Shown piece after piece: positions 1 through 58,952 of a stretch of DNA of 58,952 nt (positions are counted from its first letter, which is position 1; every line of letters begins with the position of its first letter). This DNA comes from Caldifarciminota bacterium SM23_42. Its GTDB lineage: Bacteria; Hydrothermota; Tepidihabitantia; SM23-42. The position numbers and the translations under genes are program-made. The notes beneath the pieces are model-generated. The model made no database searches and was not told where the DNA came from. It was given only the letters and a program-made list of their open reading frames with translations. The stretch lies in contig LJUJ01000021.1 of NCBI GenBank assembly GCA_001303785.1, positions 1 through 58,952 on the forward strand. The letters are read 5' to 3'.

Positions 1-584
1 TTTCGAAAACCAACGCCGAACTTCGGCGTCAATAAGAAATACGGAAGAGGTATTCCTAATCCCATCTGCAAAATCGGTTCTAGATAGCTGTTCATTGAAT
101 CTGCGAAATAATACCTGTATCTTACTTCTGCCTCCGGAGAAAAGAGGTATTTGCCGAAATAGATTTTCAGCGAATTGCCCAGTATCATATCGGCGATTCT
201 ATATTCTTCATAAGATGGGGTATGAAAGCTGTATACATCTGCGTAAATCGTCGCTTTGTTGCCAACTCCGGGAAGGAGGGCATTTTTTGTAATCTTAATG
301 CCGTTTGCCATGAGGAGATTGGTGGCATCAAAATTGATTAGGGATACATCGCCTGCATAGTCAAAATCGAGAAAGCCGCTGGCGAAGAAATAAGGACTCA
401 CGCCCATGATTTGGCCGGCATCCTTTATGTCTAGTTGATAGATGTTATCGGTAACGCTGTATCCGAATCTGAGACCGGCGCGATTATATGCGTAAACCAT
501 GAGAGGGAGGAGCAGGAGTACCCCTCCCTTACTCAGAATCTTCTCATCTATGCTGGCCACGTCCTCGGCCCATGTTTTCATCAT
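1..584 (-). CDS. Secreted or outer-membrane protein, 3' end outside the window (partial)
   Basis: An open frame of about 194 codons runs off the left edge without a stop. I chose the ATG at 584-582; an AGGAAA element lies about 11 nt upstream, and a second ATG follows directly. The N terminus has a charged stretch, then a hydrophobic run (GGVLLLLPLMVYA) followed by YN, which reads as a signal peptide. The mature part is rich in alternating aromatic/hydrophobic segments (for example SPYFFASGFLDFDYAG and LKIYFGKYLF), as in beta-barrel or beta-sheet envelope proteins. I do not recognise a family. The start overlaps the end of the upstream gene by about 40 nt in another frame, so the two are probably co-transcribed. 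Confidence 0.6.
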   Translation of the reverse strand, partial: MMKTWAEDVASIDEKILSKGGVLLLLPLMVYAYNRAGLRFGYSVTDNIYQLDIKDAGQIMGVSPYFFASGFLDFDYAGDVSLINFDATNLLMANGIKITKNALLPGVGNKATIYADVYSFHTPSYEEYRIADMILGNSLKIYFGKYLFSPEAEVRYRYYFADSMNSYLEPILQMGLGIPLPYFLLTPKFGVGFR

Positions 585-1167
585 TGTGATAAGGTTTCCT
601 GTGTGGTTCATCGGCACTCTGTCCTTTCCCGAACCAATCGGGGAAACCCTGTTCATTTCTCAGTTCCATTTCCATACGTGTCCTCGTATTTCTCATTTCT
701 CGCGCCATGATCGTCATAGCGTCCTCATCTTTGACCGCCGAACCTCGTAGGTCAAGTTCATCACCTACTCGCAGCCGATTTCGAAGATGCCATTCTGGTG
801 CCAAGCGAACCCTGACGAGTTCTCCGTTCTGCGATTCCACCATAGCCTCCATCATCGCGGATGATTGTACATTATTGCGTACCATTTCCCTCACCATGAA
901 GCGGTTTTCTTCGTTGTATTTACCACGTACGGTGACGGCATCGCCGATTTTGACATCACTATCCATCATCCATGCGGGCCCCAGGTGAGCCATGACAGTT
1001 TCTCGATTGCGCGTTTGTATTTGCGCTCGCACAATGTTTACATCGCCTTCATTAGTAGCAATCTCTTCAACCTTTGACACCTCGCCTGTTAATTCCACTT
1101 CCTGGGCGGGCAAGAGCGCCACCGTCATGATGGGTAATATGAATGCAGCAAGCATCTTGTTGGTCAT
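544..1167 (-). CDS. Secreted protein with two OB-fold-like repeats, function unknown
   Basis: About 207 aa. The start at 1167 is chosen because AAGGAGG lies 6 nt upstream of this ATG; an in-frame ATG 15 nt earlier would sit inside that ribosome binding site region. A signal peptide (MTNKMLAAF...LLPAQ) is followed by two similar units of about 70 residues. Both carry the pattern VR...L.P.W....(L/V)+.GD.+.+RG, as in small OB-fold proteins such as the YgiW/YdeI type. The C terminus is polar and rich in His and Arg. Likely exported; a ligand or metal role for the repeats is only a guess. A TTGCCC-N16-TATACA promoter lies just upstream. Confidence 0.6.
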   Translation of the reverse strand: MTNKMLAAFILPIMTVALLPAQEVELTGEVSKVEEIATNEGDVNIVRAQIQTRNRETVMAHLGPAWMMDSDVKIGDAVTVRGKYNEENRFMVREMVRNNVQSSAMMEAMVESQNGELVRVRLAPEWHLRNRLRVGDELDLRGSAVKDEDAMTIMAREMRNTRTRMEMELRNEQGFPDWFGKGQSADEPHRKPYHNDENMGRGRGQHR

Positions 1168-1186
1168 CTGTGCCTCCTTCATAGCG

Positions 1187-1214
1187 TGTATATAGCAAAT
1201 TCCGTGCCGGGCAA
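1187..1214 (-). promoter_or_regulatory. Sigma70-type promoter for the OB-repeat gene
   Basis: On the minus strand TTGCCC (1214-1209), a 16-bp spacer and TATACA (1192-1187). The predicted start is near 1180, giving a leader of about 13 nt that holds the AAGGAGG of the gene starting at 1167. Confidence 0.5.
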
Positions 1215-1250
1215 AGTTTCGATATTTCGCAACTTCCCGGTCAGATTAGT

Positions 1251-1282
1251 CGACAATTGTGCAATATTCGACAAAATTGTCG
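1251..1282. repeat. Inverted repeat CGACAATT-N16-AATTGTCG
   Basis: Perfect 8-bp arms at 1251-1258 and 1275-1282, centre to centre about 24 bp (slightly over two helical turns). It lies about 37 bp upstream of the -35 box of the minus-strand promoter. The spacing suits a dimeric regulator, but no cognate regulator is identified. Confidence 0.4.
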
Positions 1283-1555
1283 ATAACCAAGACACTTTTC
1301 TATTTGTGATTCTATCGAGTTCATCGGATTTGAGATAACAATAGCCAGTACTGTTGAAAAGGCGGTCATTGGAAGGGAAGCGGGGCACACGACTTTCTTC
1401 AAAGGAACGAGACGCATGATATATAGATACAGAGGTAATAATGTCATTGTACTAGACTACTCATTCATTCTGATTGCGTGTCGATAATTCGAATCGTCGT
1501 CTAACGGGTTTTATGGTTTTGGTTTGACAGATTTTGGTTCCAGCCAGAACCCATA

Positions 1556-1583
1556 TTGACATAGTTGCGAAGTCGGCTACTAT
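1556..1583 (+). promoter_or_regulatory. Sigma70-type promoter upstream of the SRPBCC gene
   Basis: TTGACA (1556-1561), 16-bp spacer, TACTAT (1578-1583). The predicted start near 1590 leaves about 22 nt of leader containing AAGGAGG (1598-1604). A second TTGACA at 1524 has no -10 partner. Confidence 0.6.
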
Positions 1584-1611
1584 ATAGAGCATCAGCTAAG
1601 GAGGTCCTGTG

Positions 1612-2073
1612 ATGAACAGAATCCTGCATCATTCAACACAATTGAAATGCGATCTTCGTCAGGCCTTTGAGATGTTTACCATCGACGAACACCTGCAGGC
1701 TTGGCTCACTGAGATTGCGGATGTGGAACCAAGGCTGGGCGGGAAATATGAACTCTTCTGGGATCCTGGCAATAGAGACAACAACAGCACCATTGGTTGC
1801 AGGATTACGGCCATCGAAAAGGACAAATTTATTGCCTTTGAATGGAAGGGACCAACACAATTCAAGGATTTCATGAATACCGCAATTCCGCTCACCCACG
1901 TTGTGGTTTTCTTGATGCCATGTAAAACAACTGATGGCGAGCCCGGCACTGAAGTACACCTGATTCACTCAGGTTGGGGGGACTCGGCAGAATGGGAAGA
2001 GGCTAGATTATGGTTCAAAAATTCATGGGACACTGCATTTGATAGGTTGAGGGATCATATTAGTCATCCGTAG
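1612..2073 (+). CDS. SRPBCC (AHA1/activator of Hsp90 ATPase-like) domain protein
   Basis: 153 aa, starting at an ATG 7 nt after AAGGAGG; a GTG three bases earlier is too close to the site. The pattern matches small START/AHA1 proteins: an early TIDEHLQAWLT segment, G.+YELFWDP..., the K.I.FEWKGP strand, and a C-terminal helix with a W....FKNSW motif. Members form a helix-grip fold with a hydrophobic cavity and are usually cytoplasmic. The exact ligand is not predictable. It is the first gene after a strong promoter, and the following gene starts 13 nt downstream. Confidence 0.8.
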   Translation: MNRILHHSTQLKCDLRQAFEMFTIDEHLQAWLTEIADVEPRLGGKYELFWDPGNRDNNSTIGCRITAIEKDKFIAFEWKGPTQFKDFMNTAIPLTHVVVFLMPCKTTDGEPGTEVHLIHSGWGDSAEWEEARLWFKNSWDTAFDRLRDHISHP

Positions 2074-2086
2074 AGATTTCGGCTGA

Positions 2087-3043
2087 TTGAAAGTGCATAC
2101 ACCGCAATTCGACTGGCTTCTTACCGGTGAACCCTTTGTCCAATATCGTACGTTGGTGGATCTTTTGGACAAAAAGGTTACCGACAGACACGTTCAGTCA
2201 GTTAAGAAAGCGATTAGGAACCATCGGTTAATCAGGTCGATATTCAAGAAGAGAAACAAAAGTGGTTTTTGGGGTTCAGCAGATGAAATATTTAAATGGT
2301 GGCCCAAAAAGGATAGCACCTTCTGGGTGCTGGGTGTGTTGGCAGATTTTGGGTTCTCAAAGCAAGACAAGGATGTCGTCCCTGCATGCGAGTATGTATT
2401 CAGTAAGCAGATGACGAGCGGTGCTTTTGGATGGGCTCCTCCACCGACACCAGGAGATTGTTTCACTGGTATTCTGGCCGAATCGTTGAGTAATTTGGGT
2501 TATGTTGATGACCCGAGATTGAAAAAGGCATATGCTTGGCTCGCTCGGCGACAGAGACTCGATGGTGGATTTTGGTGCAAGGCTACGGGTCAACCCGGTA
2601 AACCGCGGCAAGCCGAACCAAGTTGCGCGTATGCGACACTGTGTACTCTGGGGGCACTAGCACTGCACCCCACGTATAAGAACAGTGTTGTTGCTGAGAA
2701 GGCTCTTGAATTCCTGCTTACATGTTGGGATAAGCGTGGGAAGATAAAATACGCTGGCCACGATTCGCATATCGGCAGCGGTTGGGAAAAGCTAAAATAT
2801 CCCCACACTGATTATAGAATTCTTAAATTTCTTGATATTATTGCACAATTCGATTCAGCAAGAACTGACCCGAGGGTCCAATCAATGATCGATATGCTTG
2901 TTTCCAAACAAGACAAAGACGGCCGCTATCGTGCAGAGTCTATTCATAAGGCTTGGTCTGGTTTCGACTTTGCTCAGAAAGAAAAACCTAGCAGGTGGAT
3001 AACGTTCATCGTATACTATATTCTCAAAAGAATGAATGCATGA
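2087..3043 (+). CDS. Prenyltransferase/squalene-cyclase-like alpha-alpha toroid protein
   Basis: About 318 aa from a TTG start (an in-frame GTG lies 6 nt later; neither has a strong binding site). Repeats of the terpenoid-cyclase toroid type are visible, such as RQRLDGGFW near residue 155 and KQDKDGRYR near residue 280, with Cys-rich PSCAYATL between them. The protein starts with FDWLLTGEPFVQYRTLVDLL, typical of a family of stand-alone soluble proteins of unknown function that is often mislabelled as nitrogen-fixation related. No cyclase DxDD motif is seen, so catalysis is doubtful. It lies 13 nt after the SRPBCC gene and is probably co-transcribed. Confidence 0.65.
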   Translation: MKVHTPQFDWLLTGEPFVQYRTLVDLLDKKVTDRHVQSVKKAIRNHRLIRSIFKKRNKSGFWGSADEIFKWWPKKDSTFWVLGVLADFGFSKQDKDVVPACEYVFSKQMTSGAFGWAPPPTPGDCFTGILAESLSNLGYVDDPRLKKAYAWLARRQRLDGGFWCKATGQPGKPRQAEPSCAYATLCTLGALALHPTYKNSVVAEKALEFLLTCWDKRGKIKYAGHDSHIGSGWEKLKYPHTDYRILKFLDIIAQFDSARTDPRVQSMIDMLVSKQDKDGRYRAESIHKAWSGFDFAQKEKPSRWITFIVYYILKRMNA

Positions 3044-3129
3044 TACGGCATATTGTGCAGAGCTATAAAATGCATCGATTTTTCACTTCGACAATTATTG
3101 AAGGGCCTAGTGTATCAACTAACGCTCGC

Positions 3130-3157
3130 TTGACACATCAATAGAGAAGTATACAAT
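3130..3157 (+). promoter_or_regulatory. Sigma70-type promoter upstream of the M1 peptidase
   Basis: TTGACA (3130-3135), 16-bp spacer, TACAAT (3152-3157). Predicted start about 3164, leaving about 210 nt to the peptidase start. That leader contains the small ORF at 3225. Confidence 0.6.
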
Positions 3158-3224
3158 GTCATCTGAACTCCTACAAACAGAGTTGCTGTGAGGTTGTTTG
3201 TTGGGAGAAAGACACTGACCACAT

Positions 3225-3368
3225 ATGATGAAACGGGGTAATCCTGTTGGATGGTCAATTCATATTGGTTATGAGATCGTCCGCTATCGGTTTCTTAGCG
3301 AGCAGGTCAAGAACAACAGGATGAGTGATTATATGAAGTTGGCATATGACGTGCTAAAATCGGAGTGA
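3225..3368 (+). CDS. Possible 47-residue small protein in the peptidase leader
   Basis: Two consecutive ATG codons (3225, 3228) open a frame that ends 6 nt before the peptidase start. The product is basic and amphipathic (for example YEIVRYRFLSEQVKN) with no signal peptide or known motif. Support is limited: a GGGAG element lies about 18 nt upstream, rather far. The last codons overlap the binding site of the next gene, so translation of this frame could influence peptidase initiation. It could also be chance. Confidence 0.3.
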   Translation: MMKRGNPVGWSIHIGYEIVRYRFLSEQVKNNRMSDYMKLAYDVLKSE

Positions 3369-3374
3369 TTCCAA

Positions 3375-5750
3375 ATGTTCAGAGCGACTCTTGTCATTCT
3401 ATATTCATTAGGGTTTATTTTGTTGCATGCAAAGAATGGTGTTATGACATTGGATGAGATAGGCGATCTGTATACCGAGATTCGAGAAATGAGCTTGGAC
3501 TCAACGAGGATACTGCCGATAGATTCGCTCTTTCTCAAAAAGGATGTGGCCGAATTCGAGTTAAAGGATGGGTATTTGTATTTCTTTGAACCTGTAAACG
3601 ACCGGATAGTTGCTGCATTCTATCAAGGTGAAGGTATGTTCATACTCAAGACCGATGATGGCATAGAAAAGCAACAGATCGAAAGGTTCACAGACGCGGA
3701 GTCTGTAGAAAAACCATTTGAAAGGGCATTGTTTCTCTTCACAGATAGTACCTATGAGTATATCGTTAAGAAGCAGCAGACGCTCGCGACACAGCCCATT
3801 AATGACTCGGTCAGTGAATTTGTTTATGATTTGCGCAGAAGGATCCGCGAGCGTTTCCTATGGAACATAGATGCCCGCATACTGTCAGACTTGGCAACGA
3901 TAGGGTATGGGCAGTACTTCAGTGTTATTCTTGAGTGCCAGGATAGTGACCGATTCGTGTTCCTGATTGACCCATTGGATAGAGAGGAGGTTACCCTTCT
4001 ACGCTATGAGAAGATAAAGTTCTCCAAGCGAGCATGCTTTGAATGTTGGTATTCATCTCATGCTTCAAAGCAGTTAATGCAAGATAAACCCCAGTTCGAC
4101 ATCACTAGGGTCAACCTAGATGTGACCATCGATACGAGACAGAAGATGACAGTCACTGCGAAAACTGAATTTGTGCCCTTGGTTGATGATATTGTAATAA
4201 CTCCGGTTGAACTGGTTTCTTTTCTGCGTGTGAATGCAGCATGGCTCGACGGTGAAGATACATGCTTGATTATCCAGGAGGACAAGAGTGCCGATGCACA
4301 GTTGTGGTTGGTATTTCCTGAAGCACTAAAGGCGGGCCAGGCGTATGAACTTACGATGGTCTACTCGGGTGAAGGGATAATCGAAGGCCTCGGCGGTGAT
4401 AATTTCGCGGTGATGGCACGCACCTCCTGGTTTCCGAGTTTCTATACAAATAAATCTGACCCAAGACGATTCATAATGAAATTTGCAATTCCCGGGAAGA
4501 TGACTCTATTGGCAACTGGGAGATTGCTCCGTTCATGGAACGAAGGCGACACAGCTTTTTCAGTTTGGCAAAGCGAGATAGATTACAATTTCGCAGGTTT
4601 CAATTACGGTAAGTTTACGATGGTAAGCGAGAAGAGCGAGAAATGTGAGATAAAATGCTTCACCAATATCAAGCTGAATGACGATTTGCTGCAACTAAAG
4701 TTATTGCTCGAGCGGGACAAGGACTTACAGGCAGCCCTTATGCTGATGCCAAATGAGTTGACAACCGACCGGATGGGTAAGAGTGCGGCGGTTGAAAGTC
4801 GTAACGCCTATGAGATATACAGGCATTTCTTCGGTAACTGTCCGTTCCGGGAGATAAAGGTCTCGCAGCAGCCTCAGATTTCATTCGCGCAAAGCTGGCC
4901 CACCTTAATCTATTTACCTTACACCGCGTTTTGGGATGAGTCGCTGAAGGAAAGACTAGGGTTACTGCGGGGTGAGGTATCCGTAATGAGTTACGAGACG
5001 ATTGCTTCACACGAAATCGCACACCAATGGTGGGGCAACACATTGATGCGCGACTCATATCATGACCAATGGCTTACGGAAGGTTTTGCAACGTATTCAT
5101 CGGCGCTTTATTTGCAGGCAAGCGAGGGAGTTGATAGGTTTAAGGATTTTATGAGAATCCAGCGACAGCAAGTGCTCGCGAAAGCTGAAAAAGGCGGTAA
5201 TTATAATGATCTCGGCCCGATCTGGCTTGGTATGCGGTTGAGCTCTCTGGATTTCCCGGGCGGCGACCGGCTGGTATATGCCAAGGGCGCTTATGTGTTG
5301 CATATGCTGAGGATGATGCTTTTCGATTACAAAGAGAGGAGCGATGAGCGTTTTATTGCGATGATGAAAGATTATGTCCAGACCTATGCGGCACGCCTAG
5401 TCTCCACGAATGACTTCCAGCGGATTGTCGAGAAACATTTCAACATGGACATGGAATGGTTCTTCGATCAGTGGGTTTATAGCACAGACGTACCCTTCTA
5501 CAAATTCGAATACGACGTGGAGGAATCAGACGGCGAATACTATCTTACCATTTACGCTCAACAGGCTGGCGTTTCACCTTCTTTTGAGATGCCCATGCCT
5601 TTTGTCGTGAACTTCGAGCGTGGGCATGCCGTTGTGCAAATGCAGGTCAAAGGTCTTGAGCCTGTTGCGAAGAAATTTCATCTGCCGCAGGAACCTGTAT
5701 CCATTGAACCCAACCCTTGGAATGCGGTATTGTGTACGATTGTCAATTAG
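3375..5750 (+). CDS. M1-family (gluzincin) metallopeptidase, exported
   Basis: 791 aa with an N-terminal signal peptide (MFRATLVILYSLGFILLHA). The zinc site is intact: HEIAH at 546-550 (His546 and His550 ligands, Glu547 general base) and Glu569 in WLTEGFATY as third ligand. The later KGAYVLHMLR segment supplies the usual transition-state tyrosine. The substrate-amine motif GxMEN is replaced by FAQSW around residue 506, so the conserved Glu is Gln. Classical aminopeptidase activity is therefore uncertain. The first 200 residues are an extra domain without recognised homology. A GGAG site sits 9 nt before the ATG. Probably periplasmic or surface peptide degradation. Confidence 0.88.
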   Translation: MFRATLVILYSLGFILLHAKNGVMTLDEIGDLYTEIREMSLDSTRILPIDSLFLKKDVAEFELKDGYLYFFEPVNDRIVAAFYQGEGMFILKTDDGIEKQQIERFTDAESVEKPFERALFLFTDSTYEYIVKKQQTLATQPINDSVSEFVYDLRRRIRERFLWNIDARILSDLATIGYGQYFSVILECQDSDRFVFLIDPLDREEVTLLRYEKIKFSKRACFECWYSSHASKQLMQDKPQFDITRVNLDVTIDTRQKMTVTAKTEFVPLVDDIVITPVELVSFLRVNAAWLDGEDTCLIIQEDKSADAQLWLVFPEALKAGQAYELTMVYSGEGIIEGLGGDNFAVMARTSWFPSFYTNKSDPRRFIMKFAIPGKMTLLATGRLLRSWNEGDTAFSVWQSEIDYNFAGFNYGKFTMVSEKSEKCEIKCFTNIKLNDDLLQLKLLLERDKDLQAALMLMPNELTTDRMGKSAAVESRNAYEIYRHFFGNCPFREIKVSQQPQISFAQSWPTLIYLPYTAFWDESLKERLGLLRGEVSVMSYETIASHEIAHQWWGNTLMRDSYHDQWLTEGFATYSSALYLQASEGVDRFKDFMRIQRQQVLAKAEKGGNYNDLGPIWLGMRLSSLDFPGGDRLVYAKGAYVLHMLRMMLFDYKERSDERFIAMMKDYVQTYAARLVSTNDFQRIVEKHFNMDMEWFFDQWVYSTDVPFYKFEYDVEESDGEYYLTIYAQQAGVSPSFEMPMPFVVNFERGHAVVQMQVKGLEPVAKKFHLPQEPVSIEPNPWNAVLCTIVN

Positions 5751-5764
5751 CACCGTGTATCACG

Positions 5765-5792
5765 TTGACAGATGCTGTTGAATGAATAGAAT
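5765..5792 (+). promoter_or_regulatory. Sigma70-type promoter
   Basis: TTGACA (5765-5770), 16-bp spacer, TAGAAT (5787-5792). Predicted start about 5799. The GGAGGG ribosome binding site and TTG start at 5811 follow at once, so the leader is about 12 nt. Confidence 0.6.
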
Positions 5793-5810
5793 CAAGAAGA
5801 GGAGGGTAGA

Positions 5811-6335
5811 TTGAAAGCACTCAAGATAGTCTTGATAATAATCGCTGTTCTAGTTGTCCTGGTTATTGCCCTTTTTGCCATTTTTTGGTTGATCAACAAA
5901 CAGGGTGTTGTCGAAGCATATGATATAGGTGAATCCGAATCGAGTAGAAAATTGCTGATAGCGAGTCAGGGAAGCAATTTCAAGAATGCTTTGGTGGAAA
6001 GCGTCACTACACATATAGCAAAGGAATCGATTTACGTGAGCGTAGTAGACGTCACCGATCTGGAGAATGTCAAGGAAGATGATTGGGATGCCGTCCTTTT
6101 GATACATACTACTGAGCAGTGGAAGTTGCAGCCCGACGTAAAGGCATATCTTGATCACGCGCAATCGCTCGATAAAGTGATCGTGGTTACCACATCCGGT
6201 TCAGGTGAGTGGAAGAGTGAAGAGTATGACGTGGACGTGATGACCTCAGCCTCGAAAAGCGAAGAGCTTCCCATGTTAACGAATGATATCGTAACGAAAC
6301 TTCAAGACATGCTACAGTTGGCCCCAGGCGATTAG
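5811..6335 (+). CDS. Membrane-anchored flavodoxin-like protein
   Basis: 174 aa from a TTG start supported by GAGGAGGG just upstream. One N-terminal transmembrane helix (residues about 5-28, mostly V/I/L/A) is followed by an alpha/beta domain beginning KLLIASQGSNFKNALVESV. The layout matches a flavodoxin fold: a first beta strand ending in a phosphate-loop-like SQGSNFK, and a later VIVVTTSGSGEW loop. The canonical T/SxTGxT flavin loop is not clean, so FMN binding is not certain. The domain probably faces the periplasm. It has its own promoter; the ICMT-like gene follows. Confidence 0.6.
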   Translation: MKALKIVLIIIAVLVVLVIALFAIFWLINKQGVVEAYDIGESESSRKLLIASQGSNFKNALVESVTTHIAKESIYVSVVDVTDLENVKEDDWDAVLLIHTTEQWKLQPDVKAYLDHAQSLDKVIVVTTSGSGEWKSEEYDVDVMTSASKSEELPMLTNDIVTKLQDMLQLAPGD

Positions 6336-6397
6336 ATTGTGCCGGGGTACAATACCTAGGGGGAGATATATTTTGGTTATGCTTTAGCATATGTTTC

Positions 6398-6877
6398 GTG
6401 TGTCTTGTGTGGCGGTCAGTATTCAACTACTTGGCTTACCGTAAACATAGATTGGTGGAAAAGAAGTATGTGACGGTGCTTGTTTATGTTACCATGGGTA
6501 TTTTCTGGTTTTTTTGGTTTAATATGAATTTTAGTGATCCGGTCAAGGTGGCGCTGCCGATGTGGTTTCGATGCCTGGGACTGTTAATGTTTGTTGCTGG
6601 TGTGTCGCTGTTTGTGGTTGCTCATAGGGGCATGCGGGGGTTTGAGGAAAAAGGTCGATTAGCGACAACCGGTGTCTATGCCAAGATCAGAAATCCGATG
6701 TATTTGGGTTTCATAGTATGGGTTATTGGGTTGCCTCTTTTTCTGGAGAGCATGTTGACTCTAGCGAGCGCAGTTTTCTGGATAAGCCACTTTCTGTATT
6801 GGAAAAGTCTTGAAGAGAAGAAATTAGAGCAGAAATTCAGTGAGTATCGCGATTACAAGAGAAGAACCTGGTTTTAA
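6398..6877 (+). CDS. ICMT/PEMT-like membrane methyltransferase
   Basis: About 159 aa from the GTG at 6398. The C-terminal half carries the isoprenylcysteine carboxyl methyltransferase-like pattern: GRLATTGVYAKIRNPMYLGF, then LEEKKLEQKFSEYRDYKRR. The NP.Y.G and E..L...F...Y elements form the SAM site in this family. Three to four transmembrane segments are visible. The frame stays open and strongly hydrophobic upstream of the GTG (FWLCFSICFVCLVW), with AGGGGGAG at 6358-6365 just before an in-frame ATA at 6368. The natural protein may therefore begin about 10 codons earlier with a rare start codon. The substrate is unknown. Confidence 0.75.
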   Translation: MCLVWRSVFNYLAYRKHRLVEKKYVTVLVYVTMGIFWFFWFNMNFSDPVKVALPMWFRCLGLLMFVAGVSLFVVAHRGMRGFEEKGRLATTGVYAKIRNPMYLGFIVWVIGLPLFLESMLTLASAVFWISHFLYWKSLEEKKLEQKFSEYRDYKRRTWF

Positions 6878-6955
6878 CATCAGGCGTATGATGATTAGAG
6901 AACGCCGTTGCATTTTGGTGTTGTGTGGGAATTGCAGAAGACTAGGAGGAAGGTG

Positions 6956-7378
6956 ATGGCAAGATTGAACTTGCAACTGCCAAAAAAATTCGATTTTACT
7001 ACTGATATTCAGGTCTACATAAATAATATAAACTATGGGGGGCATCTCGGAAATGATTCTCTGCTGGCCTTGATCCATGAGGCACGAATACGTTTTCTGA
7101 AAGATAACGGATTCACAGAATCCGATATCTGCGGTGTTGGAATAATAATGGTTGATACGGCCATTCTATACAAGTCAGAAAGCTTCCATGGCGATGTGCT
7201 GACCTTCGATGTTGCGGTCAACAATATCGGTAAGGTGGGTTGTGATTTCTATTTTCGTGTCACAGACAAGAATACGCGTAAAGAAGTGGCTCACGCGAAA
7301 ACCGGTATCCTATTCTTTGACTATTATGCAAGAAAGGTTGTTAATACACCAGATGCGTTCAGAAAGCTATTTTTGTGA
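6956..7378 (+). CDS. Hotdog-fold acyl-CoA thioesterase (4HBT family)
   Basis: 140 aa. The ATG at 6956 follows AGGAGG by 6 nt. The sequence fits 4-hydroxybenzoyl-CoA-type thioesterases: the VYINNINYGGHLGNDSLLALIHEARIRFL region around residues 20-46 is the central hotdog helix with the usual N.GGH.GN pattern. The SFHGDVLTFDVAV strand and a C-terminal KTGILFFDY segment follow. It probably hydrolyses an acyl-CoA in the cytoplasm; the chain specificity cannot be read. It lies between the ICMT-like gene and a gene of unknown function, all on the same strand. Confidence 0.85.
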   Translation: MARLNLQLPKKFDFTTDIQVYINNINYGGHLGNDSLLALIHEARIRFLKDNGFTESDICGVGIIMVDTAILYKSESFHGDVLTFDVAVNNIGKVGCDFYFRVTDKNTRKEVAHAKTGILFFDYYARKVVNTPDAFRKLFL

Positions 7379-7427
7379 CATCATAATACGTAGGATCATT
7401 TGTTTGCATAACATGTAGGAGGTACGC

Positions 7428-8114
7428 ATGAAGATATTGCATGCGAACACCCTGGCCGTTACGTTGGATGCACTTAATGAAGTCTTCTTTATGGGAAATT
7501 CTCTTTCCAGGGTTGAGAGAACCACTGTGGCCAGATGGCTTGCGGATCGGCAGGGTGTGAAGGGTGCTTATCGGGGTATGATTGCGCCTACTCCTCTGGA
7601 TTTCAAGAGAGGGATTAGGCTTTTTACTGGCGAGAAAGTGGTTTCCGGTGCGGCAATTGGTCATATCCTCGGTGAAGAGGCGAGCCGTGCTTTAATATTG
7701 CTTAATGGTAACCTGCCTGTAGCACGTGAGGCCTTGAAGAAATCAAACAAAGGAATGATACGGGCGTTGATGAGTTGTGAAACGCCCACTCGAGTGCGGG
7801 GGTTCTATTGTTGTGGTATGTGTACCGCTGCTCTGTGGCGGCATCTGGCAGTGGGTGGACTAAGGCAGTCAAAAAGAAGGTTGAGTGCCGGCTTGAAAGT
7901 TTTACGTCGGTACCGTGATGGTACAGGTAAATGGCGCAGATTTCCGTTTTATTACACACTACTAGCACTAAGTGAGATAGATCGCAGCACAGCGATCGAC
8001 GAATTACATTATACGGCACCATTATGTGAGCGATTATTAAATCGATACAGAGTGAAGAATAAAATCGCAGAGCGCCGTAGGATATTACTTGAGAGGATAC
8101 TATCTCGATGTTGA
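7428..8114 (+). CDS. Protein of unknown function with an FYCCGMC cysteine motif
   Basis: 228 aa; the ATG lies 6 nt after AGGAGG. The sequence is basic and largely helical. It contains FYCCGMCTAALWRHLAVGG near residues 126-144 and a later RFPFYYTLLALSEI segment. The latter is reminiscent of alpha/alpha-toroid proteins such as the one encoded at 2087. There is no signal peptide and no transmembrane helix. The two Cys plus one Cys in FYCCGMC could bind a metal or form disulfides. I do not assign a function. Confidence 0.6.
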   Translation: MKILHANTLAVTLDALNEVFFMGNSLSRVERTTVARWLADRQGVKGAYRGMIAPTPLDFKRGIRLFTGEKVVSGAAIGHILGEEASRALILLNGNLPVAREALKKSNKGMIRALMSCETPTRVRGFYCCGMCTAALWRHLAVGGLRQSKRRLSAGLKVLRRYRDGTGKWRRFPFYYTLLALSEIDRSTAIDELHYTAPLCERLLNRYRVKNKIAERRRILLERILSRC

Positions 8115-8137
8115 ATCGATGTGTTCCAATTACGTGA

Positions 8138-8950
8138 ATGACTTGTAGTTACGAGACGACTGCAATTGGCCGTCGCGATGAGGCTGCGATAATCAGTCGT
8201 GAAAAAGAGTTGCGCAATTGGTTTACGCACGGAAAAGACGAATTGATGCGGGAGATAGATGGCCTCGATATAGGATGGGGCGCGTCACAGCGGTGGGTTA
8301 CGTCCAGTATACCAGACATTGCGGCTGGATGGCATCTTGACTTCGCATGCGGTTACGGTACGTTTCTCGCTCAGGTCGGATGGCGGTTTCCAAGCGCCAA
8401 CTTGTTCGGACTCAACATAGACTACATTGGACCACATGCAAGTATCAAGAAATTGCTCCAAAAGGCGAAAGTCCGAGTTGTTCTAGTGCAGGCTGATGCT
8501 TGCGAAATGCCTTTTGCAGACCAATGTTTTGATTCAATTAGTTGTTTCTTGGGTTTGCAGGACATAGAGATCGGCTTCGGTAAAGATGGTGTGAGCAAAG
8601 CCGTTTCTGAAGCAGCCCGGGTATTGAAACCGGGAGGTTATCTGATACTCGTCGATGAATTTACGTTCGACGTCTTACTTACACTACTGCAGGAAGAAAG
8701 CATGAACGTAGTCTTGAAGGATCAGTTTGATTTGGATATCAAGTGGAGCCGGCCTGTTGCCGAAACAGCGATAAAGGTCTATAGTGAAGGTTGGGCAGTG
8801 CAGTCTAGGGTTGAAGGTGTAAGGGAAAGAGAAATAGTGCACAGCGAAACTTACATGCGCATGAAGGCCGATATGGAGCAACAACTCAGTGCTAAGGGAT
8901 TCTATACGCCACACGGCCCCGTGCGTATGATAGTGGCTAGAAAATTATGA
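8138..8950 (+). CDS. Class I SAM-dependent methyltransferase
   Basis: 270 aa. Motif I reads HLDFACGYGTFLAQVG (around residue 68), followed by an acidic strand (LFGLNIDY), DACEMPFADQCFDSISCFLG (motif II/III region) and AARVLKPGGYLILVDEF. These are the hallmarks of the UbiE/methyltransf_11 type. Substrate unknown. The start has no obvious ribosome binding site, and the gene sits 23 nt after its neighbour, so it probably depends on upstream transcription. It is one of five methyltransferase genes between 8138 and 30209. Confidence 0.8.
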   Translation: MTCSYETTAIGRRDEAAIISREKELRNWFTHGKDELMREIDGLDIGWGASQRWVTSSIPDIAAGWHLDFACGYGTFLAQVGWRFPSANLFGLNIDYIGPHASIKKLLQKAKVRVVLVQADACEMPFADQCFDSISCFLGLQDIEIGFGKDGVSKAVSEAARVLKPGGYLILVDEFTFDVLLTLLQEESMNVVLKDQFDLDIKWSRPVAETAIKVYSEGWAVQSRVEGVREREIVHSETYMRMKADMEQQLSAKGFYTPHGPVRMIVARKL

Positions 8951-8990
8951 GATACGGCCTGCCGTGCTGAAAGGAAAGGAATGAACTGTC

Positions 8991-9581
8991 ATGTTTCATG
9001 ATATACCTGCACCCATAAGAGATAGGATGATTTATCTCGAGAATTTGGATAAACAACACCGGCGTAAAAACACACCGTCGCATATCCGTCTCAGGCAGGT
9101 GCCCAGAGAGACAGGTAAGTTCCTTGCCTTGTTGGCCACGATGGCGCCTGATGGTGAGTATTTGGAGATAGGCACGAGTGGTGGATATTCTACGCTTTGG
9201 TTATCGCTCGCTTGCAGGAGATTGGGGAGGAAACTCACCACATTTGAAATACTCAGCGAGAAGGCTGATATTGCCCGCGATACTCTGCGTTTGGCTAAGA
9301 TTGAAGATTGTGTAGAATTGATTCAGGGTGATGCTAGAAAATACCTGGATGACTACAAGAAGATAGCCTTTTGCTTCCTTGATGCCGAGAAAGATGTCTA
9401 TGCCGAATGTTATGAGAAGATTGTACCGAACATGGTTGTGGATGGGATACTGGTAGCCGACAATGTAATCAGCCACAAAGAGATTCTCGAAAAAATGGTT
9501 GATAGTGTCCTGCATGATAATCGCGTAGATGCAGTGGTTATCCCGATTGGGAGCGGAGAGTTAGTGTGCGTGAAGCGATAG
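8991..9581 (+). CDS. O-methyltransferase-like SAM protein (class I)
   Basis: 196 aa. It fits the family-3/caffeoyl-CoA O-methyltransferase type: GEYLEIGTSGGYSTLWLSLA (SAM loop), TTFEILSEKADIARDTL, VELIQGDARKYL and FCFLDAEKDVYAECYE, then GGILVADNV-like GILVADNVISH. The DAEK and ADN segments hold the metal/substrate residues in this family. AAAGGAAAGGA precedes the ATG. The end overlaps the DUF6504 gene by 16 nt. Confidence 0.8.
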   Translation: MFHDIPAPIRDRMIYLENLDKQHRRKNTPSHIRLRQVPRETGKFLALLATMAPDGEYLEIGTSGGYSTLWLSLACRRLGRKLTTFEILSEKADIARDTLRLAKIEDCVELIQGDARKYLDDYKKIAFCFLDAEKDVYAECYEKIVPNMVVDGILVADNVISHKEILEKMVDSVLHDNRVDAVVIPIGSGELVCVKR

Positions 9582-9901
9582 ATAAGAAAGAGAAATTCGT
9601 AAGCGAATCTATCACCCCTGTTACCGGCACATTTGACACCGGTGCAATGGCCAGAGGCGAGCCGGGTCTGCCAGCGCAATTTGTGTGGCGGGAAACCAAG
9701 TACTCGGTTACTAAGATTCTGGATAAGTGGAAGGAATCATCACCTTGTAAGAGCGGCGGCAAAGAAAAATATGTGCGAAAGCATTGGTACAAAATAGAGA
9801 CTAAAAGCGGTGAAATAATGAACATTTATTTCGAACGCAAATCTTTGCCGAGGGGTCAGCGGAAAATAAGATGGTGGCTGTACTCAATAATCGAGGAGTG
9901 A
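9566..9901 (+). CDS. DUF6504-type small cytoplasmic protein
   Basis: 111 aa from a GTG inside the end of the O-methyltransferase gene. The central PAQFVWRETKYSVTKILDKWKE segment and the following HWYKIETKSGEIMNIYFER strand match the family I know as DUF6504, whose members often sit beside DNA-repair polymerase genes. No such gene is visible here. The first 30 residues are variable, so translation could start later. Function unknown. Confidence 0.65.
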   Translation: MREAIDKKEKFVSESITPVTGTFDTGAMARGEPGLPAQFVWRETKYSVTKILDKWKESSPCKSGGKEKYVRKHWYKIETKSGEIMNIYFERKSLPRGQRKIRWWLYSIIEE

Positions 9902-9915
9902 AGGGAGGCGACAAT

Positions 9916-10473
9916 ATGGCATGGATACGTGTCATAGATGAAAACAACGCTATGGGAGAGTTGAAGGAAACATACGAATTCGTAAGAAAGAGGCGGGGTA
10001 AGATATCGAACGTCATGCGTTTACACAGTCTGAATCCGAAAGCTATGCAGGCACATATTGAACTTTATCTGACATTAATGTTTGGCCAATCCGGTTTAGC
10101 CAGGGAGGACCGTGAGCTGATCGGCGTTGCAGTTTCCAGTGCTAATAATTGTGAATATTGTGTGCAACATCACGCAATGGCCTTGAATCACTATTGGAAG
10201 GATAATACACGAGTGAGGGCACTTACGCAGAAATGCGATTCGGCAGGTTTGCCAAACCGACAATATCATATGGCATTATATGCACGTAAATTGACCATGA
10301 CGCCCGGCAAGATTTCCAAAGAGGATATTGATACTCTACGGAAATGGGGTTTTTCTGATAATGATATCCTAGACATTAACCTCATCACCGCCTATTTTTG
10401 CTTCGTGAACCGCATCGTCATGGGGTTAGGTGCTGAATTCACACCGAGTGAGATGAGTGGGTATGAGTATTGA
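9916..10473 (+). CDS. Carboxymuconolactone decarboxylase/AhpD-like peroxidase-related protein
   Basis: 185 aa from the ATG 6-7 nt after GGGAGG. The AhpD active-site signature CEYCVQHH (around residues 76-83) contains the CxxC pair and downstream His of alkylhydroperoxidase-like CMD proteins. It is preceded by the REDRELIGVAVSSANN helix. Such proteins reduce peroxides using a dithiol relay; the partner is not evident. It fits the other thiol and redox proteins in the window (BCP at 17447, flavodoxin at 22055). Confidence 0.85.
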   Translation: MAWIRVIDENNAMGELKETYEFVRKRRGKISNVMRLHSLNPKAMQAHIELYLTLMFGQSGLAREDRELIGVAVSSANNCEYCVQHHAMALNHYWKDNTRVRALTQKCDSAGLPNRQYHMALYARKLTMTPGKISKEDIDTLRKWGFSDNDILDINLITAYFCFVNRIVMGLGAEFTPSEMSGYEY

Positions 10474-10542
10474 CATGTCATTCTGGCTCCCCATTCACGG
10501 CCAGTGGCAAAGCAGAACTTCCTACTGGTTGTTTGTTTATGC

Positions 10543-10570
10543 TTGACAGCCCAACCCAAAGCAATATAAT
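10543..10570 (+). promoter_or_regulatory. Near-consensus promoter giving a leaderless PaaX transcript
   Basis: TTGACA (10543-10548), 16-bp spacer, TATAAT (10565-10570): both boxes are perfect consensus. The ATG of the next gene begins at 10576, only 5 nt after the -10 box. The transcript should therefore start at or next to the start codon, with no room for a ribosome binding site. Confidence 0.75.
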
Positions 10571-10575
10571 ATAGT

Positions 10576-11439
10576 ATGTCAAAATATAAACGGATATATG
10601 AAAAACAACATAAAAAGATTCAGGCACGGTTCTCGACGATCATATATACATTGTTCGGAGCCTTTATTATCCCTCGTGGTGGTCAGGCGCATGTGGCCAG
10701 CCTGATAAAGCTTGTTCGTCCTTTGGGTTTTTCTGCTAATGCGATACGACTCGGTCTCTCGCGGATGTCCAGAAAAGGTGTGTTCAAGGTCCGTAAGGTC
10801 GGCCGTCGTAGCTATTATTCATTGAGCACAAAAGGCTTTAGATGGATGGAACAAGGAAGGGTGCGCGCCTTCGTTTTTGAGCCCAAATCGTGGGATGGAA
10901 GATGGCGCTTGGTTGTCTACAATGTTCCGGAGAAACTGCGTGTTCTACGGGATAGGCTCAGGTTCAAACTGCACAGCCTGGGTTTTGCTAATCTGAGTAC
11001 TTCCCTTTGGATTTCACCCTATGATTTTTTCTCAGAGATTGAGACTTTCACTGAGGGTAAAAAGATGTCCAGATACATTGAGACGTTTGAGGCCGAGTAT
11101 AAGGGGAAACGTAAGATAAAAGAATTGGTGGCCGTTGTATGGCAATTGGATGAGCTGGCGAGGCGGTATCAGGCGTTCATTCGCAAATACTCAGTCATGT
11201 ATGCAAGACACAAGCGGCCTGCACGGGCAGGTAGATCGATAGACCTTGCCGATTGCTTCGGAAAAAGGTTCTGTATTTCGGCTGAATATGTTGCGCTCAG
11301 ATTGGATGACCCGATGCTACCATTAGAATTGTTATCTAAGGACTGGCCTGGTATCGAAGCCCAGAGACTATACAGGAAGATGTGCGATTCGTTAAAAACT
11401 CCAGCCGACGAGTTCGTGGATTTGGTGTTAAAAAGATGA
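10576..11439 (+). CDS. PaaX-like transcriptional regulator
   Basis: 287 aa. It has an N-terminal winged-helix region (FSANAIRLGLSRMSRKGVFKVRKVGRRSYYSLSTKGF, residues about 55-90), the central PaaX domain (WDGRWRLVVYNVPEKLRVLRDRLRFKLHSLGFANLSTSLWISP) and the PaaX-type C-terminal domain. PaaX represses phenylacetate catabolism in other bacteria by sensing phenylacetyl-CoA. No paa genes are present, so the effector here is open. The start is directly behind a TATAAT box. The stop overlaps the next ATG (ATGA), so it probably controls its own operon with the BPL_N and peptidase genes. Confidence 0.88.
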   Translation: MSKYKRIYEKQHKKIQARFSTIIYTLFGAFIIPRGGQAHVASLIKLVRPLGFSANAIRLGLSRMSRKGVFKVRKVGRRSYYSLSTKGFRWMEQGRVRAFVFEPKSWDGRWRLVVYNVPEKLRVLRDRLRFKLHSLGFANLSTSLWISPYDFFSEIETFTEGKKMSRYIETFEAEYKGKRKIKELVAVVWQLDELARRYQAFIRKYSVMYARHKRPARAGRSIDLADCFGKRFCISAEYVALRLDDPMLPLELLSKDWPGIEAQRLYRKMCDSLKTPADEFVDLVLKR

Positions 11440-12221
11440 AGAGGACTCACTGGGTTTCTGTTATTTTACTGCTCCTTTGCACATGCAGCAAACAAATACA
11501 GGCGGCCGACATCGCCCTTTATTCGGACCGGGGTACTGGTGAAGTCTGCGTCATCGCGACGGTGCGCATGTTTGAATGGATCGGATACAAGGTGGCGTTA
11601 ATCGATGCGGATTTCATCAATAACCGAGACCTCAACGATTTTCGAATAGTCTGTTTTCCGGGTGGTAATATGTATCAATACGCACAGGATATCACTTCGT
11701 CGGGTATGGAAAAGGTCAGAGAGTTCATCAATAATGGTGGCGGTTACATCGGGATCTGTGGCGGAGCGTATTTCACTGGTCGGCGTGTCAAATGGCAAGG
11801 CAGACAACTTCCGATGTCACCACTCGCGATATTCCCGGGAACAACTCAAGGACCAGTTGATGATATCGCACCCTACCCTGATTGTGTCATGTGTAAGATT
11901 AAAATAACTGATCATCAGCACCCAGTTGTTCAAACAGAGCCGGATAGTGCATGGATCATGTACTGTTATGGACCGATGTTACTGCCGGATAGTGGTGCGG
12001 ATGTCCAAATACTGGGTGAATATGATTCAGTCGGTAAACCTGCGGTCATCGCATTTGCGTATGGTGCGGGCAGAGTGTTTATAATTGGTACCCATCCAGA
12101 GGTAGAGGAAGATAGTGACCGCGATGGAATCGCTTTCGGCGATGATTTTAATGATAAGGGTTCGGATTGGGAATTGATGAGAAAAGCGACCCTGTGGTGT
12201 TTAGGAGAATTGGATGACTAA
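11436..12221 (+). CDS. Exported BPL_N/glutamine-amidotransferase-like protein
   Basis: About 261 aa. The ATG at 11436 overlaps the PaaX stop by 4 nt and opens with a signal peptide (MKRTHWVSVILLLLCTC...IQA|AD). The mature domain matches the biotin-protein-ligase N-terminal/class I amidotransferase fold: FRIVCFPGGNMYQYAQDI, then GGGYIGICGGAYF, whose Cys occupies the nucleophile elbow, and GAGRVFIIGTHPEVEED near the end with His and Glu of a possible triad. Such secreted proteins are common but uncharacterised. Overlap with both neighbours indicates translational coupling. Confidence 0.75.
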   Translation: MKRTHWVSVILLLLCTCSKQIQAADIALYSDRGTGEVCVIATVRMFEWIGYKVALIDADFINNRDLNDFRIVCFPGGNMYQYAQDITSSGMEKVREFINNGGGYIGICGGAYFTGRRVKWQGRQLPMSPLAIFPGTTQGPVDDIAPYPDCVMCKIKITDHQHPVVQTEPDSAWIMYCYGPMLLPDSGADVQILGEYDSVGKPAVIAFAYGAGRVFIIGTHPEVEEDSDRDGIAFGDDFNDKGSDWELMRKATLWCLGELDD

Positions 12222-14127
12222 TAGACAAAAGCAACACGGCTATGGTTCCTGGCGTTCTCCGATTACGGCTGAGCTTGTCGCAAGACAGAGCATAAGATTC
12301 GGGGATTTGCTGGTTGATGGAAAAGTTTTGTACTGGGTGGAGAGCCGCCCCGCTGAAAAGGGCAGAAGTGTTATTGTTCAACATACACCGGATGGCCGGA
12401 CGTGTGATGTAATACATACTCCTTTTAGCGCGCGGAGCCGAGTTCACGAGTATGGTGGTGGTGCTTTCACAGTGAGTAAAGGCGTCATATATTTCGTCAA
12501 TTTTGATGATCAGCGCATCTATACAAAAGACGTCGCTGGTGCCATACATCCAGTTACATCCGAGGATGGTAATCGGTACGCTGATCTAGTCGTTGATGAG
12601 ATGCGCAACAGGATAATATGCATACAAGAGGCGCATGGGGAAACAGCTAAAGAACCGGTGAATAGTATTATTAGTATAGATATCACGGGCACGGCAAATC
12701 CACAGGTACTGGTTTCGGGTAATGATTTCTACTCTTCGCCTCGTGTGAGCCCAAATGGTAAGCTGCTTGCCTGGCTTACCTGGAATCATCCTAATATGCC
12801 GTGGGACGGTACTGAATTGTGGATAGCAGAAGTTGATGCGGCAGGAGCACTGGCAAATCCGCGCAAGGTGGCCGGTGGCTTTTCTGAATCCATTTTTCAG
12901 CCTGAGTGGTCGCCCGATAACGTACTCCATTTCGTTTCAGATAAAAACGGCTGGTGGAATATCTACAGGTATTCAGGAGGGGCGGCTGAGATCTTGGTCA
13001 AAATGGAAGCTGAATTTGCTATGCCGCAATGGGTCTTCGGTCTGTCCACGTACGGGTTGATTGGTCGTGATCGGGTTGCTTGTACTTTCAACCGAAAAGG
13101 CATTTGGCAATTGGCGATGATTGATGTTAAGACACGGAAATTGCAGCTTGTCGACACGTCTTATAATGATATTACACATTTGAGGACAGCCAATGATTGG
13201 ATTGTTTTCTATGGAGGTTCGCCCACTGAAGGATTGTCCGTGATTAGACATAACGCGTCGACTGGCGAGGCGCGTGTTATTCGGTTCTCAGAAGAATCGT
13301 CTGTTGATCCTGGATACATATCCATACCCGAGTCGATCGAATTTGACACAACTGATGGTATGAAGGCTCACGGTTTCCTTTATCGACCAAAAAACAAAGA
13401 CTACACTGAATCCGGAAATGAACGGCCACCATTGATAGTCATCACGCACGGTGGCCCGACTTCTTGTAGCTATGCTTCGTTAGATCTGAAAATCCAGTTC
13501 TGGACGAGCCGTGGTTTTGCTGTCTTGGATGTGAATTATGGTGGCAGTACAGGTTTCGGACGTCCCTATCGTGAAAGGCTCAAGGGTAAGTGGGGCATCG
13601 TGGATGTTGACGATTGCGTCAACGGAGTCAGATATCTGATGAAGAAAAACCTTGTTGATGGTGAAAGAGTCATCATCCGTGGAGGCAGCGCAGGTGGTTA
13701 TACCACGCTTGCCGCACTCACGTATCGTAATTTATTTAAAGCCGGTGCTAGTTACTACGGGGTAAGTGATCTGGCGGCGCTTGCCAGAGAAACCCACAAG
13801 TTCGAGTCACGATATCTAGATAGCCTTGTTGGTCCGTACCCGGAAGCCAAAAAAATCTACAGGGAACGTTCACCCATCAACTACACAGAACACCTTTCGG
13901 CACCCATAATATTCTTCCAGGGGCTCGATGATAAGGTAGTGCCACCGAATCAGGCCGAGAAAATGGTAAAGGCGTTACGTGAAAGGAGAATACCGGTGGC
14001 TTACATGGCTTTCCAAGGCGAACAACACGGTTTTCGTAAAGCTGAGAACCTGAAGCGTTGTTTGGAAGCCGAACTGTATTTTTACTCCCGTGTTTTTGGT
14101 TTTAGGTTACGTGAAGACATAGCCTAG
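12214..14127 (+). CDS. S9-family prolyl oligopeptidase-like serine peptidase
   Basis: 637 aa with an N-terminal beta-propeller (WD40-like PD40 repeats such as SPRVSPNGKLLAWLTW) and a C-terminal alpha/beta hydrolase. The catalytic triad is visible: Ser492 in GGSAGGY, Asp573 in GLDDKVVP and His605 in GEQHGF. There is no signal peptide, so it is cytoplasmic. Acylaminoacyl-peptidase or dipeptidyl-aminopeptidase activity on short peptides is the family expectation. It overlaps the preceding gene by 8 nt and ends the PaaX-led operon. Confidence 0.92.
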   Translation: MTNRQKQHGYGSWRSPITAELVARQSIRFGDLLVDGKVLYWVESRPAEKGRSVIVQHTPDGRTCDVIHTPFSARSRVHEYGGGAFTVSKGVIYFVNFDDQRIYTKDVAGAIHPVTSEDGNRYADLVVDEMRNRIICIQEAHGETAKEPVNSIISIDITGTANPQVLVSGNDFYSSPRVSPNGKLLAWLTWNHPNMPWDGTELWIAEVDAAGALANPRKVAGGFSESIFQPEWSPDNVLHFVSDKNGWWNIYRYSGGAAEILVKMEAEFAMPQWVFGLSTYGLIGRDRVACTFNRKGIWQLAMIDVKTRKLQLVDTSYNDITHLRTANDWIVFYGGSPTEGLSVIRHNASTGEARVIRFSEESSVDPGYISIPESIEFDTTDGMKAHGFLYRPKNKDYTESGNERPPLIVITHGGPTSCSYASLDLKIQFWTSRGFAVLDVNYGGSTGFGRPYRERLKGKWGIVDVDDCVNGVRYLMKKNLVDGERVIIRGGSAGGYTTLAALTYRNLFKAGASYYGVSDLAALARETHKFESRYLDSLVGPYPEAKKIYRERSPINYTEHLSAPIIFFQGLDDKVVPPNQAEKMVKALRERRIPVAYMAFQGEQHGFRKAENLKRCLEAELYFYSRVFGFRLREDIA

Positions 14128-14162
14128 ATCGTAATCGATAACATTTGAGTATCCATTTTGCA

Positions 14163-14187
14163 TAGTCAAGACTTCGAGGTCTGACTA
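14163..14187. other. Hairpin with single-base bulge before the TRAP promoter
   Basis: TAGTC-A-AGAC / GTCT-GACTA with a 6-nt loop (14173-14178): a 9-bp stem with one bulged A. No T-run follows, so it is not a standard intrinsic terminator. It ends 10 bp before the -35 box of the TRAP promoter and could be an operator or a 3' end structure of the peptidase mRNA. Confidence 0.35.
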
Positions 14188-14197
14188 CAGGCGTAGC

Positions 14198-14225
14198 TTG
14201 ACAATGCACTATATGTGATTAGAAT
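14198..14225 (+). promoter_or_regulatory. Sigma70-type promoter of the TRAP operon
   Basis: TTGACA (14198-14203), 16-bp spacer, TAGAAT (14220-14225). Predicted start near 14232, giving a leader of about 40 nt with GAGGAGG (14259-14265) before the GTG start. Confidence 0.6.
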
Positions 14226-14271
14226 ATCACATCAGTGTATCGCTAGCCTTATAAACGCGAGGAGGATATTT

Positions 14272-15273
14272 GTGCAAAAACTGAGTTTCGTATTGGCAGT
14301 GCCAGTCATCGTGAGCATGTGTTTTGTTGGTTGTGGAGCAAAGGAAACTCGTTTTGTCACAATAGGTACTGGAGGCGTGACTGGTCTCTATTATCCCACG
14401 GGTGGAGCAATAAGCAGGATGTTGAACAAAAGATTCAAGCAGTTCGGGATCAAGGCGACAGTGGAATCGACTAGCGGTTCGGTGTTTAATATTAACGCTG
14501 TAATACAGGGTGATATGGAATTCGGGATTGCTCAATCAGACAGGCAGTATCAAGCATACCATGGCCTCGCCGAATGGTCTGAGTCAGGACCCCAAGCCGA
14601 CCTGAGAGCCGTATTCTCCATACATGCCGAGCCTATCACACTGGTCGTATCAGAGCAGTGTGGCATAAGAGACATCGGCGATATGCGCGGGAAGCGAATA
14701 AATCTTGGGAATCCCGGTTCCGGGCAACTGCAGAATTCCAGAGATGTATTGGCTGCGGCTCGTCTTTCGGAAAACGATATATCGGCTGAATATGTCAAGG
14801 CGGTCGAAGCACCCGGACTTCTTCAGGACGAACGTCTCGATGGCTTTTTCTACACTGTCGGACATCCAAACGGCAATATTAAGGAAGCGACGTCGGGAAG
14901 AATCAAGGTGCGTATTGTACCGATCCGGGGTGAGAAAATAGACAAAATGGTCGAAGATTATCCGTATTACGCGAAGGCGTTGATCCCCCATTCATTTTAC
15001 CCGCGTGCTTTGAACTCTGAAGATATAGAGACAATCGGCGTTAAGGCGACGTTCGTCACGTCGAGAGATGTTGATGAGGCGTTAGTATACGCTTTGGCCA
15101 AAGTCGTCTTTGAGAATCTGGAAGATTTCAAATCATTGCACCCGGCTTACAAATATCTTACCCGACAGAATATGCTACAGGGGCTCACCGCACCGGTCCA
15201 TCGGGGAGCCATGAGATACTATCGAGAGGTCGGTCTTGATGAAAATATCGAGCATGAATTAATTGTCGACTAG
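14272..15273 (+). CDS. TAXI-family TRAP transporter solute-binding lipoprotein
   Basis: 333 aa. The GTG at 14272 is chosen because GAGGAGG lies 6 nt upstream and it directly opens a lipoprotein signal peptide (lipobox FVGC, Cys21). The mature part starts with FVTIGTGGVTGLYYPTGGAI, the TAXI-type signature, followed by GSVFNINAVIQGDMEFGIAQSD and GKRINLGNPGSG. It captures a substrate, often a dicarboxylate or glutamate-like compound, outside the cytoplasmic membrane for the permease encoded at 15367. The substrate cannot be read from sequence. Confidence 0.92.
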   Translation: MQKLSFVLAVPVIVSMCFVGCGAKETRFVTIGTGGVTGLYYPTGGAISRMLNKRFKQFGIKATVESTSGSVFNINAVIQGDMEFGIAQSDRQYQAYHGLAEWSESGPQADLRAVFSIHAEPITLVVSEQCGIRDIGDMRGKRINLGNPGSGQLQNSRDVLAAARLSENDISAEYVKAVEAPGLLQDERLDGFFYTVGHPNGNIKEATSGRIKVRIVPIRGEKIDKMVEDYPYYAKALIPHSFYPRALNSEDIETIGVKATFVTSRDVDEALVYALAKVVFENLEDFKSLHPAYKYLTRQNMLQGLTAPVHRGAMRYYREVGLDENIEHELIVD

Positions 15274-15321
15274 GTTGCATGGATGCATTACTGAGATGTA
15301 TGTGTCGATCATAATCGCGCG

Positions 15322-15347
15322 GTGGGTCTTCAGTGCCCACTTTTTTT
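15322..15347 (+). terminator. Terminator-like hairpin between TRAP genes (possible attenuator)
   Basis: GTGGG (15322-15326) pairs with CCCAC (15336-15340), extended by one T-G pair, and is followed directly by seven T (15341-15347). It lies between the binding protein and the permease of one transporter. Partial read-through would give more binding protein than permease. Confidence 0.55.
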
Positions 15348-15366
15348 ATCTCACATTAGCTGAAAT

Positions 15367-17406
15367 ATGCGCAAGACCACAGAGCTGAAGCGAGCTGAGC
15401 AAATACTCAAAGAAGAAACCGGGCGTATCAGGCAAAAACGATGCATTGACCGATATGTCGTTTCATCAATCGCGGTGGCTTGGGCAGTGTTTCAACTCGC
15501 CTTGCCGCGTTTCATTATTCTCGATAGCGTGACCATACGGGCAATCCATCTGGCATTTGCCGTTGCTTTGGTGTTCTTGACCATACCTATGTTCAAACGT
15601 AGATGCGGGATAAAGGCATTGAGTGCCAGGAAATACATACCCGCGATTGACTTCATCTTTGCCGCGGTCGGCTGTCTTTTTGTTCTGTATATTGTCATCG
15701 ATTGGACCGGAATATCAATGCGCGCCGGGGTTCCGAACACAAGAGACATAATCATAGGTATTTGTTTGATCCTTATTGTGCTTGAATCTTCACGTCGCGT
15801 CATAGGTTTGCCGCTTGTGATAATCGCTATCCTTTTTACACTCTATGCTTTTTTCGGTCCGTATATGCCGGCGATTTTTGCACTGCGCGGTGTTTCTCTA
15901 GCCAAATATCTGAGTCAGGTAGCATTGTCAACCGAAGGTATATACGGAATCCCATTAGATGTGTCAGCCAATACTGTTTATTTGTTTGTGCTCCTGGGTG
16001 CAATGCTCGAACGTGCCGGAGCAGTCAATTTCTTCAATGATCTTGCAATATCACTACTGGGTCGATACAAGGGTGGTCCTGCAAAGGCTGCAGTTGTGGC
16101 GAGCGGACTTACTGGTTTGGTCTCCGGTTCGAGCATTGCGAATGTTGTCACTACCGGTACATTCACGATCCCGTTGATGAAGAAAGTCGGGTACCCAGGT
16201 AAAATTGCTGCGGCAACCGAGGTCGCGGCGAGCACTAATGGACAGCTCATGCCGCCGATCATGGGTGCTGCGGCTTTTATTATTGCCGAATATTTGAGCG
16301 TCCCGTATCTTGAAGTAGTAAAAGCTGCTGCGATCCCGGCATTCGTTTCTTATTTTGCCCTGTTCTACATTACTCATCTCGAGGCTTCGAAGTTGGGCAT
16401 GCGCGGACTGCCAAGATCAGATATTCCACGCTTCGGTGCAGTCATGAAGAACGGATTTTACTACCTTATTCCTCTTTTCCTGCTGCTCTATGAGCTGATG
16501 GTCGTACGACACACACCAAAGCTCGCGGCTTTCAATGCGATAATGGTTCTCATGTTGATCATCGTAGTTCGGGAAGTACACAAAGCCTTGGGTGCAGAAA
16601 GTGGTATCGTAAAATCGCTGATAAGAGCAGGCAAGACCATTGGCAATGGTTTTATTGCTGGTTCGCGTAATATGCTGACTGTCGCCCTGGCTACTGCCTG
16701 TGCCGGTATCGTTGTAGGAATTGTAACAATGGGTATCGGCAGCATGATCGTCCAGATTGTGGAAATACTCTCCGCCGGTAATATTTTTTTATTATTGTTG
16801 ATCACGGCGACCGCGAGCCTGATAATCGGTATGGGCCTGCCAACAACGGCGACCTATATTGTCATGGCATCAATTACCGTTCCGATAATCATCAGGTTAA
16901 GTGCGCGTGGCGTGGTTGATTTCGTTCCGGCCATGGCGGCGCATCTGTTCTGCTTTTATTTTGGTATACTTGCCGACGATACACCGCCGGTTGGTTTGGC
17001 AGCGTATAGCGCGGCGGCCATCGCCAAGTCGGACCCAATCCCGACAGGCATTAAGGGCTTCACTTATGATTTGAGGACGGCGGTGATTCCTTTTATGTTT
17101 GTCTTAAATGCGGAGCTCATTCTCTTCGGTGTGCATAACCTCGCACAGGCACTACTCATCTTCGCCATGGCGGCATTCGGTGCATTTGCCTTTGCAAACG
17201 CCGTTCAGGGGTGGTTTGTATTGAAGAACAAGATCTACGAGATACCGTTATTCTTGATCGCATCGGTCATATTCTTTTATCCGGCGTTGGTCACGAATTT
17301 ATTGAATTTAAGCTACGAAGTGAGATATTATATGTACGGTGCAGGATTCTTAATTTATGGTTCTGTATACTTGATGCAGAGGTTCAGACAAAGAAGTCGC
17401 GAATAG
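15367..17406 (+). CDS. TRAP transporter fused (DctQM-type) permease
   Basis: 679 aa, nearly all transmembrane (about 16-18 helices). The N-terminal helices correspond to the small Q-type subunit. The large M-type part shows the characteristic GLTGLVSGSSIANVVTTGTFTIPLMKKVGYP, AAATEVAASTNGQLMPPIMGAAAF and later MGLPTTATYIVMASI. Adjacent small and large domains in one chain are the usual partner of TAXI binding proteins. It performs secondary, ion-driven uptake at the cytoplasmic membrane. No clear ribosome binding site precedes the ATG. A hairpin with a T-run lies 20 nt upstream. Confidence 0.92.
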   Translation: MRKTTELKRAEQILKEETGRIRQKRCIDRYVVSSIAVAWAVFQLALPRFIILDSVTIRAIHLAFAVALVFLTIPMFKRRCGIKALSARKYIPAIDFIFAAVGCLFVLYIVIDWTGISMRAGVPNTRDIIIGICLILIVLESSRRVIGLPLVIIAILFTLYAFFGPYMPAIFALRGVSLAKYLSQVALSTEGIYGIPLDVSANTVYLFVLLGAMLERAGAVNFFNDLAISLLGRYKGGPAKAAVVASGLTGLVSGSSIANVVTTGTFTIPLMKKVGYPGKIAAATEVAASTNGQLMPPIMGAAAFIIAEYLSVPYLEVVKAAAIPAFVSYFALFYITHLEASKLGMRGLPRSDIPRFGAVMKNGFYYLIPLFLLLYELMVVRHTPKLAAFNAIMVLMLIIVVREVHKALGAESGIVKSLIRAGKTIGNGFIAGSRNMLTVALATACAGIVVGIVTMGIGSMIVQIVEILSAGNIFLLLLITATASLIIGMGLPTTATYIVMASITVPIIIRLSARGVVDFVPAMAAHLFCFYFGILADDTPPVGLAAYSAAAIAKSDPIPTGIKGFTYDLRTAVIPFMFVLNAELILFGVHNLAQALLIFAMAAFGAFAFANAVQGWFVLKNKIYEIPLFLIASVIFFYPALVTNLLNLSYEVRYYMYGAGFLIYGSVYLMQRFRQRSRE

Positions 17407-17446
17407 TTGTGATTTTGTGCCTGGAGGTACGTACGAAGGAGACAAA

Positions 17447-17935
17447 ATGGCTGAAAGATTAACGGTCGGTGATAAGGCACCTGAGTTCTGTTTGCCAGAT
17501 GCCAAGAATAATAAAGTCTGCCTTAAGGATTTTAAAGGTAAATGGATTGTCCTATATTTCTATCCAAAGGACAATACCACGGGATGTACAAGGGAAGCAG
17601 TTGATTTTTCGGAGCATTTTGGTAAATTCAAAAAAATAGGAGCAGTTGTCATCGGTATCAGCCCGGATTCACCAACTAGTCACACTAATTTCATTCATAA
17701 ACACAATCTAAAAATCATCTTACTGAGTGATGCCGAACATACGGTGCTTAGAGAATACGGGGTATGGCAGAAGAAGAAAATGTACGGTCGGGAATACTAT
17801 GGAGTGGTGCGCACAACGTTTGTTATTGACCCGAAGGGTGAAGTGAAAAAGGTATGGGAAAAGGTCAAAGTCACGGGTCATGTGGATGCTGTTAAGGATT
17901 TCGTGGGAGCTAGTTGTGAGAGAAAGACTGGCTAG
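17447..17935 (+). CDS. BCP/PrxQ-type peroxiredoxin
   Basis: 162 aa, ATG 6 nt after GAAGGAGA. The thioredoxin-fold signature VLYFYPKDNTTGCTREAVDF contains the peroxidatic Cys in the TxxC loop. The resolving Cys that many BCPs carry five residues later is Val here, so the enzyme should work as a 1-Cys type or use Cys in FCLPDAKNNKVC as partner. It reduces peroxides in the cytoplasm. The start codon further upstream was rejected because this ATG has the better binding site and the family N terminus (MAERLTVGDKAPEF). Confidence 0.92.
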   Translation: MAERLTVGDKAPEFCLPDAKNNKVCLKDFKGKWIVLYFYPKDNTTGCTREAVDFSEHFGKFKKIGAVVIGISPDSPTSHTNFIHKHNLKIILLSDAEHTVLREYGVWQKKKMYGREYYGVVRTTFVIDPKGEVKKVWEKVKVTGHVDAVKDFVGASCERKTG

Positions 17936-17956
17936 CTTCAAATTGGAGGATAGATT

Positions 17957-18748
17957 ATGTTAGAAGTGATTGAGAAGTCATGGAATGAATTCTGGGCATA
18001 TTACTGGCGTGTTGATGACCGCCACAACATTCCGGGTATTTCTGAATGGGATCGCAAGCTTGTTAGTTTCATCGAGCATGTGTGTAGGCTGAAACCACCG
18101 GCGCGTATTCTTGATCTAGCGTGTGGGGGAGGTGATCAGGCTAAGATTTTTGCTCAGAAAGGTTATGATGTATTGGGGATAGACATCGCGCCTCCGCTCA
18201 TCAGATATGCTCAGCAACAGTTCTCCACGGAAAAACTGAAAGGATCATTTATTGTTGGTGATATGCGCGAGATTGACTACAATGCTGAATTCGATGCATG
18301 TGTGATACTGAGTGGGTCTTTTGGATTCTTCGGTGACATTGAGGACCAGAAGCTGTTGTGTTCAATACAGAAGTCACTCAAGAAGGGCGGCAAGGTTTTC
18401 GTGATGTTCATTTCGGCGAATAAACCAATTAGGCATGAAAGAACATGGCGAGAGATGAAAGACGGCTGGGAATTGGGTGAGGGGTGGTTTGACGCGGAAA
18501 CATCAGTTCGTTGCGGAAGGGCTATTATTATTCGAAAGGATGGTACAGTCATTGTCCCCAAGGAAGAGCCTGGATATCATGCAAATGAGCGAATACGATG
18601 TTATACGATACCAGAAATGCTAGCGATGCTTTCCAAGGCTGGCCTTAAATACGTGGCAAGCTATTCGGCAAGGCATCTTGATGTGCCTCCGACACCAATA
18701 CCGAAGGATGCGATTCATAACATCGTGGTTGGTGAACGTAAGATTTAA
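17957..18748 (+). CDS. Class I SAM-dependent methyltransferase
   Basis: 263 aa from the ATG after TTGGAGGA. Motif I is ILDLACGGGDQAKIFAQKGYDVLGIDIAPPLI; the post-I acidic residue and GDMREIDYNAEFDACVILSGSFGFF follow. The C-terminal half (TIPEMLAMLSKAGLKYV, then HNIVVGER) resembles that of the protein encoded at 20027, suggesting paralogues. Substrate unknown. It sits between the peroxiredoxin and a flavin-binding PNPOx gene on the same strand with short gaps. Confidence 0.8.
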   Translation: MLEVIEKSWNEFWAYYWRVDDRHNIPGISEWDRKLVSFIEHVCRLKPPARILDLACGGGDQAKIFAQKGYDVLGIDIAPPLIRYAQQQFSTEKLKGSFIVGDMREIDYNAEFDACVILSGSFGFFGDIEDQKLLCSIQKSLKKGGKVFVMFISANKPIRHERTWREMKDGWELGEGWFDAETSVRCGRAIIIRKDGTVIVPKEEPGYHANERIRCYTIPEMLAMLSKAGLKYVASYSARHLDVPPTPIPKDAIHNIVVGERKI

Positions 18749-18773
18749 TAGATGAGGGAAAAGGAGGAGTTTC

Positions 18774-19208
18774 ATGAGTAATGCCATAGAGGAATTGAAA
18801 AAGGAAGTTTGGGGTCTTTTTAGAGACACACAACCCGTATTCCTTGCCACTCTTGATGGTAGCAAACCAAGAGTCAGGCCTGTAACGCTTATTCATTTCG
18901 ATATGAAACTATGGGTGTCCACAGGTGCAAATAATGCTAAGATAAAACAGATCAAGACGAACGGTAATGTTGAATTTTGTCTGTTATTGGAGAAGGGTGA
19001 AAATAAGGGCTATGTCAGAGGCACCGGCGTTGCTGATATTGTAGAAGATATGGAGACGAAGAAATTATTGTCCGAGAACATTCCATTTTTCACGGAATAT
19101 TGGAAAGATTTCACTGATCCCGAATTCGCCTTGTTGCAGGTTCACGTGCAAGATATCGAATACTTGCGGCCCGGAGTTTTCGACGTTCAGAGATTCCCTG
19201 TCCGATAG
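18774..19208 (+). CDS. Pyridoxamine 5'-phosphate oxidase-like flavin protein
   Basis: 144 aa; AAGGAGGAG precedes the ATG. The split-barrel pattern TQPVFLATLDGSKPRVRPVTLIHFDMKLWVSTGANNAKIKQIKTN is typical of PNPOx-family proteins that bind FMN or F420. The rest (FCLLLEKGENKGYVRGTGVADIV) continues the barrel. Reactions in this family vary, so the substrate is unclear. The next gene starts 3 nt downstream. Confidence 0.8.
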   Translation: MSNAIEELKKEVWGLFRDTQPVFLATLDGSKPRVRPVTLIHFDMKLWVSTGANNAKIKQIKTNGNVEFCLLLEKGENKGYVRGTGVADIVEDMETKKLLSENIPFFTEYWKDFTDPEFALLQVHVQDIEYLRPGVFDVQRFPVR

Positions 19209-19211
19209 CAC

Positions 19212-19991
19212 ATGAAGACGGTGCGTTTGTTCCACTGGAATGCTACTGAAGCGAAAAAGAGATTGAAGAAACTGAGGGCTTCTGGTTACGATGTCGTGTA
19301 TGAAACAATGAGCCCAGCTGTCTTGCGCGCCGTTAAGAAAAAACCACCAGCTGCGATATTGATAGACCTTGGTCGTCTTCCATCTCAGGGGCGTGATATC
19401 GGCATTTACGTCAGACATTACAAGGTGACGCGAAACGTGCCGATTGTATTCGTTGGTGGTAAACCGGGAAAAATAATTGAAGTCAAACGGCATCTACCAG
19501 ACGCGGTCTATACCGACTGGGCTGATATAAAGGAAGCACTCCGGGAGGCTATTGCGTGTCCTCCCAGAAAACCCCTTGCAACAAAATCTACATTGGCCGG
19601 GTATTCTTGTGCTCCGTTGGTGAAAAAACTGGGCATAAAACCGAACTCAGTGATTACCCTTGTCAATGCTCCAAGAAATTTCGGTAAGACATTGAAGGAC
19701 ATGCCCGAAGGTGTGATTCTGCAGAAACGCTTGAGCAAAAAAAATAATCTGATAATTTGGTTTGTAAAATCACAAAAAATATTGAAAAGTAGCATTAGGA
19801 GAATGATTACGCTTGTTGGCAAAGGTGGTTTGTGGATTGTCTGGCCAAAGAAGAGTTCTGGGATGGCTTCTGATCTAACACAACGAAGCGTACGCGAGGT
19901 CGGACTTGCGGCGGGTCTCGTGGACTACAAAATATGCGCTATCGACCAGACCTGGTCTGGGCTGAAGTTTGCGCACCGCAAAGGAAAGTAG
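19212..19991 (+). CDS. Receiver-like domain fused to DUF3052
   Basis: 259 aa, starting 3 nt after the PNPOx stop without its own binding site, so translational coupling is likely. Residues 1-105 look like a CheY-type receiver with a possible phospho-acceptor Asp in AAILIDLGRLPSQGRDIG and a strand VPIVFVGG, but the acidic pocket near the N terminus is absent. Residues about 135-259 match DUF3052 (LGIKPNSVITLVNAP..., LIIWFVKS, WIVWPKKSSGMASDLT, VREVGLAAGLVDYKICAIDQTWSGLKF). Both parts are uncharacterised biochemically. A phosphorylation role is a guess. Confidence 0.7.
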   Translation: MKTVRLFHWNATEAKKRLKKLRASGYDVVYETMSPAVLRAVKKKPPAAILIDLGRLPSQGRDIGIYVRHYKVTRNVPIVFVGGKPGKIIEVKRHLPDAVYTDWADIKEALREAIACPPRKPLATKSTLAGYSCAPLVKKLGIKPNSVITLVNAPRNFGKTLKDMPEGVILQKRLSKKNNLIIWFVKSQKILKSSIRRMITLVGKGGLWIVWPKKSSGMASDLTQRSVREVGLAAGLVDYKICAIDQTWSGLKFAHRKGK

Positions 19992-20026
19992 CGAACCCAG
20001 GGCATAGATTACTACGGGGAGGTTGC

Positions 20027-20809
20027 ATGAAACATTGGACAGAGAAGTTCTTCGTGAAAAATCCTGAGTTATGGTTACATTTCTTGGATCGAGGGTGGAA
20101 GAGAAACAAATTCACGGTCAGCGCGATAACGAAAATTCTAAAGAAGCATGGTATTACAAAGGGACGATTTCTGGAGGTCGCGTGTGGCAATGGACGGATA
20201 TGTATCCCCATGGCGAAAAAAGGATTTAGGGTGACCGGTATCGATATCAGTACTCAATACATCGATGATGCTAAGAGAAGAGCTATCAAGAATCATGTCA
20301 AAGCAGATTTCATATGCGGTGATATGAGAAGGCTTAGCCAGATAACACGCGGTAAGTATGACGTAGTCTTGAGTGTTTGGACATCCATCGGCTACTACGA
20401 TAAGAGAACGGACGAGAAGTTGTTCAGGAGCGTGGCCGGATTGATGAAGAAGAAAGGTCTGTTCTTGGTTTTGAACACGATGTCGCAGGAATACTTGGTG
20501 GGTCACTACTGTACCAGCCTATACAATGAGACTGATCGGTTTGTGGTGCTTCATAAGGGCAATAGATTTGACCGTTTCCATTCAAAAAACAAAGAAACAT
20601 GGGTCTTCTACGAAAAGGACGGCAAGAATCTGACGTATGTGGATGAGTTTGAAATGAGATTACGAATATATTCCCTAGCCGAAATAGTCGAAATGGCAGA
20701 GAGGGCTGGTTTGGAATACGTGCAATCTTATGATAACGTACGGACGCTGACGCCCGCGAGACCAGATAGCGTGATAAATATCGTGTTCAAAAAAAATAGG
20801 ACAACATAA
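20027..20809 (+). CDS. Class I SAM-dependent methyltransferase
   Basis: 260 aa. The ATG at 20027 lies 5-6 nt after GGGGAGG; longer upstream readings lack such a site. Motif I FLEVACGNGRICIPMAKKGFRVTGIDIS, then ADFICGDMRRL and YDVVLSVWTSIGYY, are standard. The C-terminal SLAEIVEMAERAGLEYVQSY and VINIVFKK segments parallel those of the protein encoded at 17957. Substrate unknown. Confidence 0.8.
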   Translation: MKHWTEKFFVKNPELWLHFLDRGWKRNKFTVSAITKILKKHGITKGRFLEVACGNGRICIPMAKKGFRVTGIDISTQYIDDAKRRAIKNHVKADFICGDMRRLSQITRGKYDVVLSVWTSIGYYDKRTDEKLFRSVAGLMKKKGLFLVLNTMSQEYLVGHYCTSLYNETDRFVVLHKGNRFDRFHSKNKETWVFYEKDGKNLTYVDEFEMRLRIYSLAEIVEMAERAGLEYVQSYDNVRTLTPARPDSVINIVFKKNRTT

Positions 20810-20832
20810 AGCATTGATCGGGAGGAAGTAAT

Positions 20833-21771
20833 ATGAATAGCAGGAAGATGCCATCGCATCATGGGTTCAAGGAAAGAAAGAGTGCAGAATACCCAAATGA
20901 TACTCTGAGATTGCTCATGGAACGCGCAAGTTGCCGTAATTTTTCTGACAAGAAGATTCCTGAAGATGTTTTGAATCATGTACTCGATGCAGGAACTCAT
21001 GCCGCGACTGGAGGTAACCTGCAGCCATATTCGATCATAAAAATTGAGTCCTTGGCGATGCGAAAGAAACTGGCAGAGATGTGTTTTCAACACTTCATTG
21101 CCGAGGCACCAGTGAATCTCGTTTTTTGCATTGACTGGCACCGCCTCCGAAGATGGGCGAATATGGAGGTCGCACCTTTCAGCGCCACAAGCAGCTTCCG
21201 TCACTTCTGGATATCGTTTCAGGATACGATCATCTGTGCCCAGAATATCTGCACGGCGGCTGATTCGCTCGGCTTGGGGTCGGTGTATATTGGTACTGTC
21301 ATGGAGTACTTTAGAGAAATCAGGGATATGCTAAAACTGCCCAAGGGTGTGTTCCCGGTTGTCTTGCTCTGTATAGGTTACCCGAAGAGTCAACTCATGG
21401 TCAGGAGAAAATTGGGGATAGATGTGATAGTTCATGACGAGAAATACCATGAGATTGATGACAAAAAGCTAAAAGATGCCTTCGACGAGAAATACCATCA
21501 CGCGAAGATTGAAGTAACCGAAGATCGGATGAAAAGAATGGCTGAAGCTTGCACAAAGGTACACGGTAGTGACTTCGCGGAAAAATGCATTACTCATATC
21601 AAGGAAATGGGTTACATCAACGTTGCGCAACGCTATTTTGGTCTTCATTATGAGGCCGACCTAATGCCGGAGGGTAATGAGGTCTTTTTAGCTATCACGA
21701 AGGAGTTAGGCTTTAGTTGGTTTGAGAAGTACCAAACAGCACAAGAATCATGGAGGAAGGAGGAAAAATGA
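20833..21771 (+). CDS. Nitroreductase-family flavoprotein with long C-terminal extension
   Basis: 312 aa, ATG after GGGAGGAAG. The N-terminal 200 residues show the nitroreductase/FMN pattern: LLMERASCRNFSDKKIPEDVLNHVLDAGTHAATGGNLQPYS, and later AADSLGLGSVYIGTV and FPVVLLCIGYP. Typical family members have about 170-220 residues. Here an additional 110 residues (HHAKIEVTEDRMKRMAEAC..., ending FEKYQTAQESW) form a helical tail without a recognised domain. It is first of a tightly coupled trio with the 2TM and flavodoxin genes (overlaps ATGA and GTGA). Confidence 0.85.
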   Translation: MNSRKMPSHHGFKERKSAEYPNDTLRLLMERASCRNFSDKKIPEDVLNHVLDAGTHAATGGNLQPYSIIKIESLAMRKKLAEMCFQHFIAEAPVNLVFCIDWHRLRRWANMEVAPFSATSSFRHFWISFQDTIICAQNICTAADSLGLGSVYIGTVMEYFREIRDMLKLPKGVFPVVLLCIGYPKSQLMVRRKLGIDVIVHDEKYHEIDDKKLKDAFDEKYHHAKIEVTEDRMKRMAEACTKVHGSDFAEKCITHIKEMGYINVAQRYFGLHYEADLMPEGNEVFLAITKELGFSWFEKYQTAQESWRKEEK

Positions 21772-22058
21772 AGGGAAAGCATATGGGCGAGCAGGAAACT
21801 TATGAGCGTGCAAAGAAACGTGTGGAGGAATTAAAATCATTCTACTCACACCTTTTTGTGTACTTGGCAGTGAATGCAGGTTTATTTCTTCTGAATATCA
21901 TCACTTCGCCACGGCATCTGTGGTTTTATTGGCCACTGATAGGTTGGGGAATAGGGCTCAGCATACATGGATTGAGCGTGTTTGGTACACAAAAGTTGCT
22001 GGGCAAAGATTGGGAGGAAAAGAAAATAAGAGAAATGATGGAGAAGGAGAAAAGGTGA
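21768..22058 (+). CDS. 2TM-domain small membrane protein
   Basis: 96 aa. The ATG overlaps the nitroreductase stop by 4 nt and follows AAGGAGG. It has an N-terminal amphipathic helix (YERAKKRVEELKSFYSHLFVYLAVNAG) and two transmembrane helices, separated by LLNIITSPRHLWFYWPLIGWGIGLSIHG. This is the 2TM-domain arrangement often appended to histidine kinases or found alone. It could anchor a complex of its redox neighbours to the membrane, but that is inferred from gene order only. Confidence 0.75.
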   Translation: MKGKHMGEQETYERAKKRVEELKSFYSHLFVYLAVNAGLFLLNIITSPRHLWFYWPLIGWGIGLSIHGLSVFGTQKLLGKDWEEKKIREMMEKEKR

Positions 22059-22531
22059 ACGAGAAAAATACAATCATTGTCTATGAAACCCGGAGCGGTG
22101 TAACCGGCGAATCTGCGAACATAATTGCCAAAGTTCTGCGCGAGAAATACGGGTTCAGCGTTGATGTTGTGAATTTAAAAGAACAATCAAAACCAAAGTT
22201 GTCAGAGTATGAAAACGTTTTCATCGGCAGTGGTATTCGCATGGGGAGATGGTACGGAAAGTCCAAGAAGTTTCTGAAGAACAATTTCGAAGGCAAGAAT
22301 GTTGTGATATTCTTATCGGCGTGCTCAGCCGGTGACCCTAAGGGTCATGATGAGGCTGTGACTAAGTATCTGGATAATGTTTTGGCAAAATATCCACACG
22401 TTAAGCCGGTAGCCATGGGTGCCTTTGGCGGGAGGATGAAGATGTTTGGTAAGGTGCAAACAGATACCTGCGATCCGGATAAAGTAAGAGTGTGGGCAGA
22501 GGAAGTCGGCAAAAAGCTGGTCCGTTCATAA
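22055..22531 (+). CDS. Flavodoxin-domain protein
   Basis: 158 aa from a GTG that overlaps the upstream stop by 4 nt, with GAAGGAG upstream. The N terminus TIIVYETRSGVTGESANIIAKVL is a flavodoxin phosphate loop with the usual Tyr-x-[ST]-x-x-G-x-T style spacing. The VFIGSGIRMGRWYGKSKKFLKNN and NVVIFLSACSAGDPKGHDEA loops follow, as in protoporphyrinogen-oxidase/HemG-like flavodoxins. It is a probable electron carrier for the nitroreductase two genes upstream. Confidence 0.8.
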   Translation: MNEKNTIIVYETRSGVTGESANIIAKVLREKYGFSVDVVNLKEQSKPKLSEYENVFIGSGIRMGRWYGKSKKFLKNNFEGKNVVIFLSACSAGDPKGHDEAVTKYLDNVLAKYPHVKPVAMGAFGGRMKMFGKVQTDTCDPDKVRVWAEEVGKKLVRS

Positions 22532-22714
22532 TGAAATGCCTTCTGGAGTCTGCTGTTTCGACGGTGCGCATGGGAGGGTGAAACGGATCCTACAAAAGGT
22601 GGTAAGAAATGTTCTCCGAAATTGAACAAAAACTAAGTGTGCCAGTATTCTGACTTCAAGCTAACCATTTGTTGGGTTTACCTGCAGCGTGGTAATAAGC
22701 AGGAGAGGTAGAAT

Positions 22715-23221
22715 ATGCCTTTGGATACGAGGATATATACAGTCATTCAGGCAATGCTTTCGCCTGCGGTAATGATTTCTTGCTCTGGGTTACTGCTCTT
22801 GGCCCTGACGCCGAAACTCGGAAGAGTCATTGATCGAATACGACTCTTGAATCACGAGAAGACGAGTATTGCGAGAAAACCATGTCTCGAAGACATTGAC
22901 CAGAACCGCATCGAAAGCATTGAGTTTCAAACTGAGATGCTAGTGTGTCGCGCACAACTGTTGAAACGCTCGAGCGGCGCGACTTTGCTTGCGATTCTTT
23001 TCTTTGTAGTTACTTCGGTGCTCATCGGTATTTCGTTCGTGATGAAGGTTGGTTTCGTGACGTTAACACTGATTACATTTCTGATTGGAATGGTATTTAT
23101 CTTGGGAGGTGTGAGTTTCGCTTACTGGGAAATGCACATTTCACACAATACAATAAAGGAGGAAATAGAGGCATCGAGGTCGATTGTTGATAACCTTCTT
23201 AAAAAAGCCAAGGAAAGGTAG
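22715..23221 (+). CDS. DUF2721-family membrane protein
   Basis: 168 aa. IQAMLSPAVMISCSGLLLLALTPKLGRVIDRIRLLNHEK is the family signature, followed by a polar helix and two more transmembrane helices (ATLLAILFFVVTSVLIGISF; FLIGMVFILGGVSFAYW). The C terminus is a charged helix. Function unknown in the family. AGGAGAGG lies upstream of the ATG. The 180 bp before it show no gene. Confidence 0.85.
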   Translation: MPLDTRIYTVIQAMLSPAVMISCSGLLLLALTPKLGRVIDRIRLLNHEKTSIARKPCLEDIDQNRIESIEFQTEMLVCRAQLLKRSSGATLLAILFFVVTSVLIGISFVMKVGFVTLTLITFLIGMVFILGGVSFAYWEMHISHNTIKEEIEASRSIVDNLLKKAKER

Positions 23222-23255
23222 TTCCTCCCTTTATCGTGCGGTGTATTTGCATAAG

Positions 23256-23444
23256 CTAGCCGCCGAGTATCCTCGCCGGTAGCATTATAATTGCTTTGAA
23301 AACGGCGAGCACACCGCTTACTGCGATGCCTAGAATTCTGAAAGGAAGCAGAACAAGCCAGATAAGTGGATACAGCAAGAGAGCTAGTATGGCCAGTGGC
23401 CAACATAGAATGAAAAGTATCAGCCAGAGCAGAAACTTTATCAA
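23256..23444 (-). CDS. Tiny double-hairpin membrane protein, 62 aa
   Basis: Starts with TTG, supported by AAAGGAGG 6 nt upstream and by a TTGACA-N16-TAAAAT promoter. It is almost entirely hydrophobic: LLWLILFILCWPLAILALLLYPLIW, then LPFRILGIAVSGVLAVFKAIIMLPARIL. It reads as two or three membrane segments with Pro and Arg turns. It faces the neighbouring plus-strand genes. Function unknown. Confidence 0.65.
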   Translation of the reverse strand: MIKFLLWLILFILCWPLAILALLLYPLIWLVLLPFRILGIAVSGVLAVFKAIIMLPARILGG

Positions 23445-23464
23445 GGTATGCCTCCTTTGTATGA

Positions 23465-23492
23465 ATTTTAACTCCTTTTTTCATATTGTCAA
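23465..23492 (-). promoter_or_regulatory. Sigma70-type promoter of the tiny membrane protein gene
   Basis: On the minus strand TTGACA (23492-23487), 16-bp spacer, TAAAAT (23470-23465). The start codon at 23444 is about 14 nt after the predicted transcription start, with AAAGGAGG between. Confidence 0.6.
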
Positions 23493-23528
23493 CATTTTTT
23501 TTCCTGAGGTCACGGTATCAGCTAAGCT

Positions 23529-24119
23529 ATGCGTCCAGTGAAATTCATACTCGCCTCGAAATCCCCACGTAGAAAAGAATTGCTTAAGAGAATCATACCG
23601 GCAGATCAGATTGTCGTTTACGGTAGTAATGTGTCAGAAAAGCGTAGACGAGATGAACCGGTGGATACATTCTGCATGCGAATCGCCGAGGCAAAGGTGG
23701 CACAGGTATGGGGAGCATATCCCGGAGAGCGAGCTGAGATCGCTGCGGTAATAGGTGCTGATACCGTAGTACTGTTTAAGCAAGAGATTATCGGCCAGCC
23801 CGAAGATGGTCAAGACGCAATACGCATTCTCAAAAAGCTAAGTGGTAAAACTCACGAGGTCATTACTGGAGTAGCAGTATTTTTGCAGTCCCCGGCGCGC
23901 TTCAAAGCGTTTGCTGTGAAAAGCAAAGTCTGGATGCGTGAGACGAGTGAAGCCACGATTAAGGATTATGTGGCAACGGGTGAGCCATTGGATAAGGCTG
24001 GAGCCTATGCGATACAGGGCACGGGGCGGAGACTAGTAGCAAGGTATGAAGGTAGTCTGACAAACATAATAGGTCTGCCGATTGAAGAACTCTACGAAAT
24101 CTTGTCCTCGGTTATTTAA
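23529..24119 (+). CDS. maf: Maf-like nucleotide pyrophosphatase
   Basis: 196 aa, normal length. ILASKSPRRKELLKR at the N terminus is the Maf signature with its Ser-Pro-Arg-Arg phosphate loop. VIGADTVVLFKQEIIGQPED contains the conserved Asp, and SGKTHEVITGVAV and KAGAYAIQGTG follow. It hydrolyses non-canonical or specific nucleoside triphosphates in the cytoplasm. No ribosome binding site is obvious. A TATCAG box 7 nt before the ATG has no good -35 partner. Confidence 0.95.
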   Translation: MRPVKFILASKSPRRKELLKRIIPADQIVVYGSNVSEKRRRDEPVDTFCMRIAEAKVAQVWGAYPGERAEIAAVIGADTVVLFKQEIIGQPEDGQDAIRILKKLSGKTHEVITGVAVFLQSPARFKAFAVKSKVWMRETSEATIKDYVATGEPLDKAGAYAIQGTGRRLVARYEGSLTNIIGLPIEELYEILSSVI

Positions 24120-24224
24120 TCAAGGACCACGGGTCACCGTTACTAAGGTTAGCACATCTGTTTTCACGGGGGACAAACCTTGCTGATTCCGGCTAGTGTG
24201 GTATTGGTGGGAATGTATGACGTA

Positions 24225-24252
24225 TTGACCGTGTAGCGAATATTGTTATAAT
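24225..24252 (+). promoter_or_regulatory. Sigma70-type promoter
   Basis: TTGACC (24225-24230), 16-bp spacer, TATAAT (24247-24252). Predicted start about 24259, at the GGAAGGAGG ribosome binding site, so the leader is about 11 nt. Confidence 0.65.
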
Positions 24253-24269
24253 CTCCGGAAGGAGGTATG

Positions 24270-24731
24270 ATGCGCAAGATCATGATTATGCCATTGTTTC
24301 TTTTGTCTTTGTGCATTCCCTACGCACTGCGCGCCGATATGTACACGACGATGAAGGGAATCATGAGTGATATGACACAGTATGTCGACTTTCTCGAGGA
24401 CAGTCTGAGTCAGGAAATCGTACACATGCAAGGAGACATCATTACATCCGAGGGTGCGACCTTCAGCCGAACCTTACACCAGGGATGGACTTATGGTATA
24501 GCCGCCTTTGGTGATTGGCGTATAAAAGACTTGGACATAACTATCTATAAGGATATTGATGGTGAATGGGTCGAAGTAGCATCTGATGACGAATCGGACA
24601 ATCATCCAGTGATTGCGGTCGAACCATCAGAAACCGCTGTGTACCTCATAGAATTGAATGTCTATAAATGGGCCGAAGAATATAGCGCAGCTCATTACGG
24701 CATGTTGATATACCACGAGATTGGAGAGTAG
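24270..24731 (+). CDS. Exported protein of unknown function
   Basis: About 153 aa. Two ATG codons are adjacent; the second (24270) leaves better spacing from GGAAGGAGG. A signal peptide (MRKIMIMPLFLLSLCIPYALRA) is followed by a helix (MKGIMSDMTQYVDFLEDSL) and a beta-rich domain. The beta domain (GWTYGIAAFGDWRIKDLDITIYKDIDGEWVEVASDD...) resembles the end of pre-peptidase C-terminal-like jelly-roll domains that handle tolerance or binding outside the cell. No catalytic motif. Its own strong promoter suggests steady expression. Confidence 0.65.
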   Translation: MRKIMIMPLFLLSLCIPYALRADMYTTMKGIMSDMTQYVDFLEDSLSQEIVHMQGDIITSEGATFSRTLHQGWTYGIAAFGDWRIKDLDITIYKDIDGEWVEVASDDESDNHPVIAVEPSETAVYLIELNVYKWAEEYSAAHYGMLIYHEIGE

Positions 24732-24755
24732 TACTAGCGTGGAGTGAACAGCGTG

Positions 24756-25811
24756 ATGACCGATGCCTTTGAGAGACTTGCCGACGCACTTAATGGGTTA
24801 CCCAACGGATTCCCTCGAACACAGTCAAATGTAGAAATAGAAATTTTGCGGAGAATTTTTTCCAAAGAGGAGGCTTCTCTAGCATGTCAGTTGACCGGCA
24901 AACCTGAGCCGGTTGATGAAATAGCAGAGCGGCTTGGCATCGCAGAGGCTCAGATAAAAACGCGGCTTATCCAGATGGCAAAGCACGGTCTTGTATGGAT
25001 GTCCCGAAATAAGGCTAGGATGACGTTCCGGCTGGCGCCGTTCGTCGTCGGTATCTACGAGAGTCACCTGGGCAAAATGGATCACGAGTTTGCCCATCTC
25101 ATTGAGGAATATATGGAAAGTGGTGGTGCGGAAGGGATCATGAAGCCCCAACCAGCAATTCACCGCGTAGTGCCTGCCCAGGGAGCAATCAAGTCTGAGT
25201 GGATTCTACCCTACGATGATATCAAGGCAATGCTCGAGAAGGCTAAGTCATATAGGGTCCGTGATTGTATCTGCCGTGTGCAACAAGACTTATTGGGTAA
25301 GAGAAAATGCGATTTCCCGGTAAAAATGTGCGTTACCTTCTCGCCGGTTGAGCGACCAGCTCACCCTAATGATGTTTCGAAGAAAGAAGCGATCGCGCTA
25401 CTGGATAGGGCTGAGGAAATTGGCCTCGTGCACTGTGTGAGTAACGTTATCAAGGATGTTTTCTATATTTGTAATTGTTGCGGTTGTTGTTGCGGAATAC
25501 TACGTGGCGTCACAGACTGGGGTATAGAAGAGTCGGTTGCATGTGCTAACTACTACGCCAAAGTTGATTCAGAATTATGCGATGCTTGCGGCATATGCGT
25601 TGGTCGCTGTCAAGTCAAGGCACTCGAGGCGAAGAATGGTGATGTTTTCGTCCACCGGGAGAAGTGCATCGGATGTGGACTATGCGTTACTGGTTGTCCA
25701 AGCGTTGCAGTGAGTCTTGAGCGAAGGCAGGGCGCCGAATTGGTCGAGCCACCCGATGATTTTGAAGCGTGGGAGCAAATGCGCTTGCAGGTACGCAATC
25801 TATTGACCTAG
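24756..25811 (+). CDS. HTH plus 4Fe-4S dicluster protein, cysteine-rich
   Basis: About 351 aa from the ATG at 24756 (GGAGTGA 8 nt upstream). Residues about 30-100 form an ArsR/MarR-like winged helix (VDEIAERLGIAEAQIKTRLIQMAKHGLVWM). The middle part has cysteines in RDCICRVQQDLLGKRKC and the run ICNCCGCCCGILRG. The C-terminal part is a two-cluster ferredoxin (CDACGICVGRC and CIGCGLCVTGC). This architecture is widespread in anaerobes but uncharacterised. A redox-sensing or electron-transfer role is likely, and DNA binding is plausible but unproven. It ends 18 nt before the lipoprotein gene. Confidence 0.85.
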   Translation: MTDAFERLADALNGLPNGFPRTQSNVEIEILRRIFSKEEASLACQLTGKPEPVDEIAERLGIAEAQIKTRLIQMAKHGLVWMSRNKARMTFRLAPFVVGIYESHLGKMDHEFAHLIEEYMESGGAEGIMKPQPAIHRVVPAQGAIKSEWILPYDDIKAMLEKAKSYRVRDCICRVQQDLLGKRKCDFPVKMCVTFSPVERPAHPNDVSKKEAIALLDRAEEIGLVHCVSNVIKDVFYICNCCGCCCGILRGVTDWGIEESVACANYYAKVDSELCDACGICVGRCQVKALEAKNGDVFVHREKCIGCGLCVTGCPSVAVSLERRQGAELVEPPDDFEAWEQMRLQVRNLLT

Positions 25812-25828
25812 TCGAAGCCAGGAGGAAT

Positions 25829-26758
25829 ATGACGGCGAGACAATGGATGGTTAGTTTATCGGGTGTGATATTTCCGGTATTGCTATTCTTTTTATCATGC
25901 GGAAAGGGGGGTCGTGAAAAAATGCTTGAATATTACAGGCAACATGGTGTGATGACCGACCCTGGAGTATATGAATACATGTATGCAGATTTGCCTTCTG
26001 ATATTCCTGGACTGTGCAGGGTTACACAGGGTGCTGTATTGCACATTTTCTGGGCCAAGGGATATGGAGTTGAACTCTCCGAAGAGAGGAAAAAGGAAGT
26101 AGGGATAAGAAAGATGGAAGGCATTTTAGCCAAGATCTCTGGAATGGATCATCGGACACTAGCCTTTTCCCGTGAGCCAGAGAAGAGAGTCGTCGGTAAC
26201 TGCCGTGATTTCTCGATATTCCTTGTTTCACTACTAAGGCGTGAGGGCTTTCCAGCAAGAGCACGTTGTGGATTTGCTACATACTTCACGCCGGGAAGAT
26301 ACGAAGACCACTGGATCTGCGAATATTGGAACGAAGAAAAACAAAGGTGGATTCAGGTCGACGCACAACTGGATAGTCTTCAGCTGGAGGTACTCAAAAT
26401 TGATTTCGACCCGCACGATTTGCCTGAGGGCAAATTTTTGACTGGGGGAGAGGCCTGGCGGTTGTGTCGCAGCGGAGAACTCGATGCTGAACTATGTGGT
26501 ATTTTTGATATGAACGGTTTGTGGTTTGTACAGGGTGATTTAGTACGCGACTTCATGGCATTGAACAAATTGGAAGTTTTACCATGGGATTGCAACAATA
26601 TCATGGGGGGTCCGGACGAAAAAGTAAGTCAAGACGCATATGATTTGCTGGATCGAATTGCCGGGTTGACTACGGGTGGCGATAAGATGTTTGGGGAAAC
26701 TAGGTCATTATACGAGTCACGCGCGGAGCTGCGCATGCCTTATGACTGGCAGCCTTAG
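25829..26758 (+). CDS. Transglutaminase-like lipoprotein
   Basis: 309 aa from the ATG after AGGAGG, opening a lipoprotein signal peptide (FFLSC, Cys24). The transglutaminase-like triad is visible: Cys125 in GNCRDFSIFLVSLLRREGFPAR, His161 in DHWICEYW and Asp178 in WIQVDAQ. Such domains act as peptidases, amidases or inactive binding modules on the cell surface. The remaining 130 residues show no known domain. Lipid anchoring to the envelope is well supported; the substrate is not. Confidence 0.85.
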   Translation: MTARQWMVSLSGVIFPVLLFFLSCGKGGREKMLEYYRQHGVMTDPGVYEYMYADLPSDIPGLCRVTQGAVLHIFWAKGYGVELSEERKKEVGIRKMEGILAKISGMDHRTLAFSREPEKRVVGNCRDFSIFLVSLLRREGFPARARCGFATYFTPGRYEDHWICEYWNEEKQRWIQVDAQLDSLQLEVLKIDFDPHDLPEGKFLTGGEAWRLCRSGELDAELCGIFDMNGLWFVQGDLVRDFMALNKLEVLPWDCNNIMGGPDEKVSQDAYDLLDRIAGLTTGGDKMFGETRSLYESRAELRMPYDWQP

Positions 26759-26803
26759 AATTACGTGCGCGCTTTATTGACCATTATGCGAGCATAGAAC
26801 TGT

Positions 26804-27487
26804 ATGCATCTTGAGAGCTACCGCGCGGTGCTTTTTGATTTGTTTCACACGTTGACTTCTGCAGACGTGATGCGTGTGCCTGGTAAAGGCACCAGTGAGA
26901 TATTGGGTGTTTCGCGAGACGATTGGAACAAGCAGTTGCTTTCTTATTCTGAGGACAGACTGCGGGGTCGGCTAAACGATCCGTTCATAATCATTGCAAA
27001 AATGGCGCATGCGATCGACCCTGGAATAGCCAATCAGACGATTAAGGAAGCGGCGAATAACCGGATTCAACGTTTCATGCACGCACTTAAGAATATTGAT
27101 GATTCGACGTTAGCTACGATTAGACGACTGAAGCAGATGGGAAAACTACTCGGCCTTGTCAGCAATGCAGATGTTAATGAGGTTATTGGTTGGCAGGATA
27201 GCCCGCTGCAACGGTATTTTGATAGTGTAGTATTCTCATATCGAGTTGGTCATATAAAGCCCGAGAGAGAAATATATGAAGTAGCACTGAAGGAACTCGG
27301 TGTTTTGCCCAAAGCTGTTTTGTACGTTGGTGACGGAGGGAGCGATGAGTTGATGGGCGCCAAGAAAATGGGCATGACAACGGTTCTGACTACCCATGTA
27401 ATAAAGGAATTTTGGCCTGAGCGAATAATCAAGGCTCGCGAATACGCCGACTATGAAATTGAAAATATAGAAGATATTCTGTTATGA
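26804..27487 (+). CDS. HAD-superfamily hydrolase
   Basis: 227 aa. Motif I is AVLFDLFHTLTSADV (nucleophile Asp, with the second Asp replaced by Phe as in haloacid-dehalogenase-like members). Motif II is in LGLVSNADV and motif III and IV in HIKPEREIY and YVGDGGSDELMGAKKMGM. A helical cap lies between motifs I and II. It is probably a phosphatase on a small metabolite. No convincing promoter or ribosome binding site is seen. Confidence 0.85.
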   Translation: MHLESYRAVLFDLFHTLTSADVMRVPGKGTSEILGVSRDDWNKQLLSYSEDRLRGRLNDPFIIIAKMAHAIDPGIANQTIKEAANNRIQRFMHALKNIDDSTLATIRRLKQMGKLLGLVSNADVNEVIGWQDSPLQRYFDSVVFSYRVGHIKPEREIYEVALKELGVLPKAVLYVGDGGSDELMGAKKMGMTTVLTTHVIKEFWPERIIKAREYADYEIENIEDILL

Positions 27488-27508
27488 TTCACTAATGAGA
27501 GGTGTTTT

Positions 27509-27964
27509 ATGTTAAAGGAATTTAAGGAGTTCGCCATGCGCGGCAATGTCGTGGATATGGCGGTCGGTATTATTATCGGTGCGGCATTTGGAACAATCGT
27601 GAAATCGCTTGTGTCGGACGTTATTATGCCGCCGATCGGGCTGTCGTTGGGCAATGTTGATTTTGCCAATCTCTTTGTGATCCTAAAACAAGGGTCCACT
27701 GCTGGACCCTATGCCTCACTCGCCGACGCCCAGGCAGCCGGCGCCGTGTCCCTAAACTACGGTGCGTTTATCAATACGATTATCAGTTTCATCATCGTTG
27801 CCTTTGCCGTATTTCTTGTGATTCGTAGTATTAACAAGCTCAAGAGACAAAGGGAGGAGCCAGCAGCTGAACCGACGACAAAGACATGCCCGTATTGCCA
27901 ATCTGCGATCCCCATTAAAGCTACCCGTTGTCCCTTTTGTACGTCTGAACTGAAGGGAGAATGA
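27509..27964 (+). CDS. mscL: Large-conductance mechanosensitive channel with C-terminal zinc ribbon
   Basis: 151 aa, start after GAGG. The first 115 residues are a typical Msc[44 protein letters not shown] (TM1) and [26 protein letters not shown] (TM2). Instead of the plain coiled-coil end, a zinc ribbon follows ([18 protein letters not shown], residues about 126-143). The channel opens under membrane tension and releases solutes. The ribbon is expected on the cytoplasmic side and may bind metal. Confidence 0.93.
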
Positions 27965-27991
27965 GCCGATTTTTTGAGCAGTGGGAGTTCT

Positions 27992-28585
27992 ATGTTTTTC
28001 CAATCTAGCATCATGGTGAATGCATGGTCAGTGCTGGTTTTGGTTACTGTATTACTATTGTCTTGCACTCAGGACTTGTCGCGACGTGTCAGAGATTATG
28101 AGACAACCTATAACACGCATGATGTGGAGAGGCTCATGGCATTCTATGCTGATGATATCAGATTTGAGATCACCGGTGTTTGGGTAAAGAGAGGAAAAGA
28201 AGCAGTGCGGGGACTCGCCGAATGGGACAAGGCAACCAACATGCACATGACTATCTCCGATATCAAGGTTAGCGGCGACACCGCGTCATTCAGGCTTGTT
28301 GAGACCAATGATTGGTGGAAACTTGCTGGTATGGGAGAAGCGTACTATGAACCCTGTGTTATGATATTTCGCAGTGGCCTTATAGCCGAGTTACGGGCGA
28401 CAATGACCCAGGAAAGCTTGGACGCCTACGCAAGAGTGTGGCCATCAATAATGAGTTGGGCAAGTGACCATCGCAGTGAAGAGCTGGCTGAATTACTCCC
28501 TGGTGGCGAATTCGTTTACGGTGAAGAAACTGCAAGGAAATGGATTATTCTCTTGCAGGAGTGGCGCGATGCACAAATGCAATGA
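27992..28585 (+). CDS. SnoaL/NTF2-like lipoprotein
   Basis: 197 aa. The ATG at 27992 has GGGAG 6-7 nt upstream and starts a lipoprotein signal peptide (VLLLSC). The mature N-terminal 110 residues fit a SnoaL-like cone: RVRDYETTYNTHDVERLMAFYADDIRFEITGVWVKRGKEAVRGLAEWD. The rest (MSWASDHRSEELAELLPGGEF) is helical. The substrate is unknown. A second NTF2-like protein without signal peptide is encoded at 34519. Confidence 0.75.
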   Translation: MFFQSSIMVNAWSVLVLVTVLLLSCTQDLSRRVRDYETTYNTHDVERLMAFYADDIRFEITGVWVKRGKEAVRGLAEWDKATNMHMTISDIKVSGDTASFRLVETNDWWKLAGMGEAYYEPCVMIFRSGLIAELRATMTQESLDAYARVWPSIMSWASDHRSEELAELLPGGEFVYGEETARKWIILLQEWRDAQMQ

Positions 28586-28618
28586 AATACAATAAACCGA
28601 CATAATACATGCCTTAAG

Positions 28619-28984
28619 GAACAAACAGATAAGGACGGAGCCTACGAGATCGAGCGTCTTCTAGATGAATTTGTGGTAGAAAGGGTGCAGTTCTCCTCGG
28701 CCGAGAGAATCCGTTCCCATTTTGGCGTGTTTATCATTAACGCGATCAGGGTTGAAATCATGGGAGATATTGAGAAACGGACCGCCAAGGGAGTATGGCA
28801 GCCTATTGATGATTTGAGAAAATATGTGCGGTTTGTTGAAATTGATGATATGATAATTCCGGTGTTGTTATTAGAATACGAGTACGAAGCTTATGTGCAG
28901 TTGGGTAGGGAAGACAAGGCTCAATTACTACAAAACTGGCTAGAGCGGCGAGGCGGTTCTGTTGAGGAGGTGAGCGATGGCTGA
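28619..28984 (+). pseudogene. 5'-truncated MNT/AbiEii-type nucleotidyltransferase
   Basis: The frame is open from 28586, just behind the stop of the upstream gene, but has no ATG, GTG or TTG before 28673. From EQTDKDGAYEIERLLDEF onward it follows the standalone nucleotidyltransferase family whose intact members read D-I-D-x-Q-T-D-K-x-G-A-Y. The whole part before that, including the Gly-Ser loop and the catalytic Asp pair, is missing. The rest is intact to the usual EYEYEAYVQLGREDKA end. A GTG start at 28673 could yield a 103-residue remnant. It overlaps the next gene by 8 nt, so it is more likely a decayed gene than a sequencing artefact. Confidence 0.6.
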
Positions 28985-29453
28985 GCTCAGGAGCATTAGT
29001 GATCTCCTCGAGGTCGCAATCCGTGTCGAGCGTTGTCTTTTGGATTTTTACAAGAAAATGCGTGATCAAATCGAACACAGTTACGGCCGAGACCAATTCG
29101 ATTCTCTCGCATCCGAAGAACAGACGCATGTCGTCATGCTGAGAAGGTTCTTGGATGGTATCGGCGAAGACGAAGACGGATTCCGACTGAAGAGAGGCCA
29201 GGTAAAATCACAGAATGGCTTGGTTTCTCATGCCATGAGAGTTTTCAGTAGGGCAGAAGAAATGACTAGGACTGACGATGCTTTGGAGGCGCTGAGCATC
29301 GGAATGGAGTTAGAAATGGAATCTATATTCTATTTCACGGAGCTACACGATATGTTTCAGGGAGAGCAGCAAGATTTGATTGCGCATATTTTGAAAAATG
29401 AAAAATCTCATCTATTGAGATTGATTGCAATGACAAAGAAGACTGAGTTCTAG
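28977..29453 (+). CDS. Ferritin-like (rubrerythrin-type) diiron protein
   Basis: 158 aa, with an ATG overlapping the upstream frame by 8 nt and GAGGAGGTGAG as binding site. A four-helix bundle with the diiron ligands is readable: Glu in AIRVERC, the ExxH in EEQTHVVML, Glu residues in GMELEMESIFYF and a second ExxH in KNEKSHLLRL. There is no rubredoxin domain. Family members handle peroxide or iron. It fits the peroxiredoxin and AhpD proteins in the window. Confidence 0.85.
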   Translation: MAELRSISDLLEVAIRVERCLLDFYKKMRDQIEHSYGRDQFDSLASEEQTHVVMLRRFLDGIGEDEDGFRLKRGQVKSQNGLVSHAMRVFSRAEEMTRTDDALEALSIGMELEMESIFYFTELHDMFQGEQQDLIAHILKNEKSHLLRLIAMTKKTEF

Positions 29454-29462
29454 CAGTCATTC

Positions 29463-30209
29463 GTGCGATATCATAGCAGTTACGAAAAATCGGCACACCT
29501 GTATGACCTCTTTGACCGGAAACCAAACGTAGAATTCTTATGCCAGTACGGATCTGTATTTACTGAAGTCATAGATATCGGTTCAGGCACGGGCCGAATC
29601 GCCATACCACTTGCGCAGCGAGGAACCGTAGTATACTGTGTTGAACCATCACCAGCGATGCGTAGAGAATTCATGAGAAAACTGGCGGTACACACTTCAA
29701 TTGCCGATAGAATATTGCTCCTCGGTGGCAATGCCGAGTCATTCGCACTCAGACGTCGTTTCCCCTCAGCATTCATGTCCGGTGTCTTTGACCATTTGCT
29801 TGATGACAATATACGCCTACTTGCGCTCGAGAATATCAACCATCACTTGCTGCCGGGAGGAACGCTTGTTATGGACCTATGCCTTGGCGGTTCAAAGGAT
29901 AGTGTTCCGGTGCCAGCAGGTGATTACCGGATCGGTAACAAAGAATACCGTCGTTTTGTTAGCAGCGAGATGCTTCGAGACGACAAGAAACAGGTGACCC
30001 TCGTCTTCGAGACATATGAATCCGGTAAGCTTGTCGAGCGTATTGAGGAGCGGGGCGTGGTGGGCATTGTGGGCCGTTGCAGACTGCTGAGTCTACTCGA
30101 AAATACTGGTTTCGTTGTAGTTAATGAGTTTGGCGATTACGAATCTACGGCATATAAGAAGGGTGACGAATCTCTTATCATCGAGGCAAGGAAGAAGACG
30201 ACAACATAG
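29463..30209 (+). CDS. Class I SAM-dependent methyltransferase
   Basis: 248 aa from a GTG. Motif I is VIDIGSGTGRIAIPLAQRGTVVYCVEPSPAM, then LLLGGNAESF and HHLLPGGTLVMDLCL. The start has no clear binding site, but lies 9 nt after the ferritin-like gene, suggesting coupling. Substrate unknown. Confidence 0.78.
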   Translation: MRYHSSYEKSAHLYDLFDRKPNVEFLCQYGSVFTEVIDIGSGTGRIAIPLAQRGTVVYCVEPSPAMRREFMRKLAVHTSIADRILLLGGNAESFALRRRFPSAFMSGVFDHLLDDNIRLLALENINHHLLPGGTLVMDLCLGGSKDSVPVPAGDYRIGNKEYRRFVSSEMLRDDKKQVTLVFETYESGKLVERIEERGVVGIVGRCRLLSLLENTGFVVVNEFGDYESTAYKKGDESLIIEARKKTTT

Positions 30210-30218
30210 ACAACGCCA

Positions 30219-30246
30219 TTGAGTTATCATTCATTTTTAATATAAT
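30219..30246 (+). promoter_or_regulatory. Promoter giving a leaderless transcript
   Basis: TTGAGT (30219-30224), 16-bp spacer, TATAAT (30241-30246). The ATG follows 7 nt after the -10 box, so the mRNA should begin at or within a base of the start codon. Confidence 0.65.
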
Positions 30247-30253
30247 GTAGGTA

Positions 30254-30979
30254 ATGAGAGACAACGAGAAAGATTTTGATGGAATTCACAAGGCAATAGT
30301 GCGCGAGTTAAGACAGCACATTGAACCCGAGTACCGTAAGGGAGCACAGAAATATATTAAGGAAGGTATTGTGCTTTTGGGCGTCAGGTTGAATGTTGTA
30401 CGAAGGATTTCGGCTGTTTATTTTAGGAAAATAAAGGCGAGTGGGCGAGGAGTAATATTCTCCATTTGTGCTGACTTGTTGATGTCAGAGTATGCTGAGG
30501 AGAAGACGGTTGCTTTTGATTGGGCGTATCGTTTACGAAAGCAATACAAGCCTGAGGATTTTAAGATATTCGAGTCATGGTTGAAGGCATACGTGTCCAA
30601 CTGGGGTTTGTGCGACGACTTGTGCCGTCATGCTTTTGGCGCGTTCGTGGATCAGTTTCCGCAATTTCTACGTGATGTGACAAAGTGGACTGAGTCAGAG
30701 AACAGATGGTTAAGACGGGGTGCTGCAGTGATCATGATATACTCCCTGCGTAAGGGCAAACATCTTGATGTAGCAATTCGCATCGCTGATGCGCTTATGC
30801 TAGATGATGATTACCTCGTGCAAAATGGTTATGGCTGGATGCTCAAAGACGCGAGCATTTTGTTCCCAGAAAAGGTATTCGGTTACGTGATGCGCAACAA
30901 GAAGAAAATGCCCCGAAGGGCGTTACGATATGCTATTGAGAGATTTACAACGCAGCAGAGGCGGGAGGCAATGGCATAG
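30254..30979 (+). CDS. DNA alkylation repair (AlkD-like HEAT) protein
   Basis: 241 aa, helical HEAT-like repeats. The family pattern includes [75 protein letters not shown] and [30 protein letters not shown]. Homologous AlkC/AlkD glycosylases remove alkylated bases. Trp and Asp residues near the WG.CD motif are the functional ones. It is preceded by a promoter that leaves no leader, and ends 40 nt before the branching enzyme start. Confidence 0.82.
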
Positions 30980-31019
30980 TCATGTGCTTAGCTATTACAG
31001 AAATCGTAGAGGGTTTGGA

Positions 31020-32945
31020 ATGAGTAACACGCGGGTTACGAGCACACTCACTGATCATGACATATATCTGTTCAAAGAGGGAAATCATTTCAGACTCTAC
31101 GACAAGCTAGGTGCTCACGTTGTTAAAAGGAGGAAGAAGGGTACTCATTTCGCCGTATGGGCTCCGAGCGCTCAGTCGGTGTCGGTAGTTGGTGACTTCA
31201 ATAGTTGGGATCGAGAGGCGAATCGTCTCGCTGTCAGGTGGGACGGTTCGGGCATTTGGGAGGGTTTCGTGCCTGGCGTCGGCACGGGCGCGCTTTATAA
31301 ACTACATGTCGTCTCGAGATACTACAATTATAAAATTGATAAGGGTGATCCATTTGCATTTTATTGGGAACAACCGCCCAAAACGGCGAGTGTAGTCTGG
31401 GATTTAGATTACCAATGGCATGATGACAAATGGATGCGAAACAGGAGTGAACACAATGCATTGGAAAAGCCGATATCAGTGTACGAGATACATCTTGGTT
31501 CATGGTTGCGTAATGAGGTAAACGGTGGATTACCCAATTACCGGGATGCGGCACGCAAACTCGTCGAATATGTCAGGGAAATGGGCTTTACTCACGTAGA
31601 ATTGTTGCCTATCATGGAACACCCCTTTTATGGGTCCTGGGGATACCAGGTCGTCGGCTATTTTGCTCCAACGAGCAGATATGGCTCGCCGCAGGATTTT
31701 ATGTTTCTCGTTGATTATCTTCATCAAAATGGCATTGGAGTCATATTGGATTGGGTTCCTTCTCATTTTCCAACCGATGAATACGGGCTCGCATATTTCG
31801 ATGGTACACATCTGTATGAACACGCGGATCCGAGAGAGGGACTGCATCCTGATTGGAATAGTTACATTTTCAATTATGGACGCAATGAAGTTCGCAATTT
31901 TCTTATCAGTAGCGCTTTGTTCTGGCTTGATAAATATCACGTCGATGGAATACGGGTGGATGCTGTTGCGTCTATGTTATATCGTGACTATTCGAGAAAA
32001 GATGGCGAATGGATTCCTAATCGTTTTGGCGGACGTGAGAATTTGGAGGCGATCGAATTTTTGAAACGTCTCAACGAGACAGTGTACAGAGAATACCCCG
32101 ACGTCCAGATGATCGCGGAAGAATCCACGGCATGGCCGATGGTTTCACGCCCCGTCTATCTGGGCGGACTCGGCTTCGGTATGAAATGGAATATGGGTTG
32201 GATGCACGATACACTGATTTATTTTTCAAGGGACTCGGTTCACCGAAAATATCATCATGATCAATTGACATTCAGTATATGGTATGCCTTTTACGAGAAT
32301 TTCGTACTATCCCTATCACACGATGAAACTACCCATGGTAAGGGTTCGCTAATCTCGAAAATGGCTGGTGATGATTGGCAAAGATTCGCCAACCTGCGTC
32401 TGCTGTTTGGCTATATGTACGCCCATCCAGGTAAAAAACTACTATTCATGGGTAATGAGTTCGCCCAATGGCAAGAGTGGAGCCACGACCGGGGTCTGGA
32501 TTGGCAGCTTCTTGATTACGCACCGCACAAGGGTATACAGAAATGGGTGCGTGATCTCAATCGCACATATAGGCAAGAACGAGCACTGCACGCAAGGGAC
32601 TTCGAACCCGACGGGTTTGAGTGGATCGACTTCGGAAATTGGGCCGAGAGTGTGACTGTGTTTCTCCGTAAATCGAAAAGACCCGGCGAGAGTGTGCTCG
32701 TTGTGTGCAACTTCACGCCCGTATCCAGATATAACTACAGGATAGGCGTGCCCAGTCTCGGATTTTGGCGAGAGTTACTTAACAGTGATGCGCAAGAATA
32801 TGGTGGGAGCGGACATGGCAATTTCGGAGGCGTGAAAGCACGAAGTGAACCGTGTCACGGACAGCAGCACTCGGCAATCATAACATTGCCTCCCCTCGCC
32901 GTTCTATTCTTCAAGAGAGAAAAAACATCCCGTGAAAATACATAA
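31020..32945 (+). CDS. glgB: 1,4-alpha-glucan branching enzyme
   Basis: 641 aa from the ATG at 31020, supported by AGAGGG upstream. The N-terminal CBM48 domain reads [24 protein letters not shown]. The GH13 catalytic domain has the nucleophile Asp314 in [14 protein letters not shown], the acid/base Glu in [10 protein letters not shown] (367-368) and [13 protein letters not shown]. The HLGSW and [20 protein letters not shown] segments are typical of bacterial GlgB. It introduces alpha-1,6 branches into glycogen. Its end overlaps malQ by 14 nt. Confidence 0.96.
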
Positions 32946-34461
32946 ACGTCAATCAAACGGAGTTTTTTCAAAAAGGGGCAGTGGCGTTCTGCTCCACGTT
33001 AGCTGCCTGCCTGCACGTTACGGCATAGGGGATTTCGGACCGTCATCGTACAAGTTCGCAGATTTTTTGGCGAGTGCGAAGCAGAGCTATTGGCAAGTAT
33101 TGCCTCTCACACCGACCAACTATGTTCACGAGTACTCGCCCTATAATTCTCTATCCGCTTTTGCCGGCAACAAGTATTTAATTAGTCCCACGTTTATGAT
33201 GCGGGACGGTTTGCTCAGGTGTTCCGATCTGAAGTCGGCCCCTGATTTCTCGAACCGCACAGTGCAATTCCCCAAGATGATTAGTTTCAAGAATAAGATC
33301 TTCAAGCAGGGATACCGACATTTTAGAAACAAAACTAAGGAATGCGCGGGATACGAAAAATTCTGCAAAGACAATAAATCATGGCTGGAAGATTTCGCAC
33401 TTTTCGTTGCCTTGAAGAATCATCTGAATGGTAGACATTGGACAAGATGGCCAGCAGGGATCAGGCATCGAGATCCAAAGGAGATCAGTTCTATGAAAGA
33501 CTCGCTCGCTGAACACATCGAGCGCGAGAAATTCCTCCAGTACGTTTTTTCAAAACAGTGGTACGCATTGAAGTCCTATTGCAGCAACAAAGGTATAAAG
33601 ATAATCGGCGATATACCAATGTATGTTGATTTTGACAGCGTTGATGTTTGGGTGTATCCCCAAATTTTCAAGTTGGGCAGAGAAAGGAGGCCCGCTTTCG
33701 TTTCCGGCGTGCCTCCGGACTATTTTAGCGAAAACGGTCAGCTGTGGGGTAATCCAGTATACCGCTGGGATGTGCTCAAGAGCACTGGTTACCAATGGTG
33801 GATACAGAGAATTGGACATAACCTGAAGCATTTCGACGTGGTCAGGCTGGATCACTTCAGAGGCTTCGTTGCCTATTGGCAGGTCGCTCAAGGAGCAACA
33901 ACCGCGAAACGTGGCAGATGGGTTAAGGCGCCGGCCGAACATTTCTTGCAGACCCTGCGCAGTGAATTGGGTCGTCTGCCATTAATTGCGGAAGACTTGG
34001 GTACGATCACGCCCGACGTACGTGAAATAATCCGACGGTTCAATCTGCCCGGTATGCGGGTGCTGCTTTTCGCCTTTGGAGGTGATGAGACTAATCCTTA
34101 TTTACCTCATAATCATGAAAAGAATTGCGTAGTATACACCGGCACTCATGACAACAATACGGTTAGAGGGTGGTTTGTGAATGAATCCTCACGTTCGGAA
34201 AGACAAAGACTATTTGCATATCTGGGCAAGAAGGTTGCCGCGGGTCGCGTGCATGAGGAATTAATGCGTGTGGCTATGAGGTCGGTCGCTGATACCGCAA
34301 TTGTTCCGATGCAAGATATACTTGGTTTAGGTAGCACGGCGCGCATGAATCGACCAGCCAGTATCAGAGGCAACTGGCGTTGGCGCTTGTTGCCAAAGTA
34401 TCTGAATTCCACTGTGGCTGGTGGATTGCTTGCTATGACGCAAGTGTATGGTAGGGTCTGA
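32932..34461 (+). CDS. malQ: 4-alpha-glucanotransferase (amylomaltase)
   Basis: 509 aa, GH77. The GTG start lies inside the end of glgB, so the two are co-translated. Diagnostic segments are [59 protein letters not shown] (nucleophile Asp), [13 protein letters not shown] (acid/base Glu) and [14 protein letters not shown]. It transfers glucan segments between malto-oligosaccharides. Together with glgB it implies storage glucan metabolism, although synthase and phosphorylase genes are not in the window. Confidence 0.96.
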
Positions 34462-34518
34462 GTCACTTTTGGTAATACCAATGCTGAATCCAAAATGACA
34501 ATATCTGGAGGTGGTAAA

Positions 34519-34968
34519 ATGGAGAGTCAACAATCGCGCCGCACGATACTCAGGGTTGCGAAACGACTAGATGACGCAATCGAGAGTAGAGACGTCGATT
34601 TCATTATCTCATGCTTTGCTGAGGATTGCGGCATCGAAATACTTGGGATCAAACTGAAAGGTAAGGATGGTGTGCGTCGCTGGCTCGATTGGATGTATGC
34701 CAACATTTCGAATATTAAATTCACACCAATCACCATTATGATAGAAGGCAATACTCTTTTCGAAGAATTCATAATAACTGCGACAACGCCGCGTGGTGCC
34801 GAGATTTCTTCGAAACAGTCAGAGGTTCTTGTGTTCGAGAATCTGAGAATAAAGAGCTTGCGACTTTATTTTGACCGGCTTGATTTCGCTGATGTTGTTG
34901 CAAAGGATTTCTTCCGTAGAGCGGTATTAAGAAGAATCGTAAAACTATCACTCGAGGGCTTAGTGTAA
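34519..34968 (+). CDS. NTF2-like (SnoaL) domain protein
   Basis: 149 aa. The ATG at 34519 has GGAGG 7 nt upstream. KRLDDAIESRDVDFIISCFAEDCGIEILGIKLKGKDGVRRWLDWMYANISNIKF is the SnoaL/NTF2 N-terminal half; two further strands follow. Cytoplasmic, no signal peptide. It resembles the lipoprotein encoded at 27992 in fold only. Substrate unknown. Confidence 0.72.
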   Translation: MESQQSRRTILRVAKRLDDAIESRDVDFIISCFAEDCGIEILGIKLKGKDGVRRWLDWMYANISNIKFTPITIMIEGNTLFEEFIITATTPRGAEISSKQSEVLVFENLRIKSLRLYFDRLDFADVVAKDFFRRAVLRRIVKLSLEGLV

Positions 34969-34991
34969 TACATAGATGATACACAAATTGC

Positions 34992-35019
34992 TTGACATTT
35001 TTAGATATTCCTCTATACT
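34992..35019 (+). promoter_or_regulatory. Sigma70-type promoter of the beta-helix exoprotein
   Basis: TTGACA (34992-34997), 16-bp spacer, TATACT (35014-35019). Predicted start about 35026; AAGGAGG (35044-35050) and the TTG start at 35056 follow. Confidence 0.65.
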
Positions 35020-35055
35020 TTGCCTAAACAAGTTTATCTAAACAAGGAGGCGATA

Positions 35056-36882
35056 TTGAGACATTCACAGAACGTTATTCGTTATACGAACAGGCATGTT
35101 TTGGTGATTGTATGTTTATGTCTGTTATGTATGTCTGCTTCCCTGAGCGGACTGACATGGTTTGTAAATAGAACAGCACCAGATGATAATAACCCAGGCA
35201 GTCTTAGGTGGTGTATGAACGCTGCCAACTTCAATGCCGGCGCCGATACAATTTTCTTCAACATACCGGGTACTGGCCCGCACGTCATCATGCCCGATTC
35301 GCAATTGCCTATTCTAGTAGATCAGGCCGGTGTTATTATTGACGGTTTGTCACAACCCGGTTCGGCAGCTGGTGCTAACCCACCCTCGACTGCCAATTTG
35401 ATGATCGTAGTCGACGGGACGAACGCCGGTACTGCACACGGCATCTGGATTATATCGTCCTATAATACGGTTCAAGGATTGGTCGTCAACAATTTTCAGC
35501 AGGATGGTATCCGTGTTCAGGCTCAGGACGACACGAGTCAATTCAACTACATATACTGTAATTTCGTTGGCACTGACCAAACGGGCAGTTTTGTCCAAGG
35601 GAACGGTTCAAACTTGCAGGGTTTGTGGGGTGGTATCTACATCATGTGTGCTCCGGGTGCTCCGGGTTATGCATATTTTAATACAATCGATCGCAATCTC
35701 TCATCCGGTAACTATGCTGAGGGTATTGGCATTGCTAACTGTCCACCAGGAGACGTAGCTTTTAATAGTGTTTTCAACAACTATGTCGGCACTGATATAA
35801 CTGGTACAGTGGACTTGGGTAACATTCATGACGGCGTGTACATAGGTGAAGGTGCACACGACAACGCTGTCGACGGTAATTTGATATCGGGTAACGATTT
35901 TGAAGGTGTGTGCATTGTGGGTTATGTGGCAGCGATACAACCTTTTACTTATGCGAATACGATCATTAACAACATAATCGGTCTGGATATCAATCTAGTG
36001 CCATTGGGGAATACCAGAGATGGTGTGAGTATCGGGATTTACGGTACTTCGCAGGAGGGTTATGCGATCGATAATACCATTGTAGCAAATACTATTGCCC
36101 ACAACGGACGTAATGGCGTTCTCGTGTGGGAACACTTTTCCAGCACGACTAACGCCGACCATAACGAAATCACCATGAACTCAATCTACAATAATGCCTT
36201 ATTAGGAATCGATTTAGCAGATGATTACGTAACGCCAAACGATCCGGGTGACCCTGACAGTGGACCCAACGAAGAGGTAAACTTCCCGGTCATAACAAGC
36301 GCTGTTTTCAGCGGGGGCCAGACGACTATATCGGGTACGGTTGATATCAATACGAACCCGATCGCTGCGAGAATCGAAGTCTTCAGAGTTAGTACCGATC
36401 CTAGCGGCTATGGTGAGGGACAGATCTTTCTCGGGTCCACAAATCCCGATGCTGCTGGGAATTGGAACGTCAGTGTTCCGGGGCTTGTCGCAGGTGATAC
36501 CGTGACTGCGACTACTACAGACATGAATCTCAACACCTCAGAATTCGCACAGAATTTTGTTGTCGTTACCGGTATTAAGGAAGACGAAATCGGGATAGCG
36601 CCCAAGGCATATGAACTTGGGCGAAGCTATCCGAATCCTTTCAATCACTCCACTTCGATCTGTTTCGCGTTGCCCAAGGTAACCGAAATCAACATGAAAA
36701 TCTGTGATGTTTCCGGCAGAGTTGTCACGGTGTTAGCCGATGGCAATTATGGTCCGGCGCATTACATGCTGCATTGGGCTGGTGTGGATGCTAAGGGTCG
36801 TCGAGTTAACCCTGGTGTTTACATCTGCATACTCGATGCTGGAGAATTCAGGGCGATGAGGAAGATGGTGTTGACCAGGTAG
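35056..36882 (+). CDS. Exported right-handed beta-helix protein with FlgD/T9SS-like C-terminal domain
   Basis: 608 aa. I chose the TTG at 35056, 5 nt after AAGGAGG, rather than the TTG 36 nt earlier. A signal peptide (RHVLVIVCLCLLCMSASLSG) leads into parallel beta-helix repeats with regular N-x-I/V and GN..DGV patterns (for example HNTIDR-like segments, ISGNDFEGVCIVG, LVPLGNTRDGVSIG). An Ig-like segment is near 420-500. The last 85 residues (SYPNPFNHSTSICFALPKV...VYICILDAGEFRAMRKMVLTR) match the type IX secretion/FlgD-like tail. It is likely exposed on the surface. A strong terminator follows. Confidence 0.85.
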   Translation: MRHSQNVIRYTNRHVLVIVCLCLLCMSASLSGLTWFVNRTAPDDNNPGSLRWCMNAANFNAGADTIFFNIPGTGPHVIMPDSQLPILVDQAGVIIDGLSQPGSAAGANPPSTANLMIVVDGTNAGTAHGIWIISSYNTVQGLVVNNFQQDGIRVQAQDDTSQFNYIYCNFVGTDQTGSFVQGNGSNLQGLWGGIYIMCAPGAPGYAYFNTIDRNLSSGNYAEGIGIANCPPGDVAFNSVFNNYVGTDITGTVDLGNIHDGVYIGEGAHDNAVDGNLISGNDFEGVCIVGYVAAIQPFTYANTIINNIIGLDINLVPLGNTRDGVSIGIYGTSQEGYAIDNTIVANTIAHNGRNGVLVWEHFSSTTNADHNEITMNSIYNNALLGIDLADDYVTPNDPGDPDSGPNEEVNFPVITSAVFSGGQTTISGTVDINTNPIAARIEVFRVSTDPSGYGEGQIFLGSTNPDAAGNWNVSVPGLVAGDTVTATTTDMNLNTSEFAQNFVVVTGIKEDEIGIAPKAYELGRSYPNPFNHSTSICFALPKVTEINMKICDVSGRVVTVLADGNYGPAHYMLHWAGVDAKGRRVNPGVYICILDAGEFRAMRKMVLTR

Positions 36883-36895
36883 AAATTGTTTTGTC

Positions 36896-36927
36896 AAAAA
36901 AAGGGGTAGCATAGCTACCCCTTTTTT
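36896..36927. terminator. Bidirectional intrinsic terminator
   Basis: GGGGTAGC (36903-36910) and GCTACCCC (36914-36921) form a perfect 8-bp stem with an ATA loop, flanked by seven A on the left and six T on the right. It separates the plus-strand exoprotein from the converging minus-strand operon and can act in both directions. Confidence 0.9.
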
Positions 36928-36956
36928 CTATTAAGGTTACTCAAGTTTTAAACAAG

Positions 36957-37154
36957 TTATTTCCAGACCATCTGCTGTAATCCCATTACCTTAAGCTTGC
37001 CGTTACCTTTTTCTTGTTCGGTAACTGCGTGTGCAGCATTCGCGAAAACGTGTGATGTTTCAGGAATAGCCATGGAGTATCGACTGAGGGGATATTCGGT
37101 CATTTTTTTCATGCATGCCATTCTTTTGTTCGAGGGCAAGATGATTGAAGACAA
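36957..37154 (-). pseudogene. Small ORF resembling the tail of the upstream CCG protein
   Basis: 65 codons from a TTG 1 nt after the stop of the upstream gene, or about 51 from an inner ATG. The last part (FANAAHAVTEQEKGNGKLKV..QMVWK) aligns with the end of the protein encoded at 37156 (KKAAAVMKEKGNGSIQV..DIVWKALKS). The cysteines of that protein's CPTC motif are replaced (IPETS). This suggests a duplicated and decayed C-terminal fragment, or an independent small gene. There is no further copy of the Fe-S part. Confidence 0.4.
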
Positions 37155-37155
37155 T

Positions 37156-38217
37156 TCACGATTTTAGCGCTTTCCAGACTATATCGTTTAGGTTTTTGAC
37201 TTGAATACTACCGTTGCCCTTTTCCTTCATTACGGCAGCTGCTTTTTTTAAGACCTGTTCGCACGTTGGACATGGTGTAATGAGAAGCGGCGCACCCGTA
37301 GCTATTGCCTGTTTAATACGAAGGCTAGCAATATCATCCGAGAGGTTCACATCTGACATCAATATACCGCCGCCCCCGCCGCAACATTGGGATGTTTTTC
37401 TGTTTTGCGGCATCTCGATGATCTCTACACCAAGTTTTTTCAAGATCTCGCGCGGTTCTTCAGTGATTCCCATGACTCGAGAAAGATCACAGGGGTCATG
37501 GTACGTGGCTTTTAAACCAAGATTCTTTTCTGGCAGATGTTCAAGTATGGCCTGAGTTATATGCTTCACGTTTTTGCCATATTCTTCGTGAATATATGCG
37601 GCGCACGTCGGGCAGAGAGCGACGATATCCTTTTCCGGGTACAATTCCAGGAATTTCTTCTTATGTTCTTCGAATTCTTTTCTAAAACCCAATGCATGAA
37701 GTGGGTATCCACAACATATTTCATCCTTGATCAGTGGCTTCACGCCCAGTTTCTCGAGTATTTTAAGGTACATCTTTGTCTGATTAGGGCGCGCAAGATA
37801 CTGGCATCCGATGAATACAGGCACATCACCTTGCTGCGTCGGTGCCTTTATTTCTTTGTCGCCAAAGATATTGCCGGTTTCTTTGACATTCTTCGCCATA
37901 CCTTTGTGTGTATCAGATGCGAAACCAGCCTCGACCAGATCTGCTCTTGCTGCTGCAAGGATATCTACTACCGAAACATTGGCTGAACATCGCTCAGAAC
38001 AATCCCTGCAATATGTACACTGGAATAATTTGTCTGCAATATATTGTGATGGTTCAAGCTCGCCGCTAACTACTCCGTAGGCGAGAATGGTTTTTCCTCG
38101 TGCTGTGTCTGTTTCCCAACCCGTAACCTTGAAGACCGGACAGCCTTCAAAACAATAGGCACATCTTATGCAAATGTTTAATTCATTGTTCCATTCTTTC
38201 AGGTATTTCTTCGCCAT
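37156..38217 (-). CDS. GlpC/HdrB-type (Fe-S) oxidoreductase subunit with CCG domains
   Basis: 353 aa. Two N-terminal 4Fe-4S motifs: CIRCAYCFEGCP and CTYCRDCSERC. Two cysteine-rich CCG-type domains follow: FIGCQY...EICCGYPLHALG with CPTCAAY, and HDPCDLSRV...SQCCGGGGG with CPTCEQV. This matches the subunit that accepts electrons from FAD-dependent 2-hydroxyacid dehydrogenases or reduces disulfides. It is encoded 8 nt after the GlcD-type gene. Together they probably form a membrane-peripheral or cytosolic D-2-hydroxyacid dehydrogenase complex. Confidence 0.93.
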   Translation of the reverse strand: MAKKYLKEWNNELNICIRCAYCFEGCPVFKVTGWETDTARGKTILAYGVVSGELEPSQYIADKLFQCTYCRDCSERCSANVSVVDILAAARADLVEAGFASDTHKGMAKNVKETGNIFGDKEIKAPTQQGDVPVFIGCQYLARPNQTKMYLKILEKLGVKPLIKDEICCGYPLHALGFRKEFEEHKKKFLELYPEKDIVALCPTCAAYIHEEYGKNVKHITQAILEHLPEKNLGLKATYHDPCDLSRVMGITEEPREILKKLGVEIIEMPQNRKTSQCCGGGGGILMSDVNLSDDIASLRIKQAIATGAPLLITPCPTCEQVLKKAAAVMKEKGNGSIQVKNLNDIVWKALKS

Positions 38218-38225
38218 GTTTTCTC

Positions 38226-39662
38226 CTATTCCACTGGATATCTTATTTCAGTTGCGCTAAACCAATCTTCGGGTGCATCCTGTAATTTATGCGGATTTAA
38301 TATATTATTTGGATCGAATGCTTTTTTGATTGCTTTCAGCATGGCGAGAGAGTCTGCCTTTTCTTTTTTCCATGCAGGTGCTTTCGAGAGCCCTATACCA
38401 TGTTCGGCCGAGGTTGTGCCACCAACTGAGCGGACATATTCATAAACTTCTTCCACCGCCCGTTTTGCGCCTTCCCACTGTTCCTTCTTTGTCGGATCCA
38501 TCAATATCTTTGTATGCATACAACCTGAACCACAGTGTCCATAGGCAGTCATCACTACATTGTTGCGCTTGGCTATCTCATGGATTTTGCTGGCACACTC
38601 TGCCATTTTTGAATAAGGAACTGCCATATCGTCAGCCAATGATGTGCAAGACAGTCCCATTTGATATCGTGACAATGCAGCAAACAATTTTTTCCTTCCA
38701 GCGTATAGTTTTGTCCTTATTGCGGTATCATAGCTCATTTCAATACCATAACCATTATGCTTTTCACAAATTTCCTTCATGAGTTTCATTTCGGCATCTA
38801 CAGTTTCTTTCACTTTTCCATCTGCCTCAAACATTACAATTGCCTCGACATCAGGCAGACCCATTTTTAGTGTTGTGTTTACAGCCGTAATGGCGATGTT
38901 ATCCATCAACTCCAGCATAGATGGTAGCGCGCCGGTTGCGATTATTTCAGATATAGATTCGCCGGCATCTTTCAATTTGTCGAAATTTGCTCTGGCAAGA
39001 CAGCGGAATTTCGGTATTGGTTTCAGTAGCAATGTCGCTTCAACAATTATTCCGAGCGTGCCTTCAGAACCAACCATGAGTCTGTCGAGTTGGTAACCAG
39101 ATGCTTCTACGCGTGTATTTGAGCCTAGGGTAATCAAATCGCCATTGGCAAGCACGACCTTCATTCCAAGAACAGAATCCCGTGTTGCCCCGTATTTTAC
39201 AGATCGTATTCCAGAGGCATTATTGGCGATTTCTCCTCCAATCGTTGCGACCCTGCTTGATGCCGGTGCTGGTGGGTAAAAAAGACCGTGTGGCTTGAGC
39301 GCTCTATTCAAATCATCATCTACTACTCCTGGTTCAACTCTGCAGAGCATATCCTCGGGACGTATTTCAAGAATACGGTTCATTTTCTTCATATCCATTA
39401 CAATCCCGCCGTCGATTGGAACTGCCTGACCAGACATGCCAGACCCCGAACCGCGCGCTATAACGGGTATGAGTTCGGCGTTTGCATAACGCAATATTGC
39501 CTGTACCTGTTCTGTTTTCGTAGGTCTTACTACGACTGAAGCTAAGGCTTTGTGTACGGACGAATCAGACCCATATATATAAAGGTCGGCAATATCGTTC
39601 TTAATATTATCAGTGCCGACAATATCTTCTAGTTTTCTGACGCTATCTTTCGTTATTGGCAT
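38226..39662 (-). CDS. GlcD-type FAD-binding D-2-hydroxyacid dehydrogenase
   Basis: 478 aa. The PCMH FAD domain reads VIARGSGSGMSGQAVPIDGGIVMDMKKMNRI, with VEPGVVDDDLNRALKPHGLFYPPAPASSRVATIGGEIANNASG and SEGTLGIIVEATLLLKP. The C-terminal FAD-oxidase domain carries YGHCGSGCMHTKIL and SAEHGIGLSKA with conserved His residues. It likely oxidises D-lactate, glycolate or a similar D-2-hydroxyacid. AAGGGGG precedes the start. Upstream lies the lipoyl protein gene, downstream the Fe-S subunit. Confidence 0.94.
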   Translation of the reverse strand: MPITKDSVRKLEDIVGTDNIKNDIADLYIYGSDSSVHKALASVVVRPTKTEQVQAILRYANAELIPVIARGSGSGMSGQAVPIDGGIVMDMKKMNRILEIRPEDMLCRVEPGVVDDDLNRALKPHGLFYPPAPASSRVATIGGEIANNASGIRSVKYGATRDSVLGMKVVLANGDLITLGSNTRVEASGYQLDRLMVGSEGTLGIIVEATLLLKPIPKFRCLARANFDKLKDAGESISEIIATGALPSMLELMDNIAITAVNTTLKMGLPDVEAIVMFEADGKVKETVDAEMKLMKEICEKHNGYGIEMSYDTAIRTKLYAGRKKLFAALSRYQMGLSCTSLADDMAVPYSKMAECASKIHEIAKRNNVVMTAYGHCGSGCMHTKILMDPTKKEQWEGAKRAVEEVYEYVRSVGGTTSAEHGIGLSKAPAWKKEKADSLAMLKAIKKAFDPNNILNPHKLQDAPEDWFSATEIRYPVE

Positions 39663-39785
39663 TTAACCCCCTTACTTCCCATAAATATCTGTGGAATACT
39701 TTCTGTAAACTGTGAAATTTTCTTGAGTATTCCTTACATCCTCAAAACTCTAGTCTAAATCGCTCTTTGTGGCTAGGAATTGTTA

Positions 39786-40220
39786 TTACTCACCACCTCG
39801 GCCCGCTTTGTCGATATGGTCCTGAATGAATTTCTCCAGAACTTCAGGACCGTGTGCGAGATTCTTCAGTTCCTCTTCAAGGTTGGACGGCTTGATCTTC
39901 ATGATCCAGCCGGCACCATAGGAATCGTTGTTGATCAAACGGCAGTCACTTTCCAGTTCGCTGTTTACCTCTACTATTTCACCGGAAATGGGTGATACTA
40001 GTTTGCCTACCCATTTTGATGATTGGATCTTACCACAAGTCTCTCCTTGACTCACGGTATCACCTTCGAAAGGCATATCGATGTAGGTCGTCTCTCCTGC
40101 TTGTTTTTGGTAAAAATCATCCATACCGACTCGCACCGTTCCATCGTCTTCAAGCTTAACCCAGGTGTTTTCCTCATGATAATGCAAATCGTCAGGCATA
40201 TTATAGCCCTGGATTTCCAT
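39786..40220 (-). CDS. GcvH-like lipoyl-domain protein
   Basis: 144 aa; GGAGGCGTCAA precedes the ATG. It follows glycine-cleavage H protein: HEENTWVKLEDDGTVRVGMDDFYQKQAGE, YIDMPFEGDTVSQGETCGKIQSSKWVGKLVSPISGEIVEVNSEL and GAGWIMKIKP. Lys69 in QSSKW aligns with the lipoylated lysine; the usual Glu-Ser-Val-Lys is changed to Gln-Ser-Ser-Lys. No other glycine-cleavage genes are in the window. It is first in an operon with the FAD dehydrogenase and CCG protein. A lipoyl relay there is a hypothesis. Confidence 0.85.
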   Translation of the reverse strand: MEIQGYNMPDDLHYHEENTWVKLEDDGTVRVGMDDFYQKQAGETTYIDMPFEGDTVSQGETCGKIQSSKWVGKLVSPISGEIVEVNSELESDCRLINNDSYGAGWIMKIKPSNLEEELKNLAHGPEVLEKFIQDHIDKAGRGGE

Positions 40221-40326
40221 TTGACGCCTCCTTTCTAGTCAGCCCGAAATAAAATAGAAAATTCCTTAGGCTCTCATAATAAATCAATTTGCACGAACAC
40301 CCATAAAGGATGTAATTACATAGTTA

Positions 40327-40354
40327 ATTATAGCGATTTTATTGCCTTAGTCAA
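40327..40354 (-). promoter_or_regulatory. Sigma70-type promoter of the lipoyl/dehydrogenase operon
   Basis: On the minus strand TTGACT (40354-40349), 16-bp spacer, TATAAT (40332-40327). Predicted start about 40320, a 100-nt leader before the ATG at 40220. The leader shows no stable structure I can see. Confidence 0.65.
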
Positions 40355-40410
40355 TATTATTTGTAGGTCCAACTGTGAATGTCTATATTTACTTCAATGA
40401 ATGCAGTCTA

Positions 40411-41793
40411 TTACATTTCTGTATACATGTGATACACCGACTCTTCGATTTCCTTGGGCAGCTCCGCGGCCTTGTATCGAGTGGCCGGTATTCCCTTTTC
40501 CCATCGGCTGGCATAGATGAACTTCTTGGGTCGGTAGACCAGACGCTTTCTCACCTTGGGTACTGTGAGACTCGCATTCATCAGGAAAAGGATTCGTTCC
40601 TCGCCCTTCTCAACTATTGCCGCGTCAATTGCCTCTTGCAGGGTATGGAATGGCCTGATGAAGATGCTCTCGAGTAGCTTATCCTCAAGACTCGTGACTG
40701 CCCACATCTGAGCCCAACGTGCTATTTCGGCCATCTTGGCTGCTTTGTGATATCCCAGTTTGAATTCCTTGTCGATTTTGTCCAGGGTCTCTTGAGGTGA
40801 GTGACAACTGCTAAGCAATTTAATGAAAGTATCGCTTCCCACGCCCATGCGACACTTAGAAACGAGTATTAGAATACCGTTATCATTCAACGCGAACTTG
40901 CCATTATCTAAAGCCTTTTGCGACTGATACAGATCGATATCCATGGGATATGGCGCCACGGCCACAACAATATCTGCCTTTTCTTTTATTTCAACTGAGA
41001 AAACCTGATGTGCCCTTTCTATTGCTGCTTCAAGCGATTCGGTGATGTCGCCTGCGGTGGCGGCGTAGATGCGTTCATTACGATCTAAAACGGTCATGAT
41101 AGAAAATACTTCTTTTTCCTTGATGGTTAGAATGGCGTCTTCCATATCCTCATGTACGGGATTGCCTTGGAGACTGAGTGCTTTGGCACTCGCCTTTAGT
41201 GCAAGTTTGTGGTTCTGTTCGATCGTTCTGTAAGCGGCAATGCCGGGTAAAAATGATTTTCTGCCTCCGGTGTAGCCAGCGAAATAGTGCGGTTCAACAG
41301 ACCCGATGATGACAATTTTGTGTGCCTCGACCGCCATTTTGTTGACGTACATCTCGGTGCCGTTTTTCGACGTGCCCAGATGAACCATGTCCTCGTCTTT
41401 TTTGGAATCGTGAGCAGATATTCGGTCCTTGAGCGTTTCGTAGAGTTCTCCAAATATCTCAAGGTATTCTTCCTCGGTTGGTGCCCGGTGCATACCTGTA
41501 GCAATGAGGAATTTGGTATTTTTGTCTTTTATCTTCGGATAAATAATCTTCAGTACCTTGGCAGTCGGTGTCGGTCGTGTTGCGTCATTGACTAAGAACA
41601 AGATGTCTTTGGCGTCGTTCAGGAATTCGTCAAAATTGCTCGAAGAAATAGGATCTGCCAAGGCTTGCTCGATGATCTGCTCTTCGTCTCCGATTTTCAC
41701 GTCATTGGGAAATACGGTCTCACCGATGTTCCGTTCTTCGACGTGCACGTTGATTGTCTCTCTTCCGTATGGTATTCCAACTCTTAGCTTCAT
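40411..41793 (-). CDS. larA: LarA-family nickel-dependent 2-hydroxyacid racemase (copy 1)
   Basis: 460 aa. Active-site positions known from Lactiplantibacillus LarA are all present with the same spacing: Asp70 and Arg73 in NDATRP, His102 in GMHRAP, His169 and Lys179 in EPHYFAGYTGGRK, His195 in EQNH, and Gln/Lys in YQSQK. The lysine carries the nickel pincer cofactor in LarA. LarA homologues racemise lactate, malate and related 2-hydroxyacids; sequence alone does not decide. The cofactor genes larB, larC and larE are not in the window. It is the last gene of the minus-strand series and lies 33 nt after the mdh paralogue. Confidence 0.92.
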   Translation of the reverse strand: MKLRVGIPYGRETINVHVEERNIGETVFPNDVKIGDEEQIIEQALADPISSSNFDEFLNDAKDILFLVNDATRPTPTAKVLKIIYPKIKDKNTKFLIATGMHRAPTEEEYLEIFGELYETLKDRISAHDSKKDEDMVHLGTSKNGTEMYVNKMAVEAHKIVIIGSVEPHYFAGYTGGRKSFLPGIAAYRTIEQNHKLALKASAKALSLQGNPVHEDMEDAILTIKEKEVFSIMTVLDRNERIYAATAGDITESLEAAIERAHQVFSVEIKEKADIVVAVAPYPMDIDLYQSQKALDNGKFALNDNGILILVSKCRMGVGSDTFIKLLSSCHSPQETLDKIDKEFKLGYHKAAKMAEIARWAQMWAVTSLEDKLLESIFIRPFHTLQEAIDAAIVEKGEERILFLMNASLTVPKVRKRLVYRPKKFIYASRWEKGIPATRYKAAELPKEIEESVYHMYTEM

Positions 41794-41825
41794 ATGTATG
41801 TGTTAGTGTACTTCGTGCGTGTTAT

Positions 41826-42761
41826 TTAGATGATTCCCAGGTTCTCCAATTTTTCTATCACGGTCTTAACTGCCGAAGCTGAAGTATGCAAAGCTTCTCT
41901 TTCTTCCGGAATGAGTTCGAGTTCGATGATCTTTTCAACGCCGTTCTTGCCCAACATAACTGGTACACCGACAAACAGCCCCTCGATGCCATATTCACCT
42001 CTTAAATAAGCAGAGCATGGCAGAATTCGTCGCTTGTCCCGGACTATGCATTCGACCATCTTGGCAACCGCAGCCGCTGGCGCATAATAGGCACTACCGG
42101 TCTTGAGATAACCGACGATCTCTGCTCCGCCCTTGCGAGTTCTTTCTATTATTTTGTCTATGTCATCTTTGGACATCAATTCCGTGATTGGAATACCGGC
42201 AACGGTTGAATACCTTGGCAAAGGAACCATGGAATCACCGTGACCACCTAAAACCATGGCGGTTGTGTCGATGACGGAGATTCCGAGTTTGTTGGAGACG
42301 AAATACCGAAATCTAATTGAGTCAAGTATGCCAGCCATTCCAACGATTCTCTTCAAAGCGAACCCTGTAGTTTTCAACGTCAGATAAGCCATGACGTCGA
42401 GTGGATTGGTAACCATAATTATTATTGAATTAGGTGCATATTGTGCAGCTTTTTCAGAGACCGATTTTATGATCTTGGCATTAGTGTTCAATAGGTCATC
42501 ACGGGACATCCCTGGCCGTCTGGCGATGCCGGCAGTTATGACCACTATATCTGAGTCGACCATGCAAGAGAAATCTGTGCAACCCCTTAGTTCGATATCA
42601 TAGCGGCGTATCGGTGCGGCTTCTTCGGCATCGAGCGCTTTACCTTCGGGGAGTCCTTCAACGATGTCAACAAGATACACATCGGCAATTTTGTGTTCAG
42701 CCAAGTAGAGGGCCACAGAGCTTCCAACGTTCCCCGCGCCGATAATGGTAACCTTTTTCAT
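41826..42761 (-). CDS. mdh: Malate dehydrogenase (NAD-dependent L-2-hydroxyacid dehydrogenase)
   Basis: 311 aa. The N-terminal Rossmann motif IIGAGNVGSS is followed by Asp at VDIVEG. Specificity Arg81 in the loop GIARRPGMSRDDL (Arg, not Gln, marks malate/oxaloacetate), catalytic Arg87, Asn119 in TNPLDV, Asp147, Arg150 and His174 in GGHGDSM are all present. This is the lactate-like type of malate dehydrogenase. It is preceded by AGGAGGAAAT and the stop of the paralogue 15 nt upstream. Confidence 0.93.
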   Translation of the reverse strand: MKKVTIIGAGNVGSSVALYLAEHKIADVYLVDIVEGLPEGKALDAEEAAPIRRYDIELRGCTDFSCMVDSDIVVITAGIARRPGMSRDDLLNTNAKIIKSVSEKAAQYAPNSIIIMVTNPLDVMAYLTLKTTGFALKRIVGMAGILDSIRFRYFVSNKLGISVIDTTAMVLGGHGDSMVPLPRYSTVAGIPITELMSKDDIDKIIERTRKGGAEIVGYLKTGSAYYAPAAAVAKMVECIVRDKRRILPCSAYLRGEYGIEGLFVGVPVMLGKNGVEKIIELELIPEEREALHTSASAVKTVIEKLENLGII

Positions 42762-42776
42762 TTTTATTTCCTCCTC

Positions 42777-43700
42777 TTAGATTTCCAGGGTATCCACTGC
42801 ATTCTTGATGACTGCAACCGATTCCTCGAATTGATGCCGTTCCTCGATGGTTAGTTGAAGTTCGATCACCTTCTCCACGCCTTTCGCACCGATTATTGCT
42901 GGTACACCGAGGCATAAGTCTTTCACATCATACTCACCCTGTAGACATGCGGAAACACACAGTACGCGCTTCGAGTCTTTGATGATGGCTTCAACAATCT
43001 CTGCGAGCGCCGCGGCCGGAGCATAGTGGGCTGTAGCTGTCTTCAGGTATGAGAGGATTTCGCTACCTGCGGCTCTGGTGCGTTTAACCAAATTATCGAT
43101 CTTTTCTTGAGGTAATAATTGCGTAATTGGTATACCCTCGACACTAGCGTATCTCGGGATTATTACCATGTAGTCGTGATGCCCGCCGATAACCACAGCG
43201 GTTGTGTTGGCGGTGGAGACCTGTAGTTCTTTGGAAATAAACTCGCGAAATCGTGTTGTATCCAAGACTCCGGTCATGCCGATCACTTTCTTTGGGTCGA
43301 ACTTACCTTTCTTCCAAATGTAACAGGTAAGAGCATCAACGGGTTCGGTAATGTTTATTAGTATTGCTCCCGGCGCATACTGTTTGATCTGAGGAATGAT
43401 AGTATCAATCACTTTCGCGTTTGTTTCTAGTAGGTCGAGTCGAGACATCTGAGGCTTTCTTACATGCCCAGCAGTGATGACCACGACTTCCGAACCGGCG
43501 ATATCTTCGATATTGTCAGAACCGTCTATTTTGGCGTCGTAATACCTGACTGGTGCAGCTTCCATTAGGTCCAGTGCCTTTCCTTTTGCGCGACCTTCGA
43601 CCACATCGATGAGCATGACGTCAGCGAAGTTCTTCTCGCCAATATAGAAGGCTGCATTTGCTCCGACATTTCCTGCTCCGATTATGCTTACCTTCTTCAT
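42777..43700 (-). CDS. Malate dehydrogenase paralogue with altered active site
   Basis: 307 aa, clearly related to the protein encoded at 41826 (same IIGAGNVGAN N terminus and 2-residue-for-2-residue alignment through position 180). Arg81, Arg87, Asp147, Arg150 and His174 are kept. The invariant Asn119 of TNPxD is Glu (ITEPVDAL), the loop Gly after Pro83 is Gln (RKPQMSR), and the residue after His174 is His (GGHHDYM). These sites contact substrate and nicotinamide, so substrate or cofactor use is likely different. AGGAGGAAT precedes the start. A promoter of its own lies at 43833-43860. Confidence 0.85.
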   Translation of the reverse strand: MKKVSIIGAGNVGANAAFYIGEKNFADVMLIDVVEGRAKGKALDLMEAAPVRYYDAKIDGSDNIEDIAGSEVVVITAGHVRKPQMSRLDLLETNAKVIDTIIPQIKQYAPGAILINITEPVDALTCYIWKKGKFDPKKVIGMTGVLDTTRFREFISKELQVSTANTTAVVIGGHHDYMVIIPRYASVEGIPITQLLPQEKIDNLVKRTRAAGSEILSYLKTATAHYAPAAALAEIVEAIIKDSKRVLCVSACLQGEYDVKDLCLGVPAIIGAKGVEKVIELQLTIEERHQFEESVAVIKNAVDTLEI

Positions 43701-43832
43701 AGGCTATTCCTCCTCTTTCTCGAAAAATCTCTTTTGATCATGTTTGACCAAATGCAAGTCATCTTACTGCGAACTCTCCAGCTGAATATATCCCGTGGCT
43801 TGTTCTGTAGATATTGCCATCGTTTCGAGATT

Positions 43833-43860
43833 ATTATAACTATTTCGGTTAAGAAGTCAA
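43833..43860 (-). promoter_or_regulatory. Internal promoter between larA copy 2 and the mdh paralogue
   Basis: On the minus strand TTGACT (43860-43855), 16-bp spacer, TATAAT (43838-43833). The -35 box overlaps the end of the upstream larA gene (43857). The leader to the start at 43700 is about 126 nt. The dehydrogenases and the second racemase can therefore be expressed without the first gene. Confidence 0.65.
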
Positions 43861-45119
43861 CAAGGCACCGTATTTCGAACAATGGGTACGGTCAGACTGC
43901 CATCCATCAGAAACAGTATTCTGGCATGTCTGCCTTTTTCTGTTATCGCTTGCTCAATTGCTTTTTGAAGTGAACGAGAAGTCATGATGCCCGCATTTTG
44001 CAGGAGTCGGTCTTCGATTTCCGTGATCGTCCACACATGAGCCTGTTTTGTGGTAGCCAAGAGGTTCACTGCATTATGGTCACCCAAATGGTAACGTGAC
44101 TTTGAATTCTCGACTGCATCCTGGATACTGCTTTGATCCTTGAACAGGCGCGCGAAGCTGTCAGGCCCGAGGCCTTCGGGACAAGGAGAGACTACGATCA
44201 GTATGCCGTCCTGATTCAGGGCCAGTCTGCCGTGTTCAATTGCCTTAAGGGTCTGGTATAGATTAACATCGAAAGGCGGTTGGGACACCGTGACAACAAT
44301 GTCTGCTTTCATCGGTATTTTTGCCGAGAAGTACTTCTGGGCATGCCGGACAGCCATATCGAATGTTTCGCTAATAGGCCCGGTAAAGGCTTTGTAGATG
44401 TTGTGATTCTTGTCGAGCACCATCTGGAATGAGAATATTCTCTCGGGACCAAAAGCCTGTACACAATCAAGCATCTCTTCATGGATTGGGTTGCCGATGA
44501 GGTTCAACGCCCGCGCCTTGGGGTGTAATGCGAATTTATGATTCTGCTCAATTGTGCGGTAGGCAGCAACACCCGGCAACAGAGACTTCCTGCCTCCGGT
44601 GTAGCCAGCAAAATAATGGGGTTCGACTGATCCGATGACGACTAGCTTATCGCAGGACGTGATTTTTTTGTTTAGCCATAACTCGTTGCCGTATCGTGTT
44701 TTGCCAAGATATGCGTGTCGGGTGTTATCCCGCGCGTCGTGGATTGTGATTTGCTCTTTGTAGCGGCCGTAGTGCTTGCCAAATATTGAATGAAGATCTG
44801 TTTCACACGGTGCCGAATGCGCACCGGTACCGATGATGAATTGAGTATATTGCAGTTTGATATTTCCATTGATCACATCGAGCACCTCGGATGTTTTGGT
44901 TGGCCGTGTCGCATCGTTTATTACAAAGAGCACGCGTGTTCTTGTCTTGAGGAATTCGCTTAGTGACTTGTTACCGAGCGGTCTCCTAATTGCCTGCTCC
45001 AAGATGATGTTGGGTCGCTCACGCCTGACTTCTTGGGGATAGGTGATTTCGAGGATGTTTTTATCGGCAATGGTTATTTCGATATTAACGGATCCGTAGG
45101 GTATTAATATCTTCTTCAT
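43857..45119 (-). CDS. larA: LarA-family nickel-dependent 2-hydroxyacid racemase (copy 2)
   Basis: 420 aa. The same active-site set as the other copy: Asp69 and Arg72 in NDATRP, His101 in GAHSAP, His168 and Lys178 in EPHYFAGYTGGRK, His194 in EQNH, and Gln/Lys in YQTLK. The first 25 residues and the region after the first His differ between the copies (H-R-A-P-T versus H-S-A-P-C), and this copy lacks about 40 C-terminal residues. Different substrates are plausible. The gene is first of the minus-strand series, about 97 nt after a promoter. Confidence 0.9.
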   Translation of the reverse strand: MKKILIPYGSVNIEITIADKNILEITYPQEVRRERPNIILEQAIRRPLGNKSLSEFLKTRTRVLFVINDATRPTKTSEVLDVINGNIKLQYTQFIIGTGAHSAPCETDLHSIFGKHYGRYKEQITIHDARDNTRHAYLGKTRYGNELWLNKKITSCDKLVVIGSVEPHYFAGYTGGRKSLLPGVAAYRTIEQNHKFALHPKARALNLIGNPIHEEMLDCVQAFGPERIFSFQMVLDKNHNIYKAFTGPISETFDMAVRHAQKYFSAKIPMKADIVVTVSQPPFDVNLYQTLKAIEHGRLALNQDGILIVVSPCPEGLGPDSFARLFKDQSSIQDAVENSKSRYHLGDHNAVNLLATTKQAHVWTITEIEDRLLQNAGIMTSRSLQKAIEQAITEKGRHARILFLMDGSLTVPIVRNTVPC

Positions 45120-45222
45120 GATCGATTTGTGCCAACCACTTTCTGCGTTGGTTTGTTTTTTTTATTGAGCGTCGGTATCATTTGGCTTTCATCTTGAAAG
45201 GCTAACATAAAGGACGTACTCA

Positions 45223-45250
45223 ATGATAGCCGTAATTCGCTCAGAGTCAA
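45223..45250 (-). promoter_or_regulatory. Sigma70-type promoter of larA copy 2
   Basis: On the minus strand TTGACT (45250-45245), 16-bp spacer, TATCAT (45228-45223). Divergent from the plus-strand promoter whose -35 starts at 45273; only 22 bp separate the two -35 boxes, so a regulator bound between them could affect both. Confidence 0.6.
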
Positions 45251-45272
45251 TGTTGGATTTCGCAGGGCCGGC

Positions 45273-45300
45273 TTGACAATAGTAAGAAATTACCTATAAT
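45273..45300 (+). promoter_or_regulatory. Consensus promoter giving a leaderless transcript
   Basis: TTGACA (45273-45278), 16-bp spacer, TATAAT (45295-45300), both perfect. The ATG starts at 45308, 7 nt after the -10 box, leaving no 5' leader. Confidence 0.75.
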
Positions 45301-45307
45301 AACAGAA

Positions 45308-46594
45308 ATGTGTTGGGTTTTTTTAATTTTGCTTAGTTATAATCCGCAAACGCTTACGGTACCACCTTTCAAACACACCTGGGGCTTCTACCGTGCCTCA
45401 AAGTACTACTTGCAGCTCTTTTTGGGTCCTGATTATGACTATGACGATCCTCAGGGTATTGTTGCGGTCAAACTAACCGAGTTAGATGATCCAAAGACAC
45501 GCAAAGACGATGATGAGCTAGCCGTTTTCGCCGTGAATTCTGGTGTTGGCCAGATAGTCTACAACATAGGTCTAGCTTCCGTCAAGGTCTATGGTGACAC
45601 CAACATGTTTTCAGACCCCAAAGGTATCGCGGCTACTGCCGATGGATTGATCGCGGTTGCGGACTTCGGAAATCAAAGAGTAGTCAAGCTTCAGTATCGA
45701 AAGGGCAAGATCGAACACGTCGCCGAAATACCGATACCGGGGCGTCCCTTTGATGTCTGCTTCGATTCGGACAACAATCTCTACATCACTGATTTTGACA
45801 GTTCTAAGGTCTACGTTTTTTCGCCTCAAGATTCGTTGATGCAGAAGTTCGGAACCGTGGGCCGTGCGTACGGCGAGATATATCAGCCGATGGGGATTGA
45901 AGTACTTGACGCAAAAGCTCCGTATAATTTCTACAAGGACGATTATGTTGTGATAACCGACAATTACGGCACGCGTATATCGAAATTCTCACGGCACGGT
46001 AGATTTATTGGTTCTGTCCAGAATTTTGAATTGGGGCTTGTTGATGTGTACTTTCTATACGTGGCGGCGGATTACTACGGTAGTGTTTACGTGACCGATG
46101 ATTTGAATAATCAGGTTCATAAATTCGATCATAATATGAATTACATCATATCGGTGGGCAGAACAGGTACGGCGCAAGGCGAATTCCTATCACCTCGCGG
46201 CATAACGATTTGGCGCAGGTATGGACAGGTTTTCTTGGCCGAGAAAGAGGGCGGGCAATACCTGTGGCTCGCGGTAGACGGTTTTGTGGTTGGATGTTTT
46301 CCCCGTAAATTCTCGATAGAAAGACCGGGAACAACGTTGGCAATCTACCTTACCGATGAGGCGCGCGTTTATATAACGGTCATGAATCAGCAAGGAGAAA
46401 AGATACGCGATTTCATTGAAGGAATAAGAAGAATCCCAGGTGAGTACTTAGTAGTATGGGATGGGCGTGACAACAACAACGACTTGGTACCACCAGGTGA
46501 GTATGTGTTTCATATCAGGCTGAAGGGTCTCCAGGGACATGGTAGGCGAATCAGCAAGATAATTAAGGCGGGTGTTACATGCATCGCATCATAA
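45308..46594 (+). CDS. Exported NHL-repeat beta-propeller with FlgD-like Ig tail
   Basis: 428 aa. A short signal peptide (CWVFLILLSYNPQTLT) precedes NHL/6-bladed propeller repeats: GIAATADGLIAVADFGNQRVVKLQ, FDVCFDSDNNLYITDFDSSKVYVF, YVVITDNYGTRISKFSRHGRFIGSV, SVYVTDDLNNQVHKFDHNMNYIISVG. The C-terminal 90 residues (TTLAIYLTDEARVYITVMNQQGEKI...GEYLVVWDGRDNNNDLVPPGEYVFHI) are a FlgD-type Ig domain. Likely exported and surface or periplasmic. It overlaps the PorV-like gene by 16 nt, so the two are a coupled pair. The start codon stands directly behind a TATAAT box. Confidence 0.85.
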   Translation: MCWVFLILLSYNPQTLTVPPFKHTWGFYRASKYYLQLFLGPDYDYDDPQGIVAVKLTELDDPKTRKDDDELAVFAVNSGVGQIVYNIGLASVKVYGDTNMFSDPKGIAATADGLIAVADFGNQRVVKLQYRKGKIEHVAEIPIPGRPFDVCFDSDNNLYITDFDSSKVYVFSPQDSLMQKFGTVGRAYGEIYQPMGIEVLDAKAPYNFYKDDYVVITDNYGTRISKFSRHGRFIGSVQNFELGLVDVYFLYVAADYYGSVYVTDDLNNQVHKFDHNMNYIISVGRTGTAQGEFLSPRGITIWRRYGQVFLAEKEGGQYLWLAVDGFVVGCFPRKFSIERPGTTLAIYLTDEARVYITVMNQQGEKIRDFIEGIRRIPGEYLVVWDGRDNNNDLVPPGEYVFHIRLKGLQGHGRRISKIIKAGVTCIAS

Positions 46595-47478
46595 TTCTTT
46601 TTACTGTCCCAGCTTTATTGATAGGGACAAAATATGCTGGGGAGTTCCAAGAACTCCAAGTCGGCGCACGCGCATGCGCTATGGGGGGGACCGGGATTGC
46701 GCAGTTCAGTGATGCTACGAGTTTATATTTCAATCCGGCAGGTACTTTCTTCATACAGCGCAGCGTACATTTGATGCACGCCGAGAACTTTGCCGGGATT
46801 GTGAAGAATGATTTCGGCGCAATCGTTTTACCACGTGGCAACATGAGCGTCGGCGTGGGTCTGCAATATGTACACACGAGTGGCATAAAACTCACCACGC
46901 TGCCTGATACCACAGCGCCTCCGGGGAGTAATAACTTGCCGATAGCTTATGATACAGTCGGTACTTCGGACGTTCTGTTTTACGTGAATGGTTCTAAGGG
47001 TAACGATCGCTTATCTGTCGGTGCTAACATCAAAGTTTTTTATCGGGATTTGAATGCAATAACCGGTTTCGGAGGTGGTCTCGATGTCGGTGCTGCATTG
47101 AATTTGGATTATCTGAAAGTGGGCATCGTGGTGCGTGATTTCATACTCTCACCACTTGTATGGAGCAGCGGCCGTACCGAAACCATATTGCCAAAGATCG
47201 CTTTGGGTTTGGCTCCAGTTTTGCCGATAGCGGCGATCAATTCGGAGATTACGATTGAAGCTGACATTGTGAAGGTGCTTGATGTATCCGGTTTTGATGT
47301 GAACCTTGGCTTTGAATATGGCTACAGAGATATCCTTTTTGGCCGAATGGGCATATATTGTGGTAATTATACGCTTGGGGTCGGTTTGCAATACAAGAGG
47401 TTCACCGTAGACTACGCTTTTATGAAACACCCCGAGTTGAGTAACACTAACAAATTCTCTGCGGGGATGAGATTCTAA
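46579..47478 (+). CDS. PorV/PorQ-like outer-membrane beta-barrel protein
   Basis: 299 aa. After a short signal peptide (MHRIIILFTVPALLIG) the segment GEFQELQVGARACAMGGTGIAQFSDATSLYFNPAG is the PorV/PorQ/UPF0164 signature. The rest is alternating beta strands ending in a C-terminal Phe (FSAGMRF), typical for outer-membrane barrels. PorV in Bacteroidetes takes part in type IX secretion as shuttle for cargo with conserved C-terminal domains. The beta-helix protein encoded at 35056 is a possible cargo. It is coupled with the NHL protein gene upstream. Confidence 0.88.
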   Translation: MHRIIILFTVPALLIGTKYAGEFQELQVGARACAMGGTGIAQFSDATSLYFNPAGTFFIQRSVHLMHAENFAGIVKNDFGAIVLPRGNMSVGVGLQYVHTSGIKLTTLPDTTAPPGSNNLPIAYDTVGTSDVLFYVNGSKGNDRLSVGANIKVFYRDLNAITGFGGGLDVGAALNLDYLKVGIVVRDFILSPLVWSSGRTETILPKIALGLAPVLPIAAINSEITIEADIVKVLDVSGFDVNLGFEYGYRDILFGRMGIYCGNYTLGVGLQYKRFTVDYAFMKHPELSNTNKFSAGMRF

Positions 47479-47543
47479 TAAAAGCGGAAGTTTTCAGAAA
47501 GCTACTTAACCTCTGGGCGATTTTCATCCCGATTACCTATCAT

Positions 47544-48050
47544 TTGTCTCCAGAACCAAGGGGTCGTCTGCTCTTGTCCATGGTTTGTATGGCTATTGTG
47601 CTAGTGGATTTCTTGCGTCTGCATGTCAACGGTATCAAGGAGGCGTTTTTCCTTTTTTTTGGGTCGTTCTTGCGCCGTCATGAAATAAGACGTCTAAGCG
47701 GAGCCTCTTATTTGCTATTGGGTTGTCTTATTACATCGCTGCTGTACAGCAAACCTATTGTTGTCGCTGCCTGTTCCTACATCATTGTTGGTGACACGTT
47801 TGCCGCCATCTTCGGACAAAACATAAGGAGTCCAAGGATTTTTCAGAATAAGACAATATTAGGTAGTATCGGTTTTCTCGGGGCCTCGGTTGCGACCGCA
47901 TTTCTGTTGCACAGCATTACCGGGGCCTTGCCGCTTTCCCATTTGATGATCGGCGCAATTGCTGCTTCGATTATCGAAGCATTTCCGTTGCCTCTTGATG
48001 ACAATTTTTCGGTGCCGATTATTACAGGATTCGTGATGAGTCTGTTATAA
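47544..48050 (+). CDS. DGK1/SEC59-like CTP-dependent lipid kinase
   Basis: 168 aa from the TTG at 47544. Several transmembrane helices with YIIVGDTFAAIFGQNI (the GDxxAxxxG motif) and ASIIEAFPLPLDDNFSVPII are typical of the dolichol-kinase/diacylglycerol-kinase family of CTP-using enzymes. The frame is open upstream, and the family N terminus (E.FRKLLNLWAIFIPITY) is readable there. It reaches back to an ATA at 47478 that overlaps the PorV-like stop (TAATA). The real start may be that ATA, about 22 codons earlier. A terminator follows. Confidence 0.8.
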   Translation: MSPEPRGRLLLSMVCMAIVLVDFLRLHVNGIKEAFFLFFGSFLRRHEIRRLSGASYLLLGCLITSLLYSKPIVVAACSYIIVGDTFAAIFGQNIRSPRIFQNKTILGSIGFLGASVATAFLLHSITGALPLSHLMIGAIAASIIEAFPLPLDDNFSVPIITGFVMSLL

Positions 48051-48077
48051 AAAAAGGCCCGAAAAGGGCCTTTTTTT
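48049..48077. terminator. Bidirectional intrinsic terminator
   Basis: GGCCC (48056-48060), loop GAAAA, GGGCC (48066-48070), with seven A before and seven T after. It ends the lipid kinase gene and, on the other strand, the rpoBC operon. Confidence 0.9.
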
Positions 48078-48091
48078 ACTTCCTTCCTAAA

Positions 48092-51000
48092 TTATATTGC
48101 TTGAGCCTCTGTTCTTTCGATTTCGAGAGCTATATTTTGATAATCCCGCAGACCGGTGCCAGCAGGTATTATTCGACCCACAATTACATTTTCTTTCAAT
48201 CCTTCAAGACGGTCGATCTTACCCTCGACCGCCGCGTCGGCCAGTACTTTCGTTGTTTCCTGGAAACTCGATGCCGAGAAGAATGATTCAGTTGAGAGGG
48301 CTGCTTTGGTTATGCCAAGCAGGATTGGTCGATAGGTCGCTGGTTTCTTACCTTCGACAAGGGCTTGTTGATTCACTTCGATCACGCGTCGCTTGTCTAC
48401 TATCTCACCACCGACAAAAGGTGTATTGCCGGGCTCTTCGATTTTCACTTTCTGAAGCATCTGGCGGACGATCACTTCAATGTGTTTGTCGTCAATCTTA
48501 ACATCCTGTATTCGATACACTTCGAGGATTTCGTTTACCAGGAAGCGTTGCGTTTCCATGGGTCCTTTTATTCTCAAAATATCATGGGGATCGATCGCGC
48601 CCTCGCACAAAGGATCGCCGGCGCGTACGAATTCGCCCGAATGGATCTTCAGATACCTGGTTGTGGGTATCTTGTAAGATCTGACGTCGCCTACTTCAGG
48701 TGTTACGGTGATTTTCCAGAAGCCTTTTTCCTCTTCAACGTCACATACACCATCGATCTCGGTGACGACCGCTGGATTCTTAACGATCTTGGCCTCGAAG
48801 AGTTCCTCGACACGGGGCAGACCACCAGTGATGTCCTTGCTCTTTCCAATCTCCTTGGGTATTCGGGCAATGAGCGTCCCAGGAGTTATCTTATCACCAT
48901 CTTTGACCAGTAGATAAGTGCCAGCAGGTATTGAGAAGCTCTTGAGCACTTTGGTCTTCTTCTCCGTGATGTTGATCTTTGGATGATGATGCCTTAAGCG
49001 ATCCTCAACGATGACGAATTGCTTACCGCCGGATCGTTCATCCACCCAATTTTCCTGCATGGTTACGCCCGGGATGATGTCCTGATATTTTACCAAACCG
49101 CCGACCGCACTGACAATCGGGATCGAATACGGGTCCCATTCGAATAGTATGTCGCCTTCGCTTACTTCACTCTTCGATTTTGGATAGATGACTGCACCGA
49201 TAGGAATATTGTAGCTGATTTTTCTGCTATTGCCTTTGATAAACATGCGACCCTTGTCGTTTAGACTGATGAATAGCCCGTCGTCGCGTTTCGCTGCAGA
49301 AAGATTCTCAAAACTCACCTTACCGGCAAATTCGGCATTACGTGATGCACTTTCAGCAATACGCAGGGCGACTCCGCCAGTATGAAAGGTCCTCAGTGTT
49401 AGCTGAGTTCCTGGCTCACCTATGCACTGGGCAGCCATGACCCCGACGGATTCGCCGATTTCTACCATTCTGCCAGTAGCAAGGTTACGCCCATAGCATT
49501 TCGCACACAGTCCAACCGGTGCCTCACAAGTTAATATCGATCTAACCTTTACTTTTTCAATACCGCGTTTTTCTATCTTAACCGAGGCTTCGTTAGAGAT
49601 TTCCTCACCACCATTCACGATGATTTCATTGGATAGTGGGTCGATCACATCGACAAGTGCAACGCGGCCAACGATCCTTTCGCTCAGCGGTTCAACAATC
49701 TTTTCACCTTCTTTCAACGCGCTTATTTCCTGACCCATGATCGTACCACAATCATCCATGGTTATCGTCACGTTTTGGGCTACGTCGACGAGTCGGCGAG
49801 TCAGATAGCCTGCATCCGCGGTCTTCAGCGCGGTATCGGCCAATCCCTTACGTGCGCCGTGGGTGGAAATGAAGTACTCCAACACTGAGAGGCCGTCCTT
49901 ACAAGATGATTTTATCGGGGTTTCGATGATCTGCACCGAGGTCACCTTGCGTTGAGGTTTTGACATGAGTCCCCGCAGTCCGCAGATCTGGCAAGCCTGG
50001 TTCCGTGAACCACGGGCGCCCGAGTTGACCATCATGTAAAGTGGGTTGAATCCAGTCCGGTCCTTTTCGAGTTCGTCGATCAATCCCTCCTCGATATCCA
50101 TAGCAACACGGGTCCAGGTATCGATTACCTTGTTATAACGTTCGGTCTCCGATATCAAACCGACTTGATGAGCCTTGTTGATGTCCATGACTTCTTTGGC
50201 ACCCTTGGCCCATATTTTCTCCTTGGTTTTGAGGCTGAGCATGTCATCAATACCGATTGTTAACCCGGATCTAGTTGATAATTCAAAGCCAAATCTCTTC
50301 AGATTGTCCAGTAGCGCGATGGTTTTGTCGGTTCCGAATTGATCGAGGCATTCATCGACAATACCGGCAAGGATCTTCTTATTGACTTCGACATTTTTAA
50401 AGCGCATTTCGCTAGGGAGAAGTTCATTGAAGATTACTCTCCCGGGAGTCGTATCGATATACTTGCCTTTGAATAGGTACTTGATCGGTTGCTGATATGA
50501 CATCGTATTATGTTGTATGGCCGTGGTTATTTCGTCAAACGAACCATAGACCTTTTTCGCTTGCCGCGAGTCCATTTTAACCTTGGTAAGATAATGCAGA
50601 CCGATCACCATATCTTGGGTTGGCGCCATCAGGGCACGCCCGTTGCCCGGTGAGCGGATGTTATGTATCGAGAGCATGAGCAAGTACGATTCCATTACCG
50701 CTTCAGGAGAAAGGGGTACGTGTACGCTCATGGTGTCTCCGTCGAAGTCGGCGTTGTACGGATGACAAACAAGCGGATGTATTGCGATCGCTCGTCCTTC
50801 CCTGAGTACCGGCAGGAACGCCTGAATCGATACACGGTGTAGGGTGGGAGCACGGTTCAACAACACCGGGTGGTTATTGATGATGTCGTCTAAGATTTCG
50901 TAAACCTCAGTAGATCGTGCCCGGACTAATCTGCGCGCACTCCTTTCTGAATCCACGACACCGCGTTCCTCTAATTTACGGACGATCATAGGTTTGAACA

Positions 51001-52117
51001 ACTCGAGCGCCATTTCTTTGGGGATGCCACATTGGTGCAATTTCAGCGTCGGATCAACAACGATGACCGATCTTCCTGAGTAATCGACGCGCTTACCTAA
51101 TAGGTTTCTTCGGAACCTACCCTGCTTTCCTTTCAGGGCATCGGCCAGAGATTTGAGCGGCCGGTTGCCGCGTCCCTTTATCGGCCGGCTGCGCCGGGAA
51201 TTGTCGAGCAACGCATCGACGGAATCCTGCAACATTCTCTTTTCATTTCGGATAATTACATCTGGTGTTTTAATCCCTGAGGTTATTGACTTGACGCGGT
51301 TGTTACGCGTAATGACGCGTTTATAAAGATCATTGAGATCAGATGTGGCGTATCTACCGCCCTCGAGAGCCACCAGCGGCCTTAGGTCAGGTGGGATCAC
51401 GGGGATTCGTGTCAATACCATCCATTCGGGTCGATTTCCTGATAAGCGAAAAGCTTCAACGAGCTTCAGTTTCTTCAATAATTGCACGCGCCGTGCTTGG
51501 AGGGTTTCTTTTTCCAATCTTATCCGTAAGTCTGATGAGAGATTTTCCAGATCTATTTCCTTCAACAGATCATATATTGGCTGACCTCCCATGTCGGCCT
51601 TGAACCCCTCAAACTTCTTAACGGCTTCCTGGTATTCTTCCTCAACCAATACCTCTCCCTTTCTGTAGGGTGAGTCTCCTGATTCGAGAACGATGTAGGC
51701 TTCATAATTCAGTATCGCCTCTAGCTGATTGACCGAGAGATCCAAGAGAAGGCCAATTTTGCTTGGCGATATCTTGTAGTAGAACAGGTGAGCGACTGGC
51801 ACTGCCAGATCGACATGCCCCATTCTGTCTCGACGCACCGATGATGCGGCGACCTCGACCCCACATCTTTCACAAACAGTACCGCGGTATTTGGCTTTTT
51901 TGTATTTACCGCAGGAACACTCAAAATCCTTTACCGGACCGAAGATTCTTTCACAGAACAACCCGTCTTTCTCAGGTCTTTGTGTTCGGTAGTTAATCGT
52001 GTCGGCACGAGTGACTTCGCCTCGTGACCATGATACTATTGTCTCTGGCGAAGCTAACGAGAGCTTGATTGTATCGTAATCGAGGAGATCAAAGCCTTCG
52101 TGAGTTTTACTTCTCAT
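48092..52117 (-). CDS. rpoC: RNA polymerase beta' subunit
   Basis: 1341 aa. The ATG at 52117 follows GGAGG by 6 nt; an earlier reading would start inside rpoB with no site. The first zinc motif [20 protein letters not shown] is near residue 63, the catalytic NADFDGD at 455-461, and the second zinc motif [19 protein letters not shown] is further on. The full-length chain ends about 15 nt before a terminator. The start overlaps rpoB by 11 nt, a coupled arrangement. Confidence 0.98.
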
Positions 52118-55100
52118 CAGGTTCCTCCTTTTTTTCAAGGGTTATGTTAAAACACAATCCTTGAAGTTCTTTGAGAAGCACATTGAATGATGCCGGGGCC
52201 CGTGGTCGCGGAGGATTCTTACCCCTGATCAGTGCTTCGTACATTGCAGCTCTGCCTTCGACATCATCAGACTTCACCGTAAGCATCTCTTGCAGCGTAT
52301 ACGCGGCGCCATATGCCTCGAGTGCCCATACCTCCATTTCACCCAGACGTTGTCCGCCGAACTGCGCCTTACCCCCGAGCGGTTGTTGTGTTATGAGTGA
52401 ATACGGACCGGTTGAGCGAGCATGAATCTTCTCATCGACCATGTGTATTAGTTTCATCATATACATGTGACCGACGGTGATTTTCGCTTCAAACGGCAGT
52501 CCGGTTCGACCATCCCTCATCTCTATTTGCCCGTCCTTAGGTAGTTCTGCTGCTTCTAGTTTTTCTTTGAGCTCCTCTATTGTCGCGCCGTTGAATATCG
52601 GAGAAATCGCGTAGAATTTTAATTTGTCAGCGGCCCACCCCAAATGTGTCTCGAGAATCTGTCCAACGTTCATTCGTGAGGGCACACCCAGCGGGTTGAG
52701 TACAATATCCACTGGTGTCCCATCGGGGAGGAATGGCATATCTTCTTCGGGCATTATTTTGGCAACGACACCTTTGTTACCGTGTCGTCCAGCCATCTTG
52801 TCACCAACTGCTATCCTACGCTTCTGAGCAATGAATACCTTTATGATCTTCAAAACGCCGTGAGGAAGCTCATCGCCTTTTAGCAATTTGTCTTCTTCGT
52901 TTTTCTTCTCTGCCGTGATCTGTAGTAGTTTTTCTTCGGCCTCATTGACTATTCTCACGATTTCTTCATTTGTCTTGTTGCTGTGCACATATTTGTCATC
53001 GGCAGTAATCTTATGCGTGGTTAGATTTTCAAAGAAATCTTCGTTGAATGCTCTCCCCTTGGTCAGAATGATCTTCCCCTTGTCGTTGCGTACCGAAGAA
53101 GAAGCTATTTTGCCTGCCAACTCGTTCTTCAAGAGGCTGTTTCTGGTTTCTAGGATTTCTTTCTGTAGCGTCTCGAATTCATCTTGGATTTTTTTTCTTC
53201 GTTCTTCCTCTACACCTTTGGCGAGCGGATCGGTGGTCTTTCGCGTTAATATCTTGCGATCGATTACTACACCTTCAACTCCCGGTTCTATTCTCAGCGA
53301 AGTGTCACGCACATTGGTTGCCTTTTCCGCGAAGACGGCACGCATCAATCTTTCTTCTGGTGTTAGTTCAGTTTCCCCTTTGGGCGTGATCTTACCTACA
53401 ATGATATCATCGGGGCCTACTTCAGCACCGATGCGTACAATACCGAATTCGTCGAGATCCTTGAGTAGAAAATCTGAGAGTCCGGGGATATCTCTGGTTA
53501 CCTCTTCAGGTCCCAGTTTTGTTTCTCTTACTTCACAATCGCACTCAATGATGTGTATCGACGTGAATGTATCGTCCTTCAACAATCTTTCACTGACCAC
53601 AACAGCATCCTCGAAATTGTAACCGAGGAAGGGCATGAAGGCGACTAATACGTTTTTACCTAGCGCGAGTACGCCGTCTCGTGTCGCGTATCCGTCGGCC
53701 AACACATCGCCCTTCTTGATTTTCTGACCCATGCTGACCAGCGGCCTTTGGTGAATGCATGTGTTTTGATTCGAACGGACAAACTTAGGTAGTTGGTATC
53801 GCTTCTTAGATTTCTTGTTGGATTCGATGACAATCCTCTGGGCATCGACATACTCGACTTTTCCGTCTTCTTCGGCAAGGAGCAATATACCTGAGTTCTT
53901 GGCGATCCGTTCTTCCATTCCCGTGCCAACATAAGGTATGTCAGGTTCAATAAGCGGTACGGCTTGTCTTTGCATATTGGATCCCATTAGGGCACGGTCA
54001 GCATCATCGTGTTCCAAGAAAGGTATTAGTGATGTGGTTGGACTGAAAACCTGCTCGGGCGACACATCCATAAGATGAACATCGCTTGGTGACATCAACG
54101 GAAAGTCGTCTTTGCGACGACAAAGAACCTGTTCAGTCACGATTCGCCCTTTTTTGTCTATCGGCGTATTCGCCTGAGCAATAGTGTATTTATCTTCCTC
54201 GTCGGCGCGTAGATACACGACCTCGTCGGTAACGCGACCGCTCTTCACTACCCAATAGGGTGCAAGTATGAATCCGTACTTGTCGATTTTGGCAAAACTT
54301 GCCAGGCTGGAAATCAAACCTATATTTGGTCCCTCCGGGGTTTCGATTGGACATATTCTTGAATAGTGTGAATAGTGAACGTCCCGAACTTCGAAGCCGG
54401 CTGTTTGGCGTGTCAACCCGCCGAGACCCAGTGAAGAGATGCGCCGCTTATGGGTCATTTCAGATAGTGGATTCGTTTGCTCCATGAATTGCGAAAGCTG
54501 GGAGGTCGTGAAGAATTTGTTTATGATATTTGATACCAACCGTGGATTGATTAGATCCTGAGGCGTCAATGCGGATTCGTCCATTAACGACGCGCGTTCT
54601 TTGATATTTTGCATCAATTGTTTGATGGCTAGCCTGAATTGCTCACCTAGTAATTCACCGACACGTCTTACACGTCGGTTTCCCAGGTGGTCTATGTCGT
54701 CAGGCTCGAACTCGCCGGCGGCCAAACTGAAAAGTCTGCGAAAGATTTCCAACAAGTCTTCAAGCGTGAAGTCTTGTCTCTTGGCACGTTCATCAATACC
54801 CAAGCGCATGTTCAGTTTGAAACGTCCTACATCACCCAGGTCAAAGTGGCCAAGATCGAAGATAAGGTTCTTGATGTACGATATTGCTATGTCGAGTGTT
54901 GGCGGAGCCATTGAACGTAACAGTGTGTAGATTTTTTTTGCCGATTCTTCCTTTGAGTGGGTCCGGTCTTTTTTCAATGTGTTGGTTAGTATGGTAACCC
55001 CAGGGTGGTGAGAATCGATTATTGTAACTTTCTTCACCTCTTTGTGTTCAAGGAACTCGATATTTGGAGCGTCGAGGAGTTCTCCAGCTGCAAGAATCAC

Positions 55101-55775
55101 GTGTTCACCATCGCTGATTTCTTCGGCCGTGAAGTAGTTCTCGCCGCTTTTCAAGTCAACCGCCTTAACCGGGAAGAAGAGTTTTATTATCTCCTCGTTT
55201 GTTTCGTATCCAAGACTACGTAGGAACATAGTCGCCACTAATTTCTTGCGCCGGTCGAGGATTGCATATAATACACTCGCGTGATCAACGAGAAATTCAA
55301 CCCATTGGCCGCGATAGGGTATTACCATGGCTGAAAAGCCTTTATCACCCTCGCTGAAATAAACACCAGGTGAGCGGTGAATCTGATTGACGACAACACG
55401 CTCGACACCATTGATGATGAATGTTCCTCGGTTGGTCATTAACGGGAGATCGCATAGATATATTTCTTGTCCTAATTCGTGTTGCAACTCACCGCCCTCT
55501 TCCTTGCTTGCTAATCTGAAGCTCACTTTCAAGGGCAAACCATATGTTGCCCCTTTTTCAATCGCCTCGTTTGCTGTGTATTTTTCCGTACCAAAACGGT
55601 GTGAGTCGTACAGAAGCTGATAGCGGTTGTGAATATCGGAGACCGGGAATTCTTGGTTGAAGACACCCTTGATTATCTTGGTCATGAATTGCTGGTAAGA
55701 CTCGCGTTGAACCTCCAGCAAATGAGGCATTACGAAGCTTGTTTTGCTTTTTGAAAAGTCAACAATATTCCTCAT
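52107..55775 (-). CDS. rpoB: RNA polymerase beta subunit
   Basis: 1222 aa. GFEVRDVHYSHYSRICPIETPEGPNIGLI and the C-terminal GKAQFGGQRLGEMEVWALEAYGAAYTLQEMLT are diagnostic. The rifampicin region reads QFMEQTNPLSEMTHKRRISSLGLGGL: compared with Escherichia coli it has Glu (residue 432 here) at the D516 position and Thr at N518, while H526 and S531 are kept. A 70-bp gap separates it from rplL. Confidence 0.98.
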   Translation of the reverse strand: MRNIVDFSKSKTSFVMPHLLEVQRESYQQFMTKIIKGVFNQEFPVSDIHNRYQLLYDSHRFGTEKYTANEAIEKGATYGLPLKVSFRLASKEEGGELQHELGQEIYLCDLPLMTNRGTFIINGVERVVVNQIHRSPGVYFSEGDKGFSAMVIPYRGQWVEFLVDHASVLYAILDRRKKLVATMFLRSLGYETNEEIIKLFFPVKAVDLKSGENYFTAEEISDGEHVILAAGELLDAPNIEFLEHKEVKKVTIIDSHHPGVTILTNTLKKDRTHSKEESAKKIYTLLRSMAPPTLDIAISYIKNLIFDLGHFDLGDVGRFKLNMRLGIDERAKRQDFTLEDLLEIFRRLFSLAAGEFEPDDIDHLGNRRVRRVGELLGEQFRLAIKQLMQNIKERASLMDESALTPQDLINPRLVSNIINKFFTTSQLSQFMEQTNPLSEMTHKRRISSLGLGGLTRQTAGFEVRDVHYSHYSRICPIETPEGPNIGLISSLASFAKIDKYGFILAPYWVVKSGRVTDEVVYLRADEEDKYTIAQANTPIDKKGRIVTEQVLCRRKDDFPLMSPSDVHLMDVSPEQVFSPTTSLIPFLEHDDADRALMGSNMQRQAVPLIEPDIPYVGTGMEERIAKNSGILLLAEEDGKVEYVDAQRIVIESNKKSKKRYQLPKFVRSNQNTCIHQRPLVSMGQKIKKGDVLADGYATRDGVLALGKNVLVAFMPFLGYNFEDAVVVSERLLKDDTFTSIHIIECDCEVRETKLGPEEVTRDIPGLSDFLLKDLDEFGIVRIGAEVGPDDIIVGKITPKGETELTPEERLMRAVFAEKATNVRDTSLRIEPGVEGVVIDRKILTRKTTDPLAKGVEEERRKKIQDEFETLQKEILETRNSLLKNELAGKIASSSVRNDKGKIILTKGRAFNEDFFENLTTHKITADDKYVHSNKTNEEIVRIVNEAEEKLLQITAEKKNEEDKLLKGDELPHGVLKIIKVFIAQKRRIAVGDKMAGRHGNKGVVAKIMPEEDMPFLPDGTPVDIVLNPLGVPSRMNVGQILETHLGWAADKLKFYAISPIFNGATIEELKEKLEAAELPKDGQIEMRDGRTGLPFEAKITVGHMYMMKLIHMVDEKIHARSTGPYSLITQQPLGGKAQFGGQRLGEMEVWALEAYGAAYTLQEMLTVKSDDVEGRAAMYEALIRGKNPPRPRAPASFNVLLKELQGLCFNITLEKKEEPDEK

Positions 55776-55845
55776 AGGCTCACTTCTCTTGTAAAATAAG
55801 GGCTAAGAATTATGGTAAATTCCACTCGTTTGATGTTGAGTCAAG

Positions 55846-56238
55846 CTATTTTAACTCGATAGTAGCGCCAACCTCCTCAAGCTTGCTCTTCATGTTTTGT
55901 GCTTCTTCTTTGGTCGCACCCTCTTTGACTGCCTTGGGAAGATTATCAATCAGATCCTTGGCTTCCTTCAACCCGAGGCCGGTGAGTTCACGTAAGACTT
56001 TCAACACCTGGATTTTCTTGTCACCACATGAAGTCATGTTTACCATGAATTCAGATTTTTCCTCGGCTGCAGGCTTGGCAGCGTCGGCTGCTGGCTGTGC
56101 AACTGTCTGCATAGGCGCAGCGGCCGTTACACCAAATTTATCCTGTAACGCCTTGACCAATTCGGAGAGTTCGAGTACTGACAAATTGCCAATTTCCTCG
56201 ACTAAGGCATCAACACCCTTTTTTGCTTTCGCCGTCAT
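55846..56238 (-). CDS. rplL: Ribosomal protein bL12 (L7/L12)
   Basis: 130 aa. N-terminal dimerisation helix ([26 protein letters not shown]), Ala/Pro hinge ([20 protein letters not shown]), and C-terminal factor-binding domain ([33 protein letters not shown]). It starts with the ATGA overlap on rplJ. Confidence 0.97.
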
Positions 56239-56750
56239 TTTGCCTCCTTATCTTTTTCTTTGATCGCTTCAAGGGTATACATTAATTCTCTTACAATTGA
56301 TTCCAAAATGCCAACAAGATTGCCAATCATATTGACCGAACCGACTAAATATGTATATAGAACATCCTTGGGCGGTATTTTTGAAAATTCGATAATACGT
56401 GTGGTATCATAAAATTCGCCTTCGACGAAGCCACCCTTCACCCTTAATTTGTCGGTGTTGTTTAAGATCTTGGCTAAGATTATTGGGTCATCAAAAGCAA
56501 TCGCGACCCCAGTCGGACCAACGAAAAGCGAGCGAATCGATGTTTCATCGAAACCCAGTTCTTTCATTGCCAGGAATCCGAGCGTATTCTTCAGTACAAC
56601 GTAGGTTGCATTGTTCTTTTTCAGCTCACGACGGAGTCCTTCGAGATGCTTTACTGAGAGTCCGGTGAAGTCCGTGAAATAGAAGGCCTTGCCCGGTTTC
56701 AGGCGTTCTTTCACCTGCGCGACGTACATCAGTTTCCTTTGTGCCGGCAT
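56235..56750 (-). CDS. rplJ: Ribosomal protein uL10
   Basis: 171 aa. [40 protein letters not shown] is the uL10 N-terminal domain. The C-terminal helix ([20 protein letters not shown]) binds L12. It overlaps rplA by one base (TGATG) and rplL by four. Confidence 0.97.
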
Positions 56751-57460
56751 CAGATACCTCCCTTTTTCGTATCATTTAGTAAGGCTTTTTCATCTATTGC
56801 TATGCCTGGTCCCATGGTCGATGAGATCGTGACTGATTTTATAAGGTTACCTTTTATGGTTTGTGGTTTGGCGGCCATAACGTCTTCCATTAATACAAGA
56901 ATATTATCGCGCAACCTCTGCGCCTCGAAACTCGCCCTGCCTACTGGAATATGTACGCAACCCGTCTTATCGGTCTTGAATTCGACTTTTCCCTTCTTGA
57001 GAGCTTTTACCTGACTGGCTATTTCAAAGGTTACGGTTCCTGCTTTCGGGGAAGGCATCAGGCCTTTCGGACCGAGTAGTCTACCCAATTTGCTGATATC
57101 CGACATCACATCTGGCGTGGCAATTATTACATCGACATCACTCCAGCCACCTTTGATTTTTTCTATGTACTCGTCGAAACCGGTATGGTCGGCGCCCGCG
57201 TCTCTGGCTTCCTTTTCCTTTTCTCCCTTGGTGAGTACGAGAACTCGCTTGGTCTTTCCTGTCCCGTGTGGCAGATTTGAAAAACCACGGATTAATTGAT
57301 CGGTTTTCTTCGGATCGATGTTCAACTTGATAGATAGGTCGATTGATTCATCATAGTGTGCATTTGCTGTTTCTTTCGCCTTTTGGATTGCTTCATTCAG
57401 CGCGTATTTCTTGACTTCGACTTTTTTCTTATTCTCGCTGTATCGTTTTGACCGTTTCAT
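56750..57460 (-). CDS. rplA: Ribosomal protein uL1
   Basis: 236 aa, normal size. Diagnostic segments are DLSIKLNIDPKKTDQLIRGFSNLPHGTGK, KLGRLLGPKGLMPSPKAGTV and KVEFKTDKTGCVHIPVGRASF. It forms the L1 stalk and in many bacteria represses its own operon. Starts overlap rplK by one base (TGATG). Confidence 0.97.
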   Translation of the reverse strand: MKRSKRYSENKKKVEVKKYALNEAIQKAKETANAHYDESIDLSIKLNIDPKKTDQLIRGFSNLPHGTGKTKRVLVLTKGEKEKEARDAGADHTGFDEYIEKIKGGWSDVDVIIATPDVMSDISKLGRLLGPKGLMPSPKAGTVTFEIASQVKALKKGKVEFKTDKTGCVHIPVGRASFEAQRLRDNILVLMEDVMAAKPQTIKGNLIKSVTISSTMGPGIAIDEKALLNDTKKGGI

Positions 57461-57885
57461 CAGTCCTCCACGACAATACCCATGCCCCGCGCAGTGCCTT
57501 CGATGATCTTCATGGATTGCTCTATTGAATCCGAATTCAGATCCTTCATTTTGCGCTGAGCGATTTCTTTTATCTGGGCCTTTGTTACTTTGCCCACCTT
57601 CTCTCGATTTGGAACCGGAGATCCCTTGGCAATACCGGCGGCTTGCTTAAGCAACACGGCGGCAGGTGGGCTTTTGAGCACGTAGGAGAATGTCCGGTCA
57701 TTATAGATCGTGACTACGGCTGGAACCACCAATCCAGATAAACTCTTTGTCTCGGCATTGAATGCCTTACAGAACTCCATGATATTGACGCCATGCTGTC
57801 CAAGTGCTGGGCCAACCGGCGGAGCCGGTGTCGCGCCACCCGCAGGTATTTGTAGTTTCACTGTTGCCACAATTTTCTTAGCCAT
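57460..57885 (-). CDS. rplK: Ribosomal protein uL11
   Basis: 141 aa. [37 protein letters not shown] and the [12 protein letters not shown]-like [20 protein letters not shown] segments are diagnostic, as is the C-terminal [18 protein letters not shown]. It is encoded 8 nt after nusG. Confidence 0.97.
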
Positions 57886-57893
57886 TTTTCTCC

Positions 57894-58418
57894 TTACAAA
57901 CTCTTTAGTTGATGAAAGGCCAATTCGATTGGAGTCGTTCGTCCAAAGATGACGACCAATACTTTGACCTTCTCGCGTTCTGGGTAGATTTCCTCTATGG
58001 TACCAATGAAATCGGTGAAGGGTCCATCTGTGACCGCCACGCGTTCGCCTTGCGCAAACGGGATCTTTGTTACAACTTTCTCTTTTGATTCTTGGACTTG
58101 TTTCAATAGCTCGGCTACTTCATCATCACCGAGTGGTATTGGTTTCGTCTTTGAGCCGAGGAAATGGGTGACTCCGGAAATCGAATTCACGAGGCGTAGG
58201 GTTTCATCATTGCCTTCCATTTCGATTACTATATAACCTGGATAAAGGCGTTTCTCTTCTACAACCTTCTTGCCCTTTTTGATGCGTACTTGGTTTTCCA
58301 CAGGAATGACAATATTGCCGAAGTAGTCTTGCATATTCTTTTCCTTGATCATCTTCTCTAATATTTTCTTGACCTTATGTTCGTGTCCGGTCAGCGTGTG
58401 AACAACATACCATTGCAT
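57894..58418 (-). CDS. nusG: Transcription termination/antitermination protein NusG
   Basis: 174 aa from the ATG at 58418, with AGGTG 8 nt upstream; a GTG 12 nt earlier would start directly after the secE stop. The NGN domain begins [21 protein letters not shown] and includes [10 protein letters not shown]; the KOW domain includes [16 protein letters not shown]. It links RNA polymerase to Rho or to the ribosome. Confidence 0.95.
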
Positions 58419-58430
58419 ATTTCGCCGCAC

Positions 58431-58616
58431 CTATCTTAGGATAAAACTGAGTAACGTTGAAAAAACTGTATCCAAAGCGAAGATGATAACCGCAACGATC
58501 GCCGAGATCACGACGACAACAATGGTAGAATTCGTTATGTCGCTGCGCGTCGGCCAAGTGACCTTACGCATCTCGAGGTATACCTTCCTTATATAATCTA
58601 TTGTTCTATTTAGCAT
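58431..58616 (-). CDS. secE: Preprotein translocase subunit SecE
   Basis: 61 aa single-span form. DYIRKVYLEMRKVTWPTRSDITNSTIVVVVISAIVAVIIFALDTVF contains the VTWPTR motif and one transmembrane helix. It lies between trnW and nusG, the usual place. Confidence 0.94.
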   Translation of the reverse strand: MLNRTIDYIRKVYLEMRKVTWPTRSDITNSTIVVVVISAIVAVIIFALDTVFSTLLSFILR

Positions 58617-58632
58617 GCGCTTTAAACCTAGG

Positions 58633-58705
58633 CAGGCCTGGAGGGATTTGAACCCCCAACCACCCGGTTTGGAGCCGGGTGCTCTGCCGTTAGAGCTACA
58701 GGCCT
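58633..58705 (-). tRNA. trnW: tRNA-Trp (anticodon CCA)
   Basis: 73 nt including discriminator G. Acceptor AGGCCTG pairs with CAGGCCT. D arm GCTC/GAGC with a GG-containing loop, anticodon arm CCCGG-CTCCAAA-CCGGG (CCA), T arm GGGGG-TTCAAAT-CCCTC (four Watson-Crick pairs and one G-T pair). CCA is not encoded. Its first two bases are also the last two of the rpmG stop codon. Confidence 0.95.
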
Positions 58706-58850
58706 ATTTCGTTTCTTTATGGATTGTATGCTTACGACAAAATGGACAGTACTTTCTGATCTCAAAACGCTGTTGTTTTTTCTTGTTCTTGGTCGTAGCA
58801 TAATTCCGATTCTTGCAATCCTTACACGCGAGGTTGATGATTACTCGCAT
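58704..58850 (-). CDS. rpmG: Ribosomal protein bL33
   Basis: 48 aa: starts [12 protein letters not shown] and ends KHTIHKETK. It carries both CxxC pairs (CKDC and CPFC), the zinc-binding form. The ATG overlaps the tuf stop by one base (TAATG), and its TAG stop overlaps the tRNA-Trp gene by two bases. Confidence 0.95.
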
Positions 58851-58952
58851 TATTCTAGTATTTTGGTGACCACACCGGCGCCGACGGTGCGACCGCCTTC
58901 ACGAATCGCGAAACGTAGACCCTGCTCGATCGCCACCGGACTGATCAACTCA
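58850..58952 (-). CDS. tuf: Elongation factor Tu, C-terminal end (partial)
   Basis: Only the last 33 codons are inside the window. They read [16 protein letters not shown], then [12 protein letters not shown] and stop, the conserved EF-Tu end. The 5' part lies beyond the right edge. Confidence 0.95.

Follow-up and report, generated by a model that had tools for sequence, protein, structure and literature searches.

A malate dehydrogenase paralog of candidate division WOR-3 with glutamate and histidine at two otherwise unvarying active-site positions

Introduction

The lactate and malate dehydrogenases (LDH/MDH) are a textbook family for the evolution of substrate specificity. In apicomplexan LDH, HicDH and FrsC, for instance, substrate recognition was altered through the duplication or divergence of a dehydrogenase; in these proteins, position 102 is changed or the 102–109 loop carries an insertion, and the other catalytic residues stay in place (PMC4109310, PMC9299796). 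In crystal structures of MDHs, Asn140 belongs to the first shell of the active site (PMC4109310), and in docking work on human LDHA, Asn137 and Gly193 touch one ligand beside NADH (PMC12299506). Furthermore, charged groups have been linked to the NAD+/NADH preference of LDH/MDH enzymes (PMC3877072). For variants at position 140 or for malate dehydrogenases of WOR-3, our literature search found no study directly on point.

Here we describe MDH2, an LDH/MDH-superfamily protein with Glu119 and His175 that is encoded at 42777–43700 on the minus strand of the window, by which we mean the whole 58,952-nucleotide stretch of DNA analyzed. Judged from its close relatives, the genome from which the window stems is a member of candidate division WOR-3. 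In the following, we compare MDH2 with its paralog MDH1, its orthologs and the solved members of the family, and discuss what its altered active site may be for.

Family membership

The MDH2 open reading frame encodes a full-length protein of 307 residues, in which both Pfam domains of the family, Ldh_1_N and Ldh_1_C, are recognized (124.6 and 102.3 bits). With 374.3 bits, it passes the cut-off of the curated equivalog model MalateDH_bact (TIGR01763; 351.85 bits), so that standard annotation would call it a malate dehydrogenase; its ortholog in the more distant WOR-3 genome G072 scores 373.3 bits. Against the L-lactate dehydrogenase model, MDH2 stays below the cut-off (251.7 vs 303.55 bits), and it has Arg81 where LDH has Gln102. 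An AF2 model of the protein has a pLDDT of 94.8, and its best PDB matches are all full-length MDHs or LDHs (Z 45–46). With the TIGR01763 enzymes of Thermaerobacter marianensis (7aob) and Chloroflexus aurantiacus (4cl3), MDH2 shares the full-length fold at the same Z-scores, 44–51% sequence identity, the residues Arg81, Arg87, Asp147, Arg150 and His174, and a glycine-rich NAD motif with Asp32, which presumably argues for NAD rather than NADP as the cofactor. It differs from them in the replacement of Asn119 by Glu and of Gly175 by His, and in a clade-specific block of residues (Val80, Leu88, Tyr127, Ile/Val180 and Cys248).

The source genome encodes exactly two proteins with an LDH/MDH N-terminal domain. 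The second, MDH1 (41826–42761, minus strand), is an ordinary malate dehydrogenase with the usual motifs TNPLD and GGHGD, in agreement with the first-pass annotation, which had described the neighboring paralog as normal.

The altered active site

Glu119 (codon 43344–43346, minus strand; LDH position 140) lies in the context LINITEPVDAL, and His175 (codon 43176–43178, minus strand; LDH position 196), which adjoins the catalytic His174, in IGGHHDYMV, where GGHHD replaces GGHGD. Both codons were read directly. They bear out the two substitutions that had first drawn attention to the protein, as does the alignment to solved malate dehydrogenases, which is gapless in this region and places the Asn of TNP opposite Glu119; we looked for an alignment shift that would restore an Asn at this position and found none. 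Glu119 and His175 are present in 11/11 MDH2 sequences, which come from the window and from ten other genomes in two WOR-3 families, whereas all 44 other LDH/MDH sequences have Asn and Gly. These 44, on which the invariance of Asn140 as stated here rests, comprise MDH1 orthologs, further MDHs from WOR-3, MDHs and LDHs of bacteria and archaea that are encoded on plasmids, and three sequences from the PDB.

The remainder of the catalytic machinery is in place, as had been claimed: Arg81, Arg87, Asp147, Arg150 and His174 are invariant in an alignment of 33 sequences and kept in all 11 MDH2 proteins. In superfamily numbering, His174, Asp147, Arg87 and Arg150 are residues 195, 168, 109 and 171, and Arg81 is Arg102. 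Thus, among the features expected of a malate dehydrogenase, MDH2 has the arginine for the C4 carboxylate, but it lacks both the first-shell Asn140 and the glycine that follows the catalytic His in GHGD.

Other residues are also found exclusively in MDH2, namely Val80, Leu88, Leu/Ile124, Tyr127, Tyr/Phe177, Ile/Val180 and Cys248, all of them near active-site elements in the sequence. Residue 84 is of a different kind. The Gln reported after Pro83 is indeed there in the window, but close orthologs have Gln, His or Glu at this position and the G072 protein has Gly, and we therefore rejected Gln84 as a defining feature of MDH2.

This pattern bears on one rival reading of the protein, a plain second malate dehydrogenase isozyme in which Glu119 and His175 are compensated and have little effect on substrate or direction. 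The family score (374 vs 352 bits), the unchanged fold and the retained Arg81 for the C4 carboxylate would all suit such an isozyme. Yet Asn119 and Gly175 do not vary in the 44 other sequences, which reach into the lactate dehydrogenases, and a neutral swap at both sites, followed by their fixation while residue 84 drifts, is improbable; we regard this reading as distinctly unlikely.

By motif position, Asn137 and Gly193 of human LDHA would correspond to positions 119 and 175 of MDH2. Since the former two meet at one ligand and Asn140 belongs to the first shell, Glu119 and His175 probably line one wall of the pocket, where they may contact each other. Related enzymes of the LDH fold, those of family GH4, bind a metal near NAD, and one may ask whether Glu119, with His174 and His175, holds a metal or an ammonium group of the substrate. 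MDH2 would then have a chemistry new to the family and might, for example, be an aspartate dehydrogenase or an oxidoreductase that depends on a metal. The catalytic His has, after all, gained a carboxylate and a second imidazole as neighbors, and the two are co-fixed even at 61% identity, in the G072 protein. However, we know of no metal-binding precedent in LDH/MDH proper, and the added carboxylate would have competing partners in Arg87 and Arg150; we regard this explanation as improbable.

Orthologs, phylogeny and selection

Our profile search covered the WOR-3 phylum. It recovered MDH2 orthologs from nine further genomes of the same WOR-3 family (78–96% identity) and from G072, which belongs to a different one (61% identity). 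When short peptides of MDH2 were scanned against all of GTDB, a procedure that reaches close relatives only, WOR-3 loci alone were returned, and a scan of viral contigs with just two generic N-terminal patterns found no relatives. MDH2-like proteins may exist outside WOR-3, beyond the reach of the profile search.

In a maximum-likelihood tree, the MDH2 proteins form one clade (support 100/100), sister to MDH1 (99/94), with a joint support of 99/98; MDH1 and MDH2 are 49–53% identical and belong to one gene cluster. Glu119 accordingly marks a clade. The statement that the substitution is not lineage-wide was correct for the other MDH of the genome, but not for the MDH2 paralog, across which it is universal. 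The stem of MDH2 is much longer than that of MDH1 (0.41 vs 0.12), and its tips are then as short as those of MDH1. Where dS is measurable, dN/dS of MDH2 is mostly about 0.01–0.02, a rough measure given that most dS values are saturated, and dN is similar to that of MDH1 over the same genome pairs. Rapid change at first and strong constraint thereafter leave such a pattern; decay does not.

That the unusual residues might reflect decay, misassembly or misalignment is practically out of the question: they recur in ten other WOR-3 genomes with intact reading frames and dN/dS of about 0.01–0.02, and the codons were read directly. We therefore rejected pseudogene status, sequencing error and misalignment, even though a further MDH2-type copy in G072 (C11; L064:6832–7775) is truly broken, across three frames, with TEPVD and HHDYM still present. 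Instead, the fixed swap of two otherwise unvarying active-site residues points to a gene preserved for a new job.

Ten relatives of the same family that are at least 79% complete (G008–G013, G016–G018 and G021; WOR-3 family f1) yielded no LDH/MDH match. MDH2, MDH1 and the racemase homolog LarA1, discussed below, thus look like an accessory block that is gained or lost together.

The conserved gene neighborhood

In the window, 15 nt separate the stop codon of MDH2 from the start of MDH1, which lies behind an AGGAGG of its own. The two genes are adjacent in every genome with MDH2, 11–23 nt apart, and the order MDH2-MDH1-LarA1 recurs in each of the 11 genomes, G072 among them; in G006, the break between two contigs falls inside MDH2 and divides the group.

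This arrangement is the basis of the main rival to a neofunctionalized enzyme, according to which MDH2 is a partner subunit: assembled with MDH1 into hetero-oligomers, it would adjust the affinity, direction or allosteric behavior of MDH1, while its own active site would be altered or silent. Tetramers are common among LDH-like MDHs and appear in the PDB titles of the structural matches. MDH1 also has changes of its own, at positions 45–46 in helix 37–52. The strict adjacency in one order and the equal rates of the two proteins would fit a heteromeric partner just as well as an independent enzyme. It would be surprising, however, if a silent subunit had retained His174, Asp147, Arg81, Arg87 and Arg150 in 11/11 sequences, and we consider a partner role unlikely, if worth serious attention.

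LarA1 (40411–41793, minus strand) is a homolog of the nickel-pincer racemases, and the model nearest to it is that of malate racemase (LarAH6). A second, divergent homolog, LarA2, is encoded upstream of MDH2 (43857–45119, minus strand). Both share the catalytic and cofactor residues of the malate racemase Mar2 (LarAH6, 6d6z), but both score below the curated cut-off of its family. LarA1 additionally retains the Lys and Gln-Lys positions of Mar2, of which the Lys and Gln have been tied to malate binding (PMC7583248). In LarA2, the G[A/Y]HK of Mar2 and LarA1 is replaced by GDHN, and the Lys to which the second carboxylate has been assigned is missing. With 43–70% identity between genomes, LarA2 evolves far faster than its neighbors; it is probably a racemase for another 2-hydroxyacid. 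It usually precedes MDH2 but is absent beside it in three loci (L037, L039 and L063), so that an obligate substrate partnership of LarA2 with MDH2 has become less plausible. Of the three loci, L037 and L039 are fragments of contigs, but both extend to the next gene upstream of MDH2. LarC is encoded in the source genome, so that the nickel cofactor can probably be made.

The MDH2-MDH1-LarA1 group is usually followed by GcvH, together with either a GlcD/Fe-S pair or a fused GlcD. In the window, these are a GcvH-like lipoyl carrier protein (39786–40220), a GlcD-type FAD-linked 2-hydroxyacid dehydrogenase (38226–39662) and an Fe-S protein with two CCG domains (37156–38217), which is HdrD/GlpC-like and pairs with GlcD, all on the minus strand. 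LarA homologs are often found near COG0247 and COG0277 oxidoreductases (PMC7583248). It is possible that across 37156–40220, the lipoyl carrier serves the hydroxyacid dehydrogenase; a second GcvH of the source genome lies on contig C58. G000, G006 and G020 have separate GlcD and Fe-S genes, about 84–92% identical to those of the window, whereas G002, G003, G005 and G007 carry at the same place an 832-residue GlcD/Fe-S fusion (L034:11808–14306) of only about 45% identity, which looks like gene replacement in situ. Elsewhere in the window, at 14215–17406, a solute-binding protein and a large fused permease resemble, by eye, a TAXI-type TRAP transporter.

Proposed function

A changed function of MDH2 is well supported: its pocket residues are fixed together, the purifying selection on it is strong, and its operon is conserved. 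Since both carboxylate-binding arginines and the His-Asp pair are retained, MDH2 is probably an active enzyme whose substrate is a C4 dicarboxylate. We put the probability at roughly one half that MDH2 is an old tandem duplicate that was neofunctionalized and works oxidatively or on a close analog of malate.

MDH2 would thereby have arisen as an ancient tandem duplicate of the adjacent MDH1 and have kept NAD-linked hydride transfer. Arg150 and Arg81, whose retention argues for a substrate that has remained a dicarboxylate, would hold a C4 dicarboxylic acid by its two carboxylates, and His174 and Asp147 would remain the acid/base pair. The wall near the substrate C2 and the nicotinamide, usually formed by Asn119 and Gly175, would be rebuilt by the Glu119-His175 pair. 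Going by charge alone, the added carboxylate, paired with the new His, may disfavor tight binding of a 2-keto dianion (oxaloacetate) and favor a protonated group at C2 (hydroxyl or ammonium), cationic NAD+, or both. The first-pass annotation had proposed a substrate with a positive or amino group, or a changed cofactor state, either of which is possible. On the best reading, the substrate would be a 2-hydroxy (or 2-amino) acid of the C4-dicarboxylate class. Most likely, MDH2 would chiefly oxidize its substrate, or act on a close analog of malate, beside MDH1 and the malate-racemase-like LarA1.

Conclusion

On a more tentative note, it is possible that this WOR-3 branch of the LDH/MDH family uses the Glu119-His175 pair for a reaction or assembly new to the family. 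Coupled to a nickel malate racemase, MDH2 might be a dehydrogenase that takes 2-amino-dicarboxylates or is assisted by a metal, or else one half of an obligate heteromer with MDH1. Curated models label proteins of the MDH2 type as malate dehydrogenases without notice, and the residue changes are thus hidden. Unlike apicomplexan LDH, HicDH and FrsC, MDH2 keeps Arg102 and the length of the loop: where the documented shifts of specificity considered here use position 102 or its loop, the MDH2 clade changes positions 140 and 196. With its unmodified sister alongside, MDH2 is a natural experiment on residues thought to be immutable.
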